This document shows positions 1 to 64,000 of a stretch of 64,000 bases of DNA, piece by piece. Source of the stretch: Caldicellulosiruptor morganii (GTDB lineage Bacteria > Bacillota > Thermoanaerobacteria > Caldicellulosiruptorales > Caldicellulosiruptoraceae); the NCBI RefSeq assembly GCF_026810225.1, contig NZ_CP113865.1, forward strand, positions 473,001 through 537,000, read 5' to 3'. Under the pieces are notes generated by a model. The model saw only the letters and a program-made list of their open reading frames with translations, did not search any database and had not been told where the DNA came from. Position 1 is the first letter of the stretch, and every line of letters starts with the position of its first letter. The position numbers and the translations under genes were made by a program.

Positions 1-154
1 TCTTTTCATATATCTATTTTAGTCCTGTTTTGATAGAATAAACAGAGAAAATTAAAAGTTCAAAGTGTGAATGGAGAAGTTATTGAGTAAAACTTAATAA
101 AATTTATGTATAATATGTGGGCAAAAGGTACAAAATTCTAATAAGAAAGATGTG

Positions 155-180
155 AAAGTCAAGAAAATTTCTTGACTTTT
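155..180. terminator. Perfect inverted repeat, probable bidirectional terminator
   Basis: Two 12-base arms (AAAGTCAAGAAA and its complement) flank a single A and are followed by T-rich sequence. The position, before the first promoter of the window, suits the end of an upstream gene. The rest of bases 1-154 is AT-rich and shows no coding frame I can support. Confidence 0.5.
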
Positions 181-188
181 CATGTTAT

Positions 189-217
189 TTGACAAAAAAA
201 TTTTTTTAAATTAAAAT
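189..217 (+). promoter_or_regulatory. Sigma-A-type promoter of the G5/3D-domain gene
   Basis: TTGACA at 189-194 and TAAAAT at 212-217 are separated by 17 bases. Transcription would start near 224, which leaves room for the ATG at 266 but almost none for the TTG at 230. Confidence 0.55.
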
Positions 218-265
218 AACAGAGAAGTTTTGAAGAAAAAAATTCCATTTTATGGGAGGTTGATT

Positions 266-1294
266 ATGAATATTCTCAGGTGCCTTGTGGCAAAGCCAGG
301 GGACATAAAGAAGCTTATCCTTGCCTTTGTCATTGTATTTGTCCTGTCCATCCTGCTTGGCGCAATGACAGCACAGGCACTGATAAAAGAGGTAAGTGTG
401 ACAATCGACGGGAAGACCTTTTATTATAAAACAATCAAGTCAACAGTAAGGGAAGTTTTAGAAGAAAATGGAATTAATGTGACCGGGGATGATTATGTTA
501 GCCCTGCTCTGGACTCAAAAATTGACGAGGATACTAAAATTGTTATAAAAAGAGCTTTTGAAGTAAAGATTCTGGCGGATGGCAGTGAAAAGGTGATATA
601 TATCCCGGCTGGTACAGTTGAAGATGCTATCAAAAAAGCGGGCATAACGCTTGGAAAAGCAGACAAAGTAAATTTACCACTGTCCCAGATTCTGGACAAA
701 CCCACTGTGATAAAAATTACACGCGTAAGTGAGAAGGTAATAGTTGAAAAACAAAGCATACCATTTTCTACAATAACAAAGACAAATTACAGTATGGATT
801 ATGGTAAACAAAAGGTTGTTCAGCAGGGTCAGAATGGAGTGCTTGAGAAAACATACAGGGTTGTTGTGGAAGATGGGAAAGAGATTGAAAGAAAGCTGAT
901 AGCTCAGAAGATAGTAAAAAGTCCAAAGCCAAGAATTGTTGAAGTTGGAGCAGTAAAGTGGTTCAAGACCTCAAGAGGTGAAATTGTAAGATACAAAAAG
1001 GTCTACACTATGATTGCAACAGCATATACTCTTTCACCAAGCGACACAGGGAAAAAGCCTGGTCATCCTGACTATGGCAGAACCGCAACAGGGCACAGGG
1101 TTAGACGTGGTGTTGTTGCGGTTGACCCGCGTGTGATTCCACTTGGCACAAGGCTTTATGTTGAGGGGTATGGATTTGCAACCGCTCTTGACACAGGTTC
1201 GGCAATAAAAGGCAACAGGATTGACGTATTTGTTGAAAAGGATGCGTACAAATTTGGTGTGCGACGTGTAAAAGTTTATGTGCTTGCAAACTGA
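266..1294 (+). CDS. yabE: G5 and 3D domain protein, YabE-like cell-wall hydrolase
   Basis: Predicted exported cell-wall-associated protein of the YabE type. An N-terminal hydrophobic segment (about residues 12-36) acts as signal or anchor. It is followed by two DUF348-type repeats (about 40-145), a G5 domain (about 150-225) and a C-terminal 3D domain whose three conserved aspartates are seen in VAVDPRVIPLGT, TALDTGSAI and RIDVF. 3D domains have the double-psi barrel fold of lytic transglycosylases, so a peptidoglycan-cleaving role is likely but not shown. I prefer ATG 266 over the upstream TTG at 230 because GGGAGG lies 6 bases before it. The gene is monocistronic between its own promoter and a terminator. 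Confidence 0.85.
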   Translation: MNILRCLVAKPGDIKKLILAFVIVFVLSILLGAMTAQALIKEVSVTIDGKTFYYKTIKSTVREVLEENGINVTGDDYVSPALDSKIDEDTKIVIKRAFEVKILADGSEKVIYIPAGTVEDAIKKAGITLGKADKVNLPLSQILDKPTVIKITRVSEKVIVEKQSIPFSTITKTNYSMDYGKQKVVQQGQNGVLEKTYRVVVEDGKEIERKLIAQKIVKSPKPRIVEVGAVKWFKTSRGEIVRYKKVYTMIATAYTLSPSDTGKKPGHPDYGRTATGHRVRRGVVAVDPRVIPLGTRLYVEGYGFATALDTGSAIKGNRIDVFVEKDAYKFGVRRVKVYVLAN

Positions 1295-1318
1295 AAACTA
1301 CTTTATAAAATATTCTAT

Positions 1319-1347
1319 GCCTCCTTGACAAAAAAGGGGGCTTTTTA
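1319..1347 (+). terminator. Intrinsic terminator after the 3D-domain gene
   Basis: The stem GCCTCCTT / AAGGGGGC contains one G-U pair and is followed by TTTTT. It separates this gene from the GH130 gene and argues against a GH130 start at the TTG at 1348. Confidence 0.75.
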
Positions 1348-1410
1348 TTGTTCTTTATGCTACAGAGCAATTTTCAAAAAAGCTGGTCTTATGGACAGGA
1401 TTTTTTTCAA

Positions 1411-1438
1411 TTGCAATTTTCAAAAGTTCAATTAAAAT
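1411..1438 (+). promoter_or_regulatory. Possible promoter for the GH130-dehydrogenase pair
   Basis: TTGCAA at 1411-1416 and TAAAAT at 1433-1438 have a 16-base spacer. The site lies after the preceding terminator and upstream of ATG 1504. Confidence 0.35.
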
Positions 1439-1503
1439 TATGTGATGAAAAATCCAGAAGAGAATTTTTTATTGAAAGACAAAAGGGGGCGCAAGATACT
1501 TTT

Positions 1504-2397
1504 ATGTTTAAGCTTCAGAGAGTGACAGACAAGCCTGTGCTAAGACCTAAAAAAGAGAATGAATGGGAAAGAGCAGCGGTTTTCAACGCAGCTGCTATAT
1601 ATCACAGAGGGCTATTTCATCTGATGTACAGAGCCACCAATATTCCGCCTCACCGGGATTATGGAGAGTATGTCTCAACAATTGGATATGCAGTTTCAAC
1701 AGACGGTATTAACTTTTACAGATTTGACAGGCCTGTTATGGTGGCTGAAAATGACCAGGAGAGAAGGGGAATAGAGGATCCGAGGATTGTTGAGATTGAC
1801 GGGACATTTTACATGACTTATACCGGCTTTGGTGGAAGATATGATGGCGATTTCAGGATAATGATTGCAAAGTCCAGCAACTTAATAAAATGGGAAAGAA
1901 TAGGAGTTGCGCTTGATGAACCCAACAAGGACGCAGCTCTTTTCCCCGAGAAAATAAATGGCAGGTTTGTGATGTTCCACAGGAGATATCCCAACATGTG
2001 GCTTGCATTTTCAGATGATCTGATTCACTGGACGGACCATGTGCAGATACTTACAGTGAGAGAAAATTCATGGGAGAGCAACCGAATAGGCGTTGCAGGA
2101 CCGCCAATCAGGGTCAGGTTTGGATGGCTTGTCATATACCATGCAGCTGACAATAAAAATGTGTACAGGCTGGGTGCTGTGCTGCTTGACCCCAAAGACC
2201 CCACAAAAGTATTATCAAGGTTTTCTGAGCCAATATTGGAACCGGAGCTTTCATGGGAAGTTAATGGATACATACCAAATGTGGTTTTTAGCTGCGGTCA
2301 TGCAGAGGTTGGCGATGAGGTCTGGGTATATTATGGTGGAGCGGATACTGTGATTGGAGTTGCAAAGTTCAACAAAGAAAGGATAAAATTCGATTGA
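1504..2397 (+). CDS. GH130-family glycoside phosphorylase
   Basis: Five-bladed beta-propeller enzyme of family GH130, which phosphorolyses or hydrolyses beta-mannosides. Typical family blocks are seen: FNAAAIYHRG near the N-terminus, GIEDPRIVEIDG, DAALFPEKINGR followed by HRRYPNMW, SDDLIHW, SNRIGVAGPPI and YIPNVVFSCG. There is no signal peptide, so it acts in the cytoplasm on imported oligosaccharides. It resembles the beta-1,2-mannobiose/oligomannan branch, but specificity cannot be read from sequence alone. A frame extends back to a TTG at 1348, but that part overlaps a terminator and lacks family similarity; ATG 1504 has a GGGGG site upstream and gives the usual length (297 residues). The dehydrogenase follows after 69 bases and may be co-transcribed. 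Confidence 0.82.
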   Translation: MFKLQRVTDKPVLRPKKENEWERAAVFNAAAIYHRGLFHLMYRATNIPPHRDYGEYVSTIGYAVSTDGINFYRFDRPVMVAENDQERRGIEDPRIVEIDGTFYMTYTGFGGRYDGDFRIMIAKSSNLIKWERIGVALDEPNKDAALFPEKINGRFVMFHRRYPNMWLAFSDDLIHWTDHVQILTVRENSWESNRIGVAGPPIRVRFGWLVIYHAADNKNVYRLGAVLLDPKDPTKVLSRFSEPILEPELSWEVNGYIPNVVFSCGHAEVGDEVWVYYGGADTVIGVAKFNKERIKFD

Positions 2398-2466
2398 AAA
2401 ATTGGGGTAAAAAGTGTTAAACTCAAAGATAGAAAATATCCCTGGTTGAAAAAGAAGGGTGAAAAA

Positions 2467-3441
2467 GTGAAGGCAGCAGTATTTTACGGTCAAAGGGATT
2501 TAAGGGTAGAGGAAATGGAATTGCCGGTGCTAAGGGAAGGCGAAATTCTGGTAAGAGTCAGGGCATGTGGAATATGTGGAACAGATGTGCATATATTCAA
2601 TGGTGCGGAAGGTTCTGCAAAAGTCACGCCCCCTGTTATTCTGGGGCATGAGTTTTGCGGGGAAGTGGTTGAGACAAAGAGTTTGCTCTTTAGAGTAGGC
2701 AACAAGGTGAGCATTGACCCGAATATTTACTGTGGAGTGTGCAAATTCTGTAGAAGTGGAAAGGTTCAACTCTGTGAAAACTTATTGGCACTGGGTGTGA
2801 ATCTAAACGGTGGCTTTGCAGAATATGCTGTGGTTCCTGAAAAGCAGGCGATATTGTTTGAGGATATAAGCTTTGAGGAGGCAGCACTGGCAGAGCCCCT
2901 TGCGTGCTGCCTCCATGGAATTGAAAAACTTGAGTTGAAAGCCACCGATAAGGTACTGATAATTGGTCTTGGTCCGATTGGGCTTACCATGCTTGAAATT
3001 TTGAAATTGCATGGTGTTGATAAAATCTACGGGTATGAGATAGAAGAATTCAGAAAAGAGGTAGCCAGAGCTCAGGGTATAAAAGATATAATTGATGCCA
3101 ATGATGATTCTAAATTTGACATTGTGATTGAATGTGCGGGGACAAAAGAGAGCATTGAAATGGCGTTTGAAAAGCTTGAAAAAGGTGGTCAGCTGCTTGT
3201 ATTTTCTGTTCCGTCTCCGAGAACAGAGGTTTTTATAAAGCCTTTTGAGATGTTCAGAAAAGAGGCAAGGGTTTACTGGTCGTTTGTAAATCCGTTTACG
3301 CAAAGGCTTGCAGTTGAACTTCTTGAAAGCAAAAAGATTAATTTAAAGCATCTGATAACTCATAGGATTTCACTGGGAGAGCTTTTTCAGGCTCTGAGTG
3401 GAAAATATGAAAGACAGCTGAAAGTGATTGTTCAGCCTTGA
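2467..3441 (+). CDS. Zinc-dependent medium-chain alcohol/polyol dehydrogenase
   Basis: NAD(P)-dependent alcohol or polyol dehydrogenase of the medium-chain family (threonine/sorbitol dehydrogenase branch). The catalytic-zinc ligands sit in GICGTDVH and GHEFCGEV. The structural-zinc cysteines are in CGVCKFCRSGKVQLC. The Rossmann motif GLGPIGL lies at about residue 170. At 324 residues it is slightly shorter than the usual 340-350, with a compact C-terminus but no missing core motif. GTG 2467 is preferred over TTG 2446 because AAGGGTG precedes it by 5 bases. Placement behind GH130 suggests oxidation or reduction of a sugar or sugar alcohol; the substrate is unknown. Confidence 0.85.
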   Translation: MKAAVFYGQRDLRVEEMELPVLREGEILVRVRACGICGTDVHIFNGAEGSAKVTPPVILGHEFCGEVVETKSLLFRVGNKVSIDPNIYCGVCKFCRSGKVQLCENLLALGVNLNGGFAEYAVVPEKQAILFEDISFEEAALAEPLACCLHGIEKLELKATDKVLIIGLGPIGLTMLEILKLHGVDKIYGYEIEEFRKEVARAQGIKDIIDANDDSKFDIVIECAGTKESIEMAFEKLEKGGQLLVFSVPSPRTEVFIKPFEMFRKEARVYWSFVNPFTQRLAVELLESKKINLKHLITHRISLGELFQALSGKYERQLKVIVQP

Positions 3442-3466
3442 CGGGAAAAAATATTTAGGTTATAAT
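3438..3466 (+). promoter_or_regulatory. Promoter of tRNA-Ser
   Basis: TTGACG (3438-3443) and TATAAT (3461-3466) are spaced by 17 bases. The -35 box overlaps the stop codon of the dehydrogenase gene. Confidence 0.7.
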
Positions 3467-3491
3467 AAAAGATGTAAGTTTTAAGTTACAC

Positions 3492-3583
3492 GGAGAAGTA
3501 CTCAAGTGGTGAAGAGGCGCCCCTGCTAAGGGCGTAGGTCGGGTAAAACCGGCGCGAGGGTTCGAGTCCCTCCTTCTCCGCCA
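3492..3583 (+). tRNA. tRNA-Ser (anticodon GCU)
   Basis: A class II tRNA folds from the sequence. Acceptor arms are GGAGAAG and CTTCTCC with discriminator G and encoded CCA. The anticodon loop CTGCTAA carries GCT at 3525-3527. A long variable arm (GTCGGGTAAAACCGGC) marks it as a serine tRNA, and the T arm GAGGGTTCGAGTCCCTC is standard. It reads AGC/AGU codons and has its own promoter and terminator. Confidence 0.96.
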
Positions 3584-3616
3584 TTTTAAAGGCAAATAAG
3601 TGAAGAGTTTAAAGAT

Positions 3617-3666
3617 AAAAATATAACCTCTTCAACAAGCAAAAGAAGAGGTTATATTTTTTTGGG
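3617..3666. terminator. Shared bidirectional terminator between tRNA-Ser and the kinase gene
   Basis: A long stem (AAAATATAACCTCTTC and its complement) flanks an 11-base loop, with T-runs on the plus strand. Its right arm covers the stop codon of the convergent kinase gene. Confidence 0.8.
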
Positions 3667-4527
3667 CAGAATTACCCTGAATGTTGTGTATCCTTCTTTT
3701 TCATGTTTATCGTAGTTTTTGTACTCTGAAAAGACCTCAATCTGCCCGCTGTATTTTTCAACCGTGGACTTTACAATGAAAAGACCTAATCCGGTTGAAT
3801 TTTTTGTTGAATATCCAAACTCAAATATCTTTTCTTTTTTGCAGTCCTCAATGTATGAACCCGAGTTTGTAATGACAATTTCAATTTGACTGCCTGTGTC
3901 ATTTATTTCAAAGAGCACATATTTTGAAAGTGAGCACGCAGCATAATAAAAAGCGTTGTCAATCAGGTTACCGCAGATATTTATGAGGTCCATCGAGTCA
4001 AACCTTAGATTGCTAAAATCTACGCTGGAATGAAACTCAAAATTTATATCGTATTTTTGAGCCAGAGAACTTTTTGCAAATATCAAAGCTGAGAGCTCTG
4101 CACACCCGAGCCCGTAAAACTTTGAAGTACTTTTCAAATTTTCGCTGATTTGTTCGATATAATGTGCAGCGTCATCGTATTTTCCAACACAGATTAGTCC
4201 CCAGATTATCTGTAGATGGTTGTTGAATTCATGCCGCTGAGCTCTCAGGATATTTATAAAATTGTCAAGCGATTTTATATTGTCTTTATAAATCAGGGTT
4301 GCCTTGAGTATGCTGATTGCCGAAAAGAGAATCTTAACAGTAAATAGATTCAAAATTGCAAGCAGAGTAAATGAATACACAACAAGTATTCTCTGCCACA
4401 AAGGAATTTTAATGTGTTTTATAAGTTCTGTGTTGATAAAATAGATTGAGTATATGAGCAGGAATATAATCAGAAGTAGTAGAAAAAGCACCGCAAGCCA
4501 GAACTTTGTCTGTTCATTTTTCTTCAT
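3652..4527 (-). CDS. Sensor histidine kinase, AgrC/Spo0B-like (GHKL)
   Basis: Membrane histidine kinase with two N-terminal transmembrane segments (about residues 9-31 and 46-71). The H-box RHEFNNHLQ carries the likely phospho-accepting histidine at about 99. The ATP-binding domain has an N box (NLIDNAFYY) and a G box (STGLGLFIVKS). The HEFNNH form is typical of peptide-sensing AgrC-like or citrate-type kinases. Starts at 4539 and 4527 are both possible; I chose 4527 because the AAGGA site is too close to 4539. The gene overlaps the end of the upstream membrane-protein gene, so the two are translationally coupled. No response regulator lies nearby, so its partner must be elsewhere or lost. 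Confidence 0.82.
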   Translation of the reverse strand: MKKNEQTKFWLAVLFLLLLIIFLLIYSIYFINTELIKHIKIPLWQRILVVYSFTLLAILNLFTVKILFSAISILKATLIYKDNIKSLDNFINILRAQRHEFNNHLQIIWGLICVGKYDDAAHYIEQISENLKSTSKFYGLGCAELSALIFAKSSLAQKYDINFEFHSSVDFSNLRFDSMDLINICGNLIDNAFYYAACSLSKYVLFEINDTGSQIEIVITNSGSYIEDCKKEKIFEFGYSTKNSTGLGLFIVKSTVEKYSGQIEVFSEYKNYDKHEKEGYTTFRVILPKKI

Positions 4528-5020
4528 AACCGGCTTCATTCCTTTTTTCAGATGTAGTTAAAAGGAGTTTACAGATATCACAGAGAAAATATTTCTTATT
4601 TCTGACAACCAGCAGCATGATACTCATGATTGTTATTTCTATTATCAGCGTAATGATGTCGCAGATTAGGACAGATGGTGTAATTGACAGATTATAAGCT
4701 ATGGTGCTGATTATTGAATATCCACCAAACTTCAGCGCAAGACATAGTGATTGCGAAATCAACCCCAGAATGATACCATATAAGGGTAGAAGTTTTAGAT
4801 ATAAGATATATAAAAGTATGAGGCAAATGGTCATAAGGATTAAACCAAGCATCAGATTAATACCATTGTTGAACACAATAGTATCCCACAGTGCCTGTAT
4901 AAAACTTACCACCAGTATCTTTTTGGAGCTATAGGATATACCAAAAAGACTCAAAATCAAGCTTACAAGGAAAAACACTTTCAGAAAATAGAGTGGATAA
5001 AGCACTATGTATGCCATCAT
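4514..5020 (-). CDS. Polytopic membrane protein coupled to the sensor kinase
   Basis: Small hydrophobic protein of 168 residues with about five predicted transmembrane segments and a basic cytoplasmic tail (VRNKKYFLCDICK). I do not recognise a named family. Its length and position match the multi-span sensor half of AgrC-type kinases, so the sensor may here be split into two chains encoded by overlapping genes. It is not a single frameshifted gene beyond doubt: the kinase has its own start and two further membrane spans. Function inferred from context only. Confidence 0.6.
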   Translation of the reverse strand: MMAYIVLYPLYFLKVFFLVSLILSLFGISYSSKKILVVSFIQALWDTIVFNNGINLMLGLILMTICLILLYILYLKLLPLYGIILGLISQSLCLALKFGGYSIISTIAYNLSITPSVLICDIITLIIEITIMSIMLLVVRNKKYFLCDICKLLLTTSEKRNEAGYEEK

Positions 5021-5117
5021 TTTTTGAATCCTCTGCTTTACAAAGTATTCTATATGAATATTATATATTTTATTTGAACTTTATTCAAAATTTTTGTATC
5101 GATATGGGGGTAAAAGC

Positions 5118-6014
5118 ATGAAGTTTTACAAGATAGATATTTCTCACAAAAGAATTTTTGAAGAGTATTTTAAAGCTTTTCAACCGGAGATTGCTGACCT
5201 GACGTTTACAAACCTCTTTATGTGGGACCCTTTTTACGATATTAACTTTTCAGAGGAAGATGAATTTTTATTAATCATGGCAAAGCCATACAATCAGCCA
5301 CCGTTTTTACATGGCCCTGTTGGAAATAATATTGATAAACTTCCAAATGTGATTGAAAAAGCAAAGAGGTACTTTGAAGATAATGGTTATAAGTTCATGA
5401 TAAAAAGAGCATCCAGAAAGACCATCGATATGCTGACTCAATGCGGTATGAAATTTGAAAGCGTGTTTGAAAGAGACCTATCTGACTATGTCTACAGGGT
5501 TGACGATCTGGTTCAGCTGAGAGGCAAAAAGTACCATGCAAAAAAGAACCATATAAACAAGTTCCTGCGACTCTATGGCGAAAGTTATGAGTGGAAAAGG
5601 ATTGATGATGAAATTGTCAGGCTTTGCTGGGATTTTGAGTGTGAATGGTATGAAAAGAGAAACGGGAAGGATGATATTGGGCTTACATTCGAGAAGCTGG
5701 CTATTAAAAAAGCCATAAGGTTTTTTGATAAGCTTTCATATCAGGGCATGGTAATTTTTATTGATGGGAAAATAAAAGCATTTACTTTTGGTGAGCCTCT
5801 GAATCAGAATACAGTGGTTATTCACATTGAAAAGGCTGACCCGGACATAGAAGGGCTTTATACTTTTATTAACAATAAATTTCTGGCGGAGTTCTGGCAG
5901 GACTTTGAATTTGTCAACAGAGAAGAGGACCTGGGTAGGGAAGGTATAAGAAAAGCAAAGATGTCTTATCATCCATGCAGGTTTGCCGAGAAATATACAG
6001 TGCTTTTTGATTAA
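5118..6014 (+). CDS. DUF2156 protein (LPG-synthase C-terminal-like, GNAT fold)
   Basis: Cytoplasmic protein of the DUF2156 family, related to the catalytic domain of phosphatidylglycerol lysyltransferases (tandem GNAT fold). Family features seen are the N-terminal block LTFTNLFMW, the central KKNHINKF and the C-terminal NREEDLGREGIRKAKMSYHP. It lacks the membrane half of MprF, so it is the stand-alone form common in Clostridia, whose substrate is not established. ATG 5118 is chosen because GGGGG precedes it by 7 bases; an upstream in-frame start at 5094 has no ribosome site. A TTTGAA/TTCAAA inverted repeat at 5073-5089 lies just upstream and might be an operator. Confidence 0.78.
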   Translation: MKFYKIDISHKRIFEEYFKAFQPEIADLTFTNLFMWDPFYDINFSEEDEFLLIMAKPYNQPPFLHGPVGNNIDKLPNVIEKAKRYFEDNGYKFMIKRASRKTIDMLTQCGMKFESVFERDLSDYVYRVDDLVQLRGKKYHAKKNHINKFLRLYGESYEWKRIDDEIVRLCWDFECEWYEKRNGKDDIGLTFEKLAIKKAIRFFDKLSYQGMVIFIDGKIKAFTFGEPLNQNTVVIHIEKADPDIEGLYTFINNKFLAEFWQDFEFVNREEDLGREGIRKAKMSYHPCRFAEKYTVLFD

Positions 6015-6051
6015 CACCAACAAAAGGCTTTAACAGAATGTTAGAAATTTA

Positions 6052-6175
6052 AAAAAGAGGCTGTCCAAAAACAAAATTTTAAAATTTCACTCAGCAATAA
6101 AAAAATTAAATAAGTTGTAAACTATACATCATAAAAAGGGGACTATCCAATTAACTTTTGGACAGCCCCTTTTTA
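6052..6175 (+). repeat. MITE-like dispersed repeat, copy A
   Basis: About 124 bp between two convergent genes. Ends are inverted copies of GRGGCTGTCCAAAA. The right end also folds on itself (GGGGACTATCCAA with TTGGACAGCCCC) and is followed by TTTTT, so it can serve as a terminator. A second copy lies inverted at 27967-28089, sharing the ends, an AAAATTTTAAAATTT core and AAATTAAATAAGT. No coding capacity. The ends resemble those of common Firmicute insertion sequences, so a non-autonomous element is likely. Confidence 0.72.
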
Positions 6176-6179
6176 GTTT

Positions 6180-6967
6180 TCACACACTCAGCTGTTTGTT
6201 TTTGTAGTATATTATTCTCAGGCCCTCTAAGGTCAATATGGGATTTACAATCTGGATTGTTTTTGATTCCTGGGCAATGAGCCTTGCAAGCCCTCCGGTT
6301 GCTATAACTTTTGCGTCCATTTCGTTCATCTCTTCCCTGATTTTGTTTACCATAAAGTCAACAAGTCCCACGTATCCATAGATAATACCTGACTGCATTG
6401 CATGGACTGTATTTTTTCCGATTACTGCTGGTGGCTTTTGAAGTTCTATTCTGTGAAGTCGGCTTGCATGAGAAAAAAGTGCCTCTGCCGAGATTTTAAT
6501 ACCCGGCGCTATTGCCCCGCCTAAGTATTCTGACTTTGCAGAAAGAGCACAAAATGTTGTTGCAGTGCCAAAATCAATTATGACTGCGGGTCCACCGTAG
6601 AGTTCATTTACCGCAACTGCATTTACAATCCTGTCTGAGCCAACTTCTTTTGGATTTTCGGTTTTGATATTAAGTCCGGTCTTGATTCCCGGTCCAACAA
6701 CAATTGGTGTGCACCCAAAATACTTTTGCACAGCCCTTTCAAATGAATACATTATTGGTGGCACAACCGATGAGATTATCACATCCATAATCTCATTGGC
6801 TAAAATTCCATTGTAGCCGAGCATCTGTGTCATCAGGATTCCAAACTCATCTGCAGCCTTTTCCTTGTCTGTCTTCATCCTGTAGCTTGCAAGCAGGTCT
6901 TTTCCTCTGTAAACTCCAAAAACAATGTTTGTATTGCCAATATCAACAACCAGAAGCTTGTCTTTCA
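6180..6967 (-). CDS. coaX: Type III pantothenate kinase
   Basis: Catalyses ATP-dependent phosphorylation of pantothenate, the first step of coenzyme A synthesis, in the cytoplasm. The ASKHA fold is shown by the phosphate-binding motif DIGNTN at the N-terminus, the central [10 protein letters not shown] and IDFGTATTF, and ATGGLA near the C-terminus. Its length (262 residues) is normal for CoaX. ATG 6967 is preferred over GTG 6980 because AAGGTG lies 9 bases before it and CoaX proteins usually begin just before the DIGNTN motif. It is the last gene of a run with dapL and ybjQ. Confidence 0.95.
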
Positions 6968-6995
6968 TTTCAAATTTCACCTTGATTTCAAATTT

Positions 6996-7316
6996 TTATT
7001 CTACCACAACAGCAGTGCCGGTTACAGATACCATAAGCATGCTGCCCTTGGCACCCAGGACTTCATAGTCTATGTCAATTCCCACAACTGCATTTGCTCC
7101 AAGCAAAGCAGCCCTGTTTTGAAGTTCCTGCAAAGCTTCCTCTCTTGCCCTGATTAGCTCGTTTTCATAGGTACCGGACCGTCCACCAAATAAGTCTGTA
7201 ATGGATGCAATAAAGTCCTTTACAAGGTTTATACCAACAATGACCTCGCTGCTCACAATTCCTTTGTAGTCCACAATTTTCTTGCCTTCAATTGAAGGGG
7301 TTGTTGTAATTATCAT
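6996..7316 (-). CDS. ybjQ: YbjQ/UPF0145 family protein
   Basis: Small cytoplasmic protein of 106 residues in the YbjQ/UPF0145 family. Family marks are the N-terminal [12 protein letters not shown], the helix with [10 protein letters not shown], and [15 protein letters not shown]. The family forms oligomeric rings and has been called heavy-metal-binding by annotation, but no function is established. GGAGGT precedes the ATG. It sits 16 bases after dapL and 28 before coaX, so it is probably translated from the same transcript. Confidence 0.88.
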
Positions 7317-7332
7317 TGTTTAAAATACCTCC

Positions 7333-8568
7333 TTAAAATTCAAACTCAATATCCGAAAGTCTCTTTTTGAGCTCTTCCATTACTCTGATTTCGTCCTCCG
7401 GCGTTTTTGCCTCAAATGTGACAGAAAATCTTACAAAATGCCCTGCATCATCCCACGGCACAGTTGATATACACTTTTCTGTTATTAGGTATTCGGAAAA
7501 CTCCTCAGCACTTTCAAATCTTCTTCCGCCTTTTATTCCTTTTGGGATCTCAACATACAGGTAGAATGACCCTTTTGGCTTTTGTGCATCAAATCCGAGT
7601 TCTCTTAACGTCTTTACTAAAAGGTCATGGCGGCGTGAATATTTTTCATTTATTTTCTCGGTGATCTCAGGATGCTCTAAAGCGTATATTCCTGCTTTCT
7701 GGATTGCCTTGAACTGACCAGAGTCGTTGTTGTCCTTGACAGCGGCGAATGCCTTTACCACAAGTTCGTTTCCGGCAACAAAAGCAAGCCTCCAGCCGGT
7801 CATGTTGTATGCTTTGGAAAGTGAGTGGATCTCAACACCCACCTCTTTTGCACCGTCAACAGATAGGAAAGACAAAGGTTTGTAGCCGTCAAACACAAGG
7901 GCTGCATATGCGGCGTCATGTACCACTATGATATTGTTCTTTGCAGCAAATTCAACAACCTCTTCAAAAAATTCCTTTGTTGCAACAGCACCGCAGGGGT
8001 TGTTTGGATAATTCAAATACATTAGCTTTGCTCTTTTTCTGATATCCTCCGGGATTGAAGACAGGTCAGGCAAAAAGCCATTTTCTTTTAAAAGCGGAAC
8101 ATTGTAAACCTCTCCACCCAGCCACTTTGTAATTGTGCCAAGCACAGGATAGCCCGGTACTGTCATGATAGTCACATCACCGGGGTTTATAAATGCATAT
8201 GGCAAAAGCGCCAGAGCAGACTTTGAACCGATTGCATGGTTTACTTCTGTATCCGGATTTATGCCTTTTACTCCATACACTCTTTCTAAATACTTTGCAG
8301 CTGCCACTTTGAACTCATAGATTCCATTGTCGGCATATCCTCTGTTTTCGTCCTTTCCGGCTTCATATGCCAGTGTGCCAATTATACCCATGTCAGCCTT
8401 CTCATCGGGCTCACCAACACCCATATCAATTAGCTCCATATCCGGATGAAGCTCTTTTGCCTTGGCTTTTGCTCTTTTAATTTTCTCAAATTTATACAGC
8501 ACTGTTTCTTTGCCAAATTTGCTTCCACCAATTCTCTCAGCAAACATATTTTGTACAAAACTTTCCAT
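7333..8568 (-). CDS. dapL: LL-diaminopimelate aminotransferase
   Basis: PLP-dependent class I/II aminotransferase that converts tetrahydrodipicolinate and glutamate directly to LL-diaminopimelate, the short route to lysine and peptidoglycan precursors. Visible marks are the N-terminal DMGVGEPDE, YADNGIYEFK, the NYPNNPCGA motif, the PLP lysine in HSLSKAYNMTGWR and the C-terminal FVRFSVTF. The length of 411 residues is as expected. AAGGAGG precedes the ATG. Paralogous aminotransferases (aspartate/methionine) are the main alternative, but the DapL blocks are clear. First gene of the dapL-ybjQ-coaX run. Confidence 0.92.
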   Translation of the reverse strand: MESFVQNMFAERIGGSKFGKETVLYKFEKIKRAKAKAKELHPDMELIDMGVGEPDEKADMGIIGTLAYEAGKDENRGYADNGIYEFKVAAAKYLERVYGVKGINPDTEVNHAIGSKSALALLPYAFINPGDVTIMTVPGYPVLGTITKWLGGEVYNVPLLKENGFLPDLSSIPEDIRKRAKLMYLNYPNNPCGAVATKEFFEEVVEFAAKNNIIVVHDAAYAALVFDGYKPLSFLSVDGAKEVGVEIHSLSKAYNMTGWRLAFVAGNELVVKAFAAVKDNNDSGQFKAIQKAGIYALEHPEITEKINEKYSRRHDLLVKTLRELGFDAQKPKGSFYLYVEIPKGIKGGRRFESAEEFSEYLITEKCISTVPWDDAGHFVRFSVTFEAKTPEDEIRVMEELKKRLSDIEFEF

Positions 8569-8722
8569 TTTTTAAAACCCGCCTCCTTTATGAAATATGC
8601 AATTTTAAAAAACATTATCATTGTTTTAAAAATCCTGCTTATTTCTATGTTAATGATTATGCAAATGAAAATCAAGCAAAAGTTTATAAAAATTAATTAC
8701 ATAAAAGTTTATTTATAGAAAT

Positions 8723-8755
8723 AAAAAGCTGCAAGAGAAATCTTTCCCTTGCAGC
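8723..8755 (-). terminator. Intrinsic terminator of the esterase/isomerase operon
   Basis: Read on the minus strand, GCTGCAAG and CTTGCAGC form a stem followed by TTTTTATTT. The remaining bases between here and 8568 are AT-rich and hold the dapL promoter region; nothing else is evident. Confidence 0.8.
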
Positions 8756-8788
8756 CGGAGATTCTACAGGAACAATATCTGCTCAAAG

Positions 8789-9931
8789 TTATCTTTCAAC
8801 CTTAGGCATAGGTGAAAGAATTGATGGATTGTTTGACCTTGCTCTTATTAGTATTGCCTCTAAAAGACCTCTGTTCTTGTGTGGTTTTTCTGTGCATGCG
8901 ATTATATCCTCATGTGGCAGGTTGTTGATTCTGTCATTCATTGCCCTTATTGCATCAATTGAGTTTATAACAGCTCTTTCAACCGGCATTCTCTCAGGAT
9001 TTATATCAATTCCAAAGTATCCTCTGTAGCCATACATCTTCATAACATAAAGTGCTGCCTCTGCCTGCTCAGGTGAGATAACACCAACGTTTAAGTCCTG
9101 GTCGTAATTTCCGAGTGGCTGGCTGTTCCAGTGTGTATGGTAAAGCTTACCATACTCAAGTGCAAGAGAAAATGCATAAGCTAAGTCTTCAAATCCCATC
9201 AGAACATGACCAACCTCAGGATTGAGACCTACCAGAGAGTCATTCTCCAAAATCTTCTTGTTTTCCGGGTTTTGCAGCAATTTTTCAACCTTTTGTGCAA
9301 GAAGTATGCCTTCGCCGGTAAGACCATAAATGATTCTTCCTCTTGGCTCGTATGGTTTTGGCTCTATTGCAACCTTTACGCCCGGCACAGCATCCATTGC
9401 CTCTGCAATGCCTTCAGCGAATCTGTCTCTCATCCTGATAAAGTCAATTCCGAACTGGTTTTCATAGCCATCTCCGCCGGGCCAGATAATACAGAATTCA
9501 CAATCAAGCTCTTTGTTGAGCATCAAAGATGTTTTTAATCTCTCTATAGCCTTTTTTCTTACCTCTTCAATAGGTGATGCAAGTGAAGAAAATTCGAAAT
9601 CGCTTTCGTAAAACAGATTTGGAATCACCGACAGAATTTTTATGCCCGTGTCCTTTGAGAACTTTTTGTAGAGGTCCAGGTTGTCTTCGTTGATTTCGTT
9701 CGGATAGTGAGCCTCCACAGCACAAACACCGTAGTCTTTCAGTTTTGCTATAATTTCAAGTCTTTCTTCAATTGTCTTTTTCTCACCAAGTGGTGCATGG
9801 AATCTGCTTGGATGATCAGAAAAGTACCAGATTCCTACAGAAAATTTCAGGTCAAGTTCAAATGTTTTTAAATGTTGAATCAACTCTTCAATACTTCTTC
9901 TCTTCATTTGATAACCTGTGTTTTCAAGCAT
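8789..9931 (-). CDS. Xylose-isomerase-like TIM-barrel protein
   Basis: Cytoplasmic sugar isomerase-type TIM barrel of 380 residues (xylose-isomerase-like superfamily). Conserved parts include FSVGIWYFSDHPSRFH near the N-terminus, CAVEAHYPNEI, WPGGDGYENQ, VAIEPKPYEPRG (the metal-binding glutamate strand), GLNPEVGHVLM and HTHWNSQPLG. The pattern resembles the metal site of xylose and rhamnose isomerases rather than endonuclease IV. The exact sugar is not deducible. GGAGG lies 9 bases before the ATG. It follows the esterase gene by 48 bases and ends at a strong terminator, so the two form an operon that probably processes a deacetylated hemicellulose sugar. Confidence 0.75.
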   Translation of the reverse strand: MLENTGYQMKRRSIEELIQHLKTFELDLKFSVGIWYFSDHPSRFHAPLGEKKTIEERLEIIAKLKDYGVCAVEAHYPNEINEDNLDLYKKFSKDTGIKILSVIPNLFYESDFEFSSLASPIEEVRKKAIERLKTSLMLNKELDCEFCIIWPGGDGYENQFGIDFIRMRDRFAEGIAEAMDAVPGVKVAIEPKPYEPRGRIIYGLTGEGILLAQKVEKLLQNPENKKILENDSLVGLNPEVGHVLMGFEDLAYAFSLALEYGKLYHTHWNSQPLGNYDQDLNVGVISPEQAEAALYVMKMYGYRGYFGIDINPERMPVERAVINSIDAIRAMNDRINNLPHEDIIACTEKPHKNRGLLEAILIRARSNNPSILSPMPKVER

Positions 9932-9979
9932 AGTCCAAAACCTCCCTTTTTCTATGTGAATTTTTAATTACCACCTTTT

Positions 9980-10777
9980 TTAGTTTGGCTTTTTGATAAA
10001 GCCAATATTCTCAAGCCACTTTTCACACAGCTCTGTCCACTTTTCAACAAAGGGTATGCCCCTGGCAAGGCCAAGTCCATGTTTTCCATGTGGAAATATG
10101 TGAAGTTCAAAAGGCACATTGTGCTTGCTCAGAGCCATGGCAAATAAAAGAGAATTTTCAACCCGGACAGAGCCATCGTCAGCTGTGTGCCACAAAAAGG
10201 TTGGCGGTGTGGAGCCTGTTACCATGTTGTGGGTAGAGAGTGTCCAGATTAAAGCCGGATCAGGGGATTGCCCTAAAAGAGCTTTTCTGGAACCCTCATG
10301 TGCAAACTCTGCCATGCTGATTACCGGGTAGCACAGGACCATGCAATCCGGTCGACATGACACTCTTTCAACAGGGTCGGGATTCTTTCTGTCACCTTCA
10401 TCAAAGAGTGTTCCGACAATTGAAGCCAAGTGCCCGCCGGCTGAAAATCCCAGAACACCAATCCTTTTTGGGTCAATATTGAAACTTTTTGCGCTGTATC
10501 TTACAAGTCTTACAGCTCTTTTTGCATCAAAAGAAGCAGCAGGGTATCTGTAGGGTGAAACTCTGTAGTGCAGAACAAATGCTGAGATTCCAATGCTGTT
10601 CAGCCACTTTGCAACCGGGATAGCTTCATGTTCTGCTCTGTGTGTGTATCCACCGCCTGGAAAAACAATTATACATGGGTTTTGGGTGCCATTTTCAATC
10701 AAATATGGCTCTAAGTATGGAACAAAAGCATGTTGATCATCATAAAGTGGGATGTTATCCTGCCACAAAGGAATCAT
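9980..10777 (-). CDS. Alpha/beta hydrolase, acetyl-xylan-esterase-like
   Basis: Cytoplasmic esterase of the alpha/beta-hydrolase fold, 265 residues, without signal peptide. The oxyanion region is FPGGGYTHRA, the nucleophile serine lies in GFSAGGH, and the acid and histidine are in HTADDGSV and HGKHGLG. These match the acetyl-esterase group that removes acetyl groups from xylo-oligosaccharides. A carboxylesterase acting on another ester is the alternative. Located at the head of a two-gene operon with the sugar-isomerase-like protein, consistent with intracellular processing of imported acetylated oligosaccharides. Confidence 0.8.
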   Translation of the reverse strand: MIPLWQDNIPLYDDQHAFVPYLEPYLIENGTQNPCIIVFPGGGYTHRAEHEAIPVAKWLNSIGISAFVLHYRVSPYRYPAASFDAKRAVRLVRYSAKSFNIDPKRIGVLGFSAGGHLASIVGTLFDEGDRKNPDPVERVSCRPDCMVLCYPVISMAEFAHEGSRKALLGQSPDPALIWTLSTHNMVTGSTPPTFLWHTADDGSVRVENSLLFAMALSKHNVPFELHIFPHGKHGLGLARGIPFVEKWTELCEKWLENIGFIKKPN

Positions 10778-10863
10778 GAACCCGTTTTCACCCTTTTATC
10801 AACTAAAATATTACAAAATAATCATACCATTAAAATTTATTTTTGCAAAGTATTTTTTTATAA

Positions 10864-10892
10864 TTGAAAAAACAAGATCTGTCTGTTATAAT
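10864..10892 (+). promoter_or_regulatory. Promoter of the TDT transporter gene
   Basis: TTGAAA (10864-10869) and TATAAT (10887-10892) are separated by 17 bases. Confidence 0.65.
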
Positions 10893-10933
10893 ATAAGCAT
10901 ATTCTTATAAAATTATCAAGAGGTGAGCGTTCA

Positions 10934-11968
10934 ATGAAAAGTATAATTAAAAACTTTTATCCCTCGTGGTTTGTTGTTTGTATGGGTACAGGCATAATGG
11001 CAAATCTCTTCATGGCTATTGGTTTTAAAAGACTTTCGTATATTGCGGCTCTTCTCAATTTTGTATTTTTTATAATTATATTTGCCATCTGGCTTGTAAG
11101 ATGGTTTGTGGCATTTGATGGTGTTGTGAAGGATATTAAAAATCCGCTAATATCAAATTACTTTGCGACAATGCCAATTTCTCTTTTGATTCTGGGGGCA
11201 AATGTGATCATAAATCAGGAATACTTTGGAAGGCAGTTTTCACAAAGTTTTGCTGTATTTTCATATATTGCAGGGCTACTTCTTATGACTGTATTTTCGG
11301 TTATGACTTTTATTGTTCACCTGTCTCATACAGAAATTCCAAACTATGCTCTAAATTTTGCCTATTTTATGCCACCTGTCGGGAATTTGATAGTTACAAT
11401 CCTCGGCAATGAGCTTGTAAATAGAAATGCGATTTCAGAAAGCTATCAGAGTTTGGTTGTCTTTATTAACTCGGCTATGTTTGGGCTGGGATTTATGCTG
11501 TTTTTAGCATATTTGCCTGTAATCAAGGGAAGATTTCTTCTGTATGAGCCAATTGAAAGATCCCATTTTCCAACAATGTTTATCTTGCTTGCACCTGTGG
11601 GTGCCTCAATTGTAGCCCTGCAGGGTTTGGAAAATAGCTTCAAAAATTTAAAAATACTATCAGATGGTTTTGTTTTTGACATTATTTCATATTTCCTCTG
11701 GGGCTTTGGTGCATGGATTTTAATTTCTCTGATAATTTTACTGATTATTTACATTAATAAAAAGCTTCCATTCAGTCTTGCTTACTGGGCGTTTGTATTC
11801 CCTGTTGGTATATATGTTCTGGCAAGCATAAAAATAAATATGTCTTTGCATTTTAATTTTTTGAATGTGTTTTCTAAGATTTCTGTATGGATACTATTTG
11901 CTGTTTGGATCATTAATTTCATTCTAACAATTATCAATGTAGCCAATAAAAAGCTTCTGACAAGGTAA
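10934..11968 (+). CDS. TDT-family (TehA/SLAC1-like) membrane transporter
   Basis: Integral membrane protein of 344 residues with about ten hydrophobic helices. The opening FYPSWFVVCMGTGIMAN is characteristic of the tellurite-resistance/dicarboxylate transporter (TDT) family, which includes TehA, Mae1 and SLAC1 channels. Transport of a monovalent or dicarboxylic anion is expected, but the substrate is unknown. It has its own promoter, GAGGTGAG before the ATG and a weak terminator downstream, so it appears monocistronic. Confidence 0.82.
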   Translation: MKSIIKNFYPSWFVVCMGTGIMANLFMAIGFKRLSYIAALLNFVFFIIIFAIWLVRWFVAFDGVVKDIKNPLISNYFATMPISLLILGANVIINQEYFGRQFSQSFAVFSYIAGLLLMTVFSVMTFIVHLSHTEIPNYALNFAYFMPPVGNLIVTILGNELVNRNAISESYQSLVVFINSAMFGLGFMLFLAYLPVIKGRFLLYEPIERSHFPTMFILLAPVGASIVALQGLENSFKNLKILSDGFVFDIISYFLWGFGAWILISLIILLIIYINKKLPFSLAYWAFVFPVGIYVLASIKINMSLHFNFLNVFSKISVWILFAVWIINFILTIINVANKKLLTR

Positions 11969-12039
11969 GAACATCTGGTGTTTTTAGTGAGAGTGCTTAA
12001 TTATCAGGGATTAAAGTCAATAAAATTTGTCAAATTTAA

Positions 12040-12084
12040 GGGGGAAATTAGTCAAGTTTTTGGTGTTTATCTTCCCCCATTTTT
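12040..12084 (+). terminator. Weak terminator after the TDT gene
   Basis: GGGGGAA (12040-12046) can pair with TTCCCCC (12072-12078) around a 25-base loop, followed by ATTTTTATTTT. The long loop makes it uncertain. Confidence 0.4.
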
Positions 12085-12143
12085 ATTTTATATTTTTTAC
12101 AAACCGTTTTCAAATTTCAAATCAAGGAGGGAAGGATACTTAG

Positions 12144-15100
12144 ATGAAAAGGAAGTTTGTAGCTTTGATTGTTCTGTTTGTGTTTTTAATCAGCATTATA
12201 GCCCCATCGTTAAGTCCATTTTCATATCAAAGTGCCAGGGCAGACCAGCAAAATCCTGCAGCCAGTTATGTAAAGTTCGATTTTGAAAATGGTACAACTC
12301 AGGGCTGGGGTCCAAGGGGGAATAGCACAACTGTTGAGACAGTTTACAGGATGGCTTATGAGGGCGATTATTCTTTAAAAGTTTCTGGTAGAACTGCTGC
12401 ATGGGATGGAGCAATTGTTGATGTTACATCAAGTGTTTCGGTAAATACTATGTACACTGTGTCATTGTTTGTTTATCACAATGATGTAAAACCGCAGAGA
12501 TTTTCAGTTTATGCATATGTGAAAGATAGCAGCGGAGAAAGGTATATAAAGGTAGCTGATAAGGTGGTTATGCCACAGTACTGGAAACAGATATTTGGCA
12601 AGTTTACAATCACAACATCAAATCCCATCCAGAGTGTAAAACTTCTCGTATGCGTTCCTTCAAACAGATCACTTGAATTTTACGCAGACAATATAATATT
12701 GACATCTGCTCAACCGGCATCGTCCGGGCTGGTTAAGTCTTGCAATTTTGAAAGCGGTAGCACTGATGGCTGGCAGGCAAGGGGAACGGGTTCTGATGCT
12801 CAAATTTCTGTAGTTGATACAGTTGCACATTCAGGTAGTAGGAGTTTGTATGTATTGGGAAGGGCTGATACATGGCAGGGCGCACAGATAGACATGACAA
12901 ACCTGCTTGAGAAGGGGAAGGATTATCAATTCAGCATATGGGTATATCAGAACAGTGGAAGTGACCAAAAGATAACCCTTACAATGCAGAGGAAGAATGC
13001 GGATGATAGTACAAATTATGATACCATAAAATGGCAGCAAACAGTTCCATCTGGGGTTTGGACAGAAGTTTCTGGTTCATATACAGTACCACAGACAGCA
13101 ACCCAGCTCATATTCTATGTGGAATCGCCAAATGCAACACTTGACTTTTACCTTGACGACTTTACTGTAATAGACAAAAACCCACCTGTTGTAAATCCGG
13201 GTTTGGTTAAGTCTTGCAATTTTGAAAGTGGTAGCACTGAAGGCTGGCAGGCAAGGGGAACGGGTTCTGATGCTCAAATTTCTGTAGTTGATACAGTTGC
13301 ACATTCAGGTAGTAGGAGTTTGTATGTATTGGGAAGGGCTGATACATGGCAGGGCGCACAGATAGACATGACAAACCTGCTTGAGAAGGGGAAGGATTAT
13401 CAATTCAGCATATGGGTATATCAGAACAGTGGAAGTGACCAAAAGATAACCCTTACAATGCAGAGGAAGAATGCGGATGATAGTACAAATTATGATACCA
13501 TAAAATGGCAGCAAACAGTTCCATCTGGGGTTTGGACAGAAGTTTCTGGTTCATATACAGTACCACAGACAGCAACCCAGCTCATATTCTATGTGGAATC
13601 GCCAAATGCAACACTTGACTTTTACCTTGACGACTTTACTGTAATAGACAAAAACCCGGTTACAATACCTGCTGCGGCAAAAGAGCCAGAGTGGGAGATT
13701 CCATCACTTTGCCAGCAATACAGCCAGTACTTTTCAATTGGTGTTGCAATACCATATAGAGTGCTCCAAAACCCGGTAGAAAGAGCAATGGTTTTAAAGC
13801 ATTTCAACAGTATTACTGCTGAAAATGAGATGAAGCCCGATGCTATACAAAGAACAGAAGGGCAGTTCAATTTCGATGTTGCAGACCAGTATGTTGACTT
13901 TGCACAGAGCAATAATATTGGAATAAGAGGACATACACTGGTTTGGCATCAACAAACTCCAGATTGGTTTTTCCAGCACTCTGACGGTTCGCCACTTGAT
14001 CCAAACAACCCTGATGATAAGCAGCTTTTAAGAGATAGGTTAAAGACACACATTCAGACACTTGTCGGAAGATATGCAGGGAAAGTTTATGCATGGGATG
14101 TTGTAAATGAAGCAATTGATGAAAATCAACCGGATGGATATAGGAGAAGTGAATGGTACAGAATTTTAGGACCAACTCCGGAAACAGGCGGAATACCAGA
14201 GTATATAATCCTGGCATTCCAGTATGCACGGAAAGCTGACCCGGACGCAAAACTTTTCTACAACGATTACAGCACTGAAAATCCAAAGAAGAGGCAGTTT
14301 ATTTACAACATGGTCAAAGCTTTGCATGATAGAGGTCTCATTGATGGTGTTGGTCTGCAGGGACATATTAATGTGGATTCGCCTACAGTCAAAGAAATAG
14401 AAGATACAATCAATTTGTTCAGCACAATACCGGGTCTTCAAATTCAAATAACAGAGCTTGATATCAGTGTATATACAAGTAGCAGTCAGCGATATGACAC
14501 ATTACCACAGGATATTATGATTAAACAGGCTTTAAAATTCAAAGAGCTGTTTGAAATGTTAAAGCGCCACAGCGACAGAATCACAAATGTTACACTTTGG
14601 GGTCTCAAAGATGATTATTCATGGCTGTCAAAAGATAGAAATAACTGGCCACTGCTATTTGATAGTAACTACCAGGCAAAATACAATTACTGGGCTATTG
14701 TAGAACCTTCGGTGCTGCCTGTTGCTATAAATAAAGGATATGCGAACAATGCACAGCCAAGAATTGATGGGATTATGGATAAAGAATACAAAGGAACCAT
14801 TCCGCTTTCGATTTTGAACGATGCAGGACAGGATATTGCTCAGGTAAGGGCACTGTGGAGTGGCAATGAGCTTTGTCTTTATGTCACTGTAAATGATTCA
14901 AGTGTGGATGCTAACAATGATAGGGTTGTAATTTTCATTGATCAGGACAATGGAAAGTTGCCAGAGTTAAAAGATGATGACTTCTGGGTTTCAATTTCGA
15001 GAAATGGCACAAAGAATGAATCCAGAACTGGCCATGTAAAAGATTATGTAGTGTTGCAGCAATTAAATGGATATACAATGGAGGTTAAGCTGCTTTTAAA

Positions 15101-16934
15101 CAACAGTTTAGCAGTTAACACAAATATTGGTTTTGATATTGCTGTAATTGATAATGGGCAACAGTACAGCTGGAATGATAGAACAAACTCACAATATTTT
15201 GAAACAGATAATTATGGAATTTTAACAATGGCAGACAGCGTAAAATTTGCTTCAGCACCGAAGGGAACGCCAAAGATCGACGCAGAATTGGATGATGCAT
15301 GGAAAAATGCACAGGAGATAGTAACTGACACAAAAGTAACAGTAACAGGCACAGTATATGACTCAGCATATGCAAAAGCAAGGATGATGTGGGATGAGAA
15401 TTGCATCTATGTATATGCAGTTGTCTATGATCCACTTTTGAACAAGGCAAACACAAATCCCTGGGAACAGGATTCTATTGAGATATTTATTGATGAAAAC
15501 AACCATAAGACGCCTTACTATGAAGACGATGATGTTCAGTACAGAGTAAACTATGAAAATACTCAGACATTTGGAACAAATGGTGATGCTAAGAACTTTA
15601 TCACAGCAACAAAAATAATTCCAAATGGGTATATTGTTGAAGCCCAGGTTTATATGAGGACAACTAAACTCTCCGAAGGAATGGTTATAGGTTTTGATAT
15701 TCAGGTCAATGATGCTGACCATACAGGCAGAAGAGTAGGGGTATTGACCTGGAATGATAAAGTCGGCAACAATTGGAGAGACACAACCAAATTCGGTTGC
15801 TTGGAGCTTGTTGCTGCGCCTGTACAGCAACCAACCACACAGCAGCCATCAACACCGCCTTCAACATCAACGACAGTAACAACTGTTATAATACCAGCAA
15901 CACCGGTTCCGTCGCAGCAGCAAACCGCTCAGCAGCAACAAACACAACAACAGCAACAAACTCAGCAGACGCAGACAGCACCGCAGCAACAGCAAAAAAC
16001 AGAGGTGTCAGCTACTCAAAACCAGGCAATTGTAAAACTTGAAGCTGACAAGCCAGCAACTGTAGCCCTGGGGCAGGACATAAAAGTTGTTATTTCACCA
16101 AATGCTGTAACGAACAAAAATGCTACTGTTAAAGTTGAAAAAGTTGAGAAGGTAAGTGCTGATATAGGCTTTGGTGTGACAATTGCACCTGCTGTAAAGA
16201 TTGATGTTGAGAATGGTGAACTTGTAAAAGCTGTACCAGTTGAAATAAAAGTTGATCCGATTTCCTTCAAAGATGATAAAATTCCATTTGCGTTTGTTAT
16301 AGATGATACAAATAAAACCTCTATTGTACCTGTAAAGAAAGAGGCAAACAAAATGATAGTAAATACTCCAAAAGAAGGTACAATTATTATAGTTGCTGCA
16401 AGATTGGAAGATGTTTATAAAGATGTAACAAAAACTCACTGGGCATATGACACATTTAAGCAGGCAGTAACATCCGGTTTAGTTGTGGGCTACAACGATA
16501 TGACATTAAGACCTGCAAAGAATGTGACACTTGCTGAAGCAGCTGTGATTGTTCAGAGAGCATTTGAAGTTCAACCAAAGGATGCTGGTAAACCTGCCAA
16601 TGTCCCTGATTGGGCAGCTTCAGCTGTTAAAGCACTGCTTGATAATGAGATTATTGCAGAGGTTGATGATGCTAATAAACCGCTGACACGAATCCAGGCT
16701 GTTGCAATAATTATGAAGGTATTAGAAAATTCAGGAATAAATGTTGAACCTGCGGATATTGAATTCAGCGATTTGTATGAACAGTCATCAATTGACGTTG
16801 AATATCTTGCTAAAGCATACAAACTTGGAATTGTCAAAGGATATCCAGATGGAACATTCAGACCACAGAACACAATTACAAGAGCAGAGCTGCTGACACT
16901 GCTCTTTAGAGCTTTGAACAGCATAAAAAAGTAG
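12144..16934 (+). CDS. S-layer-anchored multidomain xylanase (CBM22x3-GH10-CBM9x2-SLH)
   Basis: Secreted endo-1,4-beta-xylanase of 1596 residues held on the cell surface. Order: signal peptide (1 to about 33), CBM22 (about 40-190), two nearly identical CBM22 (about 196-347 and 354-505), GH10 catalytic domain (about 516-856), two CBM9 (about 860-1029 and 1030-1227), Q/T/P-rich linker (1228-1286), an unassigned beta-rich segment (about 1290-1420), then three SLH-like repeats to the end. In GH10 the acid/base is Glu656 in WDVVNEAI and the nucleophile Glu771 in [16 protein letters not shown] is also present. CBM22 modules bind xylan and often stabilise thermophilic xylanases, and CBM9 binds chain ends. 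The middle SLH repeat is degenerate. AAGGAGGG precedes the ATG by 12 bases. Confidence 0.95.
12730..13657 (+). repeat. Tandem near-identical CBM22 duplication in the xylanase gene
   Basis: Copies at 12730-13183 and 13204-13657 are offset by 474 bases (158 codons). By eye they differ at two positions: C12755/T13229, which is silent, and T12767/A13241, which changes Asp to Glu. The first CBM22 of the protein is clearly diverged from both. Confidence 0.93.
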
Positions 16935-16945
16935 CCTGAAGAAGA

Positions 16946-16976
16946 GGAGCTGACCAAAAAAGGTCGGCTCCTTTTT
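16946..16976 (+). terminator. Intrinsic terminator of the xylanase gene
   Basis: GGAGCTGACC and GGTCGGCTCC pair around six A residues and are followed by TTTTT. Confidence 0.88.
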
Positions 16977-17029
16977 CGAGAGTTTAAACAATTTTGTGTA
17001 AAGTATAAAGACCTCCTTCTTGGTGAGAA

Positions 17030-18305
17030 TCAAAATATAAACAAAAATATCCTAGGCATTTGCAAAACAGATGAAAATGTGAGCAATAAAATGGAAAATG
17101 AAGTAATAAAGAACAAGGCAAATGTTAGGTAAGAGTATTTACAGATGCCATTAGAATTTCTGTCTATGCCAGGGAAGTTGCGCAGGTCAGAGTCCGGGTA
17201 GGTATAAAACATCCTACCAGACTTAGAAGAAGTACAGGGATGAGGGCAGTTGCAAAAGCGTTTACCATCTTTAATTTGAGAGCAAGGGCAACGCCACTTG
17301 ATACGTAGCAAGCGTTTTTACTATTACAAAAGCCTTCACTGATAAAAGGGTTGCTCTTCTTATTACAAAAAGGTCACACCTTCTGGAGAAATCAAAGAAT
17401 ATTTGGGTCGGAAGTAGGCGAGGTTGAATTTGGTTTTGAGCATCTATAGTTTATAGGGATAATAGCAAAAGAAGAACTTAAAGTTATTGATTAAAGTAGA
17501 GTAGATTGCATATGAGTAAAAAAGCGCTATCAGCGATGAAGGTTGAGAAAGAGTGTTGAAAGTTTTTATTCAAATTAATCAGAGAAGGAGTCAGAGCTTT
17601 TGAATCGGAGATAGCTTTAGCGTAAGGCTCAAGTCAGATGCATTATTTTGAGGGAAAGTAAAAGCAGGTGAGATTACAAGAGGGATGCCAAAGCCACTGG
17701 TGAGAATAGAGAATTTGTAAGCATAGCAGAAATGACCGTTAGCAAACATACGAGTGATATATGGGGAAGCAGAAGCAGTTTGAGGAAGGTTAGAATATGT
17801 GAGGAAATAGATAAGATGAGATTGCAGCTCTATGTTTTGAGACTTAGTTTTTTTAAGTTGTGATTGAATGAATTTAGAATTATTTTCTTTGACCCTAGGT
17901 TCTAAAGCAGTAGTATAGTTTGCGATATTGTAGAAGAGTTTTTCAATCTCATGGCAGAAGATTTTTCTGAATCTTGAGAAGGTAAAGATGGAAGGTATTT
18001 TATTGAAGTTGCAAAAGATTCTGAGCTGATAAGAGTTGAGAAGGATAGCGCGCAGCCAAGTTAATGTAGTGAGTTTGAGGATTTTTTGTACGAAGAAAGC
18101 ACAGAGCATAGATTGCAAAGAGAAATCTCTTTGTCTTCCGAAGTATTTGTAGTAAGTTTTGAAGAAGGATGCAGGTATGAACTGGTTTAAATCGATGAAA
18201 TTGCTGAAAAAGCCGAGCAAAGTGTGAGGGCTGCTAAGAAGCAACGTTTTTAACGTGCTCGTAGAGTTCGAGAAAAGATAGTTGTTTGTTTTGGTTTTTG
18301 AACAT
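17030..18305 (-). pseudogene. Decayed DDE transposase
   Basis: Remnant of an IS4-like DDE transposase read on the minus strand. An ATG at 18305 behind GAGGAGG opens the frame, which is interrupted near 18240. A second frame (to 17591) carries the N-terminal and first catalytic regions (KYFGRQRDFSLQS, ANGHFCYAYKF). Another frame near 17600-17530 reads SDSKALTPSL and IADSAF, the second Asp region. Bases 17030-17311 read RFCNCPHPCTSSKSGRM and YTYPDSDLRNFPGI, the conserved C-terminal part. At least three frame breaks plus stops make it inactive. Terminal repeats of the element could not be defined. Confidence 0.82.
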
Positions 18306-18310
18306 TTTAT

Positions 18311-18372
18311 CTTCCTCCTCATAGAAAGTATGTTTTATATAGATAAATTTTACACTATCTATGAGGAGGAAG
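18311..18372. repeat. 15-bp inverted repeat at the transposase/permease junction
   Basis: CTTCCTCCTCATAGA at 18311-18325 is the exact complement of 18358-18372, with a 32-base loop. One arm contains the ribosome site of the transposase and the other the start of the truncated permease frame. It may mark a rearrangement junction or one end of the element. Confidence 0.6.
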
Positions 18373-18714
18373 GAAGACTTTTTTAAGAGTTTTAAAGAGC
18401 TTGATAACGCTCATCTTGAGCGTTTATGCAAAAGGTCAAGTTTTAAGTTTGACAGGGATTCTTTACTGGTCTTTTCTGGAAGGTTTCTGATCACTCCTTT
18501 TATAACATGGAGCTTATCTCATTTTATTCCTGTGCCTAAACTTATGAGAGATGTTTTTATAATAATGTCTGCTATGCCTGTTATGATTAACTCGGCAATA
18601 ATTTCAAGAGTATATAACAATGATTATGAGTTTGCTACTGCCATGATTACATATTCTACTGTGCTGTCGGTTGTGATAATGCCATTTTTGATGGTTTTGA
18701 TTAAGATTATTTAG
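18361..18714 (+). pseudogene. C-terminal fragment of an AEC-family permease
   Basis: The 117-residue frame ends like an auxin-efflux-carrier family transporter: the last three membrane helices are seen, with MSAMPVMINSAIISRVY and ITYSTVLSVVIMPFLMVL, the usual C-terminal pattern. The N-terminal two thirds (about 190 residues) are missing, and the transposase remnant occupies the position where they would be. The ATG at 18361 lies in the inverted repeat and is probably not a true start. Most likely a gene truncated by insertion and deletion. Confidence 0.75.
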
Positions 18715-18732
18715 TATTTTTTGGAAGTAATA

Positions 18733-18852
18733 ATGAATATAAAAGGATGGTTGTACAACCAAGGAAATACTTCTTACTTATCACTTGCCTTAACATTAGC
18801 ACAATGTTGCAAAGGAAAAGATGTATACATATCTAATGGTCAGCAAATGTAG
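18733..18852 (+). other. Possible 39-residue open frame
   Basis: ATG 18733 is preceded by GGAAG and reads 39 codons to TAG. The peptide (NQGNTSYLSLALTLAQCC in its middle) matches nothing I recognise. It may be a further gene fragment in this decayed stretch. Confidence 0.15.
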
Positions 18853-18853
18853 A

Positions 18854-18882
18854 TTGTTATTTTTTATGTATGGTTATATAAT
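18854..18882 (+). promoter_or_regulatory. Promoter of glmM
   Basis: TTGTTA (18854-18859) and TATAAT (18877-18882) are separated by 17 bases, 42 bases before the glmM start. Confidence 0.6.
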
Positions 18883-18923
18883 AGATAAAGTAAAATAAAA
18901 TCTACTGAAAAAGGAGGAGATTG

Positions 18924-20273
18924 ATGGGAAGACTTTTTGGAACAGACGGTGTTCGGGGTATTGCAAATAAAGAGCTTACATGTGAGCTTGCGTTTGATTT
19001 GGGAAGAGCTGGTGCATATGTGCTCACCGAACCCGGGAAAAAACCTAAAATCCTGATTGGCAAAGATACGAGAATCTCATGCGATATGCTTGAGGCTGCA
19101 CTGTGTGCCGGGCTGACTTCTGTCGGAGCAGATGTGTATCTTGCAGGAGTTGTTACAACACCTGCTATAGCTCACCTGGTAAAATCGCACCGGTTTGATG
19201 CGGGAATTATGATTTCTGCATCGCACAATCCTTATGAGTTCAACGGTATTAAGTTTTTTAATTCACAGGGCTTCAAGCTTTCTGACCGGATTGAAGAGAG
19301 GATTGAGGACATTATTTTGAACAAAAAGTGGGATGAAGTGCCACACGCTCAGTTTGATGCAATAGGCAGAGTAAATAAAGCTGAGCTTGAAAATGACTAC
19401 AAGGGGTATCTAAAATCAACATTAAATGGTGCAAGCTTCAAGGGGCTTAAAATTGTCATGGACTGTGCAAATGGTGCAGCTTATAAGATAGCTCCGACGG
19501 TTTTTGAAGAACTTGGTGCAGAGGTTTTGGTGATAAACAACCAGCCAGATGGGACAAACATCAACAAAGAGTGTGGATCCACACATCTTGAGATGCTGAA
19601 GCAGGAGGTTGTGAAAAACAGGGCTGATTTTGGTATTGCGTATGATGGTGATGCGGACAGAACACTTTTTGTGGATGAAAATGGCGAGGTTGTTGATGGT
19701 GATAAGATTATGCTTCTTCTGGCAAAAGCTTTGAAGGATGAGGGAAAGCTAAAAAATAACACCCTTGTTGTGACAGTTATGAGCAACATGGGGCTTTTTG
19801 TTGCTGCAAAAGAGCTTGGGATAAATCTTGAGGTCACAAAAGTCGGAGACAGATATGTTCTTGAAAAGATGCTGGAAGGCGGATATTCAATTGGTGGTGA
19901 GCAGTCAGGGCACATAATACTTCTGGATTATGCAACAACAGGGGATGGGATTCTGACAAGTCTTCACCTGACAAAGCTAATAGTTAACACTAACAAAAAG
20001 CTTTCTGAGCTTGCAAAGATAATGAAAGTTTACCCCCAGGTGCTGGTAAATGCAAGAGTTGAAAACAGCAAAAAGGAGCTATACAAAGAAGATAGTGTTA
20101 TAATGGATGCAATTTCAGCCTTAGAGCACAAGTTCAATGGAAAAGGCAGGGTTTTAATAAGACCATCTGGTACAGAACCTTTGATAAGGGTTATGATTGA
20201 GGGCGAGGACTATGAGGAGATTAAAAAGGATGCCGAGGCTCTTGCAAAATTGATTGAATCAAGGCTTTCATGA
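18924..20273 (+). CDS. glmM: Phosphoglucosamine mutase
   Basis: Interconverts glucosamine-6-phosphate and glucosamine-1-phosphate, leading to UDP-N-acetylglucosamine for the cell wall. The N-terminal GRLFGTDGVRG is diagnostic. The phosphoserine loop is ISASHNPYEFNG, the metal-binding loop is YDGDADRT, the sugar-binding loop is GGEQSGH, and the phosphate-binding loop is RPSGTEPLIRV. The length of 449 residues is normal. ATG 18924 with AAGGAGG at good spacing is preferred over the overlapping TTG at 18921. It lies just upstream of glmS, which makes its substrate; the two are separated by the glmS ribozyme. Confidence 0.97.
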   Translation: MGRLFGTDGVRGIANKELTCELAFDLGRAGAYVLTEPGKKPKILIGKDTRISCDMLEAALCAGLTSVGADVYLAGVVTTPAIAHLVKSHRFDAGIMISASHNPYEFNGIKFFNSQGFKLSDRIEERIEDIILNKKWDEVPHAQFDAIGRVNKAELENDYKGYLKSTLNGASFKGLKIVMDCANGAAYKIAPTVFEELGAEVLVINNQPDGTNINKECGSTHLEMLKQEVVKNRADFGIAYDGDADRTLFVDENGEVVDGDKIMLLLAKALKDEGKLKNNTLVVTVMSNMGLFVAAKELGINLEVTKVGDRYVLEKMLEGGYSIGGEQSGHIILLDYATTGDGILTSLHLTKLIVNTNKKLSELAKIMKVYPQVLVNARVENSKKELYKEDSVIMDAISALEHKFNGKGRVLIRPSGTEPLIRVMIEGEDYEEIKKDAEALAKLIESRLS

Positions 20274-20337
20274 TAATCTTCTGAGTTTTAGGATGTAACC
20301 TTATGGTCATCTTCACCTGACACTTTTTTTTTATTTA

Positions 20338-20513
20338 AGCGCCAGGACCTCTGGAAGTTATAGCGCTGCTTTATTTTGCGCATTTTTCCAGAGGTTGACG
20401 AGGACCGGGGAGGATCGAGGTTGTCGGCGGGTGCCCCGGCGGGGTTTTGCCTTTTTCCTCGTAACTTTCTGCTACAAACCCCGGAAGGTAACTTCCAGGA
20501 CAAAAGCAGAAAG
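20338..20513 (+). ncRNA. glmS ribozyme (glucosamine-6-phosphate-activated)
   Basis: Self-cleaving riboswitch in the glmS leader. The cleavage motif AAGCGCCAGGACC places cleavage between A20338 and G20339. P1 is formed by ACCTCTGGAA and TTCCAGAGGT. The conserved core GACGAGGACCGGGG and GTCGGCGGGTGCCCCGGCGG are present. P4 (CTTTCTGCT/AGCAGAAAG) and P4.1 (GGAAG-GTAA-CTTCC) close the 3' part. Glucosamine-6-phosphate acts as cofactor, and cleavage destabilises the glmS message, giving feedback control. Confidence 0.96.
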
Positions 20514-20598
20514 AAAAAGGCTAAAGGCTTTTTTATTTGTTACGGGTGTGTGGCAGCTTGGAAATTAAATATAAGGCTCAGGAGGAGGCAAAAAAACA

Positions 20599-22434
20599 AT
20601 GTGCGGAATTGTTGGTTATGTTGGCACAAAAAGCTGCGTTCCTGTTTTACTCTCCGGGCTTAAAAGGCTTGAGTACAGAGGATATGACTCTGCCGGTGTG
20701 GCAGTTATTGATATAGATAAACAGAAGATTGATATAGTTAAGACAAAAGGAAGACTTGCTACTCTGGAAGAAAAGCTAAAAGAGAACCCCATTGATGGTT
20801 TTGCCGGGATTGGTCACACAAGGTGGGCAACGCATGGTGAGCCGTCCGATGAGAATTCGCACCCGCATATGAGCCAGAACGGCAGAATTGCAATTGTCCA
20901 CAACGGGATTATAGAAAATTATTTAAAGTTAAAGGAGTTTTTGATTAAAAAAGGCTTTGAATTTGCTTCCGAGACAGATACAGAGGTTGTTGCACATCTT
21001 ATTGAATACTATTATGATGGTGACATTGTGGATGCGTTTATAAAAACGCTTGAGAAGATTCAGGGGTCATACGCTTTAGGAGTGCTTTGCCTTGACAATC
21101 CCGATATGATTCTGGCAGCAAGAAAAGACAGTCCTTTGATTGTAGGATTGGGTCAGGGTGAGAATTTCATTGCCTCGGACATTCCGGCAATTTTGGAGTA
21201 CACAAGGGATACCTATATCCTGGAAGAGAATGAGATAGCAATTATCACAAAAGACAGGGTGGAGGTTATAAATCCCGAAAAGGAGCAGATTAAAAAAGAT
21301 GTATTCCACGTTACATGGGATGTTTCATCAGCTGAAAAAGGCGGCTATGAGCACTTTATGATAAAGGAGATAATGGAGCAGCCAAAGGCGGTAAGGGACA
21401 CGCTGACAGGCAGGCTTCCAGATAGCAGCTTTGAGGTAAACCTGGATGGCATAAAGATAACAAAAGAGGATTTGCAAAAACTTCACAAAATATTTATAGT
21501 TGCATGTGGCACAGCATACCATGCAGGGATTGTGGGCAAATATGTGATTGAGAGGCTCACAAGAATACCTGTTGAGGTTGACATTGCAAGCGAGTTTCGC
21601 TACAGAGACCCCATTGTTGATGAGAATACTCTTACAATTGTTATTTCTCAGTCGGGTGAGACAATTGACACTCTTGTTGCAATGAGAGAGGCAAAGGCAA
21701 AAGGTTCAAGGACGCTTGGAATTGTCAACGTTGTTGGCTCATCCATAGCAAGAGAGGTGGATGATTGCCTCTATACATGGGCAGGGCCCGAGATTGCCGT
21801 TGCATCTACCAAGGCTTACACAACGCAGCTTATTTGCCTTTATCTTATTGCTCTTGACTTTGCAACAAAGCTTGGAACAATATCAAATGATGAGTTTGCA
21901 AAGATAAGAGATGAGATAAAAAGACTTCCTGAAAAAATAGAGTATGTCCTTACACACAAAGAGAATATTCAAAAGTATGCATCAGAGCATTTTAACGCAA
22001 AGGACATCTTCTATTTGGGTCGTGGCTTGGACTTTGCAGTTGCAATGGAAGGGTCACTCAAATTAAAAGAGATTTCATACATTCACTCAGAAGCATATGC
22101 AGCAGGTGAGCTAAAGCATGGAACAATTGCACTGATTGAAGATAGGACATTTGTAATTGCGCTTGCAACACAGGAAAAGCTTTTTGAAAAGATGGTGAGC
22201 AACATAAAAGAGGTAAAATCCCGTGGTGCGGTTGTGCTCTCTGTTGCACAGGAGGGGAATACTGCCATAGAAGATGTGTCAGACCATGTTTTATATATTC
22301 CGAAGACACTTGACATCCTGGCACCCGTTTTGACGGTTGTGCCACTTCAGCTTTTTGCATACTACACAGCAGTGCAAAGAGGCTGCGATGTTGACAAACC
22401 AAGGAATTTGGCAAAGAGTGTGACTGTGGAGTAA
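20599..22434 (+). CDS. glmS: Glutamine-fructose-6-phosphate aminotransferase (isomerising)
   Basis: Makes glucosamine-6-phosphate from fructose-6-phosphate and glutamine, the first step toward UDP-GlcNAc. The class II glutaminase domain begins MCGIVGYVG with the catalytic Cys after the removed Met, and contains GHTRWATHG and HNGIIENY. Two SIS domains follow, with SQSGETIDT, AVASTKAYTTQ and the C-terminal PRNLAKSVTVE. The length of 611 residues is standard. GGAGGAGG lies about 10 bases before the ATG. Expression is controlled by the ribozyme immediately upstream. Confidence 0.97.
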   Translation: MCGIVGYVGTKSCVPVLLSGLKRLEYRGYDSAGVAVIDIDKQKIDIVKTKGRLATLEEKLKENPIDGFAGIGHTRWATHGEPSDENSHPHMSQNGRIAIVHNGIIENYLKLKEFLIKKGFEFASETDTEVVAHLIEYYYDGDIVDAFIKTLEKIQGSYALGVLCLDNPDMILAARKDSPLIVGLGQGENFIASDIPAILEYTRDTYILEENEIAIITKDRVEVINPEKEQIKKDVFHVTWDVSSAEKGGYEHFMIKEIMEQPKAVRDTLTGRLPDSSFEVNLDGIKITKEDLQKLHKIFIVACGTAYHAGIVGKYVIERLTRIPVEVDIASEFRYRDPIVDENTLTIVISQSGETIDTLVAMREAKAKGSRTLGIVNVVGSSIAREVDDCLYTWAGPEIAVASTKAYTTQLICLYLIALDFATKLGTISNDEFAKIRDEIKRLPEKIEYVLTHKENIQKYASEHFNAKDIFYLGRGLDFAVAMEGSLKLKEISYIHSEAYAAGELKHGTIALIEDRTFVIALATQEKLFEKMVSNIKEVKSRGAVVLSVAQEGNTAIEDVSDHVLYIPKTLDILAPVLTVVPLQLFAYYTAVQRGCDVDKPRNLAKSVTVE

Positions 22435-22450
22435 GAGCAAGATAAAATAA

Positions 22451-22508
22451 AAGGGATAAGTGATAAAGCCTTGCTTATATAAAGGCTTTGCGCCACTTAT
22501 CCCTTTTT
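22451..22508 (+). terminator. Intrinsic terminator of glmS
   Basis: AAGGGATAAGTG pairs with CACTTATCCCTT, enclosing an inner AAAGCC/GGCTTT stem, and is followed by TTTTT. Confidence 0.85.
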
Positions 22509-22547
22509 GGTTTTATTAGCTTTTTTTGGAAGTAGCAAGGGCAAAAT

Positions 22548-24566
22548 TCACTTAACCTGTGCAGTTAATGTTATCCTGGATTTTTTGTTGACATCATTTG
22601 AGGTTATTGTTATATAGGCTGACTTTGTTCCCCTGGTTTTTGGCTTTAATATTACATTGAATGAAATCTTTTCTTTTGGCTTTAGAATTTTGTTTATTAC
22701 TTTATTTGCCTCAAATGAAAATTCATCAGTATCAGTACCACCGATGGTTGCAGCTGAAATTTTCAGGTTTGCAGAACCTAAGTTAGATATTGTAATAGTC
22801 TTTTTATAGGTATTGCCAATGGATACTGTGCCGAAGTTAACATTTTTTTCGCTTATGCTGATTATGCCTGAAGGATTTAATGCATTGCATATTAATTGTA
22901 TCTGCAGGTGACTTTTTAAAGGGTCATTGGATGTTATGTTGAGTGTGGCTTTTTTCAGTCCTGCAGTTTTTGGATTGGCTATTATAACCAGTTGTTCTTT
23001 CTGCTTTGATTTTATAGATGTTAAAGTATTTTTCAGTTTGAAATCTGAGCTATTTGCCCCTGTAATTGAAATACTGTCTATTTTCAACATTCCAAGTCCA
23101 TTGTTTGAAATATTAAGAACCAAACTTTGTGAGGAATTTGCTTTAACATTGCCAAAATTCAAAGTCTGCTTTTCAACCTGTATTTCCGGTCTTAATGAAA
23201 TGGCAGTATTTATAGAAAAATCTGTTTTGACAGCAAAGTATTTTGTTATATCCATGCTTTTTGTGGTATTATATTTATAATTAAAATCACTTGGCCCGAC
23301 ACCTTCAACCGTTTTGATTTCAACCTGTTTAATTTCAATATCGTTTATTGGTTTGCCAACAAAAAACTCTCTGTTGTTGTTATCAACAAAATTTGCATCA
23401 CCTGTTGAATTAACTACAGCAAGAGAATTATATCCAGTATAGCATAACATGTCTGAAGAAGGATTGAGAACTTTGAAAATTTCCCAGCTGCCATAGTTTT
23501 TTGCCCATTTTATATCCCCTTTTTCGGACACCTTTATAACTGTCATTCCAACAGTAGAATATCCGTTTTTTAAAGTAACAAAAGCACCATTATCCAAGGA
23601 TGGGCAAATGTTGGTTGTAATACCTGATTCGGATTTTAAAAGCTTGCCCCAGATAACATTTCCATTGTCATCTATTTTGAATATAAAAGGCATCCGACTT
23701 TCTGTATCTCCGGCACATATAAAACCATCGTCTACCTGAATATATTTAATTTCGGTGATATTGAGGTTCTTTTTGGCTTCGGGATAGTAAAGGTAATACG
23801 CTTTTGACCAGAGTAGACTCCTGTTTGCATCGTATCTTTTCAAAGTATCGAACCAGCCATTGTCTCTGTAATACATATTAGCTTGATAAATATAACTATT
23901 ATCGTCCAATTTCTTAAAATATTTTCTGGTATACCAGCCTACTCCATCAACATTAAATTCACTTATAACATTGCCCTTGCTGTCAATATCAAGAGAAAAA
24001 CCGGCTGTTACATTTTCGCTTGATACTCGCACAATGCCTGAGATTGATATTGAATTGTCTTCATTTTCAACGACGTTACATGGCCACGTCTGTTCATTGT
24101 TAGTTTCTCTGCCAAATGCCTTAAACCACCTTATATTTCCATTTGGTAGGATGTTAAGAGCTATTAGTTCTTCAGCGCCATCTTTGTTGTTAAAATTTGA
24201 TTTTGAGTAACCGACCGCCAGATAGCTTTCATCGCTAAGCTCTATTACATTGGTAAATCGGTTGTGGACTGTAGCTAAGTCTTTTTTGAGCTCAAACATC
24301 TTTGCCCAAATGATTTTGCCATTTTTATCTACTTTTAAGATTGCAGGATGACACGATCCAGTGTAAGGTGAAACGGTAACAGCCCCTACCAGTACAAAAT
24401 TGCCATCTGAAGTGTACATTGAGTTGTCTATGCCAAATCCTCCAAACCATTCTTTTACGGGTGTATTGAATTTTTCAGCAAAGGGGAAAAATTTGCTGTC
24501 AGCAAAAACAGAGGTAAAGCTGAGAAGTAATAAAGCAATGAGGAGTAGGAGAAAGATTCGTTTCAT
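22548..24566 (-). CDS. Secreted protein with propeller-like region and two HYDIN/ASPM-type domains
   Basis: Exported protein of 672 residues with a clear signal peptide ending near VFADSKF (residue 22). Residues about 35-400 hold repeats of the pattern KVDKNGKIIWAK and KVSEKGDIKWAKNYG, typical of beta-propeller-like blades. The C-terminus has two immunoglobulin-like choice-of-anchor-D (ASPM/HYDIN) domains beginning LNFGNVKANSSQSL and VNFGTVSIGNTYKK. No catalytic motif or cell-wall anchor is visible. Function unknown; binding of a surface polymer or protein is a reasonable guess. It is transcribed divergently from the HTH gene at 24688, which may regulate it. Confidence 0.78.
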   Translation of the reverse strand: MKRIFLLLLIALLLLSFTSVFADSKFFPFAEKFNTPVKEWFGGFGIDNSMYTSDGNFVLVGAVTVSPYTGSCHPAILKVDKNGKIIWAKMFELKKDLATVHNRFTNVIELSDESYLAVGYSKSNFNNKDGAEELIALNILPNGNIRWFKAFGRETNNEQTWPCNVVENEDNSISISGIVRVSSENVTAGFSLDIDSKGNVISEFNVDGVGWYTRKYFKKLDDNSYIYQANMYYRDNGWFDTLKRYDANRSLLWSKAYYLYYPEAKKNLNITEIKYIQVDDGFICAGDTESRMPFIFKIDDNGNVIWGKLLKSESGITTNICPSLDNGAFVTLKNGYSTVGMTVIKVSEKGDIKWAKNYGSWEIFKVLNPSSDMLCYTGYNSLAVVNSTGDANFVDNNNREFFVGKPINDIEIKQVEIKTVEGVGPSDFNYKYNTTKSMDITKYFAVKTDFSINTAISLRPEIQVEKQTLNFGNVKANSSQSLVLNISNNGLGMLKIDSISITGANSSDFKLKNTLTSIKSKQKEQLVIIANPKTAGLKKATLNITSNDPLKSHLQIQLICNALNPSGIISISEKNVNFGTVSIGNTYKKTITISNLGSANLKISAATIGGTDTDEFSFEANKVINKILKPKEKISFNVILKPKTRGTKSAYITITSNDVNKKSRITLTAQVK

Positions 24567-24624
24567 AATTTTTCATCCTTTCAAAATTGATTTATGTTTT
24601 TACTATAAGTCTAATGACAGATAA

Positions 24625-24664
24625 ATTCAATAGTTTGAATATATTTGTCCATGACATTTAAATG
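24625..24664. promoter_or_regulatory. Inverted repeats in the divergent control region
   Basis: Two palindromes lie between the divergent genes: ATTCAATAGTTTGAAT (24625-24640, 6-base arms) and CATTTAAATG (24655-24664). Either could be an operator for the HTH protein encoded next to it. Confidence 0.35.
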
Positions 24665-24687
24665 ACAAAAAGAGGGGATATATAATT

Positions 24688-26064
24688 ATGAGCAATTTGG
24701 GGAATAAGCTTGAGCTTTTGATGAAGGTTTTAAATATCAGAACTTCCGATTTAGCAAGGTTTTTATACATTGATCCTTCTTTGATCAGTAAATGGAAGAA
24801 TAATAAAAGAATCTTGCATCCGGATTCAGAACATGCTAAGCTACTGGTTGATTATTTGGTTAATAAAATTGATGATAGTAATATTCAAAAATTAAAATTT
24901 ATTATTTCTGATATAGATGATAAATCACTATCAACTGGCGAAATAATATTTGAGTGGTTGTTCAATAGCAAAGAAAATGTAGTAGGTGAATTTTCAGGAA
25001 TATACAATCCAGTATTAAAAGCATGTTCTGTATATTACGGGAACGAAGGCAGAAAAGAAGCTGTTATTAGATTTTTGGGAGAAGGGAGAAAAAGCAAACC
25101 TACTGAAATGCTACTTTTAAGCCAGGAAGATATGACATGGCTTTTGTCTGACAGCAAATTTTTAGAATGCTGGGAAGAATTGATGAGAGAAAATTTATAT
25201 AACCAGCACAGGATTAAGATTGTTCATACAGTGGACAGAGATTTAAATAGTTTATCTACTATATATAGAAAGTGGATTAAATTATATTTTTGTGGAGATA
25301 TTGTATCTTATTATTTACCTCACTATACTGATAATATTATTAAAATTTCTATATTTGTTCTGAAAGATTGTTCAGCTATATTATCAATGTCAGTACAAGA
25401 CAGCAAGGATAGTATAACGTTTTATTTTGATGACAGAGAAACAGTGATTAATTTGCAAAAGATATTCAATAGTTATCTTAAAAGTTGCAGGAAATTGGTA
25501 TACAAAATAAAAAACATAGATGAAAGAGATATATATGATACTATTTTAGAGAAAGCTTCTCCCGGGCTAAATTATTACTATATTGGGACAATACCATATT
25601 ACCTGGATATCATCGAAACTAACAGAGATATAAAAGATAGAACTGCGCAGCATAAGATTATATTGTTTTTTGATAAACTAACTGATACGAAAGTTAAAAA
25701 TGATATTTATGACAACAGAGCGATGTTTGAAGAAAAAGTAAAATCAAAAGATAATATCGCAGTAAAATTACTTATAGAGAAAATAATAAAAAAATTAAAA
25801 GAAGATAAAAATTTTCAGGTGGCACTGATTAAAAGTCAAGCACTGGATTTTGATGGTGAAATTTTTATTTCAGGTGATAATCTGGCACTGGTGTTTGGGA
25901 CAGATGAAAAAACAAAACAGCCTGCCTATCTGGTATCTGAAAAACCCACAATTATAAATTCAATCATTCTCTCGATTGATAGAATATGGGAACAAATACC
26001 AAGAATAAATAGAGATAAAAAATGGGTAATAGAAAAATTAGAACTTTTATATAAAACTATATAA
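24688..26064 (+). CDS. HTH (XRE-like) protein with large unassigned C-terminal region
   Basis: 458 residues. The first about 65 form a helix-turn-helix of the XRE type (LARFLYIDPSLISKWKNNKR). The remaining about 390 residues match no family I recognise; they look globular and soluble, with no membrane segments and no nucleotide-binding or nuclease motif that I can see. The DNA is more AT-rich and richer in ATA/TTA codons than its neighbours, which suggests acquisition by transfer. AGAGGGG lies 10 bases before the ATG. A transcription regulator with a ligand- or protein-sensing domain, perhaps acting on the divergent secreted-protein gene, is the most economical reading. Confidence 0.6.
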   Translation: MSNLGNKLELLMKVLNIRTSDLARFLYIDPSLISKWKNNKRILHPDSEHAKLLVDYLVNKIDDSNIQKLKFIISDIDDKSLSTGEIIFEWLFNSKENVVGEFSGIYNPVLKACSVYYGNEGRKEAVIRFLGEGRKSKPTEMLLLSQEDMTWLLSDSKFLECWEELMRENLYNQHRIKIVHTVDRDLNSLSTIYRKWIKLYFCGDIVSYYLPHYTDNIIKISIFVLKDCSAILSMSVQDSKDSITFYFDDRETVINLQKIFNSYLKSCRKLVYKIKNIDERDIYDTILEKASPGLNYYYIGTIPYYLDIIETNRDIKDRTAQHKIILFFDKLTDTKVKNDIYDNRAMFEEKVKSKDNIAVKLLIEKIIKKLKEDKNFQVALIKSQALDFDGEIFISGDNLALVFGTDEKTKQPAYLVSEKPTIINSIILSIDRIWEQIPRINRDKKWVIEKLELLYKTI

Positions 26065-26299
26065 ATTCCAGAAACCATCTGTTCTCATCACAAAAAAGAT
26101 AAAGGACTTTTGAGCGGACAAGTATTTTATATCTTATGCCCTGTCCGCCAGATTTTAATGAGGCAGCATTTCTTTTTTCTATGATCTTATCAATTTCATA
26201 CGTTTTCCCATCCAGCCAGATAAATGAGATGGGAGTAATTTCTCCTTCCTTTGAAAAGTGTGCATAAACATCTACAAATATTTAATCAAATTTTTCCAC
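26057..26299 (-). pseudogene. Small conserved gene broken by an early stop
   Basis: On the minus strand a coherent frame of about 75 codons reads VDVYAHFSKEGEITPISFIW, then LDGKTYEIDKIIEKRNAASL and ends ENRWFLEFI. This has the look of a real soluble protein, similar to small conserved Firmicute hypotheticals. A TAA at 26282-26284 interrupts the frame five codons after the only plausible start (GTG 26299). A single AAA-to-TAA change would explain it, giving MEKFD then IFVDV in related intact copies. No start codon follows the stop in frame. The end overlaps the stop of the HTH gene by 8 bases. Confidence 0.6.
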
Positions 26300-26303
26300 C
26301 AAA

Positions 26304-26336
26304 ATTATTGCTTTTTCAACTTGAAAAGTCAATAAT
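26304..26336. repeat. Imperfect inverted repeat in the 26.1-26.6 kb gap
   Basis: TTATTGCTTTTTCAA and TTGAAAAGTCAATAA flank one base, with two mismatched positions. Just after it, ATG 26386 behind GGTGG opens a 26-codon frame ending at 26466 that I cannot identify; both may be control sequence or debris of a lost gene. Confidence 0.35.
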
Positions 26337-26496
26337 AATATCAGAAAATAAAGATGAAGTATAAAGATTTGGGTGGTGAAAAAATATGACTGAAAATCCT
26401 TTTACAAATTCTTTGAAATCACCGGAAATAAAAGATGTTACTATCGTAGTAATATTTGATTGTTAACAAAATTGGAAACAAGACTTCTGCCAATGC

Positions 26497-26540
26497 AAAA
26501 AAATAGGAGGCTGCGGGTTTTTTTCAGAACCGCAGCCCCT
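26497..26540 (-). terminator. Intrinsic terminator of the secreted hypothetical gene
   Basis: Read on the minus strand, GGCTGCGG and CCGCAGCC form the stem, followed after TCCTA by a run of seven T. Confidence 0.8.
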
Positions 26541-26571
26541 TTTGCTTGACTTTTGGAATAAAGTCACTACT

Positions 26572-27615
26572 TTATTTTAGCTGCTGAATCTTTGAAACAA
26601 AATCTTCTAAAAGCTTCAATATCCCTGCTAAATTTAGCTGACTGCTTTGTGATTTTATCATAGCCTGACTTATCTGCGGAAACTTCACATCATTTCCTGT
26701 TAGAATGTTGCTTATCTCAACTCTTGAAGAAACACCATTGCTGTTTGCAGGTATGTTTTTGATTATTATCTTCACAATTTTGTTTGTTTTTTGATCAAGG
26801 TAAAAACTTACTCTGTAATCGTCCAGCTTTAATGAGTTTACTGAGGAAGAAATTGCATTTTCAATCAGTTTTGTAATTTGATCTGCGTTAATTGAAGCAG
26901 GATCTACGTTTAAAGATTTTAAAGCCTGCTTTTCTTCATCTGTCAATGTCTTCAGATACAAGTCTATCATCGGCGAAAGCTGAGAAAGTATGGTTTTTGT
27001 ATTGGAAATCAAGAGATTCTTTACAGCTGGCTCCAGAATTTTTCCAGGAAGATTTGCTGTAAGTACATAGCAGTCAACATTTTTGCCAAAAGCCAGAGTT
27101 TTTGCTTTGTAAGCGCCTTTTATAATAGAAGATGCCTGAGAGCTGAGGTAGCTCAAAACCGCCTGATTGAACTTGTTCTGATTTTGAGAAAGTGGCATGT
27201 CTAACATATTTATCGAAAGCCATAAACTTGATGGAATAATATTTTCTACATATTTGTTGTCTTTTGTATCCAGAGTATAAACCTTTTGCCCATTTACATA
27301 AGTTGTTGAGGATAAATTTCCTTTCCTGGCATAAACAAAAAATCTCTTGTTTTTCCTGTCTGCAGATATTTTGTAGCTATTTGTTTTATTCACTGCAATG
27401 TTTACACCAAATCCTAAGGATTTTTGGCCCCTTGATGTTGTAATGATGTCACAGGAAATAGGTGTGTCAACATTTAAAAGCCTGGAAAGTTCGGACTTAA
27501 ATGATGTTTTCAGTGAATTTGAAGAAGTTTGTAAAGCAATGGCAAATGAGCTCAAGTTGAAAAGCAAAAAGAAAGCTGCTGCAACAACGCAAAAAATCTT
27601 TTTAAACCCTTTCAT
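26572..27615 (-). CDS. Secreted hypothetical protein
   Basis: 347 residues with a signal peptide (residues 1 to about 28, cleavage near AIALQ). There is no lipobox cysteine at the cleavage site. The mature part has YKISADRKNKRFFVYA and a later VSFYLDQKTNKIVKIIIKN, a pattern seen in LolA/LppX-like lipid-binding beta-sheets, but similarity is too slight for assignment. GGAGGTG lies 6 bases before the ATG. It stands alone between its own terminator and an AT-rich upstream region. Function unknown. Confidence 0.7.
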   Translation of the reverse strand: MKGFKKIFCVVAAAFFLLFNLSSFAIALQTSSNSLKTSFKSELSRLLNVDTPISCDIITTSRGQKSLGFGVNIAVNKTNSYKISADRKNKRFFVYARKGNLSSTTYVNGQKVYTLDTKDNKYVENIIPSSLWLSINMLDMPLSQNQNKFNQAVLSYLSSQASSIIKGAYKAKTLAFGKNVDCYVLTANLPGKILEPAVKNLLISNTKTILSQLSPMIDLYLKTLTDEEKQALKSLNVDPASINADQITKLIENAISSSVNSLKLDDYRVSFYLDQKTNKIVKIIIKNIPANSNGVSSRVEISNILTGNDVKFPQISQAMIKSQSSQLNLAGILKLLEDFVSKIQQLK

Positions 27616-27772
27616 TTTCTCACCTCCAGAACCTTTAATTCAAACTCTGATTTGCAACTCTACTATAAATAATTATAACATCTTTTTTAAAAAAATGACC
27701 ATTAGTTTTCTCTTTTGTTTTTTTAGCTTTTTTCAATCTTATTTTTAATAGTCTGCACACTTATGTTTGTGA

Positions 27773-27955
27773 TATCTGAAGCTTGTAAATGGCATGAAGC
27801 TGGGCATAGCTGTTGAAAGATTCCTGGGGAATGAAGAGTTTGTAATAAAACCTCTTCCTAAGTCCATAGAAGGCAATAAACTGCTGCTTGGTACAACTAT
27901 AGACTATGAAGGGAATGTTGTAATTGTTTTGAATCCGGAGTACTTTAAAATGTAA
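27773..27955 (+). pseudogene. CheW-like C-terminal fragment of a CheA kinase
   Basis: The frame reads LVNGMKLGIAVERFLGNEE, FVIKPLPKSI and GNVVIVLNPEYF before a stop. This is the usual end of the CheW-like regulatory domain of CheA (VDRLLG, EEVVIKPL, and the final strand). A TGA at 27770-27772 closes the frame upstream and nothing chemotaxis-like precedes it. It is a leftover of a deleted gene, directly next to the second MITE-like copy. Confidence 0.65.
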
Positions 27956-27966
27956 GAGTATTTAAG

Positions 27967-28089
27967 GAGGGGGCTATCCAAAAAGATAATTGGATAGTCC
28001 CCTTTCTTACAATATATAGTTTTTTGACTTATTTAATTTTTCTATATGTCGTGGAATAAAATTTTAAAATTTTGTTTTTAGACAGCCTC
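27967..28089 (-). repeat. MITE-like dispersed repeat, copy B
   Basis: Inverted second copy of the element at 6052-6175. On the minus strand it begins GAGGCTGTCTAAAAACAAAA and ends with the hairpin CTATCCAA/TTGGATAG inside GGGG/CCCC. As in copy A it lies between convergent reading directions. The middle is diverged, mainly by substitutions and short indels. Confidence 0.72.
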
Positions 28090-28096
28090 GTTCATA

Positions 28097-29473
28097 TTAT
28101 ATACCAAATACCTCTTTTACAACCTCTTTTAACTCCTCATCACTGATTGATGTATTTCTGCCATTTTCATATTGTTTGTCTACCCACTCTTTTACTTTTA
28201 AGACTCCTGGGTCTTTTTTGTCAACCTGAATGTCAATGCCGCTGTCTTTAAAATACCTGTTTATCCAGACCACAATTCCAGCAATGCCTGAGTAAGCATC
28301 AATTATGACCTTGGGGGGTCTTCCCAGAATTTTCCCCGTATCAAATATATTGTAGATTTCCTCATCCTTCATAAGCCCATCTGCATGAATCCCGGCTCTT
28401 GTTGCATTGAAGTTTTCACCAACAAAAGGTGTCATTGGTGGAATTTCATAACCTATTTCTTTTTTGAAATACTCGGCAATCTCAGATATCACGGCAACAT
28501 TCATGCCATCTGCCGAACCACGAATCTGAATATATTCCATCACCATCGCTTCCAGAGGAGTGTTGCCGGTTCGCTCACCTATTCCCAGAAGGGATGTGTT
28601 TACCATTGAAGCACCGTAAAGCCATGCCATTGTGGAGTTTATCACAGCCTTGTAAAAGTCGTTATGACCGTGCCACTCAAGCCACTCGGATGGCACTTCA
28701 CCATAGTTCACAATCCCGTAGATTATCTGGGGCACACTTCTTGGAAGAGCCACCCCTGGAATTGGAGAGCCAAGCCCCAGTGTGTCACATGCTCTGATTT
28801 TAACAGGCATTTTTGCCTCTTTGGAAAGCTTCATAAGCTCATTTATAAATGGCAGAACAAATCCATAAAAGTCGGCTCTTGTGATGTCTTCAAAGTGGCA
28901 GCGCGGTATAATTCCTGCCTCAAGTGCTGATGATACAATCTCCAGGTATTGCTTCATTGCCTGGCTTCTTGTCATTTTGAGCTTTTTGAAAATGTGGTAG
29001 TCCGAGCATGAAACCAGAATCCCTGTCTCCTTGATGCCAAGGCTTTTTACAATCTCAAAATCTTCTTTTTTAGCTCTGATCCAGGCAGTAACCTTTGGAA
29101 AGTCATAACCTTTTTCCAGGCACTTCAAAACTGCCTCTTTGTCCTGTTTTGAGTACACAAAAAACTCTGTGTGGAGAATAACGCCGCTTCCATTGTCAAG
29201 CTGGTGCAGGTAGTCATAAATCCTGCAGATTTGATCAATGGTGTAGGGCGATCGTGATTGCTGACCGTCTCTGAAGGTTGTGTCGGTAATATAAAGCCTT
29301 TCTGGCACGTTCATGGGCACAATTCTGTGGTTGAAAACAAGCCTCGGCACTTCATTGTACGGATAGATGTTTCTGAAAAGATTTGGCTCCTGAACATCTC
29401 TGAACTGGTACTCAATCTCAAGAATGTGGGTCTTTGAATTAAATTTGACATTCATAAAAACAAACCTGGTCAT
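28097..29473 (-). CDS. HMGL-like acyltransferase, probable Re-citrate synthase
   Basis: Member of the isopropylmalate/homocitrate synthase superfamily, 458 residues. The TIM-barrel metal site is seen in ITDTTFRDGQQSRSPYT and HGHND, with CHFEDITRAD, RACDTLGLG and GERTGNTPLEAMV between. It lacks the C-terminal leucine-sensing domain of LeuA. The pattern (NLFRNIYPYNEVPRLVFNH) matches the clostridial group that includes Re-citrate synthase, which makes citrate from oxaloacetate and acetyl-CoA for glutamate synthesis in anaerobes. Homocitrate or citramalate synthase are alternatives. ATG 29473 has no ribosome site; ATG 29455 (MNVKFN) may be the true start. The TnpB-like element abuts its 5' end. 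Confidence 0.75.
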   Translation of the reverse strand: MTRFVFMNVKFNSKTHILEIEYQFRDVQEPNLFRNIYPYNEVPRLVFNHRIVPMNVPERLYITDTTFRDGQQSRSPYTIDQICRIYDYLHQLDNGSGVILHTEFFVYSKQDKEAVLKCLEKGYDFPKVTAWIRAKKEDFEIVKSLGIKETGILVSCSDYHIFKKLKMTRSQAMKQYLEIVSSALEAGIIPRCHFEDITRADFYGFVLPFINELMKLSKEAKMPVKIRACDTLGLGSPIPGVALPRSVPQIIYGIVNYGEVPSEWLEWHGHNDFYKAVINSTMAWLYGASMVNTSLLGIGERTGNTPLEAMVMEYIQIRGSADGMNVAVISEIAEYFKKEIGYEIPPMTPFVGENFNATRAGIHADGLMKDEEIYNIFDTGKILGRPPKVIIDAYSGIAGIVVWINRYFKDSGIDIQVDKKDPGVLKVKEWVDKQYENGRNTSISDEELKEVVKEVFGI

Positions 29474-29475
29474 CT

Positions 29476-29815
29476 AAACTGTGCAAAACTGCACAAGCTT
29501 AGACGGCTGGGGTATTTGTAGTCCGCCATTTCAAGACTTTCCCAGCCCCAGCAGGCGGTTTTTGGGAAAGTCATAGCCCCTACCCCAAGAAGCAGGAACT
29601 TGCGCCGATTTCCGGTCCCCCCACTTGCCCTGAAACCAATATCCGCTTCAGGACAGACATATCTCGCAATACCCTGTCAGGGGAGAGTGGCGTTACCACC
29701 GCTACCCTGAGAACTCGCCAGAGATTGTAGCTCTCGCTACAGCTAATCGCACTTGTTCCACCCAGAGGTGCAAATAGCCTCCCTGGCTCACTCCCAGGGC
29801 TTTGTATCTTACTCA
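29476..29815 (-). ncRNA. Candidate structured RNA (omega-RNA-like) at the tnpB 3' end
   Basis: This GC-rich stretch contrasts with its surroundings and folds repeatedly on the minus strand: CCCTGG/CCAGGG (29781-29799), TGTAGC-GAGA-GCTACA (29726-29741), TCAGGG/CCCTGA (29677-29710) enclosing GTGG/CCAC, and CCTGAA/TTCAGG. Beyond the stop codon, ACTTTCCC/GGGAAAGT, CCGCC/GGCGG and GGCTGGG/CCCAGCC interleave as pseudoknots. TnpB families encode a guide-scaffold RNA overlapping the gene's 3' end and right end of the element, which fits. Transcription and processing are inferred, not shown. Confidence 0.5.
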
Positions 29816-31058
29816 TTACATACTCTATCTCTTTGATCTGCCTTTTTTTCAAGTTGGCATTTTTAACTTCTTTTCTTACATACTCCTTCAGCTCTTCTAA
29901 ACTACTGGTGTCAAGTCTGCTAAGAAGCTCCATGTAGTTAGCAGGTATCCTCTCTTTTTTCCCAAGTCCTCTTCTTGCTATCACATATGCGCTTGCAATA
30001 TCTTTGCTTATCATAAACTGCGGTGCAAACTTTAGCATCCCTATCACCGATGTGTACGCAGGATTTACTTCTATAACCTCTATCCCTTCTCGTTTTGCTA
30101 AAATCCTGATTTTGTAAAGAAGCGACCTGTAGCTGAAAAAGTGCCTTATCCGTCTTGATTTTCTGCCCGAAAAGTCACCTCTTGTTCCTTTGTCTTTTAT
30201 ATTCAGCCTTTCTATCACAATAGCTTTTCTTTTCTCTTTTGCAATCTTCACAATCTCATGTGCATACTGCCATCTGTAATACTCTCTTCTGTCAGAGGTT
30301 CCACTTTCAAGCTCTGGCATTGGAATCTTGCCATAGCTTATAAACTGTCCGCTCCTGTCCACCTCTACCCATGCCATGTGATTTGGATATGCATTTGTAT
30401 CTATACCTATAGCACCGTTTTCTCTGGTGATTTCTATCGCCGGAAAGAGTTCTTCTACTGAAAAGTAAGCATACACATTCCCATTCTTGAGTTTTAGCTC
30501 TACCGAATAAGGCACTCCAAGGGCAGCAATCTCCTGTAAAATTTGTCTTCTATCTTTGTCTTTCTTATAACCGGCTGATAATCTTGCAAATACATATTTT
30601 CTATCTCCTATATTTATCCTCAAAAATGTGCCACTTTTATTTACCACAATCCTTGTGTTCAAGTTTCCTTTCTTGCTTCTATCTCCTCTTGAATATAAAT
30701 TCCCTTTCCTTTTTTCCTGCCACTCAATCTTGAGCTTTTTATAAGGCTTTCCATTTATATGCCGCTTTTTGAGCTTTTCAAAAAGCGGCCTGCCGCCAAA
30801 GATAGCTTTCCTCGGGTCTTCCCCTCTTTGCTTGCAGGACTCTAAAACAGCCTTTGCTTTCATTATTGCATCATCTACATACCTTGAGTTCAAATCAAAA
30901 ATCCCTTGCAGTTCTCTTTTGAGGCTATTTCTATCAAAGCCTTCTAATAGCCTTTTGTATGCAAATCTCATGCAAGATGACCATCTTCTCATAAGCTCCA
31001 ATGTCTTTTGCCTGTCTTCATAACTTTCAAAAATCAGCTTAGCCTGAACTGTTATCAA
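29580..31058 (-). CDS. tnpB: TnpB-like RuvC nuclease lacking the zinc ribbon
   Basis: Divergent TnpB (IS200/IS605 OrfB) protein. RuvC motifs: first Asp in IGIDTNAYPN, Glu in IVIERLNIKD, third Asp in MISKDIASAYVIARRGLG. The four-cysteine zinc ribbon normally between the second and third motifs is absent; the span reads NPAYTSVIGMLKFAPQF instead. TnpB proteins are RNA-guided DNA nucleases that help retain their transposon. The frame runs to 492 residues, but the last about 75, after YVMSKIQSPG, are low-complexity in character and coincide with the structured RNA, so they may not be a folded domain. Start TTG 31058 lies 7 bases after GAGGTG. No TnpA accompanies it. Confidence 0.8.
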   Translation of the reverse strand: MITVQAKLIFESYEDRQKTLELMRRWSSCMRFAYKRLLEGFDRNSLKRELQGIFDLNSRYVDDAIMKAKAVLESCKQRGEDPRKAIFGGRPLFEKLKKRHINGKPYKKLKIEWQEKRKGNLYSRGDRSKKGNLNTRIVVNKSGTFLRINIGDRKYVFARLSAGYKKDKDRRQILQEIAALGVPYSVELKLKNGNVYAYFSVEELFPAIEITRENGAIGIDTNAYPNHMAWVEVDRSGQFISYGKIPMPELESGTSDRREYYRWQYAHEIVKIAKEKRKAIVIERLNIKDKGTRGDFSGRKSRRIRHFFSYRSLLYKIRILAKREGIEVIEVNPAYTSVIGMLKFAPQFMISKDIASAYVIARRGLGKKERIPANYMELLSRLDTSSLEELKEYVRKEVKNANLKKRQIKEIEYVMSKIQSPGSEPGRLFAPLGGTSAISCSESYNLWRVLRVAVVTPLSPDRVLRDMSVLKRILVSGQVGGPEIGASSCFLG

Positions 31059-31151
31059 GTTTTTACACCTCTTATTAAAGCTCTTCTGCTGGTAGCATAT
31101 ATATTACCAACCTTTTGTACACAGAATAACTTTTAATGCTACCCAGTCAAA

Positions 31152-31180
31152 ATTATACCTTTTTGCATTGTTATTCTCAA
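31152..31180 (-). promoter_or_regulatory. Promoter of the TnpB-like gene
   Basis: On the minus strand TTGAGA (31180-31175) and TATAAT (31157-31152) are separated by exactly 17 bases. It begins 11 bases after the riboswitch aptamer, so the TnpB-like gene does not need transcription through the riboswitch. Confidence 0.65.
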
Positions 31181-31190
31181 CTGTTGTGAA

Positions 31191-31335
31191 CCTCCCTTTC
31201 AAAGCTTCGGGGGTTAGCTGACGGGTTCGGGCAGAAAGGGATCTTTGCCCTACAAGGCAAAACTTGCCTTGATTCACCCCAGAAAGTCTGGGTCCCCCCT
31301 ATCCTGTGGATTTTGCCACAGGAATTCAGCTCATT
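31191..31335 (-). promoter_or_regulatory. Cyclic di-AMP riboswitch (ydaO/yuaA class)
   Basis: Read on the minus strand, the aptamer has GAGCUGAAUUCC, the CUGUGG/CCACAG hairpin, GGACCCAGA with UCUGGGGUGAAUC, a GGCAAG/CUUGCC-type hairpin, AGGGCAAAGAUCCCUUUC and the diagnostic CCCGAACCCGUCAGCUAAC near the 3' end. These are the conserved parts of the ydaO aptamer, which binds two c-di-AMP molecules and usually switches genes off. No terminator or sequestered start follows it. The next gene on the strand is the TnpB-like gene with its own promoter, then the citrate-synthase-like gene. Confidence 0.93.
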
Positions 31336-31401
31336 TAAATTTAATTTTTTATTATGCTTTTTATCATACCAGAAAAGAAGCAGTTTTGCAAGAAAGTATG
31401 T

Positions 31402-32523
31402 TCAAACCTTCACAAGCTCATATTCCAAACTTCCAAGCCCAATTTCCTGTGCATGTTTTAATGCTACCTGCCAGTCTGTGTCAGGGTGGATACTTTTGAA
31501 CCTGTCTATTTTGCCATCAACCTCAATGTGTTTTGCCTTTTCAAGCACACAGCCGGCCGGGGTGAATGTGGAGCTGTTTACAAGGTCAACACATGCTTTA
31601 TCCAGTGCAACAGGGTCGAACGATGCAGCAATACCAATGTCGGGCGCAATGGGAATATCATTGTGGGACCAGCAGTCACAGTCAGGAGATATGTTCATTA
31701 TAAAGTTTATGTGAAAATTGGGTTTGTCTTTTAAAACTGCATATGCATACTCGGCAATCTTCTCACTTGCAATTGATGCTGCCTCATCCCATCTTACAGT
31801 TGCTGCTTCAAACTGGCAAACAGCAACGCACTGACCGCACCCGACACACTTTTCATAATCGATAACTGCTTTCTTTTTCTCATTGAGAGCAATTGCAAGC
31901 TGTGCACAGCTTTTGACACACATTCCACAGCCAACACACTTTGAAGTTTTTATAACCGGTTTTGAAGATGAATGCATAAAAAGCTTACCACCGCGCGAGC
32001 CAGACCCCATACCAATATTTTTGATAGCACCGCCAAAACCTGTCATCTCATGCCCTTTGAAGTGGTTCATGGAAATCACAATGTCAGCATCGGCTATTGC
32101 AGAGCCTATCTTTGCTTTCTGTGTATGCTTTAAGTTCACTTCAATTTCTCTGTATTCTGTTCCTTTAAGTCCGTCTGCAATTATAACATGGCAGCCCAGA
32201 GTTAACGGATTGAACCCATTTTCATAGGCAGCCTGAAGATGGTCAACTGCATTGCTTCTTCTTCCGGTGTAAAGTGTATTTGCATCTGTTACAAACGGTT
32301 TTCCACCGAGGTCTTTTATAAGCTTTACGATCCTTGCCACATAATTTGGTCTGATATAAGCAAGATTTCCCGGCTCACCAAAATGAACCTTGATAGCAAC
32401 AAACTTGTTTTTAAAATCGATTGTTTCAATCCCTGCTTTCTTCACAAGATTTTCAAGCTTATCAAGCATATTATACCCGGGTTTGGTTTTGAAGTCTGTA
32501 AAATAAACCTTTGATCCAGCCAT
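31402..32523 (-). CDS. DUF362 protein with two 4Fe-4S clusters
   Basis: Cytoplasmic DUF362-family protein of 373 residues. The N-terminal part has VAIKVHFGEPGN and FVTDANTLYTGRR, with MNHFKGHEMTGFGGAIKNIG in the middle. Two ferredoxin motifs follow: CVGCGMCVKSCAQLA and CVGCGQCVAVCQFEA. The family is common in anaerobes and is thought to act in electron transfer, but no reaction is established. The gene is transcribed toward the c-di-AMP riboswitch 67 bases downstream and has no clear terminator before it. Confidence 0.85.
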   Translation of the reverse strand: MAGSKVYFTDFKTKPGYNMLDKLENLVKKAGIETIDFKNKFVAIKVHFGEPGNLAYIRPNYVARIVKLIKDLGGKPFVTDANTLYTGRRSNAVDHLQAAYENGFNPLTLGCHVIIADGLKGTEYREIEVNLKHTQKAKIGSAIADADIVISMNHFKGHEMTGFGGAIKNIGMGSGSRGGKLFMHSSSKPVIKTSKCVGCGMCVKSCAQLAIALNEKKKAVIDYEKCVGCGQCVAVCQFEAATVRWDEAASIASEKIAEYAYAVLKDKPNFHINFIMNISPDCDCWSHNDIPIAPDIGIAASFDPVALDKACVDLVNSSTFTPAGCVLEKAKHIEVDGKIDRFKSIHPDTDWQVALKHAQEIGLGSLEYELVKV

Positions 32524-32705
32524 GTTTTCTTTCCATCCCCCTTCAAAAACTCTCTGTGAGAAAAATTATAATCCTCTTTTCAGATTTGTAAATAGCTTAT
32601 TTTTGATTTTGGCGCTGCAAAATTTTAAAGCATTTAATATCAAGCTACTTAACTTATAGTACAATAGCCCGAGTAGGATTTACAAGAGTGAACTTTTTTG
32701 ATATA

Positions 32706-32725
32706 AAGTATCATAGAGGATACTT
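32706..32725. promoter_or_regulatory. Inverted repeat upstream of pabA
   Basis: AAGTATC and GATACTT flank six bases, 21 bases before the pabA start. It could be an operator or a leader hairpin; I cannot assign a regulator. Confidence 0.3.
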
Positions 32726-32746
32726 ACTTATGGAAGAAAATTTGAG

Positions 32747-33313
32747 ATGGTTTTGATTGTTGACAGCTTTGACTCATTTACCTACAATCTGTACAACTAT
32801 TTTTTGAGATTGGGTGTAAGGACAGTTGTAAAGAACAGAGATGAGATTGACATAGGTTTTATATATAGCCTGAACCCTTCACATATAGTTTTGTCACCCG
32901 GACCGGGAAGACCGGACGATGACAGAATTTTGTTTGAAATAATACACCATTTTAAAGAAACCAAAAGTATTCTGGGTGTGTGTCTGGGGCATCAGGCAAT
33001 TGGAATGTACTTTGGAGCAAAGCTTGCAAAGGCAAAAAGACCCATGCATGGAATTGTAGATACAATAAATCACGACAAACAGGGACTTTTCAGAAACCTG
33101 AAAAGTCCCTTGAATGTCACAAGATATCATTCGCTTATTCTGGAAAAAGATAGCATAAAAAATACAGATCTTGTAATTACTGCTTATACAAAAGATGGTG
33201 AGGTTATGGGAATAAGGCACAGAATTTACAGAATTGAAGGTGTCCAGTTTCATCCGGAGTCAATTGCAACAGAACAGGGGCTTTTGATGTTGGAAAATTT
33301 TTTAAGAGGGTGA
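32747..33313 (+). CDS. pabA: Aminodeoxychorismate synthase, glutamine amidotransferase subunit
   Basis: Class I glutaminase of 188 residues that supplies ammonia for 4-amino-4-deoxychorismate synthesis in the folate pathway. The oxyanion strand is LSPGPGRPDD, the nucleophile Cys lies in GVCLGHQAIG, and the His/Glu pair in VQFHPESI. TrpG of anthranilate synthase is nearly identical in architecture, but the following pabB and pabC genes fix the pathway as folate. The pabB start follows 4 bases after the stop, so translation is coupled. Confidence 0.9.
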   Translation: MVLIVDSFDSFTYNLYNYFLRLGVRTVVKNRDEIDIGFIYSLNPSHIVLSPGPGRPDDDRILFEIIHHFKETKSILGVCLGHQAIGMYFGAKLAKAKRPMHGIVDTINHDKQGLFRNLKSPLNVTRYHSLILEKDSIKNTDLVITAYTKDGEVMGIRHRIYRIEGVQFHPESIATEQGLLMLENFLRG

Positions 33314-33317
33314 AGGT

Positions 33318-34649
33318 TTGTTGAATGTATTGAAGGTTTATGATGATTTTGAGCTGTTTTGGGCGTTTTTAAATTTAAAAGAAGATTTTACAGTTCTATT
33401 TGAGAGCAATCTTTATAATAAAGACTACGGACGGTATTCATTTTTATTTTTAAGACCAAAAGAGGTTTTTATTTGCAAAGATGGCGATGATAGTTTTGAA
33501 TATCTAAAAAGGCTGTCTGAAGAGATTTCAAAGAGAAGTAACCATTCAGAATTTATATTTAACGGTGGTTTTGCAGGATATTTTTCGTACAATTTTGGTG
33601 TTGACCTCAGCAAAGTGGAGAGAAAAAAAGACTTTTCAGGTGTATATAAAGCTTTTTTTGGATATTATGAAGATTTTATTGTCTTTGACCATTTAAAAAA
33701 AGAAGTTTATATCAAAATTTCTTCCAAAAGTGATTTAAGAGACATAACAGAAGTTATACTTGCACAAAAAGCAAATCTAAAAAGCATAGCTTTTAAAGAG
33801 CCTGCTGTTTTATCAGTTACTTCTAATTTTGAAAAAGAGGAATATAAAAATTGCATAAAGAGGATAAAGGATTACATATACGAAGGTGATGTTTATCAGG
33901 TAAACCTGTCTCAGCGATTTACTTTCAAAGGTAAATTTGATCCTGATTATTTATACTCCTGTTTGAGAACAAGAAATTTTGGTGCATATCACGCATACAT
34001 AAATCTTCCAAAAGCAAGCATAATTTCTACATCACCCGAGCTTTTTCTGCGAAAAAGAGGCTCCGAGATTATAACAAAGCCAATTAAAGGGACGGTAAAG
34101 CGCGGGGCAAATGCGGCTGAAGACAGGATTTTGAAAGAAAAACTTTTTTATGATACAAAATGTCGCTCAGAGCTTTTGATGATTGTTGACCTTGAGAGAA
34201 ATGACTTTGCTAAAATTTGCAAACCCCATACGGTTGATGTGCCAGAACTTTTTGAGGTGGAAAGCTACTCAAGTGTGTTTCACTTAGTTTCAACAGTAAA
34301 AGGTGAAATAAATCCTGATGTCAAGCTTTATGATATAATAAAAGCCACCTTTCCAGGAGGATCTATCACAGGCGCGCCCAAATTAAATGCAATAAAGATA
34401 ATTGAGGAGCTTGAAAAGGACCCAAGAGGAGTGTACACAGGCTCTATAGGGTATATATCAAACAATTTCAATATGGAATTTAACATTGCAATAAGAACTC
34501 TTGTGCTGGAATGCGACAGTGTCTATTTTAATGTCGGTGGTGGAATTGTTTGGGACTCCGATGAAGAAGAGGAGTACAGGGAGACATTATACAAGGGAAG
34601 ACCTTTTTTTGAGATACTGGGCTGCAAAGAATTTATAGAAGATATTTAA
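33318..34649 (+). CDS. pabB: Aminodeoxychorismate synthase component I
   Basis: Chorismate-using subunit that aminates chorismate to 4-amino-4-deoxychorismate. The C-terminal chorismate-binding domain shows YQVNLSQRF, SPELFLRKRG, the KPIKGTVKRG motif with the catalytic Lys, DLERNDFAKIC and FPGGSITGAPK. The N-terminal half (about 1-150) is the usual poorly conserved region with GGFAGYFSYNFG. Two TTG codons stand at the start, behind GAGGGTGAAGG. The length of 443 residues is normal. Confidence 0.92.
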   Translation: MLNVLKVYDDFELFWAFLNLKEDFTVLFESNLYNKDYGRYSFLFLRPKEVFICKDGDDSFEYLKRLSEEISKRSNHSEFIFNGGFAGYFSYNFGVDLSKVERKKDFSGVYKAFFGYYEDFIVFDHLKKEVYIKISSKSDLRDITEVILAQKANLKSIAFKEPAVLSVTSNFEKEEYKNCIKRIKDYIYEGDVYQVNLSQRFTFKGKFDPDYLYSCLRTRNFGAYHAYINLPKASIISTSPELFLRKRGSEIITKPIKGTVKRGANAAEDRILKEKLFYDTKCRSELLMIVDLERNDFAKICKPHTVDVPELFEVESYSSVFHLVSTVKGEINPDVKLYDIIKATFPGGSITGAPKLNAIKIIEELEKDPRGVYTGSIGYISNNFNMEFNIAIRTLVLECDSVYFNVGGGIVWDSDEEEEYRETLYKGRPFFEILGCKEFIEDI

Positions 34650-34671
34650 AAAATGGGGGCGAGTTTTCAAG

Positions 34672-35433
34672 TTGTTTCTGGCAGATGGTTTTGATGATTT
34701 CAGATTTGGGCTTTTGCCATTTGAGACCATATATTATCAGGAAGGTAGACCTCACTTTTTATATGAACATTTTATGAGATTGAAAAGGGCTTTTTGGATT
34801 TTGAAACAGCCCTGCAAAATCGGGTTTGATGAGTTTGAAAGGATGGTTTTGGATTATATATTTTCAGCTTCAAAAAACTATGGTTCAATCAGAGTAACAT
34901 ATTTTAAAAATACTTTAATAATTGAAGAAAAAGAGATAAGGTATTCAAAACAACTTTTTACAGGAGGACTGAGTTTGAAGATTGCACGGTCAAGAAAAGA
35001 TTCAAAAAACATTTTGAATTACATCAAAACATTTAACATGGGTTTAAATTTTATAGAAGAAGCCCGTGCAAAGGAAAAGGGGTATGATAGCTGCCTGTTT
35101 TTAAACCAGAATGGTTTTGTCTGCGAGGCTGCGTTTGCCAATGTGTTTTTCAGAAAAGGTACCACTTTGTATACACCTCACCTGTCATGCGGGCTTTTGT
35201 CCGGCATTGTTAGAAAAAAGGTGTGTTTGATTGCACAGAACCTGAACTATCAGGTAAAAAAAGAGTTTTTGAGTCTGGATGCAATATCAAAGATGGATGA
35301 GTGTTTTATCACCAGCAGCATTGCGGGAGTTTTTCCTGTAAAAAAGATTGATAGGTTTGAGTTTTCAAGCAGAGAGTTTGTTGATACCATTTCAGAATAT
35401 GAATATTTTAAAAGACCATGGCATGCAAAATAA
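34672..35433 (+). CDS. pabC: Aminodeoxychorismate lyase (class IV PLP enzyme)
   Basis: Cleaves aminodeoxychorismate to p-aminobenzoate and pyruvate. Fold type IV PLP protein of 253 residues. FGLLPFETIYYQEGRPHFLYEH is split across the N-terminal strand and helix; the PLP lysine lies in YIKTFNMG; CEAAFANVFF and the final ECFITSSIAGVFPV correspond to the family's cofactor-phosphate segments. Start TTG 34672 is preceded by GGGGGCGAG. Branched-chain or D-amino-acid aminotransferase is excluded mainly by context with pabA and pabB. Confidence 0.88.
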   Translation: MFLADGFDDFRFGLLPFETIYYQEGRPHFLYEHFMRLKRAFWILKQPCKIGFDEFERMVLDYIFSASKNYGSIRVTYFKNTLIIEEKEIRYSKQLFTGGLSLKIARSRKDSKNILNYIKTFNMGLNFIEEARAKEKGYDSCLFLNQNGFVCEAAFANVFFRKGTTLYTPHLSCGLLSGIVRKKVCLIAQNLNYQVKKEFLSLDAISKMDECFITSSIAGVFPVKKIDRFEFSSREFVDTISEYEYFKRPWHAK

Positions 35434-35480
35434 AAAAAGCTACCCATTTTTTGGTCTGTAACCTATGTGGGTAGCTTTTA
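35434..35480. terminator. Terminator of the pab operon, possibly bidirectional
   Basis: AAAAAGCTACCCA pairs with TGGGTAGCTTTT around a 21-base loop. It lies between convergent pabC and the FMN-binding protein gene and has U-rich sequence on both strands. Confidence 0.75.
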
Positions 35481-35505
35481 AGTTATAATACAAAAACATT
35501 TATTT

Positions 35506-37143
35506 TTAATTTTGCGAGCCTGATGAGTTTTCAATCTTTGCCTTGTTTAAAGCATCCTCAACTGCCATGATTATTCCGTAAGATGTTCTTGTTGCTCCGG
35601 AGACCACATCAACATCAGTTGATTGACTTTCAATAATCTCCTGAGGGATAATTTCAAATGGCAGCCGGGCAAAGCCTGGTGTTTCATTATTAGAGACTAT
35701 TTCAATTTTTGTTATCCTGTCATCTTTTATTGTGACCTCAACAACAAGGCCGGGTCTGTAGCCAAATCCCTCGCCTGTGTAAGTTCCGTCTTTGTAAATC
35801 CTGGATTTAGCATTAGAAGATTGTGTGATGGTGTTCGAATTTTCTGAACTCTGTGTATTTGTTTCAGCTGCTGCAGAAGGATTTTCTTGCTGTAAATCTG
35901 CCTCTGATGTTTTATCTGTGCTATTTGAAGGTTGTGAAGAATAGCTGTAGTTTTGCACAGTTTTCTTACTTTCTTCAATGTCTGTTGCCTGGCTTTTTTG
36001 TGTAGCCTTATCAGAAGATTGTGACCGGGTAGAATCGATTTTTTGTTTGACTTCTAAGTTATCAGAGCTAACTGAAGATTTTTGATTTTGCTGAACTTTT
36101 GATGAAGCAGAATCTTTTTGTGTGTTATTTTCTTCTTGAACTTGAGCCTCAATTGTTTGTTGACTGCTGTCTTTATTGGTTTCTGCCTGATACTTTTGCT
36201 CAACATTTGCTTGATTATTTTCCGAAGAATTTATATTTTCAGTGGTTTTCTCAGTCTGATAATTTTCTGTCACAACAGAGGATGTTATGGTGCTGGTCTT
36301 AGGTGTGTCAACTTTTTTTGCAGCTGGCAAAAAGCTCAGAGCAGAAAATACTGCAAAAAGTCCTGCAACTGTTAAGCTGCTTGTGTATCTTGGGTTGACA
36401 GGCTGATTTGCAAGATTTAGCTGCATATTGTAACGCGGGCAGATTTCAACACATTTTATACAGGATATACACTCACCTTTGTATTTCTCTGCATTTTCCG
36501 TGTCTATTCCCATTGGACATGCTTCTTCACATATTCTACATTGACCACAATTTTTATCTTTCTTCTTGACAGATGCTATTTTTGCTTTTGAAAATAAAGC
36601 AAATATTGCACCGAGTGGGCAGAAATACCTGCAATATGGTCTTGAAACAAAAATAGATAAAACAAATATGCCTGCCAGAAAAGCAAAGCTTGCAACATAA
36701 AAAGAAACATTAAAATTCAGGGAGATAATATTATCAAAAGCATCCCACGGATCAACATATTGCTTTTTGTCAAAAGTCCAGATATATCCAACAAGGTAAA
36801 TCAGTACAATATACTTTAAACCTTTCAGTATCCTATCAAGCTTTTTTGGCATTTCAAATCTGATTTTAAAAAGTTTTCTGGAAAAGAGATTTATCCACTC
36901 AGTAACCGCTCCAAATGAGCATATAAAACCACAGAAAAATCTGCCAAGGAAGATTGTCAAAACTATTGTTACAATCAAAAGAATAAAGTTTGAACTAAAG
37001 TTAAAGTTTTCTCTTCCTATGAAAGCTAAATATAAACTTTTTATCTGAGATAGCAAAATGGCAAACGACATTGGAAAAAGCAGAAAAGAAAGAAACTGGG
37101 TTAAATACCTTAAAATCTGCACGGGTAAAATTTTTCTTTTCAC
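35506..37143 (-). CDS. Membrane 4Fe-4S protein with flavinylated FMN-binding domain
   Basis: 545 residues in three parts. Residues 1 to about 190 hold several transmembrane helices with FCGFICSFGAVTEW and PYCRYFCPLGAIFAL, as in NapH/NosR-type proteins. Two 4Fe-4S sites follow in CGQCRICEEACPMG and CISCIKCVEICP. A long S/Q/T-rich linker (about 285-440) leads to an FMN-binding domain ending with DVVSGATRTS. In such domains the Thr of SGAT (about 518 here) receives FMN covalently from ApbE, whose gene follows with a 4-base overlap. The protein likely passes electrons from cytoplasmic or membrane carriers to an external flavin. NosR, RnfG and extracellular-electron-transfer proteins share these parts; the final acceptor is unknown. 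Confidence 0.85.
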   Translation of the reverse strand: MKRKILPVQILRYLTQFLSFLLFPMSFAILLSQIKSLYLAFIGRENFNFSSNFILLIVTIVLTIFLGRFFCGFICSFGAVTEWINLFSRKLFKIRFEMPKKLDRILKGLKYIVLIYLVGYIWTFDKKQYVDPWDAFDNIISLNFNVSFYVASFAFLAGIFVLSIFVSRPYCRYFCPLGAIFALFSKAKIASVKKKDKNCGQCRICEEACPMGIDTENAEKYKGECISCIKCVEICPRYNMQLNLANQPVNPRYTSSLTVAGLFAVFSALSFLPAAKKVDTPKTSTITSSVVTENYQTEKTTENINSSENNQANVEQKYQAETNKDSSQQTIEAQVQEENNTQKDSASSKVQQNQKSSVSSDNLEVKQKIDSTRSQSSDKATQKSQATDIEESKKTVQNYSYSSQPSNSTDKTSEADLQQENPSAAAETNTQSSENSNTITQSSNAKSRIYKDGTYTGEGFGYRPGLVVEVTIKDDRITKIEIVSNNETPGFARLPFEIIPQEIIESQSTDVDVVSGATRTSYGIIMAVEDALNKAKIENSSGSQN

Positions 37144-38144
37144 AGTACTATCACCTCATTTGTTGAAATTACTCTATAAGAATCATCAGTACAAATAAAT
37201 TTTTCTTTTAAATTGGGTGTCAGGTAAATTTCCCTGGTTGTTGTAATGACAATTGCATCAAGCCTGGTTTTCTGAATATAATTTATAGCCTTTTTAAAGC
37301 CCATTGCAAAAAGTGCAGTGGACATTGCATCGGCAAATGTTGAATTGCTGCTGATTACCGTGACACTCGAAATGAAGTCTTCAACCGGATAGCCTGTTTT
37401 TGGGCTTATTATGTGTGAAAGCTTCTTTCCCTGGATATTATAATATCTTTCGTAACTTGCCGATGTTACAACAGAAGTATCAGATACTTCAATGATTCCA
37501 ATGATTTCGCCTCTGTTTTTGCTGGGGTGCTGTATTCCAACCTTCCATAAAGATTCACCCTTTTTGCCAATTGCAAGGATATGTCCACCAAGGTCAACAA
37601 TAGCAGAGTTTATACCATGGTGATAAAAAATTTCCTTTATTTTGTCTGCTATAAAACCCTTTGCAATACCACCCAGATCAATCTTTGTGGCATTTTTTAA
37701 CCTAACTCTGTAATTTGACAAAAGCCTTATATTCTCACTGCCAACCGAAAAGAGAATTTTTTCAATTTGATATTTATCAGGCATTTGATTTTTGTGTCTG
37801 CAATTGTTCCACAAATCCACAAGATTTTTGACAGCAATGTCAAAGTATCCGTCTGTCATTTTGCTGTGCTCAACAGCCATTTCAATAAGCTGGTAAATAT
37901 CTGGACTCAGTTTAATAGGAAAATATAAGCCAAATTTATTTAATTTTGCAATTTCGCTTTTTGGATTGAACACTGACATTTTGGACTCTGCCCAGAATAA
38001 ATACTTCAGTGCTTTTTCCAGAGCACTTTCAAAGCCTTGTTCGTAAAATTTAAACTTTATGTCAGTGCCAAGTGCCCAGAAAGATTTTACAATGGGCTTG
38101 TTTGCTGCAAAAGATACTGCCAAGGACACCTGTTTATTTTTCAC
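37140..38144 (-). CDS. apbE: FAD:protein FMN transferase
   Basis: Transfers FMN from FAD onto the Thr of a target domain, in the presence of Mg2+. The family blocks are ALGTDIKFKFY near the N-terminus, DLGGIAKGFIADKI, AIVDLGGHILAIG, HIISPKTGYPV and the metal-binding SNSTFADAMSTALFAMG. There is no lipobox or clear signal peptide, which is unusual for ApbE proteins acting outside the membrane; the N-terminus may have been replaced or modification may occur inside. It is encoded upstream of its presumed substrate protein, with overlapping stop and start. Confidence 0.92.
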   Translation of the reverse strand: MKNKQVSLAVSFAANKPIVKSFWALGTDIKFKFYEQGFESALEKALKYLFWAESKMSVFNPKSEIAKLNKFGLYFPIKLSPDIYQLIEMAVEHSKMTDGYFDIAVKNLVDLWNNCRHKNQMPDKYQIEKILFSVGSENIRLLSNYRVRLKNATKIDLGGIAKGFIADKIKEIFYHHGINSAIVDLGGHILAIGKKGESLWKVGIQHPSKNRGEIIGIIEVSDTSVVTSASYERYYNIQGKKLSHIISPKTGYPVEDFISSVTVISSNSTFADAMSTALFAMGFKKAINYIQKTRLDAIVITTTREIYLTPNLKEKFICTDDSYRVISTNEVIVL

Positions 38145-38263
38145 TCCTTTTTTGAAAAGTAATTTGAAAAGTTATGTGAGATTAATTATAAAACAAAAAA
38201 AGAGAGGATGTGTGAACTGGCTGTTAAAAATCTGTGAATAGATGTTAAGAAAATATGGAAAAA

Positions 38264-38869
38264 TTAATTTTCAAGAATTTTGCGAATGGTGTCCAGAAGA
38301 AGTGGCTTGACCTTTTCGATGGGTGCGGGCTCCTCTTTGACAATGCTTGAATATGTTATGGAACTCACAAGCTCAATTATCATGAAAATCACAATTTCAA
38401 GCTCTTCAGGAGAATAACCTGTTTTTATGTTGCTTAAAAAGGTTTCTTTTGCTGCTTTTATCTCAGAAAATTCCTCATTTTCAGTAATTTTTTTGAAGAA
38501 AACCCATGAAAAATCTTTTTTTAAAAATCTAAACAGATATTTATTTTTGCTCAGGTAATCAATGATGTATTCCATAAAACAAATAAGTTTATCTGTTGGG
38601 GATGAAAACTGTCGGTCTTTTATTTCATTCAGAGCTTTTTTAACAATCTCAGCGCTTTTCCTGATGATTAATTTTTCAAGAATGTCCTCTTTATCTTTGA
38701 AATAAAGATAGAATGTTCCCTTGGCAACCCCGGCTTTTTTGACAATTTCATCAATGGCTGTGTTTGTGATTCCCTTTTCAATAAATAGGTTGTATGCTGC
38801 ATCAAGAAGTCTATTTTGTTTTAACAATTTTTTTTCCTCTCTTCTTTTACCCTGTTTTTTCAGAAGCAT
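38264..38869 (-). CDS. TetR-family transcription regulator
   Basis: 201-residue repressor-type protein. The N-terminal HTH reads IDEIVKKAGVAKGTFYLYF, which is a textbook TetR DNA-binding domain; the C-terminal ligand domain is unassigned. A basic, Lys/Arg-rich stretch precedes the HTH. It is transcribed away from the NapH-like ferredoxin gene at 39116. A TATACC/GGTATA palindrome in that gene's promoter, and a matching half-site near its own, suggest it controls both. The flavinylated-protein operon downstream may also belong to its regulon. Confidence 0.9.
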   Translation of the reverse strand: MLLKKQGKRREEKKLLKQNRLLDAAYNLFIEKGITNTAIDEIVKKAGVAKGTFYLYFKDKEDILEKLIIRKSAEIVKKALNEIKDRQFSSPTDKLICFMEYIIDYLSKNKYLFRFLKKDFSWVFFKKITENEEFSEIKAAKETFLSNIKTGYSPEELEIVIFMIIELVSSITYSSIVKEEPAPIEKVKPLLLDTIRKILEN

Positions 38870-39030
38870 TTAATATCCCTTTCTTTTAAGATTTTTAAAT
38901 TCTTTGCCTAACTAACATTATACCTTAATTTATTTTATATGTAAAATGTCAACTTTTTAAATTTTTCTGTTGTACATCATTCAAGAATAGAAAAATGAGA
39001 GACTATTAAAATTTTATGGAGCTTTTACAA

Positions 39031-39062
39031 TTGACCTACTATACCTACCTATGGTATATAAT
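39031..39062 (+). promoter_or_regulatory. Promoter of the NapH-like gene with candidate TetR operator
   Basis: TTGACC (39031-39036) and TATAAT (39057-39062) have a long spacer of 20; TATATA at 39055 would give 18. A palindrome TATACC-7-GGTATA (39040-39058) covers the spacer and -10 box. A half-site TATACC recurs near 38920, close to a TATAAT of the divergent tetR. Confidence 0.5.
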
Positions 39063-39115
39063 ATTTTCGGAATTGGCAAACTACAAAAGATAAAAAGACA
39101 GGGGGTATTGACAGC

Positions 39116-39793
39116 ATGGAGGTTTTGCAAAAAGACTTACAAAAAAGTTTTCGCAGGCAAGAAGAAAAAGTGCCTTTTTTCAAAAAGGTGATTGCTTTGG
39201 TGCTGCCGGCAGTGATTGTGGCTGGTTTGTTTTATCCTGTGGTTGGACTTTTTGCATTTGTATGCATGACAGGGGCAGTGATTTTGAGTTTCTATAAAGG
39301 AAGATACTGGTGTTATAAATTCTGCCCGAGGGGTGCTTTTTTGGATGAGTTTATTTCAAAGTTCAGCTTTCAAAGGTCGGTTCCTCAAGTTTTAAAGTCC
39401 GGTTTTTCAAAAGTATTCTGGCTCTTCTTTTTCATATTCATGATGGGTTTGAATGTTCTGAGAAGTGGAGGGCAGTTAAATAGGTTTGGCAAAGGCATAG
39501 TTTTGCTTTTGTGGATTACAACACTTTTGGCGATAACCGGCGGGATTTTGTTCAAGCCAAGAACATGGTGTATTGTATGCCCGATGGGGACAATAAGCGG
39601 GCTTGTTGGCAAAAACAAAAAACCTTTGAAGATAGATGTAAACAGGTGTGTTGAGTGCAGGCTTTGCAGCAGAAACTGCCCGATGGAAATAGAGGTTTGT
39701 TCTTTTAAAGAAGAAAGGGTTGAGAGCGTAAACTGTATAAGATGTGAAACCTGTGTCAATGTGTGTCCCAAGGATGCAATTGCAAATTCATAG
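39116..39793 (+). CDS. NapH-like membrane ferredoxin
   Basis: 225-residue membrane protein with about four transmembrane helices. Cysteine motifs at membrane faces, RYWCYKFCPRGAF and RTWCIVCPMGTIS, are the CxxxCP type of NapH/NosR. The C-terminal cytoplasmic part has two 4Fe-4S sites, CVECRLCSRNCPME and CIRCETCVNVCPKDA. It probably moves electrons between a quinol or ferredoxin pool and a partner. It resembles the membrane part of the 35506-37143 protein, so the two may work in related redox chains. Divergent from tetR, which likely regulates it. Confidence 0.85.
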   Translation: MEVLQKDLQKSFRRQEEKVPFFKKVIALVLPAVIVAGLFYPVVGLFAFVCMTGAVILSFYKGRYWCYKFCPRGAFLDEFISKFSFQRSVPQVLKSGFSKVFWLFFFIFMMGLNVLRSGGQLNRFGKGIVLLLWITTLLAITGGILFKPRTWCIVCPMGTISGLVGKNKKPLKIDVNRCVECRLCSRNCPMEIEVCSFKEERVESVNCIRCETCVNVCPKDAIANS

Positions 39794-39881
39794 AGCAGCA
39801 CGTTTACAGGCTGCTTTTTATTTTTTATCTTTGTATTACTGTTATTGCTATATATAGAAATATATTTCTCCATGTTCTGCA

Positions 39882-39951
39882 TTGACTTGAAAACGGGGTT
39901 GGATTATAATATATTGTGTCGGGATGATAATGCGAACACAATATATAGTGG
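39882..39951 (+). promoter_or_regulatory. nrdD promoter with two NrdR boxes
   Basis: TTGACT (39882-39887) and TATAAT (39905-39910) are spaced by 17. TTATAATATATTGTGT (39904-39919) overlaps the -10 box and ACACAATATATAGTGG (39936-39951) lies downstream. Both fit the NrdR box consensus acaCwAtATaTwGtgt, and they are exactly 32 bases apart, three helical turns. NrdR would repress nrdD when dATP is plentiful. Confidence 0.85.
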
Positions 39952-40015
39952 TACGGGAGTTTTATAGAAGCTAAAATTTTTTTAAACACTCGGGTATGAA
40001 AGGAGATTGGAGGCA

Positions 40016-42103
40016 ATGATAACAAAGGTAATGAAAAGAGATGGGACAATTGTTGACTTTGACCGCAAAAAGATAGAAAATGCAATCTTCAAAGCAGCAA
40101 AGGCTGTTGGCGGTTCGGACTTTTCAATTGCTGAAAAGCTCACAGATCAGGTGATTGAAATATTGGAGCAAAAGTTTGGCTATTCAATTCCACATGTTGA
40201 GGATATTCAGGACATAGTAGAAAAGGTTTTGATAGAAAATGGTCATGCAAAGACTGCCAAAGCCTATATACTGTATAGAAAGCAGCACCAGGATATAAGA
40301 GAGTTTAAAAACCTGTTTCTGGACATTGAAAATACAGTTGACCAGTATATCGGTAAGACCGACTGGAGAGTAAATGAGAACAGCAACATGAGCTATTCTC
40401 TGCAGGGTTTGAACAATCACATCTCAACAGCTGTTATATCCAAGTACTGGCTGAACAAGATCTATCCCAGGGAGGTTGCCGAAGCCCATATAAATGGTGA
40501 TTTTCACCTTCATGATCTGGGGGTACTAGGTGTTTATTGCTGTGGATGGGATTTGAGAGACCTTCTTTTGAATGGTTTTACGGGGGTTGAGGGAAAAGTT
40601 GCATCAAAGCCGGCAAAGCACTTTAGAAGTGCACTTGGTCAGATTGTCAATTTCTTCTACACACTTCAGGGTGAAGCAGCGGGTGCACAGGCATTTTCAA
40701 ACTTTGACACATACCTTGCACCGTTTATATACTATGACAAGCTCACGTATTCGGATGTGAAACAGGCTCTTCAGGAGTTTGTTTTCAACACCAATGTGCC
40801 GACAAGGGTGGGGTTTCAGAGCCCGTTTACAAATATTACACTTGATCTGGTTCCACCGTCCACTTTAAAAGATGAACCTGTTATAATTGGCGGGCAGATT
40901 ATGGACAGGACATACAAAGAGTTTCAGCGCGAGATGGATATGTTCAACATGGCATTTGCAGAGGTCATGATGGAAGGTGATGCAAAGGGAAGAATTTTCT
41001 CATTCCCGATTCCAACATACAACATAACAAAGGATTTTGACTGGGACAGTCCGGTTGTTGACAAAATCATGGAGATGACAGCAAAGTATGGCTTGCCTTA
41101 CTTCAGCAACTTTGTAAACTCTGATATGCAGCCTGAAGATGCAAGGTCGATGTGCTGCAGACTCAGACTTGACAATAGAGAGCTCAGAAAACGTGGCGGT
41201 GGGCTTTTTGGTGCAAATCCACTGACTGGCTCAATTGGAGTTGTGACAATTAACCTGCCAAGAATAGGGTATCTGTCAAAGTCGGAGGATGAATATTTTG
41301 AGAGATTGGCAAGACTTATGGATATTGCAAAGACAAGCCTTGAGATAAAAAGAGAAATTCTGGAAGATTTGACCAGGAAGGGCCTGTACCCGTATTCAAG
41401 GTTTTATTTAAGAGATATATATGAGCGCTACGGTGAGTACTGGAAGAATCACTTTAACACAATTGGGATTGTTGGAATGCACGAAAGCCTTTTGAACTTT
41501 ATGGGTGTCGGGATTGACACAAAAGAGGGAAGAGAGTTTGCAATAAAAGTGCTTGACTTTATGAGAGAGAGAATAAGAAAATACCAGGAGGAGACAGGGA
41601 TACTTTACAACCTGGAGGCAACACCGGCAGAAGGGACATCCTACAGGCTTGCAAGAAAAGATAAGGAAATGTTCCCGGACATAATTACATCGGGGAAAGA
41701 CGAGCCATTTTACACAAACTCAACACAGCTTCCTGTTGACTATACAGATGATATCTTTACAGCGCTTGACCACCAGGAGGAGCTTCAGATTCGATACACA
41801 GGTGGAACTGTTTTGCACGGGTTTGTTGGTGAGAAGATTGATGATATTGAGGTTTGCAAGGAGATAGTTAAAAAGATTGCATACAACTACAGAATTCCAT
41901 ACTATACAATAACACCAACATTTTCAGTATGCCCTGACCACGGCTATATTGCAGGTGAGCATTTTAGCTGTCCGACATGTGGCAAGGAGTGCGAGGTCTA
42001 CTCAAGAGTTGTTGGCTACTACAGACCTGTTCAGTGCTGGAACAAAGGTAAGCAGGAGGAGTTTAAGTTCAGGAAGGAGTATAAGATTGCTGTGAGAAGG
42101 TAA
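40016..42103 (+). CDS. nrdD: Anaerobic ribonucleoside-triphosphate reductase
   Basis: Class III reductase that makes deoxyribonucleotides by glycyl-radical chemistry in the absence of oxygen. An ATP-cone (about residues 1-90) begins TKVMKRDGTIVDFDRKKI. The catalytic barrel carries HLHDLGV, and DARSMCCRLRL. The C-terminus has a zinc site (CPDHG, CPTCG) and the radical loop RVVGYYRPV with Gly at about 667. ATG 40016 is chosen over TTG 40007 on ribosome-site spacing. The activase gene nrdG is not adjacent. A strong terminator follows. Confidence 0.96.
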   Translation: MITKVMKRDGTIVDFDRKKIENAIFKAAKAVGGSDFSIAEKLTDQVIEILEQKFGYSIPHVEDIQDIVEKVLIENGHAKTAKAYILYRKQHQDIREFKNLFLDIENTVDQYIGKTDWRVNENSNMSYSLQGLNNHISTAVISKYWLNKIYPREVAEAHINGDFHLHDLGVLGVYCCGWDLRDLLLNGFTGVEGKVASKPAKHFRSALGQIVNFFYTLQGEAAGAQAFSNFDTYLAPFIYYDKLTYSDVKQALQEFVFNTNVPTRVGFQSPFTNITLDLVPPSTLKDEPVIIGGQIMDRTYKEFQREMDMFNMAFAEVMMEGDAKGRIFSFPIPTYNITKDFDWDSPVVDKIMEMTAKYGLPYFSNFVNSDMQPEDARSMCCRLRLDNRELRKRGGGLFGANPLTGSIGVVTINLPRIGYLSKSEDEYFERLARLMDIAKTSLEIKREILEDLTRKGLYPYSRFYLRDIYERYGEYWKNHFNTIGIVGMHESLLNFMGVGIDTKEGREFAIKVLDFMRERIRKYQEETGILYNLEATPAEGTSYRLARKDKEMFPDIITSGKDEPFYTNSTQLPVDYTDDIFTALDHQEELQIRYTGGTVLHGFVGEKIDDIEVCKEIVKKIAYNYRIPYYTITPTFSVCPDHGYIAGEHFSCPTCGKECEVYSRVVGYYRPVQCWNKGKQEEFKFRKEYKIAVRR

Positions 42104-42124
42104 AAAAGGTTTTTAAAAAATAGA

Positions 42125-42156
42125 AAACGGGCTGTTGATTTTGGCAGCCCGTTTTT
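42125..42156 (+). terminator. Intrinsic terminator of nrdD
   Basis: AACGGGCTG and CAGCCCGTT form the stem, followed by TTTTT. Confidence 0.88.
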
Positions 42157-42240
42157 GTTTTGGTGTGAAGGCTAATTTGCCTTCTTATACTGTTATATTT
42201 TACAATTGATTAATAATTTATAGAGATCAAGGCTTAGTTT

Positions 42241-42681
42241 TTATTTTGAAGGTTTTTTGTTTGACAGGCGTTTATAAATTGCTTTATCAAATCTTAATAC
42301 CAAGTAAAATAATAATACACTAATAATAGCACCCAGTAAATATAAAAGGTTTTTGGTTTGATGTATTTTCAAAAAAGAAATTATTAAAGCAGTTACACAG
42401 GATATTAACAACGCTATTTTACTTAATTTCCAACTCCTTGCAAAATCAGGTCTTGCTTTGACACCAAATTGTTCCCATATTTCTTCAAATCCAAATTTTC
42501 CTATGTACACAGATAGTTCTATTAAATATAAATAGCCGATTGCAAGGCTTAACGTGAGTATAATACCAGCAAAAGATTTGTTTATGATAGAAAGAATGGT
42601 GCCACCTATAAAACCAATGAGGGCAGGAACTATAGCAAAATATTTGAAAAAGACTAAAAATAATTTTCCTATTAATTTCAT
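42241..42681 (-). CDS. Small membrane protein of unknown function
   Basis: 146 residues with four hydrophobic segments (roughly 5-30, 33-55, 83-105, 110-130) and a basic C-terminus (RLSNKKPSK). No family recognised. ATG 42681 is preceded by GGGGAG at 6 bases, which is better than the upstream in-frame start at 42705. It stands alone between convergent nrdD and divergent glk. Function unknown. Confidence 0.62.
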   Translation of the reverse strand: MKLIGKLFLVFFKYFAIVPALIGFIGGTILSIINKSFAGIILTLSLAIGYLYLIELSVYIGKFGFEEIWEQFGVKARPDFARSWKLSKIALLISCVTALIISFLKIHQTKNLLYLLGAIISVLLFYLVLRFDKAIYKRLSNKKPSK

Positions 42682-42768
42682 TATCTCTCCCCTTTGCAAA
42701 GCCACTTATTAAATAACAAAGTCATTACATATTTTAGCATTTTTCTGAATTCTATTTCAACTCATCTA

Positions 42769-42798
42769 TTGTTACTTAGCTTTTTTTCTTGATATAAT
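42769..42798 (+). promoter_or_regulatory. Promoter of the ROK kinase gene
   Basis: TTGTTA (42769-42774) and TATAAT (42793-42798) are separated by 18 bases, 38 bases before the GTG start. Confidence 0.6.
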
Positions 42799-42836
42799 AA
42801 AATCAAAAATCATAAAGATTAGAGAGGAGAGAAAAG

Positions 42837-43787
42837 GTGTATTACATAGGAATTGACCTTGGGGGAACAAACATTGCAGCCGGGATTGTTGATGAGGAAG
42901 GTAAAATTATAAAAAAGGGGTCTTTGCCAACAGGTGCACACAGGCACTACTCAGAAATATTGAAAGATATGGCAGAGCTGAGTCTAAATCTTGTAAAGGA
43001 ATGTGGGCTTTCTCTTGATGATATACACTCGGTTGGTATTGGAAGCCCTGGCACACCTGACAATGAAAAGGGGATGATTCTTTACAGCAACAACATTGCT
43101 TTTTTGAATGTTCCCATGCGTGAAGAAATCCAGAAGTACATTCCAAAGCCTGTTAACATAGAAAACGATGCAAACTGTGCGGCATATGGAGAGTACATAG
43201 CAGGCGGTGCAAAAGACACAAAGATTTCTGTTACAATCACCCTGGGAACTGGCATTGGCGGTGGAATTATAATCGACGGGAAAATATACACCGGGGCACA
43301 CCATGCAGGCGCAGAGCTCGGGCACATGGTGATTTGTGTTGATGGTGAGCAGTGCACATGTGGCAGGAAAGGCTGCTGGGAGGCGTATGCTTCGGCAACA
43401 GCTCTTATTCGCATGACAAGAGAGGCTGCTGCAAGGGATATAAACGGCACCATTATGAAGCTTGTGGGCGGCGATATTTCCAGGATTGATGCAAAGACCG
43501 CCTTTGATGCAAAGCGAATGGGAGACAGCACAGGTGCTGCAATTGTCGACAGGTACATCAAATACTTGGCTGAAGGGCTTGTTAATGTTTGCAATATATT
43601 TGAGCCCGATGTGATTTGTATTGGCGGAGGGGTTAGCAAAGAAGGAGAGTATCTGCTTGGGCCGGTAAGGGAATATGTTTACGAAAAGTTCTATTGCAAA
43701 CAAATAGAACCACCTAAAATAATTCCGGCTGTTCTGGGGAATGACGCAGGTATAATTGGTGCTGCGCTTCTTGCAAAGCAGATTTAA
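42837..43787 (+). CDS. glk: ROK-family sugar kinase, probable glucokinase
   Basis: Cytoplasmic ATP-dependent hexose kinase of 316 residues. The phosphate motif is GIDLGGTNIAAG. The sugar site includes NDANCAAYGE and the ExGH segment ELGHM. The ROK zinc site is CTCGRKGCWE. A second ATP motif, CIGGGVSKEG, lies near the C-terminus. These fit Firmicute glucokinase, though other hexoses (mannose, fructose, GlcNAc) cannot be ruled out. GTG 42837 follows a GAGGAGAG site. The SGNH hydrolase gene follows after 29 bases and is probably co-transcribed. Confidence 0.9.
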   Translation: MYYIGIDLGGTNIAAGIVDEEGKIIKKGSLPTGAHRHYSEILKDMAELSLNLVKECGLSLDDIHSVGIGSPGTPDNEKGMILYSNNIAFLNVPMREEIQKYIPKPVNIENDANCAAYGEYIAGGAKDTKISVTITLGTGIGGGIIIDGKIYTGAHHAGAELGHMVICVDGEQCTCGRKGCWEAYASATALIRMTREAAARDINGTIMKLVGGDISRIDAKTAFDAKRMGDSTGAAIVDRYIKYLAEGLVNVCNIFEPDVICIGGGVSKEGEYLLGPVREYVYEKFYCKQIEPPKIIPAVLGNDAGIIGAALLAKQI

Positions 43788-43816
43788 AAAACTTTTAAAA
43801 AGAAGGTGAGTTTTTA

Positions 43817-44461
43817 ATGATCATTGAAAAGGGTTCAAAGCTCCTTTTTATCGGTGACTCTATCACAGACTGCGGAAGGGCAAGACCGGTTGGCGAGGGC
43901 TTGCACTGGAACAATCTGGGCAATGGATATGTTTCTCTTGTTTCAGCACAGCTTCTTGCAAAGTATCCGGAAAGAAAAATAAGAGTTGTAAACATGGGTG
44001 TTGGTGGTGATACGGTAAGACATCTAAAAGCGCGCTGGCAGACAGATGTTTTAGATTTAAAACCTGACTGGCTTTCTATAATGATTGGTATAAATGATGT
44101 TTGGCGCCAGTTTGACAATCCACTTATACCCGAGTGTCATGTGTATCTGGATGAGTACAAATCTACCTTAGATGAGCTTATAAGCATTACCAGGCCAAAT
44201 TTGAAAGGACTTGTTTTGATGTCGCCTTTTATTATAGACAATAACAAAGATGATGCAATGAGAAAGAAAATGGATGAGTACAGGTTTGCAATGAAGGAAG
44301 TGGCACAAAAACATGGTGCAATCTTTGTTGATGTACAGGAGGCTTTTGATAACTTTTTGAAATATTACCACTCATATGCGCTTGCGCTTGACAGGATTCA
44401 TCCCAATCTCACAGGGCATATGATAATTGCTAATGAGTTTTTGAAGGCCATTGAATTTTAA
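43817..44461 (+). CDS. SGNH/GDSL-type hydrolase
   Basis: Cytoplasmic esterase of 214 residues. The four SGNH blocks are present: nucleophile Ser in FIGDSITD, Gly in NMGVGGDT, Asn in MIGINDVW, and the Asp-x-x-His pair in DRIHPN. There is no signal peptide. Relatives in carbohydrate-degrading bacteria remove acetyl groups from sugars (for example xylan or GlcNAc esters), and the neighbouring sugar kinase supports this. Actual substrate unknown. Confidence 0.88.
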   Translation: MIIEKGSKLLFIGDSITDCGRARPVGEGLHWNNLGNGYVSLVSAQLLAKYPERKIRVVNMGVGGDTVRHLKARWQTDVLDLKPDWLSIMIGINDVWRQFDNPLIPECHVYLDEYKSTLDELISITRPNLKGLVLMSPFIIDNNKDDAMRKKMDEYRFAMKEVAQKHGAIFVDVQEAFDNFLKYYHSYALALDRIHPNLTGHMIIANEFLKAIEF

Positions 44462-44473
44462 ATAATAAAAACC

Positions 44474-44515
44474 AAGGGCAGGCTTTACTGAATTTTTTAC
44501 ATCAAGCCTGCCCTT
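44474..44515. terminator. Bidirectional terminator
   Basis: AAGGGCAGGCTT pairs with AAGCCTGCCCTT around an 18-base loop between convergent genes. Confidence 0.85.
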
Positions 44516-44528
44516 TGAGTTTCTTTTT

Positions 44529-45239
44529 CTAATTTTGATTTTTTGCATTGTTATCATCAATATAGTATAAACTTTCTGATGTTATTTTCCACTTGCCATT
44601 TTCTTTTATCAAAGTGTATTGATAACGTGTAATACCGCTTGCCTCAACAATTTCTATTTTCTTGGGTAGTTTTTTAATTAAAGCTTCAATTTCTTTCATC
44701 TTTTTGACCTGTTCTTCTGTGTCAGATGATTTATATACATTGATATTATTCAGTTTTTCTGAATCTTCAGAGGAAATTTTTGATTCATCCAAACAACGTA
44801 GCACGGATTTGTTTACAATGTAAGCATCAGCCACAACCTTTGCAGTATCACCTGTTATATTTATTTCTAAAAATTTTATTTGTTTCAATTTATGTTCAGT
44901 TGTTCTAATTTCTCCATATGGATATGCTTCATAATAAACAGCATCTCTAAAAGCATTTATCCTGTTTTCTAACCAACCATCTTTGCTGCTGAAATACTTA
45001 TAACATTCACTGGTTACTTCCTGAACCTTTTTATCTATAACTTCCTTAGGAATAACTATATCCGGTGACTTGGTATACTGGGGTGGGAAGACAATTTTTT
45101 CATAAATTTTTATAGCCCCAATAACAGTATTTTTTATTTCTTCTTCATTTGCAACATCCTGGTTGCTATTTACGTAAATACCTATACATACAATACTAAA
45201 CAAAATGAGAATTAAAGAAACTATACCCTTTTTTCTCAT
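44529..45239 (-). CDS. Exported or membrane-anchored hypothetical protein
   Basis: 236 residues. One hydrophobic segment (about 5-24) with a KK-containing start acts as a signal anchor; the rest is soluble and charged. The end, YTLIKENGKWKITSESLYYID, has the form of a nuclear-transport-factor-2-like (DUF4829/SnoaL-type) fold, common in small secreted proteins, but I cannot assign a function. It follows the amidase-like gene by 21 bases and is probably in its operon. Confidence 0.68.
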   Translation of the reverse strand: MRKKGIVSLILILFSIVCIGIYVNSNQDVANEEEIKNTVIGAIKIYEKIVFPPQYTKSPDIVIPKEVIDKKVQEVTSECYKYFSSKDGWLENRINAFRDAVYYEAYPYGEIRTTEHKLKQIKFLEINITGDTAKVVADAYIVNKSVLRCLDESKISSEDSEKLNNINVYKSSDTEEQVKKMKEIEALIKKLPKKIEIVEASGITRYQYTLIKENGKWKITSESLYYIDDNNAKNQN

Positions 45240-45260
45240 TTTTTATTCCTCCCATAATTT

Positions 45261-45857
45261 TTATTTTGGTCGGATTGCTGTTATAATAGTGGTTGCTCGC
45301 TTTGTGTTATAAGGTTTCAAATGCCATATTGCATGGTAACGATCAGTGGTATGCTGATTTTGAAGATTACCGATAATGTATGGTGTGTATGCATCACGAC
45401 CATAATCCACTACAATCGCAGCATGGTCATAAGTGCCATCATTATTCCAGTCGTAGAATAAAATATCACCTCTTTTTAGGCTGCTGTTTGTATCAGTTTG
45501 TTGGTTCGGATTCCATTTACCGATAATTGTTCCTCTTTGTGAGTTAGACAAATATTTGTACAAGTCATTAGCTACACTCCACGCTGTTCCCCAGTTCCAC
45601 CACCAGAGAACTTTTTCGCAGTACCAACCGTTTTGTTTGTCAAACGGAAGATTTCCTCCCTCATGCATTGCTTGAGATACAAAATTTGTACAATCTGAAG
45701 AAAAACTTGGATAGTTTGGGTTTCTATCTTCTGCCCACATATTTGCATATGAAACTGCACCCTCTGAATTGTAGGCTGCTGAAGCACTTATATGAGAGAA
45801 GCTGTTTAGAATGAGACTAATTATGATTAGCAATAATAAAGTAATATTTTTTTTCAC
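45261..45857 (-). CDS. Secreted Amidase_6-type cysteine hydrolase
   Basis: 198 residues with a signal peptide (cleaved near ISASAAYN). The mature part is the putative amidase domain (Amidase_6, NlpC/P60-like): YANMWAEDRN, the nucleophile Cys in SDCTNFVSQAMHEGG, the His in YDHAAIVVDYG, and WHLKPYN near the end. Such proteins are thought to cleave peptide or amide bonds in or near the cell wall. GTG 45857 has GGAGGGG at 8 bases, a better start than 45872. Co-transcribed with the following gene. Confidence 0.82.
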   Translation of the reverse strand: MKKNITLLLLIIISLILNSFSHISASAAYNSEGAVSYANMWAEDRNPNYPSFSSDCTNFVSQAMHEGGNLPFDKQNGWYCEKVLWWWNWGTAWSVANDLYKYLSNSQRGTIIGKWNPNQQTDTNSSLKRGDILFYDWNNDGTYDHAAIVVDYGRDAYTPYIIGNLQNQHTTDRYHAIWHLKPYNTKRATTIITAIRPK

Positions 45858-46015
45858 TGTACACCCCTCCACTCCTTTTATTCTGAGTAAAAATACTAAG
45901 AGCTACAACTAAAATTGTTAACCTTAGATATTTAATTATGAAATATTTAATTATGCTATATTAAAGTGATAGTGGAATAATATCACCTCTATGGTAAATA
46001 ATCTACTTTAAATTG

Positions 46016-46038
46016 AAAAAAAAAAAAAAAAAAAAAAG
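46016..46038 (+). repeat. Run of 23 adenines
   Basis: A homopolymer of 23 A lies in the 285-base gap between the amidase-like gene and glgP. Nearby, ATTCTAAA/TTTAGAAT (46105-46124) forms an AT-only hairpin that may end the glg transcript. No gene is seen in the gap. Confidence 0.85.
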
Positions 46039-46157
46039 CAATAGCCATTTTCCACAAAAATTTTTATTTAATTTTGTAAATTTTGTTTTTACAATTTTTA
46101 TATTATTCTAAAAATATTTAGAATACCCACGCAAAATCTGAAAAATTAAAACAAAGG

Positions 46158-48620
46158 TTAATCAGGAATTTCAACTCTTTTTATCTTCCAAATCTCATCA
46201 GCATACTTCTGAATTGTGTTATCACTTGAGAATATCCCTGAAGCGCCTATGTTGATTATCATCATCCTGCGCCAGACATCCTGCTGTCTGTACAGCCTGT
46301 CAATCTTCATCTGTGCCTCATGGTATGAATCAAAGTCTTTTAGGACAAAGTACTCATCATTGTAGGTTATCAGATGATGATATATGTCCATAAACTCATC
46401 CTTTGGCACATCGAAAAAGTTTCCTATAAGCTGGTCAATGATTTTGCGTATTCTCAAATCTTTCTGGTAAAGCTGGCTGCTGCTGTAGCCGCCGTTTTTA
46501 TAGTAGTCAAGAACCTCTTCTGCTAAAAGTCCAAATATAACTATATTGTCATCACCAACAGCCTCTTTTATTTCTACATTTGCTCCATCTAAGGTCCCCA
46601 GGGTAATTGCTCCGTTCATCATAAACTTCATGTTTCCTGTGCCGGATGCTTCTTTTGATGCGGTTGAGATCTGTTCGGAAACATCTGCTGCGGGTATAAT
46701 TTTTTCTGCCAGAGACACACAGTAGTTTTCCAGAAATACCACTTTTATTTTATCCTTTACATCCGGGTCTTTGTTGACTTTATCTGCAATGGAGTTTATG
46801 AGCTTTATAATCTTTTTTGCAAGGATATAACCGGGCGCTGCTTTTGCTGCAAAGATGAAGGTTCGTGGATAAATATCTAAGTTTGGATTTTCTTTTAGCA
46901 TATTGTAAAGATGCAGAATATGCAGCGCATTTAAAAGCTGGCGTTTATAGGCATGAAGTCTTTTTGCCTGAATATCAAAGATTGAGCGTGGGTCGACAAT
47001 TATGTTGTACTTATCTTTTATATACTTTGCAAGCTTCACCTTGTTGTTGAATTTGATGTTGCTGCATAGCTCCTGTGTGAGTTTATTATCTGCAAAGTCT
47101 TTGAACTTTAGCATAAGCATAAGCTCTTTTATCCACCTGTCTGTTTGTAATGTTTCGGTGATAAGCCTTGCCAGATCAGGGTTTGCTTCAACAAGCCATC
47201 TTCTGTGGGTGATTCCGTTCGTTTTACTGTTGAATTTTTCTGGATATATGGTATAGAAGCATTTTAGAACTTCATTTTTCAGAATTTCTGTGTGAAGCTT
47301 TGAAACACCGTTTACCGACTTGCTGCCAATAACAGCCAAGTGCGCCATGTTTATCTGACCATCCTGGATGATGGCAACATTGCAAACTTTCTGCCAGTCG
47401 CCATTTGTCCTTTCAAGCATTTCGCTGCAAAATCTTCTGTTAATCTCCTCAATGATAGTGTAAATCCTTGGAAGAAGGTTTCTTACCATGTCAATTGGCC
47501 ACTTTTCAAGTGCTTCCACCATTATAGTATGGTTTGTATACGCAACGGTGTTTGTTGTAATCTCCCATGCCTCTTCCCACCCCAAGCCTTCTTCATCAAT
47601 CAGGATTCGCATAAGCTCCGGGATAACAAGGGCTGGGTGTGTGTCGTTTATTTGTATCATTACATAGTTGGGAAGCTCATGTATGGGCTTTCCTCTTTTT
47701 TTGAATGACCTGATAATACTCTGAACACCGGCTGATACAAAAAAGTATTCCTGTTTTAACCGAAGAATTCTATTTTGTTCATTTGTATCATCAGGGTATA
47801 AAACCTGGGTTATGGATTGTACCATGTACCTGTACTCAACAGCCTTTATATAATCACCTCTTGAAAAAGATGCAAAGTCAAAAACATTTTCAAACGGCTC
47901 AGCACTCCAGAGCCTTAAAGTGTTGACTGTATTGCAACCATATCCAATTATGGGAATATCATAGGGTATTGCCCAAACAGGCTCATAGTTTTCGTGGAAG
48001 GCTTTCAGCTTCCCATCTACAATGTCAAAACGTACTGTTCCACCAAATTTTACAATGCAGGCTCTGTCGCTTCTTTTTACCTCCCATACATACTCTTCAG
48101 AAAGCCAGTTGTCAGGCACTTCAACCTGATAGCCATTTTGAATCTTCTGCTCAAAAAGACCATAGCGGTATCTGATGCCATTTCCATGGCCGGGAAGACC
48201 CATTGAAGCCATTGAGTCTAAGAAACATGCAGCAAGCCTGCCAAGACCTCCATTGCCAAGCCCCGGTTCTCTTTCTGCATCTTCTATCTCTTCAAGTGAA
48301 AGTCCAAGTTCGTTCAATGCTTCTTTGCAAACATCGCGAATCCCCAGATTTATCAAATTGTTTTCAAGTAGCTTTCCAAGCAAGAATTCAATGGAAAAGT
48401 AATAAACCTGTTTGACGTCATTTTGCTTGTAGTATTTGTTTGTTTTCAACCATCTTTCAAATGAATACTCTTTAACAACCTCACCCAGTGCAAGATACTG
48501 CTGGTATGTTGTTGCCTCTTTTGGATCTATGGCAAAAAGTGAGATTATCTTTCGCTGAAAATCATTCTTTATCCTTTCTTTGAGTTCATTTTTGCTGAGT
48601 CCTGCAATTCCACCAATCAT
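46158..48620 (-). CDS. glgP: Glycogen/starch phosphorylase
   Basis: Phosphorolyses alpha-1,4-glucan to glucose-1-phosphate. Family GT35, 820 residues, normal length. The N-terminal YYFSIEFLLGKLLENN and GLGNGGLGRLAACF, the central QINDTHPALVIPEL, and the PLP-lysine motif EASGTGNMKF are present. AGGAGG lies 9 bases before the ATG. It is the last gene of the glg operon, 30 bases after glgA, so synthesis and breakdown of glycogen are encoded on one transcript. Confidence 0.97.
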   Translation of the reverse strand: MIGGIAGLSKNELKERIKNDFQRKIISLFAIDPKEATTYQQYLALGEVVKEYSFERWLKTNKYYKQNDVKQVYYFSIEFLLGKLLENNLINLGIRDVCKEALNELGLSLEEIEDAEREPGLGNGGLGRLAACFLDSMASMGLPGHGNGIRYRYGLFEQKIQNGYQVEVPDNWLSEEYVWEVKRSDRACIVKFGGTVRFDIVDGKLKAFHENYEPVWAIPYDIPIIGYGCNTVNTLRLWSAEPFENVFDFASFSRGDYIKAVEYRYMVQSITQVLYPDDTNEQNRILRLKQEYFFVSAGVQSIIRSFKKRGKPIHELPNYVMIQINDTHPALVIPELMRILIDEEGLGWEEAWEITTNTVAYTNHTIMVEALEKWPIDMVRNLLPRIYTIIEEINRRFCSEMLERTNGDWQKVCNVAIIQDGQINMAHLAVIGSKSVNGVSKLHTEILKNEVLKCFYTIYPEKFNSKTNGITHRRWLVEANPDLARLITETLQTDRWIKELMLMLKFKDFADNKLTQELCSNIKFNNKVKLAKYIKDKYNIIVDPRSIFDIQAKRLHAYKRQLLNALHILHLYNMLKENPNLDIYPRTFIFAAKAAPGYILAKKIIKLINSIADKVNKDPDVKDKIKVVFLENYCVSLAEKIIPAADVSEQISTASKEASGTGNMKFMMNGAITLGTLDGANVEIKEAVGDDNIVIFGLLAEEVLDYYKNGGYSSSQLYQKDLRIRKIIDQLIGNFFDVPKDEFMDIYHHLITYNDEYFVLKDFDSYHEAQMKIDRLYRQQDVWRRMMIINIGASGIFSSDNTIQKYADEIWKIKRVEIPD

Positions 48621-48649
48621 AAAAATTTTTCCTCCTGTTTTGTTGTGAT

Positions 48650-50083
48650 TTATTTTAAAAGCTGTTCATACACTCTTTTGTATTCAGCTGCTGAAGTATT
48701 CCATGAGTTATCTTGCGTCATTGCCTGGTGAACAATTGCCCTCCACTGCGCTTTGTCCGAGTAAATGGAAAGTGCATACTTTATAATAGCAAAAAGCTCT
48801 GCCGGGTCATAGTTTGCAAATGAAAAACCCCAGCCTTCACCTGTGAACTGGTTGTATGGTTTTACGGTGTCTTTTAGCCCTCCTGTTTCGCGCACAATGG
48901 GGATGCTGCCATAGCGCATAGCAATTAGCTGGGAGATACCACAGGGTTCTATCAAAGATGGCATAAGATACATATCAGAGCCTGCATAAATCTTTCGAGC
49001 AAGCTCTTCGCTGTAGCATATGTTTGCTGAAACCTTTGAAGGGTATGCTGAAGCAAAATATTTCAGCATCTGTTCATAGTGGTAGTCCCCGGCTCCCAGA
49101 ACAACAAGCTGAATGGGTAGCGTCAGGATTTTGTTTATTATTCTCTCTATCAGCTCTATTCCCTTTTCCTTTGTAAGTCTTGTAACCATGCCGATTAAAG
49201 AAACATCATCGCAGACAGGTAAGTTCAGCATTTGCTGCAGCTTGAATTTGTTTTCCTTTTTTCTGCTCTCAAATGTATTGGCATCGTAGTTTACAAATAT
49301 AAATTTATCTGTTGCTGGATTGTAAACCTCATAGTCAATCCCATTGACAATGCCTGTTAATTTGTCTCCTATTCCGGATAAAAGACCGTGCAAACCTTCA
49401 CCGTGGGAATGTGTTCTAATCTCACTGGCATATGTTCTGCTCACTGTTACAACCCTGTCTGCAAAAATGATACCGCCTTTTAAAAATGAGATTGCATCAT
49501 AGAACTTGAGTTTATTTTCGTCAAAGTATTCGTCTGGCAAAGAGAGCAGATCATACATGACCTCTTTCGGGAATACACCCTGGTATTTAAGATTGTGTAT
49601 GGTAAGTATAGTTTTTATTTTCTGATGCTTTTGGGAATGTCCATAATGAGCTTTTAGCAGCACTGGAATTATACTTGTGTGCCAGTCATTTACATGGATT
49701 ATATCCACATCAAAGTCAAGATGGTAGATAGCTTCACAGATTGCTCTTGAGAAGAAAGAAAATCTTTCTCCGTCATCGTAATAGCCGTAATACCCGGGTC
49801 TTTTGAAATAGTACTCATTGTCCACAAAGTAAAAATGAACACCATCAAAATTAAGATATTCAATACCGCAGTACTGGTTTCGCCATCCCACCGGGACTGT
49901 GAAGTGACAGAGATGTTTCATCTTTGTTGTATAATCAGCCGGGATATCACCGTACTTTGGCATTATCACCCTTATGTCAATTCCAAGCTTTCTCAAAGCT
50001 TTTGGAAGAGCATATGCCACATCTGCAAGTCCACCTGTTTTTGCAAACGGGAAAGCCTCTGATACGGCAAAGAGTATATTCAT
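48650..50083 (-). CDS. glgA: Glycogen synthase (ADP-glucose)
   Basis: GT5 glycosyltransferase that extends alpha-1,4-glucan from ADP-glucose. The N-terminal motif KTGGLADV is diagnostic, with WHTS in HVNDWHTSIIP, the GIDYEVYNPATD block, and SLIEPCGISQLIAMRYG with the ETGGL loop. ATG 50083 (MNILFAVSEAFPF) is the true start, with GAGGTG before it; a longer frame starts at 50116 inside glgD. Start and glgD stop overlap as ATGA, so translation is coupled. 477 residues, as expected. Confidence 0.96.
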   Translation of the reverse strand: MNILFAVSEAFPFAKTGGLADVAYALPKALRKLGIDIRVIMPKYGDIPADYTTKMKHLCHFTVPVGWRNQYCGIEYLNFDGVHFYFVDNEYYFKRPGYYGYYDDGERFSFFSRAICEAIYHLDFDVDIIHVNDWHTSIIPVLLKAHYGHSQKHQKIKTILTIHNLKYQGVFPKEVMYDLLSLPDEYFDENKLKFYDAISFLKGGIIFADRVVTVSRTYASEIRTHSHGEGLHGLLSGIGDKLTGIVNGIDYEVYNPATDKFIFVNYDANTFESRKKENKFKLQQMLNLPVCDDVSLIGMVTRLTKEKGIELIERIINKILTLPIQLVVLGAGDYHYEQMLKYFASAYPSKVSANICYSEELARKIYAGSDMYLMPSLIEPCGISQLIAMRYGSIPIVRETGGLKDTVKPYNQFTGEGWGFSFANYDPAELFAIIKYALSIYSDKAQWRAIVHQAMTQDNSWNTSAAEYKRVYEQLLK

Positions 50084-51222
50084 AACCTTTTCACCTCTTT
50101 TAAAAGATTCAGACATACTTCACTCTGTTTTTCCATCACAAGAGGGTTTTTATTATGTCCTATCAGGGTTGCGTTTGAATCAATCACAACGTTTTTGTCA
50201 AGAATTACGTTTTTCAAAACAGCCCCATTTTTGATAACACACTTTGAAAATATTATGCTGTTTTCAACAACCGCATCCTTCTCAATTACAACCCCGCGTG
50301 AGATTATACTATTTTTCACCTTTCCTTCAATTAAGCAACCATTTGAAATGAAAGAATTTTCAACCTCGCATGTAGAAAAATATCGGGTTGGTGGTGAGTC
50401 GTTGGATTTTGTGTAAACTGGTCTTTCTTTTGAAAATAGTTCCTGCTGGATATCTACATTTAGCATGTCCATGGATACCTTGAAATATGATGATATTGAG
50501 TTGATACAGCCCACATACCCTTTGAACTCATAGGCATTTACATTCATATTCTGGACATTTTTGTAGACAAAGTCTCTGAAAGAGCCGCAGTTGCCATTTT
50601 CAAGGCAGCCGAGTATACATTCAATCAAGAATTCCTTGCTGAGCAGGAACATATCCAAAGAAACATTGACAAATGCACGCCTTCCGATATTCTTTCCAAC
50701 CCCAATAACTTTAGAATCTTCATCCAGAATCAGGGTTGGCGCATCTAAGAAAAGATCATCTTCATTGTTCACCTTTTTGTAAACAACTGTAATATCGGCA
50801 TTTGATTCTTCATGGCAGCGTGCAACCTCTTCAAAGTCAATATTGCAGATCATGTGCGATTGAGTGAATATTACCATTTCTTTTTTGCTGCGAAGTAAAA
50901 ATTCCATATTACTCTTCAAAAGCTTTATGTCACTTATTGAAGGTGGCTCATAGGAGTAGTTAAATATATACAGTCCATCAACCTTGCGGTTTAGATCCCA
51001 TGGCTTGCCTGTTCCCACATGGTCAATAAGTGATCGTGACTTTGCTGGTGCAAGAATGCCAACATTTGTAACACCTGCGTTGACAAGGTTTGAAAGAGTA
51101 AAGTCAATCACTCTGTATCTTCCGAAAATAGGAATTGAAGCCAGTGGTCTTGTTGCAGTTAAACTTTTTAACTTGCTATCATTTTCTGTAAGGCTGACAA
51201 TGCCAAGGTAATTTGTAAGCAT
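50080..51222 (-). CDS. glgD: ADP-glucose pyrophosphorylase-like subunit GlgD
   Basis: GlgD subunit of the two-subunit ADP-glucose pyrophosphorylase of Firmicutes. It has the nucleotidyltransferase and left-handed beta-helix domains of GlgC (FGRYRVIDFTLSNLVNAG, then hexapeptide repeats such as ENSFISNGCLIEG). However, the GGxGxRL loop that binds ATP at the GlgC N-terminus is missing; GlgD reads LTENDSKLKSL there. It is therefore regulatory or only weakly active and needs GlgC. ATG 51222 has GGGGGAG at 6 bases. 380 residues. Confidence 0.93.
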   Translation of the reverse strand: MLTNYLGIVSLTENDSKLKSLTATRPLASIPIFGRYRVIDFTLSNLVNAGVTNVGILAPAKSRSLIDHVGTGKPWDLNRKVDGLYIFNYSYEPPSISDIKLLKSNMEFLLRSKKEMVIFTQSHMICNIDFEEVARCHEESNADITVVYKKVNNEDDLFLDAPTLILDEDSKVIGVGKNIGRRAFVNVSLDMFLLSKEFLIECILGCLENGNCGSFRDFVYKNVQNMNVNAYEFKGYVGCINSISSYFKVSMDMLNVDIQQELFSKERPVYTKSNDSPPTRYFSTCEVENSFISNGCLIEGKVKNSIISRGVVIEKDAVVENSIIFSKCVIKNGAVLKNVILDKNVVIDSNATLIGHNKNPLVMEKQSEVCLNLLKEVKRL

Positions 51223-51242
51223 ATTAATCTCCCCCAATGATT

Positions 51243-52418
51243 TTATTCCAGGATCATATTTGAACTTTGCTTTTTATTTTCAGGAACAACAGCAATTTTC
51301 CCCGGTTTTCCTCTCACAATGCAACCTTTTAAAACCTTTGCTCCGGAGCATATGATTGCATTTTCAACAACTGCGTCATCTTCAATAAAGCTGTTGCTGA
51401 GAATTACCGAGTTGATAACTTTTGCGTTTTTACCAACATATACATTGTAGGACAGAACCGAGTTATACACCTCACCCCAGATGCTGCAACCCTCAACTAT
51501 CATTGATTTTTTCACATTTGCACCCGGTGCTATGTACTGGGGAGGATACGCGATTGATGAAGTGTATATCTTGTACTCATCATTGTAAAGGTCCAGGTAG
51601 CAGCCGGGAGCATCTACGGGGCAGCTTTCATTCAAAAGGTCCATGTTTGCCTCCCAGTATGACTCAACTGTTCCGACATCCTTCCAGTAGCCTCTGAAAG
51701 GATACGCAAACATCCTTTCGCCAGCTTTTAACATCTTTGGGATAATATTTTTGCCAAAGTCATGTGCAGAGCTTTCATCTTTTGCATCTTCTTTTAGATA
51801 TTTTTTAAGTTTTTCCCAGTTGAAAATATAAATTCCCATAGATGCAAGGTTATTTTTTGGATGTTTTGGCTTTTCTTCAAATTCATAAATTCTATTATCT
51901 TCATTTGTGTTCATGATACCAAACCTTGAGGCTTCTTGTATGGGCACCTCGATACATGCAATTGTCACATCAGCCTTTTTCTCTTTGTGAAATTTGAACA
52001 TATCCTGATAGTTCATGGTATAGATGTGGTCGCCTGAGAGCACCAGAAGATACTCCGGTGAAAAAAGCTCAACAAAATTCATGTTCTGGTAGATTGCATC
52101 TGCAGTTCCTTTGTACCAGTTTCCTCCACTGTCGTTTGTATGAGGAGGCAGGATGTAAACACCACCTTTGCTTCTGTCAAGGTCCCATGCCGTCCCGATT
52201 CCGATGTGACAGTGCAGAGTAAATGGCTGATACTGTGTCAGAACACCAACAACGTCAATGGATGAGTTTGTACAGTTGCTGAGTGTAAAATCTATTATTC
52301 TGTACTTTCCTCCAAACTCCACAGCCGGCTTTGCATTGGTCTTTGTAAGTTCTTTTAATCTGCTTCCCTGACCACCTGCCAGGACCATTGCTATTATTTC
52401 ACGCTTTAAGCCGTTCAT
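51243..52418 (-). CDS. glgC: Glucose-1-phosphate adenylyltransferase (catalytic subunit)
   Basis: Makes ADP-glucose from ATP and glucose-1-phosphate, the committed step of glycogen synthesis. The catalytic N-terminal motif [48 protein letters not shown] and GYWKDVGT are intact. A C-terminal beta-helix follows. 391 residues. The GlgD gene starts 20 bases after its stop, and the two probably form a heterotetramer as in other Firmicutes. Confidence 0.97.
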
Positions 52419-52450
52419 ACTGGAAAATCACCTCTTTACTAATTGACAGT

Positions 52451-54388
52451 TTAAAAATCAGAATTTTTTTGGTTTGTTTCTTGAAAAATCTCAATCGGTT
52501 TGAATATAAGGCACGAAAGAGCAGGGAGTCTAAATTCAATGCACTGCTCATAGCCGTGCCATGTCTCATCCTGAGTTTTCAATTTTTCCGGGTTTAATAT
52601 ATTATTACCCCCAAATTCAGCTTTATCACTGTTAAAAACTTCTAAATACAAACCTTTTCTGGGCACACCAATTTTATAACTTTCATATGAAGCAAGTCCA
52701 AAGTTACAAATTACAACAAGAAAATCATCGGGGTCTTTTGAGAATCTCACATATGAAATGACACTCTGCTGCCAGTTATGAACATCTATCCATCTAAAAC
52801 CCTCCATTTTATGGTCAAGCTCCCAAAGGGCTTTGTTTTCCAAATAGAATCTGTTTAAGCTTTTAACATAGTGTTGAAGCATTCTGTGCATGGGATAGTC
52901 CAGCAAAAGCCAGTCCAAAGATGCGTAAAATCTCCATTCTATGAACTGACCGAACTCACCACCCATGAAAAGAAGTTTTTTGCCCGGGTGTGTGTACATA
53001 TACCCGTAAAGAAGCCTTAAATTTGCAAACTTCTGATTGTAGTCCCCCGGCATTTTGTCAAGAAGTGATTTTTTTCCGTGCACAACCTCATCGTGCGAAA
53101 ATGGCAGGATGAAATTCTCTGAAAATGCATACATAATAGAAAATGTCAGAAGGTTGTGATGATGTTTTCTTTCATCCGGATGGAATTTCATGTATTTTAG
53201 AGTGTCATTCATCCACCCCATATTCCACTTATAGTTGAATCCCAGACCACCATCATGGGTTGGATATGTAACAAGCGGAAAGGCAGTAGATTCTTCAGCA
53301 ATCATCAGAACATTTGGATATTTTGAAAATATTGCTTTGTTCAGTTTTTTGATAAACTCTATTCCTTCCAAATTCTCATGTCCACCATACCTGTTTTTTT
53401 GATTGTTGTTCATGTAAATTATGTGCGAGACTGCATCAACCCTTATTCCGTCAATGTGATACACATCAAACCAGAACATTGCACTTGAGATTAAAAAACT
53501 TTGTACCTGAGGTTTTGAGTAGTCAAATGTGGCTGTGCCCCATGTATAGTTTTCTCTCAAAAGCTCATCTTCATATTCGTACAGAAATGTCCCGTCAAAC
53601 CTGTAAAGCCCGTGTTCGTCCTTGCAAAAGTGGGCAGGCACCCAGTCCACAATCACACCAATTCCATTTTGATGCATAAAATCCACAAAGTACATAACAT
53701 CCTCGGGTGTTCCATATCGCGATGTCACAGAAAAGTATCCAGTTGGCTGGTATCCCCATGACATGTCAAGAGGATGTTCCAGAACCGGCAAAAGCTCAAT
53801 GTGTGTATAGTTCATTTCTTTGAGATAATCAACAAGCATATGGGCAAGTTCGCGGTAGTTATAAAATTCTCCTGCCTGTTCTATAGTGCCATCCTTTTTC
53901 ATCTTCCATGATGCAAGATGCACCTCATATATGTTGATAGGTTTGTCATAAGGAGGTGTGGTTTTCCTTTTTTCCATCCACTCTTTGTCGTGCCATTCGT
54001 AGTCCGGAATGTTTTTGACAATCGATGCTGTGTTGGGTCGAAGTTCGGAGTATATTGCATAGGGGTCTGCTTTTAAAACTCTCTTTCCATCAGCACCTAT
54101 TATTTCATATTTGTAAAGCTCACCTTCCATAAGCCCTTCAACAAACAGCCACCAGAACCCGCTGCCATATACCCTCATCATTTTGTGATTTTCGCCACGC
54201 CAGTTATTGAAATCACCCACAACAGATACACTTTTAGCATTCGGTGCCCAGACACAAAAAATGGTTCCAAGCTTTCCTCTGTAATTTACAACCCTGCTTC
54301 CCAAGAATTTGTAACTTTCAAAATGCTCGCCTGCTTCAAATTTTTTGATATCAGATAAGTATATTGTAGAATTAACTCTTTTAATCAT
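52451..54388 (-). CDS. glgB: 1,4-alpha-glucan branching enzyme
   Basis: Transfers chain segments to create alpha-1,6 branches in glycogen. Residues about 25-130 form the CBM48 domain (FCVWAPNAKSVSVVGDFNNW), followed by the GH13 barrel with the usual four regions: DWVPAHF, GIRVDAVSHI (nucleophile Asp), IAEESTAFP (acid/base Glu) and LPFSHDEVVHG. The C-terminal beta domain ends the protein. 645 residues. GGAGGT precedes the ATG. First gene of the glgBCDAP operon. Confidence 0.97.
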   Translation of the reverse strand: MIKRVNSTIYLSDIKKFEAGEHFESYKFLGSRVVNYRGKLGTIFCVWAPNAKSVSVVGDFNNWRGENHKMMRVYGSGFWWLFVEGLMEGELYKYEIIGADGKRVLKADPYAIYSELRPNTASIVKNIPDYEWHDKEWMEKRKTTPPYDKPINIYEVHLASWKMKKDGTIEQAGEFYNYRELAHMLVDYLKEMNYTHIELLPVLEHPLDMSWGYQPTGYFSVTSRYGTPEDVMYFVDFMHQNGIGVIVDWVPAHFCKDEHGLYRFDGTFLYEYEDELLRENYTWGTATFDYSKPQVQSFLISSAMFWFDVYHIDGIRVDAVSHIIYMNNNQKNRYGGHENLEGIEFIKKLNKAIFSKYPNVLMIAEESTAFPLVTYPTHDGGLGFNYKWNMGWMNDTLKYMKFHPDERKHHHNLLTFSIMYAFSENFILPFSHDEVVHGKKSLLDKMPGDYNQKFANLRLLYGYMYTHPGKKLLFMGGEFGQFIEWRFYASLDWLLLDYPMHRMLQHYVKSLNRFYLENKALWELDHKMEGFRWIDVHNWQQSVISYVRFSKDPDDFLVVICNFGLASYESYKIGVPRKGLYLEVFNSDKAEFGGNNILNPEKLKTQDETWHGYEQCIEFRLPALSCLIFKPIEIFQETNQKNSDF

Positions 54389-54675
54389 TTATACAATACC
54401 TCCGGGAGTTGAGATTTGATATGTGAGAATTAAATTTGCACAAAACCAAAAAAAATTTAAACACAAATTCAAATAGTAAAACTGCAAAAAATATATTGTT
54501 ATTGATTATAAAAAAAGTACAAAACACAATTTGATTATAACATTAATGTAAAATTAAAGCAATAAGAAATTTCTTTCCTGTATAATTATTTACCCGTTAT
54601 TGTAAAAAGGATAAACATGATATAATTATTTTTAAGTGAAACTTAAAACTAATTATAATTGAGAGGGAAACTTGT

Positions 54676-55368
54676 ATGGACGAATGTCTTCACAAAGGGC
54701 ATAGAGAAAGGATAAAAAGGAGATTTGTTGAGCAGGGTCTTGATGGATTTGAAGATCATCAGGTTTTGGAGCTTTTATTGTTTTTCAGCATTCCTAGAAA
54801 AGACACAAATGAGATAGCACACAGGTTAATTTCTACCTTTGGAAGTATTTCGAATGTATTTGAAGCTCATCCAGAAGAACTTCAAAAGGTAGAGGGAGTT
54901 GGAGAAAACTCTGCCATTTTAATCTCTCTTATATCCCAGATAGCAAGAAGATACCTTGCCGATAAGGCAAAAAAGACCTTTCAGCTTAAAAATGTAGAAG
55001 TGGCAGCGGAGTACATAAAAAGTCTGTTTGTGGGAAGAAAAAACGAGGTATTCTATGTGATATGCTTGGATACCCAGCTAAATGTTATTCATTCTGTGCC
55101 GCTTTTTGAAGGAACAGTAAAAGAAGCTGTTGTGTACCCAAGAAAGGTTGTAGAGTGTGTTATACGCTACAGTGCAAGCAGTGTGATTTTAGCTCACAAT
55201 CACCCGGGCGGTTCTGTAAAGCCTTCCATGGATGATATCAGAACAACTCAAAAGATTGTAAATGCTCTTTCAACCATAGATGTTGCTGTAAACGACCATT
55301 TTATTGTGGCAAAAGATAAATACTACAGCTTTGCTCAAAATGGAATGCTTCCACAGCCACAGGTTTAA
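54676..55368 (+). CDS. radC: RadC-family JAB-domain protein
   Basis: 230-residue RadC/YeeS-type protein. The N-terminal helix-hairpin-helix region contains VEGVGENSAILISLI; the C-terminal JAB/MPN domain carries the metal site HNHPGGSVKPSMDD with an upstream Glu in EGTVKEAV. The old link of RadC with DNA repair is weakly supported; metalloprotease-like activity is assumed from the fold. It stands alone between the divergent glg operon and the convergent rib operon. Confidence 0.92.
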   Translation: MDECLHKGHRERIKRRFVEQGLDGFEDHQVLELLLFFSIPRKDTNEIAHRLISTFGSISNVFEAHPEELQKVEGVGENSAILISLISQIARRYLADKAKKTFQLKNVEVAAEYIKSLFVGRKNEVFYVICLDTQLNVIHSVPLFEGTVKEAVVYPRKVVECVIRYSASSVILAHNHPGGSVKPSMDDIRTTQKIVNALSTIDVAVNDHFIVAKDKYYSFAQNGMLPQPQV

Positions 55369-55399
55369 AATGAGGGCTTGGACATTTAATCATTAAAAA

Positions 55400-55453
55400 A
55401 GCAAACCCTCAATATAGTTAAAAATTACTTTTAAACCTTTTTGAGGGTTTGCT
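55400..55453 (-). terminator. Terminator of the rib operon
   Basis: AGCAAACCCTCAA and TTGAGGGTTTGCT pair over a 28-base loop. On the minus strand the stem is followed by TTTTTT, so it serves the rib operon; on the plus strand it may also stop radC transcription. Confidence 0.78.
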
Positions 55454-55486
55454 AGGCTATTTGTTTTGCATAAATTAACTTACAGG

Positions 55487-55957
55487 TTAAATTTCATTAA
55501 TATTCCTCATCAAGTTTGCCATCTCAAGTGCAGAAAGTCCTGCATCAAAGCCTTTGTTACCTGCCTTTGTGCCAGATCTTTCGATTGCCTGGTCGACTGT
55601 GTCACATGTCAGAACGCCAAAGATTACAGGTATCTCCTGCTCCAAAGATACATTTGCAACACCTTTTGAAACCTCAGCACTCACATATTCAAAATGGGGA
55701 GTTGCCCCACGAATAACTGCACCAAGTGCAATTATTGCACTGTATTTTTTGGACTTTGCAAGCTTTTTAGCGGCAAGAGGTATTTCAAAGGCGCCGGGGA
55801 CATAGAAAACTTCAATGTCCTCATCCAGAACACCATGACGCTTCAGTGCATCCAAACACCCTTTCAGTAGCTCATCTGTTATGAATGAGTTGAACCTTGA
55901 AACTACAACCGCAAATTTCAAGCCCTCACCGTGATAGCTTCCTTCATAGATTTTCAA
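55487..55957 (-). CDS. ribH: 6,7-dimethyl-8-ribityllumazine synthase
   Basis: Condenses 5-amino-6-ribitylaminouracil with dihydroxybutanone phosphate. 156 residues. [29 protein letters not shown] and the active-site [14 protein letters not shown] with the following SAEVSKG are all present. TTG 55957 (reading MKIYEG) has AAGGAG at 9 bases and fits the family start better than TTG 55966. Its start overlaps the end of ribBA by 14 bases. Last gene of the rib operon. Confidence 0.95.
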
Positions 55958-57143
55958 CCTTATCAACTCCTTTTACACCGATTTTATGTCCTTTCTTTGT
56001 TATCTTTGAGTATATATAGTTTTTGTTATAAATGTTAAGTTTAATGGGAATATTTATCTGATTAACAACTTCAATCCCTGCCTCACTTAATGAAGAGATT
56101 TTTTCAGGGTTGGAAGTTGCCAGATTGATTTTTGTTATACCAAAGTATTTCAATATTTGGATGGCATCAAAGTAATCTCTCAGGTCATCTTCAAATCCCA
56201 GGATGTTATTTGCTTCATAGGTATCAAAGCCCTGTTCCTGCAAGGAGTAAGCCCTGATTTTATTTGCAAACCCTATTCCTCGTCCTTCCTGGTCAAGATA
56301 TATAAGCATACAGTTTTTGTTGCCTGCCATATACTCCATGAAAAACTCAAGTTGCTGGTGACAGTCACAGCGGAGTGAATGAAATATATCCCCTGTCCTG
56401 CAGCTTGAATGAATTCTCACATTTACAATACCACCCGGGTTAAAACTTTTGTTTACAACTACTGCATGTTCTTTTTGTGTATAGGGGTTTTTAAAAGCAA
56501 AAATTTTAAAATGGCCGTATTCTGTTGGAAGGTCTGCTTCAGCTTCCTTTGTAATTACAATTTTGCTCAGCAAAATATACTTTTCAATTTCTTCAATTGT
56601 GGTTACAGGGATGTCAAATCTTTTTGCAAGATCCTTTACATACTCTTTATTATGACTGTCACCATTTTCGTCCAGAATCTCTATCATCAAAGCTGCCGGA
56701 AAAAGCTCTGAAAGCTTGCAAAGATCAATAGCCGCCTCTGTATGTCCTTTTCTTTCCAGAACTCCACCTTCTTTTGCAACAACAGGGCTCACATGTCCGG
56801 GGGTTTTGAAATCGGAAGGCAGTGAAAAGGGGTTTGCAAGCTCCTTTACAGTTTTGCTTCTTTCCTCTGCGCTGATACCCGTTTTTGTATCTTTGTGATC
56901 CACTGTTACAGTGAAAGTGCAGGAGTTCTGGATGTTATATGGTACGTACAAATTCAGGCGCTTTTGCACATCCGGGTTTATCGCAACGCAAAACATTCCC
57001 CTCGCATAGTTCAGTGTGAAACTTACCTTTTGCGGTGTTGAAAATTGTGCCGGCAAAATCAAATCTGCCTCATCTTCTCGTTTTTTGCTGTCAAATACAA
57101 TAACAAAGTCGCCTCTTTTGAGTCTTTCAATAATTTCTTTCAA
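55944..57143 (-). CDS. ribBA: Bifunctional DHBP synthase / GTP cyclohydrolase II
   Basis: The N-terminal half (about 1-195) makes 3,4-dihydroxy-2-butanone-4-phosphate from ribulose-5-phosphate; it shows [15 protein letters not shown] and [11 protein letters not shown]. The C-terminal half opens GTP, with the zinc motif [22 protein letters not shown] and YEANNILGF. Both branches of riboflavin synthesis thus enter through one polypeptide. 399 residues, normal. Start TTG behind GAGGTG at 7 bases. Confidence 0.95.
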
Positions 57144-57149
57144 TCTTTA

Positions 57150-57728
57150 TCACCTCAAATTCTCTTTCACAATCTTTGCAATGTAATCAAACTCGATGTT
57201 CACAAAATCACCTGCTTTTTTAAAGCTTAGCGTTGTATTTTGAATAGTGTGAGGTATTAAAGAGATAGTAAAATATGTGTCAAAGACATCGACAACTGTG
57301 AGAGAAATTCCATCAATTGCAATTGATCCTTTTCTTACAACAAGCCCTTTAAAATTCTCATAAGGCTTTATTCCAATTATTTGGGACTTTCCCTGAATCT
57401 TTTGCAGATATATTGACCCAATACAATCAACATGCCCCAGGACAATATGCCCGCCAATTCTGTCGCAGAGTCTCATTGCGCTCTGGAGGTTTACATACAT
57501 TCCTTCTTTTAAAAACCTGAGAGTTGTTCTGTTCATTGTTTCAGGCGAGATATCAAATTCAAACCTGTTTTCAAGGATATTTGTTATAGTCAAACACACG
57601 CCATCGATTGCAATGCTATCTCCAATGCTGCCGGTTATCTTTTTTGTCTCCACTTTCAGCTTTACAATGTCACCGAGTTTTTTAAGTTCTACAACTTTTC
57701 CAATCTCTTCTACAATGCCACTAAACAT
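57150..57728 (-). CDS. ribE: Riboflavin synthase, alpha subunit
   Basis: Dismutates two lumazine molecules into riboflavin. Two tandem lumazine-binding repeats are seen: MFSGIVEEIGKV with CLTITNILENRFEFDIS in the first, and HIVLGHVDCIG with ISLTVVDVFDTYFTISLIP in the second. 192 residues. ATG 57728 is supported by GGAG at 9 bases and by the invariant MFSGIVE start; it overlaps the ribD end by 8 bases, implying coupled translation. Confidence 0.94.
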   Translation of the reverse strand: MFSGIVEEIGKVVELKKLGDIVKLKVETKKITGSIGDSIAIDGVCLTITNILENRFEFDISPETMNRTTLRFLKEGMYVNLQSAMRLCDRIGGHIVLGHVDCIGSIYLQKIQGKSQIIGIKPYENFKGLVVRKGSIAIDGISLTVVDVFDTYFTISLIPHTIQNTTLSFKKAGDFVNIEFDYIAKIVKENLR

Positions 57729-58827
57729 AACTGATATCTCCTTCAATTAGAGTGCTGTTTTTAAACCGGGTAATCTTGACATTGGAAAGTTTGGGATAAG
57801 AATTCAGAAAACCTTCACCATCAACACTGGTTTTTGTGGCTTTGCCTCCTATGAAAGTGTGGAAAACAAAGGAATACCAGTAATCAGCAAGTCCTTCTTT
57901 CAGGAGGGAAAAATTCAGATTACCACCGCCCTCAACCAGAATGGAGGCAATTTTTTCTTTTGCAAGTTTTGAAAGAGCATCTCTGAGGTCCATTCCATTT
58001 TCACTTTCATCTGCTTCAATAAGTTTTATACCGCTCTGGGAAAGAATTTTTATCTTTTCCTCATTCTTCTTGGAATACACAACAAAGGTTTGATAATCCT
58101 TTGCTGTCTCAACAATTTTAGAATTAGTTGGTATTTTCAGATTTGTGTCAATGACAACTCTTGCAGGCTGTCTTATTATTTTCCCAAAGCGTGCGTTTAG
58201 CATGGGGTTGTCAGTAATTACTGTGTTTGCAGAAACCAGGACCGCCATGTACTTTTGACGCAGAAGGTGAACAAAATCATTTTCTTCTTCTGTGTTAAAT
58301 GAAAATCTTTCACCGCCCGGGCTTGCAATTTTACCATCAAGGCTCTGGGCAACCTTTACTGCAATATATGGAAGGTTTGTCTTTATGAATTTGAAAAAAT
58401 CCTTGTTAAGAAGGATGGCTTCGTTTTCCAGAATTCCAACAATAACCTCAATTCCAGCACTTTTTAGTCTTGCAATCCCTTTTCCATTGACAAGGGGGTT
58501 GGGGTCCTTTGTGGCAACCACAACCTTTTTGATCCCGCTTCTCACTATTGCCTCTGTGCACGGTGGCTGCTTGCCATAATGTGAGCATGGCTCTAAGGTG
58601 ACGTACATTGTGGCATTTTTCAAAGAGTATCCGTTTTTAATTGCATCTTCAATTGCCAGAACCTCTGCGTGCCTGTCACCATATCTTTGATGAAAGCCCC
58701 TGCCAATAATGGTGCCATTTTTGACAATAACACATCCAACCCTTGGATTTGGCAGTACAAAATATTCACCCTGTTTTGCAAGCTCAAGCGCTACGTTCAT
58801 ATAGTAACTATGCGAAAGGCACCTCAA
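57721..58827 (-). CDS. ribD: Bifunctional pyrimidine deaminase/reductase
   Basis: Deaminates and then reduces the pyrimidine intermediate of riboflavin synthesis. The zinc deaminase domain has HAEVLAIEDA and PCSHYGKQPPC; the reductase domain begins with VAVKVAQSLDGKIA and has VIDTNLKIP and ILVEGGGNLNFSLL. 368 residues. TTG 58827 with AAAGGAG at 7 bases is the start. First gene of the operon, directly after the FMN riboswitch and its terminator. Confidence 0.95.
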   Translation of the reverse strand: MRCLSHSYYMNVALELAKQGEYFVLPNPRVGCVIVKNGTIIGRGFHQRYGDRHAEVLAIEDAIKNGYSLKNATMYVTLEPCSHYGKQPPCTEAIVRSGIKKVVVATKDPNPLVNGKGIARLKSAGIEVIVGILENEAILLNKDFFKFIKTNLPYIAVKVAQSLDGKIASPGGERFSFNTEEENDFVHLLRQKYMAVLVSANTVITDNPMLNARFGKIIRQPARVVIDTNLKIPTNSKIVETAKDYQTFVVYSKKNEEKIKILSQSGIKLIEADESENGMDLRDALSKLAKEKIASILVEGGGNLNFSLLKEGLADYWYSFVFHTFIGGKATKTSVDGEGFLNSYPKLSNVKITRFKNSTLIEGDISYV

Positions 58828-58870
58828 TATCTCACTCCTTTCCTGAAAAGGTTTTATAAAAAGCTTTGAT

Positions 58871-58914
58871 TAAAAACTCAAAGCCCCGAAGGTATTTACA
58901 CCTTCGGGGCTTTT
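58871..58914 (-). terminator. Riboswitch-controlled terminator before ribD
   Basis: On the minus strand GCCCCGAAGG (58910-58901) and CCTTCGGGGC (58892-58883) form a strong stem followed by TTTGAGTTTTTA. The left arm is also complementary to 59083-59074 in the riboswitch, giving an alternative antiterminator. Confidence 0.9.
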
Positions 58915-58960
58915 CAACTCACATTTAAAAGTGTGATGTATAATTTTCCAATATACATCC

Positions 58961-59092
58961 ACTCCTTCTCCCATCCGGACTTTAACCGTTGGCACCGGAA
59001 TTTCACCGGTTCTGCAAAAGCTAAGCTTAGCTTTTGCTCGCGGGCTGTTACCGCCAGTGGGGAATTTCACCCCGCCCCGAAGGATGGACTTT
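58961..59092 (-). promoter_or_regulatory. FMN riboswitch (RFN element)
   Basis: Read on the minus strand: UCCUUCGGGGCGGGGUGAAA, CCCACUGGCGGUAACAGCCC, a long variable AAGCUAAGCUUAGCUU hairpin, GAACCGGUGAAAUUCCGGUG, then ACGGUUAAAGUCCGGAUGGG and GAAGGAG. P1 pairs UCCUUC with GAAGGA. FMN binding favours P1, which frees the terminator downstream and lowers rib operon expression. Confidence 0.97.
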
Positions 59093-59195
59093 ATGTATTC
59101 ATTATTGAGTTTTATTTACTTCATTATATTCACAATTGAAAAAAAGTTCAAGATAAATTTTAAATAAACTTGGACAATCAGGTTAAATATTTTTA

Positions 59196-59255
59196 TTGAA
59201 TAAGGTTGATAAAATGTGATATAGTTATAAAAAGGAAGCATAGAAATCGCTTACA
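59196..59255 (+). promoter_or_regulatory. Promoter and cre/LacI-type operator before the LacI-xylB pair
   Basis: TTGAAT (59196-59201) and TATAGT (59220-59225) are separated by 18 bases. AGAAATCGCTTACA at 59242-59255 resembles LacI-family and CcpA operators (TGWAARCGYTWWCA) and lies just after the expected start of transcription, where a repressor would block it. Confidence 0.5.
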
Positions 59256-59303
59256 GCTCAATTGATAAAGAGAATAAACTAAAGAAGGAGGGTAATAATA
59301 AAA

Positions 59304-60290
59304 TTGCCATCAATTGAAGATGTTGCAAAAAAGGCTGGTGTTTCAAAAGCCACAGTTTCAAGAGTTTTGAACAACAGTGCCAATGTTTCAGAGAAAAAAA
59401 GAAAGGCTGTGCTTGATGCGATCAAAGCTTTGAATTACACTCCAAATGTCACAGCAAAGAATCTGGCTAAAAGAAAGACAGACACTATTGGGATTATAAT
59501 CCAATCACTGGGTGGCTGGTTTTACGGTGAGGTTGTTTATCTTCTCAACAATTACATATCAAAACAGGGCTATGGTGCAATATTTTGTCAGATTTCAGAT
59601 AATATAGACTATTTTAGATTCCTTGTTGGAAGGGTTGATGGAATAATTGTATTTGGCTACAAAACTATTAACAGGGAGTCATTGAGGCTTTTAAAAGCCA
59701 ACAATGTGCCGGTTGTACTTGCAGAGAATAACACCGAATATTCAGATGTGCCACGCATAAATGTAAACAACTTTCAGGGCGGCTACATAGCAACAAAGTA
59801 TCTGATAGACAGAGGTTGTAAAAAGATTGCTCATATTTTAGGACCTTCGGAGTCGTTTGAAAGTCTTGCAAGATTTGAAGGGTATAAAATGGCATTGAGC
59901 GATGCCGGGATTGAATTTGACCCAAGACTATGTATTGAAGGAGATTTCATGTTTCAAAAAGCATATGAAAATGTTAAAAAAATTGTTCTGGCTCAGGAAG
60001 TTGATGGGATATTTGCATCAAACGACCTTATGGCGTATGCAAGCATATATGCTTTAAATGAGATGGACATTGAGGTTCCCCAGCAGGTAAAAGTTGTTGG
60101 CTTTGACGATGTGGATATATTTGGGTTGAGACTTAGCAAGATGCCAAAGCTCACAACAGTTCGTCAACCAATTGATTTGATGGTAAAAACTGCCTGTGAT
60201 GTTCTTTTTGACAAAATAAATAACCCTGAGAAGAAATTTGAAAGCGAGTATGTGCTGGATACTCAGCTGGTTGTGAGAGAGTCTGCTTAA
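59304..60290 (+). CDS. LacI-family transcription regulator
   Basis: 328 residues. The N-terminal HTH (SIEDVAKKAGVSKATVSRVL) and hinge region, followed by a periplasmic-binding-protein-like sensor domain (DTIGIIIQSLGGWFYGEV, VDGIIVFGYK, GIFASNDLMAYA, VVGFDDVDIF) define a LacI/GalR repressor. Start TTG 59304 behind AAGGAGGG. The xylulokinase gene follows after 35 bases, so the effector is probably xylose or a xylo-oligosaccharide. An operator-like sequence lies in its own leader, suggesting autoregulation. Confidence 0.93.
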   Translation: MPSIEDVAKKAGVSKATVSRVLNNSANVSEKKRKAVLDAIKALNYTPNVTAKNLAKRKTDTIGIIIQSLGGWFYGEVVYLLNNYISKQGYGAIFCQISDNIDYFRFLVGRVDGIIVFGYKTINRESLRLLKANNVPVVLAENNTEYSDVPRINVNNFQGGYIATKYLIDRGCKKIAHILGPSESFESLARFEGYKMALSDAGIEFDPRLCIEGDFMFQKAYENVKKIVLAQEVDGIFASNDLMAYASIYALNEMDIEVPQQVKVVGFDDVDIFGLRLSKMPKLTTVRQPIDLMVKTACDVLFDKINNPEKKFESEYVLDTQLVVRESA

Positions 60291-60325
60291 AAAGAATTAT
60301 TTCGAAAAAGGGGAGGTTCGACGAG

Positions 60326-61834
60326 ATGTACTTTATTGGAATTGATGTTGGCACATCAGGCACAAAGACTATTTTGACAGACTCAAAAGGGAACATCCTG
60401 GCTACAGCTACTTTTGAGTATCCTCTTTATCAGCCACAGATAGGCTGGGCAGAGCAAAATCCTGAAGACTGGTGGGATGCAAGCGTAAAGGGTATTAGGG
60501 CTGTGCTTGAAAAGTCAAAGGTGGACCCGAAGGAGGTTAAGGCAGTAGGGCTCACCGGGCAGATGCACGGGCTTGTTATGCTCGACAAAAGCTACAATGT
60601 TATAAGACCATCAATTATCTGGTGTGACCAGCGAACAGCAAAAGAATGCGATGAGATAACAGAAAGAGTTGGCAAGGAAAGACTTGTAGAAATAACAGCA
60701 AACCCTGCCCTGACAGGTTTTACAGCGTCAAAGATTTTGTGGGTGCGAAACAACGAACCGCAGAGCTATGAAAGGGTATACAAAATTTTACTTCCCAAAG
60801 ACTATATAAGATTTAAGCTCACAGGCGAGTTTGCAACAGATGTGTCCGATGCGTCCGGTATGCAGCTTCTGGATATAAAAAACAGGTGCTGGTCGGATGA
60901 GGTGCTTCAAAAGCTTGAGATAGATAAAGACCTGCTTGGCAGGGTGTATGAATCCCCTGAAGTGACGGGCACAGTGTCAGAAGAGGCGAGCAGAATAACA
61001 GGGCTTGCAAAAGGAACACTGGTTGTTGCCGGTGGTGGAGACCAGGCAGCGGGTGCGGTTGGAAATGGCATAGTAAAAACAGGTGTGGTATCATCTACAA
61101 TAGGCTCATCCGGTGTTGTCTTTGCACACTTAGATGACTTTAGAATTGACCCCCAGGGAAGAGTTCACACATTTTGTCATGCAGTGCCCGGCAAGTGGCA
61201 TGTAATGGGTGTTACCCAGGGTGCAGGGCTTTCTTTGAAGTGGTTCAGGGATAATTTTGCACACATTGAAAAAGCTGCTTTTGAGTTCATAGACAAAGAT
61301 CCATATATTTTAATGGACCAGGAGGCAGAGCTTGCAAGCCCCGGTGCAGACGGACTTGTATTTTTGCCATACCTCATGGGTGAAAGAACACCAATCCTGG
61401 ATCCATTTGCAAAAGGTATATTCTTTGGGGTTACTGCAAAGCATACACGAAGAGAATTTATAAGGGCTGTGATGGAAGGCGTGGTATTTTCTCTTAAGAA
61501 CTGTCTTGACATTCTGGTTGAAATGGGCATTGATATTAGAGAAATAAGAGTTTCGGGTGGTGGAGCAAAGAGCAGGCTATGGAAACAGATGCAGGCAGAT
61601 ATATTTGAAATGGATGTGTGGACATTAAATTCAAAGGAAGGTCCTGCATTTGGTGCGGCAATTCTGGCAGCAGTCGGTGCAGGTGAATATTCTTCTGTTG
61701 AAGAGGCTTGTGATACAATGATACTAAAAATTGATGTTTGCAAGCCAAATCAGGAGTTATTTGGTGTTTACAGAAAGGCTTACAATCTGTACAACAGTAT
61801 ATATCCGCGCATAAAGGATTTGTTTAGAATGTAG
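60326..61834 (+). CDS. xylB: Xylulokinase
   Basis: Phosphorylates D-xylulose to xylulose-5-phosphate, feeding the pentose phosphate pathway. FGGY kinase of 502 residues: IGIDVGTSGTKTIL, the xylulokinase-specific GLTGQMHGLV and IWCDQRTAKEC, then GGGDQAAGAVGNG, YLMGERTPILDP and VSGGGAKSRLWKQ. These favour XylB over glycerol or gluconate kinase. GGGGAGG precedes the ATG. Co-transcribed with the LacI regulator and ended by a terminator. Confidence 0.94.
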   Translation: MYFIGIDVGTSGTKTILTDSKGNILATATFEYPLYQPQIGWAEQNPEDWWDASVKGIRAVLEKSKVDPKEVKAVGLTGQMHGLVMLDKSYNVIRPSIIWCDQRTAKECDEITERVGKERLVEITANPALTGFTASKILWVRNNEPQSYERVYKILLPKDYIRFKLTGEFATDVSDASGMQLLDIKNRCWSDEVLQKLEIDKDLLGRVYESPEVTGTVSEEASRITGLAKGTLVVAGGGDQAAGAVGNGIVKTGVVSSTIGSSGVVFAHLDDFRIDPQGRVHTFCHAVPGKWHVMGVTQGAGLSLKWFRDNFAHIEKAAFEFIDKDPYILMDQEAELASPGADGLVFLPYLMGERTPILDPFAKGIFFGVTAKHTRREFIRAVMEGVVFSLKNCLDILVEMGIDIREIRVSGGGAKSRLWKQMQADIFEMDVWTLNSKEGPAFGAAILAAVGAGEYSSVEEACDTMILKIDVCKPNQELFGVYRKAYNLYNSIYPRIKDLFRM

Positions 61835-61874
61835 CTAATTGGCTTTGTGTTGAAAAAAGATTGAACAGAAAGTC

Positions 61875-61906
61875 AAAAAAGGGGGCTTTTAAGCCCTCTT
61901 TTTTGC
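61875..61906 (+). terminator. Intrinsic terminator of the LacI-xylB unit
   Basis: AAAAAAGGGGGCTT and AAGCCCTCTTTTTT form an A-tract/T-tract hairpin with one mismatch. Confidence 0.85.
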
Positions 61907-61986
61907 TATTTTCGTAAAAGGAGTTTTGCAAGATTTGTCGAAATTAATAGTTGTGTAAGTTTTTTTTGACAGGAGGTACGCAACAG

Positions 61987-63477
61987 TTGAAACAGCAAAG
62001 GAAGCTGCTAAGACATTTTCTTGAGTTTCTGGTGGTTGTCCTTATTTTCGTTTCGCTGAGCAGTCAAATCATCAGGGTTTTATTTAAGTTGAAAAATCCA
62101 GCACTTGATTATCTTCAGCTTGCTACCCTTTCTTTTGCCATGGTTTTCTTTTCTGTTTTCTACCTAATTAGATATAGCAGTATTTTGAAACAGTATCGAC
62201 TTTCAGAAAAGAAACAAAAACTAATTATCAGTAAACTAAAGGCAGAAAAAGAAACTATTGAAAGAGGATATATTAACAGCATTCAGATGACAAAAGAGAT
62301 GACAGGTATTGTAAAAAGGCTTATTGATACACAAAAAATGCTCAGACAGAAGAATGAGTGGCTAAAGAGCTTTTTTGAGCTTTCGACAAAAATTTTGAGT
62401 CTTTCTGAGGTTTATGAGATAGTTAAACTGGTTGGTAGTTTTGAAGGCGAAAATTTAAAATTTTTACGGATAAGTGTATATTTCAACAATCAGGACGATG
62501 AATTAAAACGGTTGTATCACTTTGGGAGGGAAGATGTTGATGAAGAGGTGCTTTTTAAAAAGGCAAAGGAGGATATAAATATTGCGTATAAAGTAGAAGA
62601 AAAAGATAATATAATCAAACTTTCAATTCCAATAATTTCGGAAGACAGATGCGAAGGGGTTTGCTTTTATGTGCTGAAGTGCAGTTTTTTGGAAAAGGAA
62701 GATATGAGTTACTATGTTAGTATATGTAATTTTATAACAATATCAATTAAAAATTCGATTTATTATTCAGATTTGAAAAAGCAAAAAATAGAACTGGAAA
62801 ATTTGTATGAAAAAAGTACATACATGAATGAGAAGCTTAAAGAAACCATCGAAGAGTTGAATAAATCCAAGATTGAGCTTGAGAAGAAAAATGCCGAGAT
62901 AGAAAAATTCTTTTATGAGACAATTCTTTGCCTGTCAAAGGCAATAGAGTACAAAGATATGTACACAAAGGGGCACTGTGAACGTGTTCAATCTATAGCT
63001 TTAAAGATTGCAGATGAGCTTGGTCTTACGGAGGATGAGAAGGATGTTTTAAAATTTGCATGTCTTCTTCATGACATTGGAAAGATTGGTATCAAAGAAG
63101 AGATATTGAATAAAAAAGAGCCTCTGCTTCCCCAGGAGTACGAGGAGATAAAAAAGCATCCACTGATTGGTTACAATATTTTGAAAGATCTGGATTTTAT
63201 GCAAAGGATACAGAAGGTTATCCTGCAGCATCATGAAAGGGTAGATGGGAAGGGTTATCCATACGGTTTAAAGGATGATGAGATTGATCTTTTAGCAAAG
63301 ATAATTTCTGTTGCCGATGCGTATGATGCTATGACATCTGACAGACCCTATCGCAAAGCTTTCAGTAAAACTGAGGCGTTGAATGAGCTTCAAAGATGTT
63401 CAGGAAGCCAGTTTGACAGAAATATTGTAAAAAAACTTCTTGATTTAGCACAAAAAGGAATGGTGATGTTTTTATAG
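61987..63477 (+). CDS. Membrane-bound HD-GYP domain protein
   Basis: Probable cyclic-dinucleotide phosphodiesterase of 496 residues. Two transmembrane helices (about 8-32 and 42-62) are followed by a coiled coil, a GAF-like region (about 115-260), a second coiled coil and a C-terminal HD-GYP domain (about 300-496). The HD pair is in LLHDIGKIGI, the GYP motif in HHERVDGKGYPYGL, and ISVADAYDAMTSDRPYR follows, all metal ligands in place. HD-GYP enzymes usually cleave c-di-GMP; c-di-AMP cannot be excluded. TTG 61987 with AGGAGG at 10 bases is preferred over TTG 61951. Confidence 0.88.
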   Translation: MKQQRKLLRHFLEFLVVVLIFVSLSSQIIRVLFKLKNPALDYLQLATLSFAMVFFSVFYLIRYSSILKQYRLSEKKQKLIISKLKAEKETIERGYINSIQMTKEMTGIVKRLIDTQKMLRQKNEWLKSFFELSTKILSLSEVYEIVKLVGSFEGENLKFLRISVYFNNQDDELKRLYHFGREDVDEEVLFKKAKEDINIAYKVEEKDNIIKLSIPIISEDRCEGVCFYVLKCSFLEKEDMSYYVSICNFITISIKNSIYYSDLKKQKIELENLYEKSTYMNEKLKETIEELNKSKIELEKKNAEIEKFFYETILCLSKAIEYKDMYTKGHCERVQSIALKIADELGLTEDEKDVLKFACLLHDIGKIGIKEEILNKKEPLLPQEYEEIKKHPLIGYNILKDLDFMQRIQKVILQHHERVDGKGYPYGLKDDEIDLLAKIISVADAYDAMTSDRPYRKAFSKTEALNELQRCSGSQFDRNIVKKLLDLAQKGMVMFL

Positions 63478-63540
63478 AAAGATGGTTTTAAGTGTGATAA
63501 AATTATCTGAGATAATGTTAAAATGGAGTTATAATGCGGG

Positions 63541-64000
63541 ATGTACAAAGCAATCCTGGCTATAAAAAATCAAAAGCTGTTTGCTGTTGTGAAAAATACG
63601 TTAACAGAAAATGGATATTCAATTGCAGATACGGCTTTGGACTTTTCTGACTGTCTTAGAAAAATCAGAGTATTAAAACCCGATGTATTGATAATGGAAT
63701 ATGGATTTAGTGTGGGAAGTATGGTTGAAATTATAAATATTCTCAGGGATGACAGGATATGTCCCACTATTATTCTGGCAAACCAGGCTCAGAAATCGAG
63801 TATAGAAAGTGTGATACTTGAGGATGATGAATTCAATGTATTTTTGTACAGTCCATTTAACAGAGGAGCTTTCATATCCTTTGTTGAGACGGTAATTAAA
63901 AGCTGGGTGAAACTCAGAAGATTAGAAGAGCATATAAAAAAACTGCAGGACGATTTGGAGACAAGAAAGCTTGTTGAAAGGGCGAAAGGGATTTTGATGA
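63541..64000 (+). CDS. Receiver-like ANTAR-domain regulator (cut by window edge)
   Basis: The frame opens at ATG 63541 and runs off the window. The first about 120 residues have a receiver-like alternation of strands and helices (KPDVLIMEYGF, CPTIILANQA), but the phospho-acceptor position is a Glu (MEYG) rather than Asp. A coiled coil (EEHIKKLQDDLETRK) leads into the beginning of an ANTAR RNA-binding domain (KLVERAKGILM). ANTAR proteins bind paired hairpins in leader RNA and act as antiterminators. No ribosome site is close; GGAG lies 12 bases upstream. Lies 63 bases after the HD-GYP gene. Confidence 0.8.
   Translation, partial: MYKAILAIKNQKLFAVVKNTLTENGYSIADTALDFSDCLRKIRVLKPDVLIMEYGFSVGSMVEIINILRDDRICPTIILANQAQKSSIESVILEDDEFNVFLYSPFNRGAFISFVETVIKSWVKLRRLEEHIKKLQDDLETRKLVERAKGILM

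What the first reader, a model, noticed from the sequence alone, without database searches (positions are those of the whole stretch)
31191..31335. c-di-AMP riboswitch with no expression platform, cut off by the TnpB-like element
The ydaO aptamer is intact, yet no terminator hairpin or sequestered ribosome site follows. Instead a complete TTGAGA-17-TATAAT promoter starts 11 bases later and drives the TnpB-like gene. The element seems to have landed directly behind the aptamer and separated it from its target.
Basis: partly seen in the sequence, partly recalled or inferred. Interest (0 to 1): 0.68.

Follow-up and report, generated by a model that had tools for sequence, protein, structure and literature searches.

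The report
Riboswitch cut from gene by transposon

Summary
The aptamer is real and complete (RF00379, 89.2 bits, window 31341-31187, minus strand). The separation is real: all 11 congeners lack the element, and there the aptamer runs straight into an HMGL/isopropylmalate-synthase-like gene, probably Re-citrate synthase. "No expression platform" is wrong. The Shine-Dalgarno (SD) sequence GGGAGG is part of the aptamer's 3' tail, and tail and loop form the pseudoknot seen in ydaO crystal structures. The pairing covaries between riboswitch copies, so this is a translational OFF switch, not a truncated one. An IS607-type tnpB element inserted at the GG of that SD, giving GAAAGGGAGG|element|TTTGTTTTTATG. 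The SD stayed with the aptamer; the gene kept only a weak CCAGG. The TTGAGA-17-TATAAT promoter belongs to the element (29 of 30 left ends). The wider finding: this element family splits SD from start codon almost everywhere. GGAGG abuts 26/30 left ends, and 26/28 right ends are followed within 4-14 nt by an ORF start, including thrS, gyrA and dnaN. The pattern recurs in a second bacterial family. Published IS607-TnpB TAMs (AGGAG, GAGGG) are SD-like; I found no paper making the link. Loss of c-di-AMP control in vivo is inferred, not measured.

The parts
31363..31391 (-). Riboswitch promoter, TTGCAA-17-TATGAT; the same kind of promoter lies at this place in several sister genomes
   Evidence: 9/12 match with TG extension; sister sequences
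31187..31341 (-). c-di-AMP (ydaO, RF00379) aptamer, complete
   Evidence: 89.2 bits; all genus-invariant columns intact
31234..31241 (-). Pseudoknot loop strand UCCCUUUC
   Evidence: pairing changes on both sides in class-3 copies (CCUUCUUG/CAAGAAGG) and in the crystallised ydaO RNA (CUCCUUCG/CGAAGGAG)
31191..31200 (-). Pseudoknot tail GAAAGGGAGG, which contains the Shine-Dalgarno sequence GGGAGG (31196-31191): the translational expression platform
31191..31192 (-). GG crossover dinucleotide at the left junction
   Evidence: empty-site comparison; IS607 rule from PMC6188088
29465..31190 (-). IS607-type tnpB element, 1726 bp, without tnpA; right end ...ATGACCAGG
31152..31180 (-). Element-borne promoter TTGAGA-17-TATAAT
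   Evidence: present in 29 of 30 left ends
29580..31058 (-). tnpB-like gene, 492 aa; GIDTN, VIERL and SKDIAS motifs of a RuvC D-E-D site
   Evidence: TIGR01766 69 bits and TIGR01765 75 bits, both above cut-off
29465..29800 (-). Right end; presumed guide-RNA scaffold (reRNA) overlapping the tnpB 3' end; the presumed guide would read into the host leader from 29464
   Evidence: inference from the IS607 TnpB literature (PMC11061315, PMC10711439); no Rfam match
28097..29455 (-). Severed target gene, HMGL/isopropylmalate-synthase-like (452 aa from its native ATG), probably Re-citrate synthase
   Evidence: no Si-citrate synthase in the genome
29456..29473 (-). New in-frame upstream ATG supplied by the right end (ATGACCAGGTTTGTTTTT-ATG) plus weak SD remnant CCAGG
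   Evidence: SD energy -12.7 to -3.7 kcal/mol
31402..32523 (-). Upstream neighbour, DUF362 / 4Fe-4S protein; its sequence also lies upstream of the aptamer in several sister genomes

Best explanation
This is a translational c-di-AMP OFF riboswitch that has been cut off from its gene. Ancestrally (shown by comparison) the aptamer's 3' tail carried the SD of an HMGL-family gene, with the start codon 7-10 nt further on. With c-di-AMP bound, the aptamer pseudoknot ties up the SD and blocks translation (mechanism inferred from conserved pairing, from crystal structures, and from the translational C. glutamicum ydaO switch). An IS607-type tnpB element recombined at the GG of that SD (junctions shown). 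The complete SD stayed with the aptamer and the start codon moved 1.7 kb away, behind the element's CCAGG end. The riboswitch can now regulate at most a 13-codon TTG-started ORF inside the left end. The gene should be transcribed from the element's promoter and translated weakly, independent of c-di-AMP (inferred). The insertion is not a freak: this family's target, GGAGG, is the SD sequence itself, so its insertions routinely split SD from start codon. They are tolerated even in front of essential genes, presumably because a sense-oriented promoter and an SD remnant are supplied.
For: Aptamer: 89.2 bits. Eleven congeners have aptamer-GGGAGGU-N(7-10)-start of the HMGL gene and no element. The pseudoknot pairs in all 31 genus copies examined, in the sister genus and in the crystallised RNA, with changes on both strands between classes. 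Exact empty-site arithmetic: GAAAGGGAGG + TTTGTTTTTATG. Ten near-full element copies in this genome, two with IS607-type tnpA (Resolvase + MerR domains). GGAGG at 26/30 left ends; a start codon of an ORF of at least 60 aa 4-14 nt after 26/28 right ends (21 ATG; GGAGG baseline in the window 19% ATG, p=2.5e-10). Second empty site at thrS, CAGAAGGAGGAGCATACGTAAGATG. Host genes include thrS, lon, nadC, panD, ybaB, gyrA, dnaN. Same pattern in a second family: 15/19 left ends, 14/17 right ends. SD binding energy falls from a mean of -11.0 to -4.8 kcal/mol. The genome encodes a c-di-AMP synthase.
Against: No expression, binding or transposition data exist here. The aptamer shows no decay, so a remaining function is not excluded. 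Only one genome of this species is held, so fixation is unknown. Part of the SD enrichment comes from selection removing insertions inside genes. The target gene's enzyme activity is inferred.
Confidence: 0.86

Rival explanations
1. The riboswitch has been adopted by the element and now regulates tnpB.
For: The aptamer is undecayed, has its own promoter, and no terminator separates it from tnpB, so read-through transcripts would carry it.
Against: Only translational control is present and the SD is about 130 nt from the tnpB start. Nearly every copy of the element carries its own promoter, and tnpB has its own SD-like AAGAGGTG. None of 20 other copies scanned has a riboswitch in front of it.
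Confidence: 0.07
2. One reading: an aptamer that never had, or has lost, an expression platform.
For: No minus-strand terminator follows.
Against: The SD inside the pseudoknot tail is conserved in 12/12 class-2 copies, and class-3 copies use the same arrangement with a different, still complementary, sequence.
Confidence: 0.03
3. The element's insertion silenced the HMGL gene, which is now effectively dead and about to decay.
For: The SD is reduced from -12.7 to -3.7 kcal/mol; a 71%-identical paralogue exists elsewhere in the genome.
Against: The ORF is intact and 96-97% identical to orthologues. Insertions of the same design sit in front of thrS, gyrA and dnaN, which must be expressed.
Confidence: 0.12
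4. SD targeting is only a by-product: the recombinase needs GG, and insertions inside genes are removed by selection, leaving SDs as the commonest tolerated G-rich sites. (A rival to the general rule, not to the events at this locus.)
For: IS607 itself prefers only (G)GG (PMC6188088); GGAGG is SD-enriched in this window too.
Against: A plain GG rule would not readily give GGAGG in 26/30 junctions. Published IS607 TnpB TAMs are AGGAG or GAGGG (PMC11061315), an actual sequence preference.
Confidence: 0.3

Closest known systems
ydaO/kimA c-di-AMP riboswitch of Bacillus subtilis (RF00379)
   Same: Same aptamer and same loop-tail pseudoknot.
   Different: B. subtilis uses a terminator. Here the SD is inside the pseudoknot tail (class 2), and the gene has been moved away by an insertion.
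Corynebacterium glutamicum nlpC c-di-AMP riboswitch (PMC9960051)
   Same: No terminator; translational control shown with reporters, with a proposed CTCC/GGAG pseudoknot over the ribosome-binding site.
   Different: Controls a cell-wall peptidase. Here it controlled an HMGL-family enzyme and has been disconnected.
IS607-family elements with RNA-guided TnpB (ISFba1 and relatives, PMC11061315; IS607, PMC6188088)
   Same: Crossover at GG without target duplication, TnpB, and an AG-rich TAM (AGGAG or GAGGG) next to the left end.
   Different: TnpB is 492 aa and scores below the guided_TnpB cut-off; there is no Rfam match to a known guide RNA; this copy lacks tnpA. The match of the target to Shine-Dalgarno sequences was not discussed in the papers I could search.
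Tandem Na+/c-di-AMP riboswitches controlling ablA, and eam osmolyte genes (PMC9337991)
   Same: c-di-AMP control of beta-amino-acid osmolyte synthesis; in this genus another ydaO copy precedes a glutamate 2,3-aminomutase-like gene.
   Different: Here a second ydaO copy controlled the probable citrate synthase that would feed glutamate.

Membership tests
c-di-AMP riboswitch (RF00379) | Covariance-model score above gathering, full length | tested here: met
   89.2 against 38 bits, positions 1-134
c-di-AMP riboswitch (RF00379) | Loop-tail pseudoknot | tested here: met
   7-10 pairs in all copies, covarying between classes and with the crystallised RNA
c-di-AMP riboswitch (RF00379) | Binds c-di-AMP and controls an adjacent gene | not testable with these tools
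   binding needs in-line probing; adjacency is lost in this genome but met in 11 congeners
IS607 family | Serine recombinase with N-terminal MerR-type HTH (tnpA) | tested here: met
   met for longer copies of the same element in this genome, although tnpA appears interrupted there; the window copy itself has lost tnpA
IS607 family | Insertion at GG without target-site duplication | tested here: met
   empty sites here and at thrS: one GG before, a GG at each end after
RNA-guided TnpB nuclease | RuvC-type TnpB domain with D, E, D residues | tested here: met
   TIGR01766 69 bits, cut-off 32; motifs
RNA-guided TnpB nuclease | NCBIfam guided_TnpB (NF040570) at curated cut-off | tested here: not met
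   48.9 against 100 bits; so I call it TnpB-like, not a proven guided nuclease
RNA-guided TnpB nuclease | reRNA/omega RNA and cleavage at TAM plus guide | tested here: inconclusive
   AG-rich motif adjoins left ends; no Rfam RNA match; cleavage not testable
Re-citrate synthase | HMGL-type synthase in an organism lacking Si-citrate synthase | tested here: met
   PF00682; PF00285 absent
Re-citrate synthase | Close similarity to a biochemically verified Re-citrate synthase, or enzyme activity | not tested
   no verified sequence could be fetched here; a 71% paralogue in the same genome is an equally good candidate

The most novel reading that the evidence does not exclude
A lineage of IS607-type tnpB elements homes on Shine-Dalgarno sequences. 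Its target motif is the SD, its presumed guide reads the start-codon region, and every insertion puts the gene under the element's promoter with an SD remnant. The insertion therefore strips whatever 5'-leader control the gene had, including riboswitches, while sparing essential genes.
Probability: 0.5. Interest if true: 0.68.

Novelty: new variant of a known kind. Interest (0 to 1): 0.52.

Why it matters
It gives a clean natural experiment. One genome has lost a c-di-AMP riboswitch's grip on a probable citrate synthase, while its 11 sisters keep it. In the same lineage c-di-AMP also seems to control glutamate 2,3-aminomutase, so the pair points to c-di-AMP control of glutamate and beta-glutamate osmolyte supply. 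It also shows that a TnpB element family whose target resembles the SD can sit in front of essential genes. That raises a testable question: have RNA-guided transposons settled on translation start sites as safe harbours, rewiring leader-based regulation as a side effect?

Tried and rejected
Rfam scan of the element for a known guide RNA or group I intron: nothing, so it is not an IStron by that test. IS605-type (Y1 transposase) placement was considered first because of end hairpins, then rejected because the longer copies carry a serine recombinase with a MerR HTH. Direct sequence match of TnpB to solved structures: none. Riboswitches in front of other element copies: none upstream (one SAM riboswitch lies downstream in L047). 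ydaO near HMGL homologues in 20 more distant genomes: none, so the linkage is confined to this family of bacteria as far as tested. Identification of Re-citrate synthase by comparison with the verified C. kluyveri enzyme could not be done: that genome was not among the loci returned. A protein alignment of TnpB copies failed on coordinates and was not repeated because the motif table was enough. Two primary papers (Nelson 2013, Li 2007) are not held. A notional fusion of the riboswitch SD to tnpB was rejected: the only ORF in reach is 13 codons. A first attempt to cut out the aptamers by a regular expression returned nothing; the alignment replaced it.

Full report
1. What is there. The minus strand carries, in order: a DUF362/4Fe-4S gene (32523-31402), a promoter TTGCAA-17-TATGAT (31391-31363), a full-length c-di-AMP aptamer (31341-31187; RF00379, 89.2 bits), a TTGAGA-17-TATAAT promoter (31180-31152), a tnpB-like gene (31058-29580), and an HMGL/isopropylmalate-synthase-like gene whose native start is at 29455. 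The genome is one contig of 2.48 Mb.

2. The empty site. All 12 genomes of the genus, this one included, have three ydaO copies. Sorted by neighbourhood, the copy orthologous to this one reads, in the 11 others, aptamer - GAAAGGGAGGT - 7 to 10 nt - start codon of the HMGL gene, with no element. Here the left junction is GAAAGGGAGG|TTCACAACAG and the right junction GACCAGG|TTTGTTTTTATGAATG. Joining the flanks over one GG gives GAAAGGGAGGTTTGTTTTTATGAATG, the sequence found in sisters L018 and L025. So this is an insertion in this lineage, with crossover at GG and no target duplication, as published for IS607 (PMC6188088).

3. The expression platform. In this class the platform is the aptamer itself. 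The tail GAAAGGGAGG contains the SD and pairs with the loop UCCCUUUC. Class-3 copies in the genus use CCUUCUUG/CAAGAAGG, again with the SD in the tail and an ATG just after it. The crystallised ydaO RNA (sequence in PMC5393176) has CUCCUUCG/CGAAGGAG. Class-1 copies have the same pairing but go on to a terminator-like hairpin with a U-run. Pairing kept through changes on both strands supports the pseudoknot. Translational control by a ydaO riboswitch has been shown in C. glutamicum, with a proposed pseudoknot over the ribosome-binding site (PMC9960051). That ligand binding turns translation off here is inference. The window aptamer keeps every column invariant among its orthologues.

4. The element. 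Ten near-full copies exist in this genome and many more in the genus. Longer copies carry tnpA with a MerR HTH and a resolvase domain, which makes this an IS607-type element; the window copy has lost tnpA.

5. The general rule. Of 30 left ends, 26 abut GGAGG. Of 28 right ends, 26 are followed after 4-14 nt by the start of an ORF of at least 60 codons (21 ATG). GGAGG sites in the window have such an ATG in 14 of 73 cases (binomial p = 2.5e-10). Thus nearly every insertion lies between SD and start codon and points the same way as the gene. Host genes include thrS, lon, nadC, panD and ybaB in this genome, and gyrA and dnaN in congeners. The thrS empty site was checked directly. The same arrangement occurs in a second family of the class: 15 of 19 left ends by my count after setting aside seven internal false matches, and 14 of 17 right ends. 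Part of the bias toward SDs must be survivorship, because insertions inside genes are selected against. The GGAGG preference itself agrees with TAMs measured for IS607 TnpBs, AGGAG and GAGGG (PMC11061315). Searches found no paper linking this to Shine-Dalgarno sequences; the library is partial.

6. Consequences. Computed SD/anti-SD energy falls from -12.7 to -3.7 kcal/mol for the HMGL gene and from a mean of -11.0 to -4.8 across 24 insertions. What remains is a CCAGG remnant plus the element promoter. Since essential genes bear such insertions, expression must continue. For the riboswitch gene this predicts constitutive, weaker translation without c-di-AMP control. A further oddity is an in-frame ATG supplied by the right end, which would add six residues to the protein.

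7. What was controlled. The genome lacks Si-citrate synthase and has a c-di-AMP synthase. In the same genome the class-1 ydaO precedes a gene resembling glutamate 2,3-aminomutase (likeness judged by eye to the sister-genus protein). In the sister genus a single ydaO precedes an apparent operon of glutamate 2,3-aminomutase (TIGR04368, 644 bits, just under its 650 cut-off) and the HMGL gene. Beta-glutamate is an osmolyte; Na+ riboswitches are reported with eam, and a tandem Na+/c-di-AMP pair controls ablA (PMC9337991). Re-citrate synthases are HMGL-family enzymes often misnamed homocitrate or isopropylmalate synthase (PMC12016533). I therefore read the severed gene as a probable Re-citrate synthase feeding glutamate; a 71% paralogue is an equal candidate.

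8. Verdict. Observation partly confirmed, interpretation partly supported. The locus is an ordinary riboswitch caught by an element with an unusual taste for ribosome-binding sites. The second point is the interesting one.

Noticed in passing
L001 1501-3023; L106 638-3601: A second ydaO copy in this genome precedes a gene resembling glutamate 2,3-aminomutase; in the sister genus one ydaO heads an aminomutase-HMGL pair. This suggests a c-di-AMP regulon for beta-glutamate osmolyte synthesis.
   Followed up: partly
L044, L055, L065 (match from 1501) and single places in other genus genomes: A solitary ~66-nt sequence resembling the element's right-end hairpin is conserved in most genus genomes, and in the three inspected it lies between the same two genes. 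One of these genomes (G010) has no TnpB match. Remnant or domesticated guide-like RNA; unexplained.
   Followed up: partly
L036, L041, L042, L043: The tnpA reading frames in the two longer element copies of this genome appear interrupted, so the element may no longer move by itself here.
   Followed up: no
window 29473-29456: The element's right end supplies an ATG in frame with the HMGL gene, extending the protein by six residues; L038 and L046 show similar in-frame right-end starts.
   Followed up: partly
window 31191-31140: The orphaned SD now lies 10 nt before a TTG in the left end, opening a 13-codon ORF; most left ends keep similar spacing because the TTG is part of the -35 box.
   Followed up: no
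window 20327-20522 (+) and 59088-58959 (-): A glmS ribozyme and an FMN riboswitch also lie in the window, both well above their gathering scores.
   Followed up: no
L003 1501-2624: The class-3 ydaO copy precedes an SH3/NlpC-P60-like cell-wall hydrolase gene, with its SD inside the pseudoknot tail like class 2.
   Followed up: partly
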